Assembly: GCA_030622125.1 (NCBI GenBank)
Contig: JAUXGM010000113.1
Location: 1-7,043 of the forward strand
From: a bacterium
GTDB taxonomy: Bacteria > AUK180
DNA length: 7,043 nucleotides
Reading direction: 5' to 3'
This document shows, one piece after another, positions 1-7,043 of the stretch (its first letter is position 1; the number at the start of each line of letters is the position of its first letter). The notes under the pieces were generated by a model. That model was given only the letters and a program-made list of their open reading frames with translations, was not told the DNA's origin and made no database searches. Position numbers and translations under genes: made by a program.

Positions 1-30
1 AACTGGATTCCCTTGGTAACTGGGTTCACT

Positions 31-51
31 CTTTTTCGCTTTGCGAAAAGG
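31..51. repeat. Small hairpin near the left edge
   Basis: TTTTCGC (33-39) pairs with GCGAAAA (43-49) around a TTT loop. One wobble pair and one extra pair (32/50, 31/51) can be added. It is followed at once by GGGGTGCCCC (50-59), itself a short palindrome. No T-run follows on either strand, so it is not an obvious intrinsic terminator. Its role is unknown. Confidence 0.5.
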
Positions 52-93
52 GGTGCCCCACTTTGACATTGATGCTATTGTTTTTTTTGTTTT

Positions 94-148
94 CGGGGTT
101 TAATATTATTTTTTACTAACCCCGTTAGAAATTTTATTTTTAACGGGG
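94..148. repeat. Overlapping alternative hairpins (CCCCGTTA/TAACGGGG)
   Basis: Positions 120-131 pair with 137-148 (core CCCCGTTA/TAACGGGG, 12 pairs with one G-T wobble) around a 5-nt loop. The same 5' arm can instead pair upstream: CGGGGTT at 94-100 with AACCCCG at 118-124. The two stems exclude each other, as in an attenuator. There is no adjacent gene or leader ORF to regulate, so repeat decay is the simpler reading. Confidence 0.5.
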
Positions 149-208
149 CTAACCTCAAACCCCAAATTTCAAATCTTAAATCTTCTTTCCTTATTTCCTT
201 ATTGCCTT
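100..208. repeat. Composite intergenic repeat module, copy A
   Basis: First copy of a three-part module, in order: a TTAATATT-poly-T-ACTAAC block (100-120), a CTCAAACCCCAAATT block (152-174) and CCTTATTTCCTTATTGCCTT (189-208). The same three blocks recur in the same order at 321-469. The 23-bp middle block differs by one base between copies and the last 20-bp block is identical. Between blocks one and two this copy carries the CCCCGTTA/TAACGGGG hairpin, which copy B lacks. Confidence 0.6.
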
Positions 209-254
209 GGCTATATTGTTCTCGGATGGTCTATCGTTATCTAATGTAGGGTCC

Positions 255-299
255 GGGACACATCTCAACAAAAAAAATCAGTTTGATGAGGTATGTCCC
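255..299. repeat. Imperfect palindrome, REP-like
   Basis: GGGACACATCTC (255-266) can pair with GAGGTATGTCCC (288-299): 12 positions with one mismatch and one G-T wobble, around a 21-nt A-rich loop. The GC-rich outer ends and AT-rich loop resemble extragenic palindromes mobilised by REP-associated transposases, but that link is only inferred. In the minus orientation the T-run falls inside the loop, not after the stem, so this is not a standard terminator. Confidence 0.45.
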
Positions 300-320
300 T
301 CTTTTTATGGGGAGCGGAGA

Positions 321-469
321 TTAATATTGTTTTACTTTCTAACTTCAAACCTCAAACCCCAAATTCCAAATGGGTCGTTCACGAACGACCCCTACGGCTT
401 TTTTCCTTACTCATTAACCCATCAACTCATTCACTCATACACCCATTTACCTTATTTCCTTATTGCCTT
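321..469. repeat. Composite intergenic repeat module, copy B
   Basis: Second copy of the module seen at 100-208. It holds TTAATATTG-poly-T-ACTTTCTAAC (321-343), the CTCAAACCCCAAATT block (349-371) and CCTTATTTCCTTATTGCCTT (450-469). Between the second and third blocks it carries material that copy A lacks: a perfect 9-bp-arm inverted repeat (372-391) and degenerate CATTAACCC/CATCAACTC words (410-446). Conserved frame blocks with different inserted hairpins suggest a modular repeat family, not simple duplication. Confidence 0.6.
372..391. repeat. Perfect inverted repeat, 9-bp arms
   Basis: GGGTCGTTC (372-380) and GAACGACCC (383-391) are exact reverse complements separated by AC; a real hairpin would probably use 8 pairs with a 4-nt loop. 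CTACGGC and six T (399-404) follow on the plus strand, which superficially resembles a plus-strand terminator, but no plus-strand gene precedes it. It sits inside repeat module B and is more GC-rich than its surroundings. Confidence 0.55.
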
Positions 470-470
470 A

Positions 471-1778
471 TTACCTTCTTTTCTGGTGCTCTGGTGCACT
501 ATGATTTGTTTTTTTTCGTAAAAATGTTACCCATTCCTGATGATAGGTATTTGGGAACATATCAAACCCAATAAGTGAGTCAATATAATAATCATTGATA
601 AAAAGTTTCAGATCGGAAAGCAACGCAGGCGGATTACAGGACACATAAACAATATAAGGACTTTTCAGCTTCTTTATGTTATTAAATAGATACGGCTTTG
701 GATTTGTTCGTGGAGGGTCAAGAATAACCAGATCCGGGCGTGCCTTAGCTGCATTTATGTAGGTAAGTGCAGACGCAACACTTTTTTCATAATAACTAAC
801 ATCTTTATGATCTTTGAGTGTTCCTCTTATATCGTTAATTGCATAAGGAGAACTTTCAACCACTGTTATTTTATTGAAATATTTTTGAAGGTATCCCGAA
901 AAAAATCCTATACCGGCATAAAGATCCAGTAATTTTCCACCAATGTCTTTCAATTCAATATAATTTTTTATTGTTTCTGCTATCTTATATGCTATATCAC
1001 CGTTTGCCTGAAAAAAAGATGCCGGATAAAATTTAAATTCCTTTTCACCGATATTCTTGATCAATTTCCTGCCACCAACAACAAAATTAGCCTTTTCTAA
1101 ATCACTTATAACAAAGGATATAACTCCAAGCTGCTTAATTATCTTAGTTACCCTTTTTTTAATATCAGCATTTGCACCATAAATGAAAAAATGAATTCCG
1201 ATGCCGTTATCCCCTTCTACAATCTCCACTTCTTTTAATCTTTTTGAAAGCCGCCCTGATTTTTCTACAATTGCATTGAATCGCTTTATAACCTTATTTA
1301 TTCCATCAGTAACAACGGGGCAATTATTTATCGCAACAAGCTTATTCGACCGCAATTTTGAATAACTTAAAAAACCATCCCTATTTATTTTCAACTTAGT
1401 TCGCAACCGGTATCCAAGTTCTTTTTCAGAGGGAATAAAGGCTGTTTGCTCTATCTTCAAACCTTCTCTTTTTAACATTTCGTTAAGAAGATCATTTTTA
1501 ATTTTTACTTGATTTTTATAAGATATGTCACCGTAAGTACATCCGCCACATTTCCAAAAATGAGGGCAGAATACCCTTCTATCCCGATAAGATGATTTTT
1601 CAACTATCTTTTTGATCTTTGCAAAGGTATAACTGCTTTTCTCATCTTTTTCCTTAACTATAACAAGATCCCCTGGAATTCCATATTCTACAAGCATTTT
1701 TTTTGAAATTTTATCTGTATAACCTATGCCGTAAATGCCGTAAGATGAGTTTTTTATTTTAACTTCGTTCTCTTTCAC
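471..1778 (-). CDS. 23S rRNA (uracil-C5)-methyltransferase, RlmD/TrmA family
   Basis: SAM-dependent enzyme that methylates C5 of a uracil in RNA, in the cytoplasm; rRNA (RlmD-like) is likelier than tRNA because it has both a TRAM domain and an iron-sulfur motif. I chose GTG at 1778, giving 435 aa: it overlaps the sppA TGA as GTGA and places a TRAM domain (about residues 5-60) at the N-terminus. The frame stays open to an ATG at 1865, but that would put 29 unrelated residues inside sppA. 4Fe-4S cysteines are C71, C77, C80 and probably C153. The SAM motif LLDLYAGIGFF is at 283-293, DPPR at 354-357, the nucleophile Cys381 in VSCNP and a probable general base Glu415 in FDMFPNTYHQEW. The family domain ends near residue 420; the last ~15 residues are read from repeat DNA. 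RlmD versus RlmCD specificity cannot be told from sequence. No internal start has a good Shine-Dalgarno, so translation probably depends on coupling. Confidence 0.9.
   Translation of the reverse strand: MKENEVKIKNSSYGIYGIGYTDKISKKMLVEYGIPGDLVIVKEKDEKSSYTFAKIKKIVEKSSYRDRRVFCPHFWKCGGCTYGDISYKNQVKIKNDLLNEMLKREGLKIEQTAFIPSEKELGYRLRTKLKINRDGFLSYSKLRSNKLVAINNCPVVTDGINKVIKRFNAIVEKSGRLSKRLKEVEIVEGDNGIGIHFFIYGANADIKKRVTKIIKQLGVISFVISDLEKANFVVGGRKLIKNIGEKEFKFYPASFFQANGDIAYKIAETIKNYIELKDIGGKLLDLYAGIGFFSGYLQKYFNKITVVESSPYAINDIRGTLKDHKDVSYYEKSVASALTYINAAKARPDLVILDPPRTNPKPYLFNNIKKLKSPYIVYVSCNPPALLSDLKLFINDYYIDSLIGFDMFPNTYHQEWVTFLRKKTNHSAPEHQKRR
482..497. repeat. 8-bp tandem duplication in the methyltransferase 3' end
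   Basis: TCTGGTGC occurs twice head to tail at 482-489 and 490-497. On the coding strand it reads GCACCAGA twice and gives part of the SAPEHQ tail of the methyltransferase. It marks where coding sequence passes into the intergenic repeat mosaic. Confidence 0.6.
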
Positions 1779-2722
1779 ATCATATATAACAGACGAAATT
1801 CTTCCGTAACAGAATTTTTTAATTTTGTTACTCCTTCGCCAATATTTTCCAATAAAAATGACCATTTATGCTTTTTTGGTTCCCTCACGATCTTAACCTT
1901 GATCTTTAACTCTTTTTCAATAAATTTAATACAATCCTGCATATCACCGATCTGATCTGCGAAACCCAGTTTAACCGCTTCATTGCCGAGAATGATCTGT
2001 CCCTGTGCATATTTTTCAATATACTTTTTTACATCACTTTCGGTCTTTAATTCAGGGTGAAGTTTTTTTATCTTTTCGCTCCTTCCTTTAATAACAATAT
2101 TGAGAAATATCTGATGGGTATCATCCACAAGTTTCTGAATATAGTCTCTTTCTTCCTTTGTCATATCCCTTGCCGGATTTCCAATATCTTTATATTTGCC
2201 ACTTTTAAAGGTGTTTACATCCATCTTTAAAAATTTATAAAGTTCCTTCAAGTTGGTCATTTGAATAATAACACCTATTGAAGCGGTCAAAGTAGTATTT
2301 TCTGTAAATATTTCATCCGCTGCCGAGGAAATAAAGTACCCGCCGGATGCACAGAGTCCACCCATTACTACATAGATATTTTTACCCTTTTCTTTGGCAT
2401 GTATAAGTGCTCTGTATATTTCCTCTGTTGAACCAACAGATCCTCCCGGTGAATTTATGTAGAGAATAATTGCTTTGAGCTTATCATTTTTGGCAAATTT
2501 GTTGATATTTTTTACCTTGTTCTCTGATTTCATTATTGCACCGTTAATTTTAATCAGTCCAACATTACCATCAGTTGACAGGGTTTTAAATGAGGAAAAA
2601 CTTTTCCTTGACATCCCTCTACCTAAATTACTCATTGTAATTGAAATAACTACACACATCAAAAGAAAAAAGAGCAGTACTATTCCAAGTATGATCGGAC
2701 CATTGTCTCTCTTCTCGCTCAT
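1775..2722 (-). CDS. sppA: Signal peptide peptidase SppA, short (36K) form, S49 family
   Basis: Membrane-anchored serine protease that degrades cleaved signal peptides and other membrane-bound peptides. The 315-aa length matches the short single-domain type found in Bacillus and many other bacteria, not the tandem-domain E. coli form. A single transmembrane anchor spans about residues 9-30. YINSPGGSV (88-96) is the oxyanion region. The nucleophile is Ser126 in CASGGYF and the general base is Lys178 in KSGKYKDIG; their 52-residue spacing equals the Ser147/Lys199 spacing of B. subtilis SppA. The ATG at 2720-2722 follows a strong AGGAGGT with 6-nt spacing. The stop overlaps the downstream methyltransferase start (GTGA). 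The gene is separated from the upstream carbonic-anhydrase-like gene only by the 251-bp mobile element, so it was probably once tightly coupled to it. Confidence 0.94.
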   Translation of the reverse strand: MSEKRDNGPIILGIVLLFFLLMCVVISITMSNLGRGMSRKSFSSFKTLSTDGNVGLIKINGAIMKSENKVKNINKFAKNDKLKAIILYINSPGGSVGSTEEIYRALIHAKEKGKNIYVVMGGLCASGGYFISSAADEIFTENTTLTASIGVIIQMTNLKELYKFLKMDVNTFKSGKYKDIGNPARDMTKEERDYIQKLVDDTHQIFLNIVIKGRSEKIKKLHPELKTESDVKKYIEKYAQGQIILGNEAVKLGFADQIGDMQDCIKFIEKELKIKVKIVREPKKHKWSFLLENIGEGVTKLKNSVTEEFRLLYMM

Positions 2723-2728
2723 AATATT

Positions 2729-2735
2729 ACCTCCT
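2729..2735 (-). promoter_or_regulatory. sppA ribosome binding site, abutting the mobile element
   Basis: AGGAGGT on the minus strand, 6 nt before the sppA ATG. It overlaps the TAG (2734-2736) that ends the relic transposase frame, forming TAGGAGG, the same stop/Shine-Dalgarno fusion seen at 3928-3934. The left end of the element (2740) lies only four bases upstream, so the insertion left this site intact. Confidence 0.8.
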
Positions 2736-2922
2736 ATTTTTGGGGACGGTGGAGAACTATCGCCACGTATGAATTTTCACCTTTTCCCAAAAAATTATTT
2801 CTTATTATTTTATTTACATAATTTTCAGATTTATTAATGGCTCTGGAAATTTCAGCTCCCGAAAAACCTAAAATAATGTGATAGTAATGATCAGGTAAAT
2901 CTATTCTTGCTTGCCGTGCCAT
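2734..2922 (-). pseudogene. Internally deleted Y1/RAYT-type transposase relic
   Basis: A 62-residue frame. It begins MARQARIDLPDHYYHII, the typical start of IS200-like REP-associated (Y1_Tnp, HUH) transposases, then jumps at about residue 17-18 (near 2871) to GFSGAEISRAINKSENYV, which resembles the C-terminal helix-turn-helix region of the longer members. The whole catalytic middle, including the HUH motif and the nucleophile Tyr, is absent, so it cannot transpose itself. It starts 8 bp after the upstream gene's stop with only a weak GTGAG upstream. Its last codons run through the left inverted repeat and end on a host TAG that overlaps the sppA Shine-Dalgarno. If translated at all, it may matter only as a coupling ORF for sppA. 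Confidence 0.75.
2740..2769 (+). repeat. Left terminal inverted repeat of the element
   Basis: Begins TTGGGGACGG. Over 30 bp it matches the reverse complement of 2961-2990 except at positions 11, 20, 25 and 28 of the repeat. On the minus strand it codes YVAIVLHRPQ, the C-terminus of the transposase relic. Confidence 0.85.
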
Positions 2923-2930
2923 ATTAATAT

Positions 2931-3476
2931 CTACTCACTTTTATCCGTTTTTATTTCAGATAAGTTGCGAAAGTTCTCCTCCGTCCCCAATTTTTGATAA
3001 TGAATTGCGGACTTTAGAAGTTTTTTCTTTTCGTTTATGGTGATTTTTCGGACAATTTTTCCCGGCATACCGACAACCAATGAATCATCAGGTACCACCT
3101 GCCTTTCCAAAACAAGAGCACCGGCTGCAACAACACAATGTTTTCCTATCTTTGCACCGGAAAGAATTATCGCACCCATACCGATAAGTGAACCATCGCC
3201 TATTTTACATCCGTGAAGTATTGCATTGTGTCCAACCGTAACATTATCACCAACAATTAAATTATCTGGCGGATAATCGACATGACAGGTAACATTATCC
3301 TGAATATTTGTATTTTCACCAATCACGATACTCTCTATATCGCCTCGTAAAACAGCGTTGTACCAGATATTTGCACCTTTTTTTAGATGAACATTTCCAA
3401 TGATCTGAGCACCTTCCGCTATAAAGACATTCTTTTCAATTCTCGGACTAATTGATTTGTATTTAATAATAGCCAT
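2931..3476 (-). CDS. Gamma-carbonic-anhydrase-like hexapeptide protein
   Basis: A 181-aa left-handed beta-helix protein of the gamma-CA/YrdA/PaaY group, probably a cytoplasmic trimer with metal at subunit interfaces. Hexapeptide-type repeats (ENVFIAEGAQIIGNV, IVIGENTNIQDNV, LIVGDNVTVGHNAIL, KIGDGSLIGMGAII) run from about residue 14 to 125. The three metal ligands are His65, His83 and His88; the last two keep the 5-residue spacing of archaeal Cam (His117/His122). The N-terminal acidic loop of true Cam is absent, so carbonic anhydrase activity is uncertain; some relatives act as acyltransferases or scaffolds. Its ATG overlaps the preceding TAA by one base (TAATG), with only a weak A-rich upstream sequence. 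The helical tail ends naturally near residue 162; residues 163-181 are encoded by the inserted element. The ancestral protein was probably about 163 aa. Confidence 0.9.
   Translation of the reverse strand: MAIIKYKSISPRIEKNVFIAEGAQIIGNVHLKKGANIWYNAVLRGDIESIVIGENTNIQDNVTCHVDYPPDNLIVGDNVTVGHNAILHGCKIGDGSLIGMGAIILSGAKIGKHCVVAAGALVLERQVVPDDSLVVGMPGKIVRKITINEKKKLLKSAIHYQKLGTEENFRNLSEIKTDKSE
2961..2990 (-). repeat. Right terminal inverted repeat, coding inside the upstream gene
   Basis: Reverse-complement partner of 2740-2769. On the minus strand it is read in frame as LGTEENFRNL, residues 163-172 of the carbonic-anhydrase-like protein, so the element end has become host coding sequence. Confidence 0.85.
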
Positions 3477-3922
3477 TATTTTTCTTTGTTCAAATTTTTA
3501 ATAATATCATCTGAATGCCTAAGCCGACAAACAAGAGTTCTAATAATATTTTCATAGAATTTTTGTGCTATTGCAGGATTTTTCTTTGCGAATAGATCAA
3601 ATTTTAACTTTCTAATAATATAAAGTTCAGAATCATCAGATGTCTTTACAGTTGCAGAATGAAGTTTCCCATCTAAAAAACTCATTTCACCAAAAAAATC
3701 ATCCTTTATTAATTTGACGATTTCAAATTCTTCACCATCAAAATTAAGGCTTATCCTAACGCTGCCTTCTTTGATTATAAAGAGTGCTCTTGTTATCTGT
3801 CCTTCCTCTAATATTGTTTCATCTTTCTTACACTCCTCTATATCGCATATTGAGAGAAATTTATTCTTTTCTTCATCTGTAAAGTCCGTAAAAATCGTGA
3901 TCTCTTTTTCTTCAAATAACAT
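3476..3922 (-). CDS. Stand-alone cyclic-nucleotide-binding-domain protein
   Basis: A 148-aa protein made of one CRP/PKA-type cNMP-binding beta-roll (about residues 10-125) plus C-terminal helices, with no helix-turn-helix, so it is not a CRP/FNR transcription factor. The strands are clear (DETILEEGQITRALFIIKEGSVRI), followed by the phosphate-binding cassette FFGEMSFLDGKLHSATV (76-92). Gly78-Glu79, which contacts the ribose in CRP, is present, but the Arg that normally holds the cyclic phosphate (R-S-A) is His88, so ligand binding may be altered or lost. The ATG at 3920-3922 has a strong AGGAGG that overlaps the stop of the upstream barrel gene. The stop overlaps the start of the carbonic-anhydrase-like gene. 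Its partner and ligand are unknown; a sensory or adaptor role is a guess. Confidence 0.85.
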   Translation of the reverse strand: MLFEEKEITIFTDFTDEEKNKFLSICDIEECKKDETILEEGQITRALFIIKEGSVRISLNFDGEEFEIVKLIKDDFFGEMSFLDGKLHSATVKTSDDSELYIIRKLKFDLFAKKNPAIAQKFYENIIRTLVCRLRHSDDIIKNLNKEK

Positions 3923-3927
3923 ATTTT

Positions 3928-3934
3928 CCTCCTA
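3928..3934 (-). promoter_or_regulatory. Stop codon fused to Shine-Dalgarno (TAGGAGG)
   Basis: The TAG of the barrel gene (3932-3934) overlaps the AGGAGG that serves the cNMP-domain gene, 5 nt before its ATG. The same arrangement appears at 6789-6795 (TAGGAGC) and, across the mobile element, at 2729-2736. It is a recurring coupling device in this operon. Confidence 0.75.
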
Positions 3935-4828
3935 AAACCTATATCCGAAACCAAGCAGGTTGTTAATACCTACAAAATTTCTTTCTATCTGAAATCCATA
4001 GTTTATGGATATTTTATTCTTTTTATATGTTATTCCAAATGAAATATTTTGATTCATTGAACCAACTCCAATATTAAATTTTTTATTTATATCATATTCA
4101 AGTCCAAGTCCATAGTTGAAGTTAGCAGATGGATCATCATCATCTTTGCTTAAAAATATTGAGAAATTACACTGTCCAATGAGTCCTGCTCTTAATTTAT
4201 CGGTAATCCTATATAGAAATGAACTGCCGAAGACAATTGGCTCCGTTTCTTCCAATCCGGTGTCCCATGTAATAACCTGTGCAAGATTATCTACAAAAAT
4301 GCCGATAGAAAATTTTCTTAAAAATACTGTTGCATTCAGTTTTACTCCGTAACCTTCTCCTTTATTTTGATAGTAATCATTGAGAAAATACTTAAATGAT
4401 AATGAAGCACTGACGGGTCTTCTACCGAAACGATACGAAAATCCACCGAAAAATGCGATTCGTGATATTGAAAATTTTGTTCCCGTTTGTGTGCCGAAAC
4501 GGTCTGCTTCTTCAAATCCGGAGATCAAATTATACTTCAAGGCAAAAAATGGGCATACATTGCCTTCCAATCGGGTAGATATGCCAATTTCCGCAATATT
4601 CCTTCCAAATGAAAGAGCACTTCCGGACAAAATAACTCCCCTCTCTTTTATCATCGGCAAAACAGAAGGATTATAGATAATATTTGAAAAATCTCTTTTA
4701 AGAATGAAAGCACCACCTCTTGCAGCAAGATACGGATTGGTCGGATAAGAAAGCCAATCAATTGTTTCCGCATTCAATATAAGTCCGAAACCAATTAGTA
4801 TTCCTATAAGTATTATTTTCTTTTTCAT
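3932..4828 (-). CDS. PorV/PorQ-like (UPF0164) outer-membrane beta-barrel protein
   Basis: A 298-aa protein predicted to be exported and folded in the outer membrane. The signal peptide is residues 1-20, with likely cleavage after LNA. The segment NPYLAARGGAFILKRDFSNI followed by YNPSVLP (residues 31-58) is the family signature seen in PorV/PorQ/UPF0164 proteins, where it usually reads like ARGGA...NPA. The rest is alternating amphipathic strands rich in Gly and aromatics (SISRIAFFGGFSYRF, VSASLSFKYF, FNYGLGLEYDI), and the chain ends GFGYRF with a terminal Phe as in BAM substrates. In type IX secretion PorV carries cargo at the cell surface. This gene overlaps the end of a protease bearing a T9SS-like sorting domain (ATGA), so a shuttle or surface partner role for that protease is a reasonable inference. 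Other family members are lipid-related porins, so the exact job stays open. Confidence 0.75.
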   Translation of the reverse strand: MKKKIILIGILIGFGLILNAETIDWLSYPTNPYLAARGGAFILKRDFSNIIYNPSVLPMIKERGVILSGSALSFGRNIAEIGISTRLEGNVCPFFALKYNLISGFEEADRFGTQTGTKFSISRIAFFGGFSYRFGRRPVSASLSFKYFLNDYYQNKGEGYGVKLNATVFLRKFSIGIFVDNLAQVITWDTGLEETEPIVFGSSFLYRITDKLRAGLIGQCNFSIFLSKDDDDPSANFNYGLGLEYDINKKFNIGVGSMNQNISFGITYKKNKISINYGFQIERNFVGINNLLGFGYRF

Positions 4829-6288
4829 TTTACTTTCACCCCCTTTACTATTTTTTTACCACCCGGACCTTTCAATAAAAAGAAATAGACCCCGTTATTA
4901 TAATCCGGTGCCGACCATGAAAAAACAACATTGTTGCCAATATTCACCTGCTTCTCATCTTCAAAAAGTAATTCCATATATTCATTGTAGACCTTAAATT
5001 CAATCTTACCTTTTAATGAGGGCTTAAAAATAACATTTACATAATCCTTAAATGGATTTGGAAAACAATAGGCTTTTTTAAATCCTTTTGAGAGATCCAT
5101 AGTAGAAACATTGAGTGCATTGAAAAGATCAAGTCTCCCCCAGCCTGTTTCCTCATCATATCCGGAATCTCCTATATCAAATGCCGTTCCCATAAGCATC
5201 TCCTTCACCGCTGCCGGAGATTGAATACCAATAGCAATAACCATTGCAGCAGCACCGGCAACATGTGGACATGCCATTGATGTACCGACTGCGAGCTTAT
5301 ATTGATCGTCGGGATATGTAGATATGATCCAATCATTCCACCAATCTGTTGAATTATCATCCGGATCACCACCCGGGGCAACAAGATCGATTCCCTCACC
5401 ATAGTTTGAATAAGATGCTCTATTGTCTCCATAATCGGAAGCACCGACTGCAATGACATTTTCATATCTTGAGGGATAACAGATCGTAGAACTATCATCG
5501 TTACCTGTTGCCGCAACAACCACACATCCGTTATTATAAGCATAATTACAGGCATTTTCGGTTACAGAAGCAGATTGATTGCCTCCAAGACTTATAGATA
5601 TTACATTGGCACCATGATCGGCTGCCCATATTATGCCTTCTGCAATATCGGAATCATATCCTTCACCCTTATCGTTCATAACCTTAATAGGCATCAATTT
5701 ACAGAGTGGTGCAACACCTGCAACACCAATTGAATTGTTTGTAATTGCCGCTGCAATGCCCGCACAATGTGTTCCGTGCCCATGATCATCGTCAGGATTA
5801 TCGGGATTATACGGATTATAAAATGAATTGAAAGCCACAAAATTATGTCCCTGAACAAGTTTTGTCTGAAGATCTTCATGATCAAGGTCAATACCCGTGT
5901 CTGCAATTGCGATTACAACAGATGAACTTCCCGTTGTTATCTCCGTATAATTCTCAATCCCGATTCGGTTCATATTCCATTGATAAGTATCATAACCAGG
6001 ATCGTTCGGAATATAACTAATTTTTTTGATGTAATCATAGTCGGCATATTCAATGGTAAGATCATTTTTTAATTTCGCAACAATATTTTCTATCGGTGAA
6101 GCTCTATTCTCACCGATCTTAATAACATTGTAATCCAATACTTTTTTTATGATCATTCCATTATATTGCTTTAATATCTTACTTAGATTTTCACTATTTG
6201 TTTTTACGATTATTCTATCTTGTGAATAACTATCTGCAAATATAAAAATAGTGAAAAACAGAACTGCAAATATAAATATTCGTTTCAT
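4825..6288 (-). CDS. Secreted subtilisin-like S8 protease with T9SS-type sorting domain
   Basis: A 487-aa extracellular serine endopeptidase. Domains in order: signal peptide (about 1-22); an I9-like inhibitory propeptide (about 24-88, DRIIVKT...VLDYNVIKI); catalytic S8 domain (about 95-395); and a C-terminal sorting domain (about 409-487) starting FPNPFKDYVNV and ending GKKIVKGVKVK, as in type A T9SS signals. The catalytic triad is complete: Asp130 in IAIADTGID, His171 in HGHGTHCAG and Ser337 in GTSMACPH, with oxyanion Asn263 in AATGN. Asp-rich, Asn-rich segments (157-168 and 307-320) may bind calcium. The ATG at 6286-6288 follows AAAGGAGG with 4-nt spacing and overlaps the upstream stop (ATGA); its own TGA overlaps the barrel gene start in the same way. 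It could serve nutrient acquisition or surface-protein processing; the substrate is unknown. Confidence 0.93.
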   Translation of the reverse strand: MKRIFIFAVLFFTIFIFADSYSQDRIIVKTNSENLSKILKQYNGMIIKKVLDYNVIKIGENRASPIENIVAKLKNDLTIEYADYDYIKKISYIPNDPGYDTYQWNMNRIGIENYTEITTGSSSVVIAIADTGIDLDHEDLQTKLVQGHNFVAFNSFYNPYNPDNPDDDHGHGTHCAGIAAAITNNSIGVAGVAPLCKLMPIKVMNDKGEGYDSDIAEGIIWAADHGANVISISLGGNQSASVTENACNYAYNNGCVVVAATGNDDSSTICYPSRYENVIAVGASDYGDNRASYSNYGEGIDLVAPGGDPDDNSTDWWNDWIISTYPDDQYKLAVGTSMACPHVAGAAAMVIAIGIQSPAAVKEMLMGTAFDIGDSGYDEETGWGRLDLFNALNVSTMDLSKGFKKAYCFPNPFKDYVNVIFKPSLKGKIEFKVYNEYMELLFEDEKQVNIGNNVVFSWSAPDYNNGVYFFLLKGPGGKKIVKGVKVK

Positions 6289-6557
6289 TTCGCCTCCTTT
6301 TTTATGATGATTTTTTTATATGGATACAATTCCCCCGTAATTGCACCAACATAGGTTGAAAAACCACATCTGCAAACCCAATCACTACAAGATTCGGTAT
6401 GATGGTTAAAGTGCATCTCCTCCTTAGGAATATAACAATTTACAAGCTCCATAGTGAGCCCGCATCTTGGACACTCCAATAGTTTTTTACAATTATAACT
6501 ATATTCGATCGGACATTGTTCGGGATATGGGCAATTTTTCTTATCTTTACTCTTCAT
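6285..6557 (-). CDS. Small Cys-rich, zinc-ribbon-like protein of unknown function
   Basis: A 90-aa protein that I do not recognise. I chose the ATG at 6555-6557 because GGAGG lies just upstream (6561-6565); an earlier in-frame ATG at 6596 would add 13 basic residues inside the upstream gene. It holds nine cysteines: C9, C15, C23, a CPRC pair (C29, C32), C41, C57 and a CRC pair (C62, C64). CPRC with CRC could form one four-Cys zinc ribbon; C9/C15/C23 could form a second site. His49, His52 and His53 are extra candidate ligands. There is no signal peptide or membrane segment, and the end is Lys-rich. It overlaps the upstream gene by 11 bp and the protease start by 4 bp (ATGA), so it is surely translated with them. 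RNA or protein binding would fit, but nothing in the sequence proves it. Confidence 0.7.
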   Translation of the reverse strand: MKSKDKKNCPYPEQCPIEYSYNCKKLLECPRCGLTMELVNCYIPKEEMHFNHHTESCSDWVCRCGFSTYVGAITGELYPYKKIIIKKEAK

Positions 6558-6783
6558 TTTCCTCCGGATATTCCACCCATTCATCCTCATCTTCAAATTC
6601 CATCATAAGTTCATCATACTTATCAATTCCATTTTCTAATTTAAGTTCAATGAGACTAATCTCGTCAAGCATGTCCTTAGCCTGATTTTGTATCGCATAA
6701 AGCTCATCAAACTCAACATCCCAAAGATCCTTTCTTGATCTACCTAATTTCTCAAGAATTTCTTCTAATTTTTTTAAATCCAT
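6547..6783 (-). CDS. Small acidic helical protein of unknown function
   Basis: A 78-aa protein with no family I recognise. It is predicted helical: two heptad-like stretches (LKKLEEILEKLG and MLDEISLIELKLENGIDKYDELM) could form a short coiled coil. The C-terminus is very acidic (EFEDEDEW...YPEENEE). There is no Cys, signal peptide or membrane segment. Its ATG at 6781-6783 follows AGGAG with about 6-nt spacing, and that Shine-Dalgarno overlaps the gatB TAG. Its 3' end overlaps the Cys-rich gene by 11 bp. Placement between gatB and a zinc-like protein, with tight coupling, argues that it is real. The pair may work together, which is inference only. Confidence 0.7.
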   Translation of the reverse strand: MDLKKLEEILEKLGRSRKDLWDVEFDELYAIQNQAKDMLDEISLIELKLENGIDKYDELMMEFEDEDEWVEYPEENEE

Positions 6784-6792
6784 TTTTTGCTC

Positions 6793-7043
6793 CTATTTAT
6801 CCAATTTGGTTTTTAATATTTTTTTAGCAATGGACGGGTTTGCCTTCCCTTTTGTTCTCTCCATCAATTTTCCCATAAAAAATCCAATAAGATTTGTCTT
6901 CCCATTTTTATAAAGCCTTGTCTCACTTGGATTTTCTTTAATTATATTTTTAATGATCTTCTCCAGATCGGATTTATTTGATAGAACACTCACATTTCCT
7001 TCTTTTATGATCTTTTTATAATCAACACCTTCTAATAATAACG
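6793..7043 (-). CDS. gatB: Aspartyl/glutamyl-tRNA amidotransferase subunit B, C-terminal part
   Basis: The frame is open from the right edge of the window, so only about the last 83 codons are present. GatB is the kinase/tRNA-binding subunit of GatCAB, which converts Glu-tRNA-Gln or Asp-tRNA-Asn to the amidated forms in the cytoplasm. The visible part is the C-terminal YqeY-like helical tail that holds the tRNA: SDLEKIIKNIIKENPSETRL, then KTNLIGFFMGKLMERTKGKA and NPSIAKKILKTKL, matching the family pattern of a conserved G-x-x-M-x-x-T-x-GKANP near the end. A GTG at 6991-6993 is internal, not a start. The TAG at 6793-6795 overlaps the Shine-Dalgarno of the next gene. It is the first gene of the string in this window, and the promoter lies outside. 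Confidence 0.92.
   Translation of the reverse strand, partial: LLLEGVDYKKIIKEGNVSVLSNKSDLEKIIKNIIKENPSETRLYKNGKTNLIGFFMGKLMERTKGKANPSIAKKILKTKLDK

Follow-up and report, generated by a model that had tools for sequence, protein, structure and literature searches.

The window analysed here, the whole 7,043-nucleotide stretch of contig JAUXGM010000113.1 (assembly GCA_030622125.1) from a bacterium of the AUK180 lineage, carries an operon-like run of minus-strand genes encoding a subtilase, an outer-membrane-type protein, a cyclic-nucleotide-binding protein, a gamma-carbonic anhydrase-like protein, SppA and an RNA methyltransferase. Between the gamma-carbonic anhydrase-like gene (2931..3476, minus strand; NF050158, E=7.8e-49, a match under that model's curated cut-off) and sppA, which encodes a signal peptide peptidase (1775..2722, minus strand; Peptidase_S49, PF01343, E=9.6e-39), sits a short element bounded by inverted repeats. 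The last 19 codons of the enzyme (2934-2990) and its stop lie within the element or at its edge, and the present gene product of 181 residues is inside the range of the relatives' open frames. The enzyme stop is followed after 8 nt by the start of a relic open reading frame, whose own stop overlaps the sppA Shine-Dalgarno sequence AGGAGG (2730..2735, minus strand), just outside the element. Such a closely spaced chain may let ribosomes cross the element and keep sppA translated; translational coupling of sppA through the relic frame is, on this arrangement of reading frames, plausible. In the predicted fold of the minus-strand transcript the two ends of the element would pair with one another (z = -4.06 against shuffles), and the Shine-Dalgarno sequence falls outside the stem that they make.

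The two arms at 2740-2770 and 2960-2990 are complementary at 27 of 31 positions and form the best 31-bp inverted repeat within the window. Since this exceeds the top repeat in every one of 30 dinucleotide-preserving shuffles of the window (24/31 at best), the inverted repeat is above chance, and the count of 26/30 reported in the first-pass annotation is correct. The limits of the element given there, 2740 and 2990, do not stand. In other copies GGGG opens the conserved end, and the two bases lying beyond it differ (AT, TT, TC, TG, CA), so that the outer TT/AA at 2740 and 2990 are most simply read as flanking sequence that extends the repeat by chance (1 in 16). The element is accordingly placed at 2742..2988, a length of 247 bp, on the minus strand, which is that of the transposase relic. 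Its GGGGACGG...CCGTCCCC ends are common to three full-length elements and to other miniatures of the same genome. The arm adjoining sppA (2742..2770) has the end type that we call E (GGGGACGGTGGAGAACTATCG), and the arm adjoining the carbonic anhydrase gene (2960..2988) has matches in four solo ends at other places in the genome; neither arm is assigned a strand. No target-site duplication is evident at the element, and an Rfam search of the window gave no matches.

Between the arms, and running slightly beyond one of them, lies the relic frame (2734..2922, minus strand, 62 aa, TAG stop). TIRYTs are RAYT-like Y1/HUH transposases of the PF01797 family, and against a profile made with 17 full-length members, taken from this genome and related ones, the relic gives two matches only. 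Residues 1-17 (MARQARIDLPDHYYHII; 2872..2922) correspond to profile positions 1-17, the TIRYT N-terminus, with an i-Evalue of 2.3e-8, and residues 19-42 (2797..2868) correspond to positions 259-282 of 287, the C-terminal helix-turn-helix, with an i-Evalue of 8.4e-5 over a short match; both values come from a search of one sequence that tested a single defined hypothesis, and they should not be read as database E-values. The HUH motif, the catalytic tyrosine and everything else between profile positions 17 and 259 are absent. Judged by these two matches, the relic is a TIRYT N-terminus fused in frame to a C-terminal helix-turn-helix with the catalytic core deleted, which bears out the earlier statement that it keeps only the two ends of its family. 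Searches of Pfam and NCBIfam returned no usable match to the relic, the nearest being a weak HTH_23 hit (E=0.17). A frame that stays open for 62 codons, starts 8 nt after the enzyme stop and ends on the sppA Shine-Dalgarno sequence might be taken for the gene of a small, functional DNA-binding protein maintained by selection; we consider this very improbable, given that only one copy is known, that one fusion in three would be in frame by chance and that the helix-turn-helix match is weak.

The remainder of the genome supplies the context in which the element can be classified. A PF01797 search returned four transposases above the cut-off. The genes of three of them (280-299 aa; contigs C73, C140 and C141) are flanked by inverted GGGGACGGTGG ends 929, 1042 and 953 bp apart; for the fourth, on C172, no ends were found, the single GGGGACGG there lying inside a neighbouring ORF. 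Inverted ends of the GGGGACGGTGG type are represented by 37 GGGGACGGWGG sites in the genome, the reversed pattern giving 0 on one strand and 1 on the other. Miniatures, defined by paired close ends (161 bp on C45, 194 bp on C34 and C40, 198 bp on C91), include a 161-bp form in three copies (C45, C182 and C144; 95-100% identity, those on C182 and C144 near-complete) whose ends match the C141 TIRYT, a 194-bp form in three copies (C34, C40 and C50; 84-100%) whose ends match the C140 TIRYT, and the 198-bp form on C91. The E-type end of the window element (GGGGACGGWGGAGAACTTTCGC) recurs as four solo copies, on C9, C14, C114 and C169. The search of the source genome proposed in the first-pass annotation thus did recover matching ends, and the reading of the locus as a MITE-like element produced by internal deletion is upheld by them. 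The full-length transposase with the same ends that was also expected there was found in part: three elements of the same class carry the same kind of ends, but no parent with exact E-type ends occurs in this assembly (192 contigs, 96% complete). The E-type end has no match in 385 other genomes, and no E-type parent was found in viral contigs or, with the relic as query, in plasmids.

Several arrangements of these ends are recorded here as observations in their own right. Within a few bases after three of the four solo E-type ends (C9, C169 and C114) comes one and the same AATGAGATTG... unit, which resembles the CGTC-type REP palindromes (GTCATTGCGA...GCAATCTCAT). Since Di Nocera et al. (PMC3733652) found no transposase for CGTC REPs, this recurring adjacency is a lead. 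Two GGGGACGG ends stand in tandem and in the same orientation at C17:97-139 and at C114:1957-2048, 32 and 81 bp apart. At four loci (L029, L030, L211 and L222) full TIRtrons lie directly after the 3' end of an upstream gene and in its orientation, and at the first two the upstream ORF has its end within the element, which parallels the carbonic anhydrase gene of the window.

TIRtrons, as described by Di Nocera et al. (2013, PMC3733652), consist of a RAYT-like tyrosine transposase, the TIRYT, between long terminal inverted repeats with the motif GGGGWSAS. The window element has such long repeats led by GGGG, here within GGGGACGG, and in the account of that paper, as here, some of the repeats are also found away from the gene. 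Its tip agrees with the published consensus at 7 of 8 positions, departing from it at the seventh base. Tip and layout agree with those of the three resident TIRtrons, and the inner part of the E-type end (GAGAACTTTCGCAACTT) agrees with none that we found. Unlike the described elements, the window copy encodes no RAYT-like Y1/HUH tyrosine transposase, its core being deleted; with only residues 1-17 and the C-terminal helix-turn-helix left, it is a derivative and not a TIRtron proper. At 247 bp it has the size of a TIRtron-derived MITE (under ~300 bp) and likewise lacks an intact transposase. The complete sequence occurs once in the genome, beside the four solo ends, and not in the multiple copies of an amplified MITE; movement of the window element itself is therefore only putative. 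On this evidence we consider it quite probable (about 85%) that 2742-2988 is a non-autonomous, internally deleted TIRtron, that is, a MITE. This kind of element is already known (Di Nocera et al. 2013), and the window element adds a new member to a class that is known but little studied.

Other RAYT-associated systems resemble the element in part. The survey of Quentin et al. (2018, PMC6006769) places the TIRtron/TIRYT class mostly in subclass 2.1 of TnpA_REP/RAYT, which probably corresponds to the TIRYTs; the full-length relatives in this genome are likewise 280-299 aa long with a C-terminal helix-turn-helix, whereas the window copy is without the catalytic domain. REPINs, in the description of Bertels and Rainey (2011, PMC3116915), are also short, non-autonomous elements with inverted ends that are tied to a RAYT-like transposase, but they are built from GTAG-tagged REP palindromes, in contrast to the inverted repeats of ~29 bp that begin with GGGGACGG here, and the coding relic remaining inside is a feature of the window element. 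The window ends are not GTAG-tagged short palindromes in inverted pairs. With IS200/IS605 elements the class shares the Y1/HUH transposase family and the lack of an evident target duplication. The ends of IS200/IS605 elements are subterminal hairpins, and those of the window element differ in being terminal inverted repeats.

Comparison with relatives indicates what the junction may have looked like before the element was present. In three of four family members checked (G001, G002 and G004) the gamma-carbonic anhydrase gene adjoins sppA without an element, and in the fourth (G003) another gene lies between the two; a named metagenome contig (L120) has the enzyme directly followed by sppA, with a junction identical to that of G002. 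An element placed between two operon genes, as proposed from the window sequence, agrees with these neighbourhoods, but the insertion was not clean at the junction. The enzymes of G001, G002, G004 and L120 continue for 12-13 residues beyond a conserved HY dipeptide, after which come the stop and a spacer of ~50 bp to the sppA start. Given this longer tail and spacer in the relatives, ~75-80 bp of gene end and spacer were lost or reshaped in the present lineage, either with the insertion or separately. The named-genome scan gave L120 and otherwise mostly Proteobacteria, and no same-genus empty site.

These junctions bear directly on the proposal that a 251-bp segment had inserted precisely into a QKK-TAGGAGG junction with nothing else changed. 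Its arithmetic holds: excising 2740-2990 gives CAT TAT CAA AAA AAA TAG GAGG, and the TAGGAGG junction does occur elsewhere in the operon, at the boundary of the outer-membrane protein and cyclic-nucleotide-binding protein genes near 3930. The family boundaries are 2742 and 2988, however, and excision there gives CAT TAT CAA AAA TTA AAA ATA GGA GGT..., which has no stop and is in frame with sppA. The A/T run at the junction admits several cuts, none of which the sequence by itself singles out. Moreover, a QKK ending leaves 3 residues after the HY-like dipeptide, compared with at least 8 in all 18 homologous enzymes with a readable tail, and the empty-site homologs at the family level have the longer enzyme and the ~50-bp spacer in place of the QKK-TAGGAGG predicted for them. 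We therefore consider a precise insertion improbable. The relatives were compared at the level of the family and not of the genus, and a lineage-specific shortening of the enzyme before the insertion may also have occurred.

The history that we favour is one in which an element of the TIRtron class reached the carbonic anhydrase gene at its 3' end, most likely by single-strand, HUH-type transposition. The TIRtron would have arrived whole and then been gutted, or would already have been gutted when a TIRYT sharing its ends moved it in trans. Deletion of the core in place, so that the miniature itself never moved, approaches an even chance in our estimation; it is favoured by the single copy of the complete 247-bp sequence, by full TIRtrons that occupy comparable sites between genes in this genome, the upstream ORF extending into the end, and by relatives that have full TIRtrons between adjacent co-directional genes, while the three copies each of other miniatures of the class, which indicate that miniatures can spread, and the four solo E-type ends elsewhere argue against it. 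Deletion elsewhere followed by mobilisation in trans to this site, which we take as a serious possibility at somewhat less than even odds, would be in keeping with the 161-bp and 194-bp miniatures, both in three copies and with ends matching resident TIRYTs, but the window element has no other complete copy, and no parent with E-type ends was found. In either sub-case of the favoured history, what survives is the pair of inverted ends together with the opening and closing coding segments of the TIRYT; the catalytic HUH and tyrosine core is gone, and the junction has lost its ~75-80 bp relative to the relatives. Today the element would do no work of its own, and it supplies the last codons of the upstream enzyme.

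By itself, the window element is one more dead transposon; the surrounding set, comprising three resident TIRYT elements whose ends are distinct, miniatures in several copies that match them, and sister species that differ at two loci in the presence of a TIRtron, is more useful. The survey of Quentin et al. (2018, PMC6006769) reports no evidence of mobility for this class of transposase, a statement on which the two sister species G001 and G004 bear. A TIRtron between dtd and nrdR in G004 has flanks that are contiguous in G001, and a TIRtron of G001, placed between a MarR-type gene and the gene that follows it, has flanks that are contiguous in G004. Because two full TIRtrons differ in presence between these sister species, mobility of the class is supported; the relatives of the window element, within its own genome and in neighbouring ones, suggest a class that really moves. 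There is no target duplication at either locus. Both unoccupied sites hold bases matching the outer tip beside the upstream stop codon (ACCAATGTCCCT and TCCCCT), which could mean that the tip is partly target or, in the first case (dtd/nrdR), that a remnant stayed after loss. The gene order at the dtd/nrdR site differs in the outgroup, so that no polarity can be assigned between insertion and loss. At the unoccupied dtd/nrdR site of G001 (locus L244, near 1700; G001:C53:14468-14879), ACCAATGTCCCT agrees with the outer end of the G004 element at 11 of 12 positions and could be a target or an excision scar.

More generally, we offer as a tentative and rather unlikely scheme that TIRYT elements are mobile both whole and as miniatures, in an HUH-like manner without target duplication, that they target the 3' ends of genes beside a G-run, which is then incorporated into the outer tip, and that they recognise a universal GGGGAC tip together with a family-specific tandem doublet of ~9 bp. 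The sequenced cases in these genomes allow tests of mobility, target choice and end recognition. In many ends the tip is followed immediately by a direct doublet, in most cases of 9-bp period (e.g. GTTGCAAAA GTTGCAAA), a feature of most ends in this genome which does not appear in those portions of the TIRtron paper (PMC3733652) that we could compare. The doublet reaches p<0.02 by per-end shuffles in 12 of 17 end types and is weak in the window's own end (p=0.33). Across 11 elements, similarity of the doublet follows similarity of the catalytic core in a Mantel-type comparison (r=0.37, p=0.006). That the doublet would track the core and not the helix-turn-helix is, with 11 elements, a lead only. 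The idea that the C-terminal helix-turn-helix reads the tandem doublet was dropped (r=0.08, p=0.27 between the similarities of the two, same type of comparison and same 11 elements). Two ends (L105 and L119) have their downstream sequence in common, but in one of the two the first doublet unit is that of a different family (GTTGCAAAA then GTAGAAAAA), which would look like an exchange of ends between families. Past the end of the operon, the window also holds near-identical intergenic low-complexity repeats, at 151-174 and 348-371 (AACCTCAAACCCCAAATTTCAAAT) and at 186-208 and 447-477 (TTTCCTTATTTCCTTATTGCCTT).
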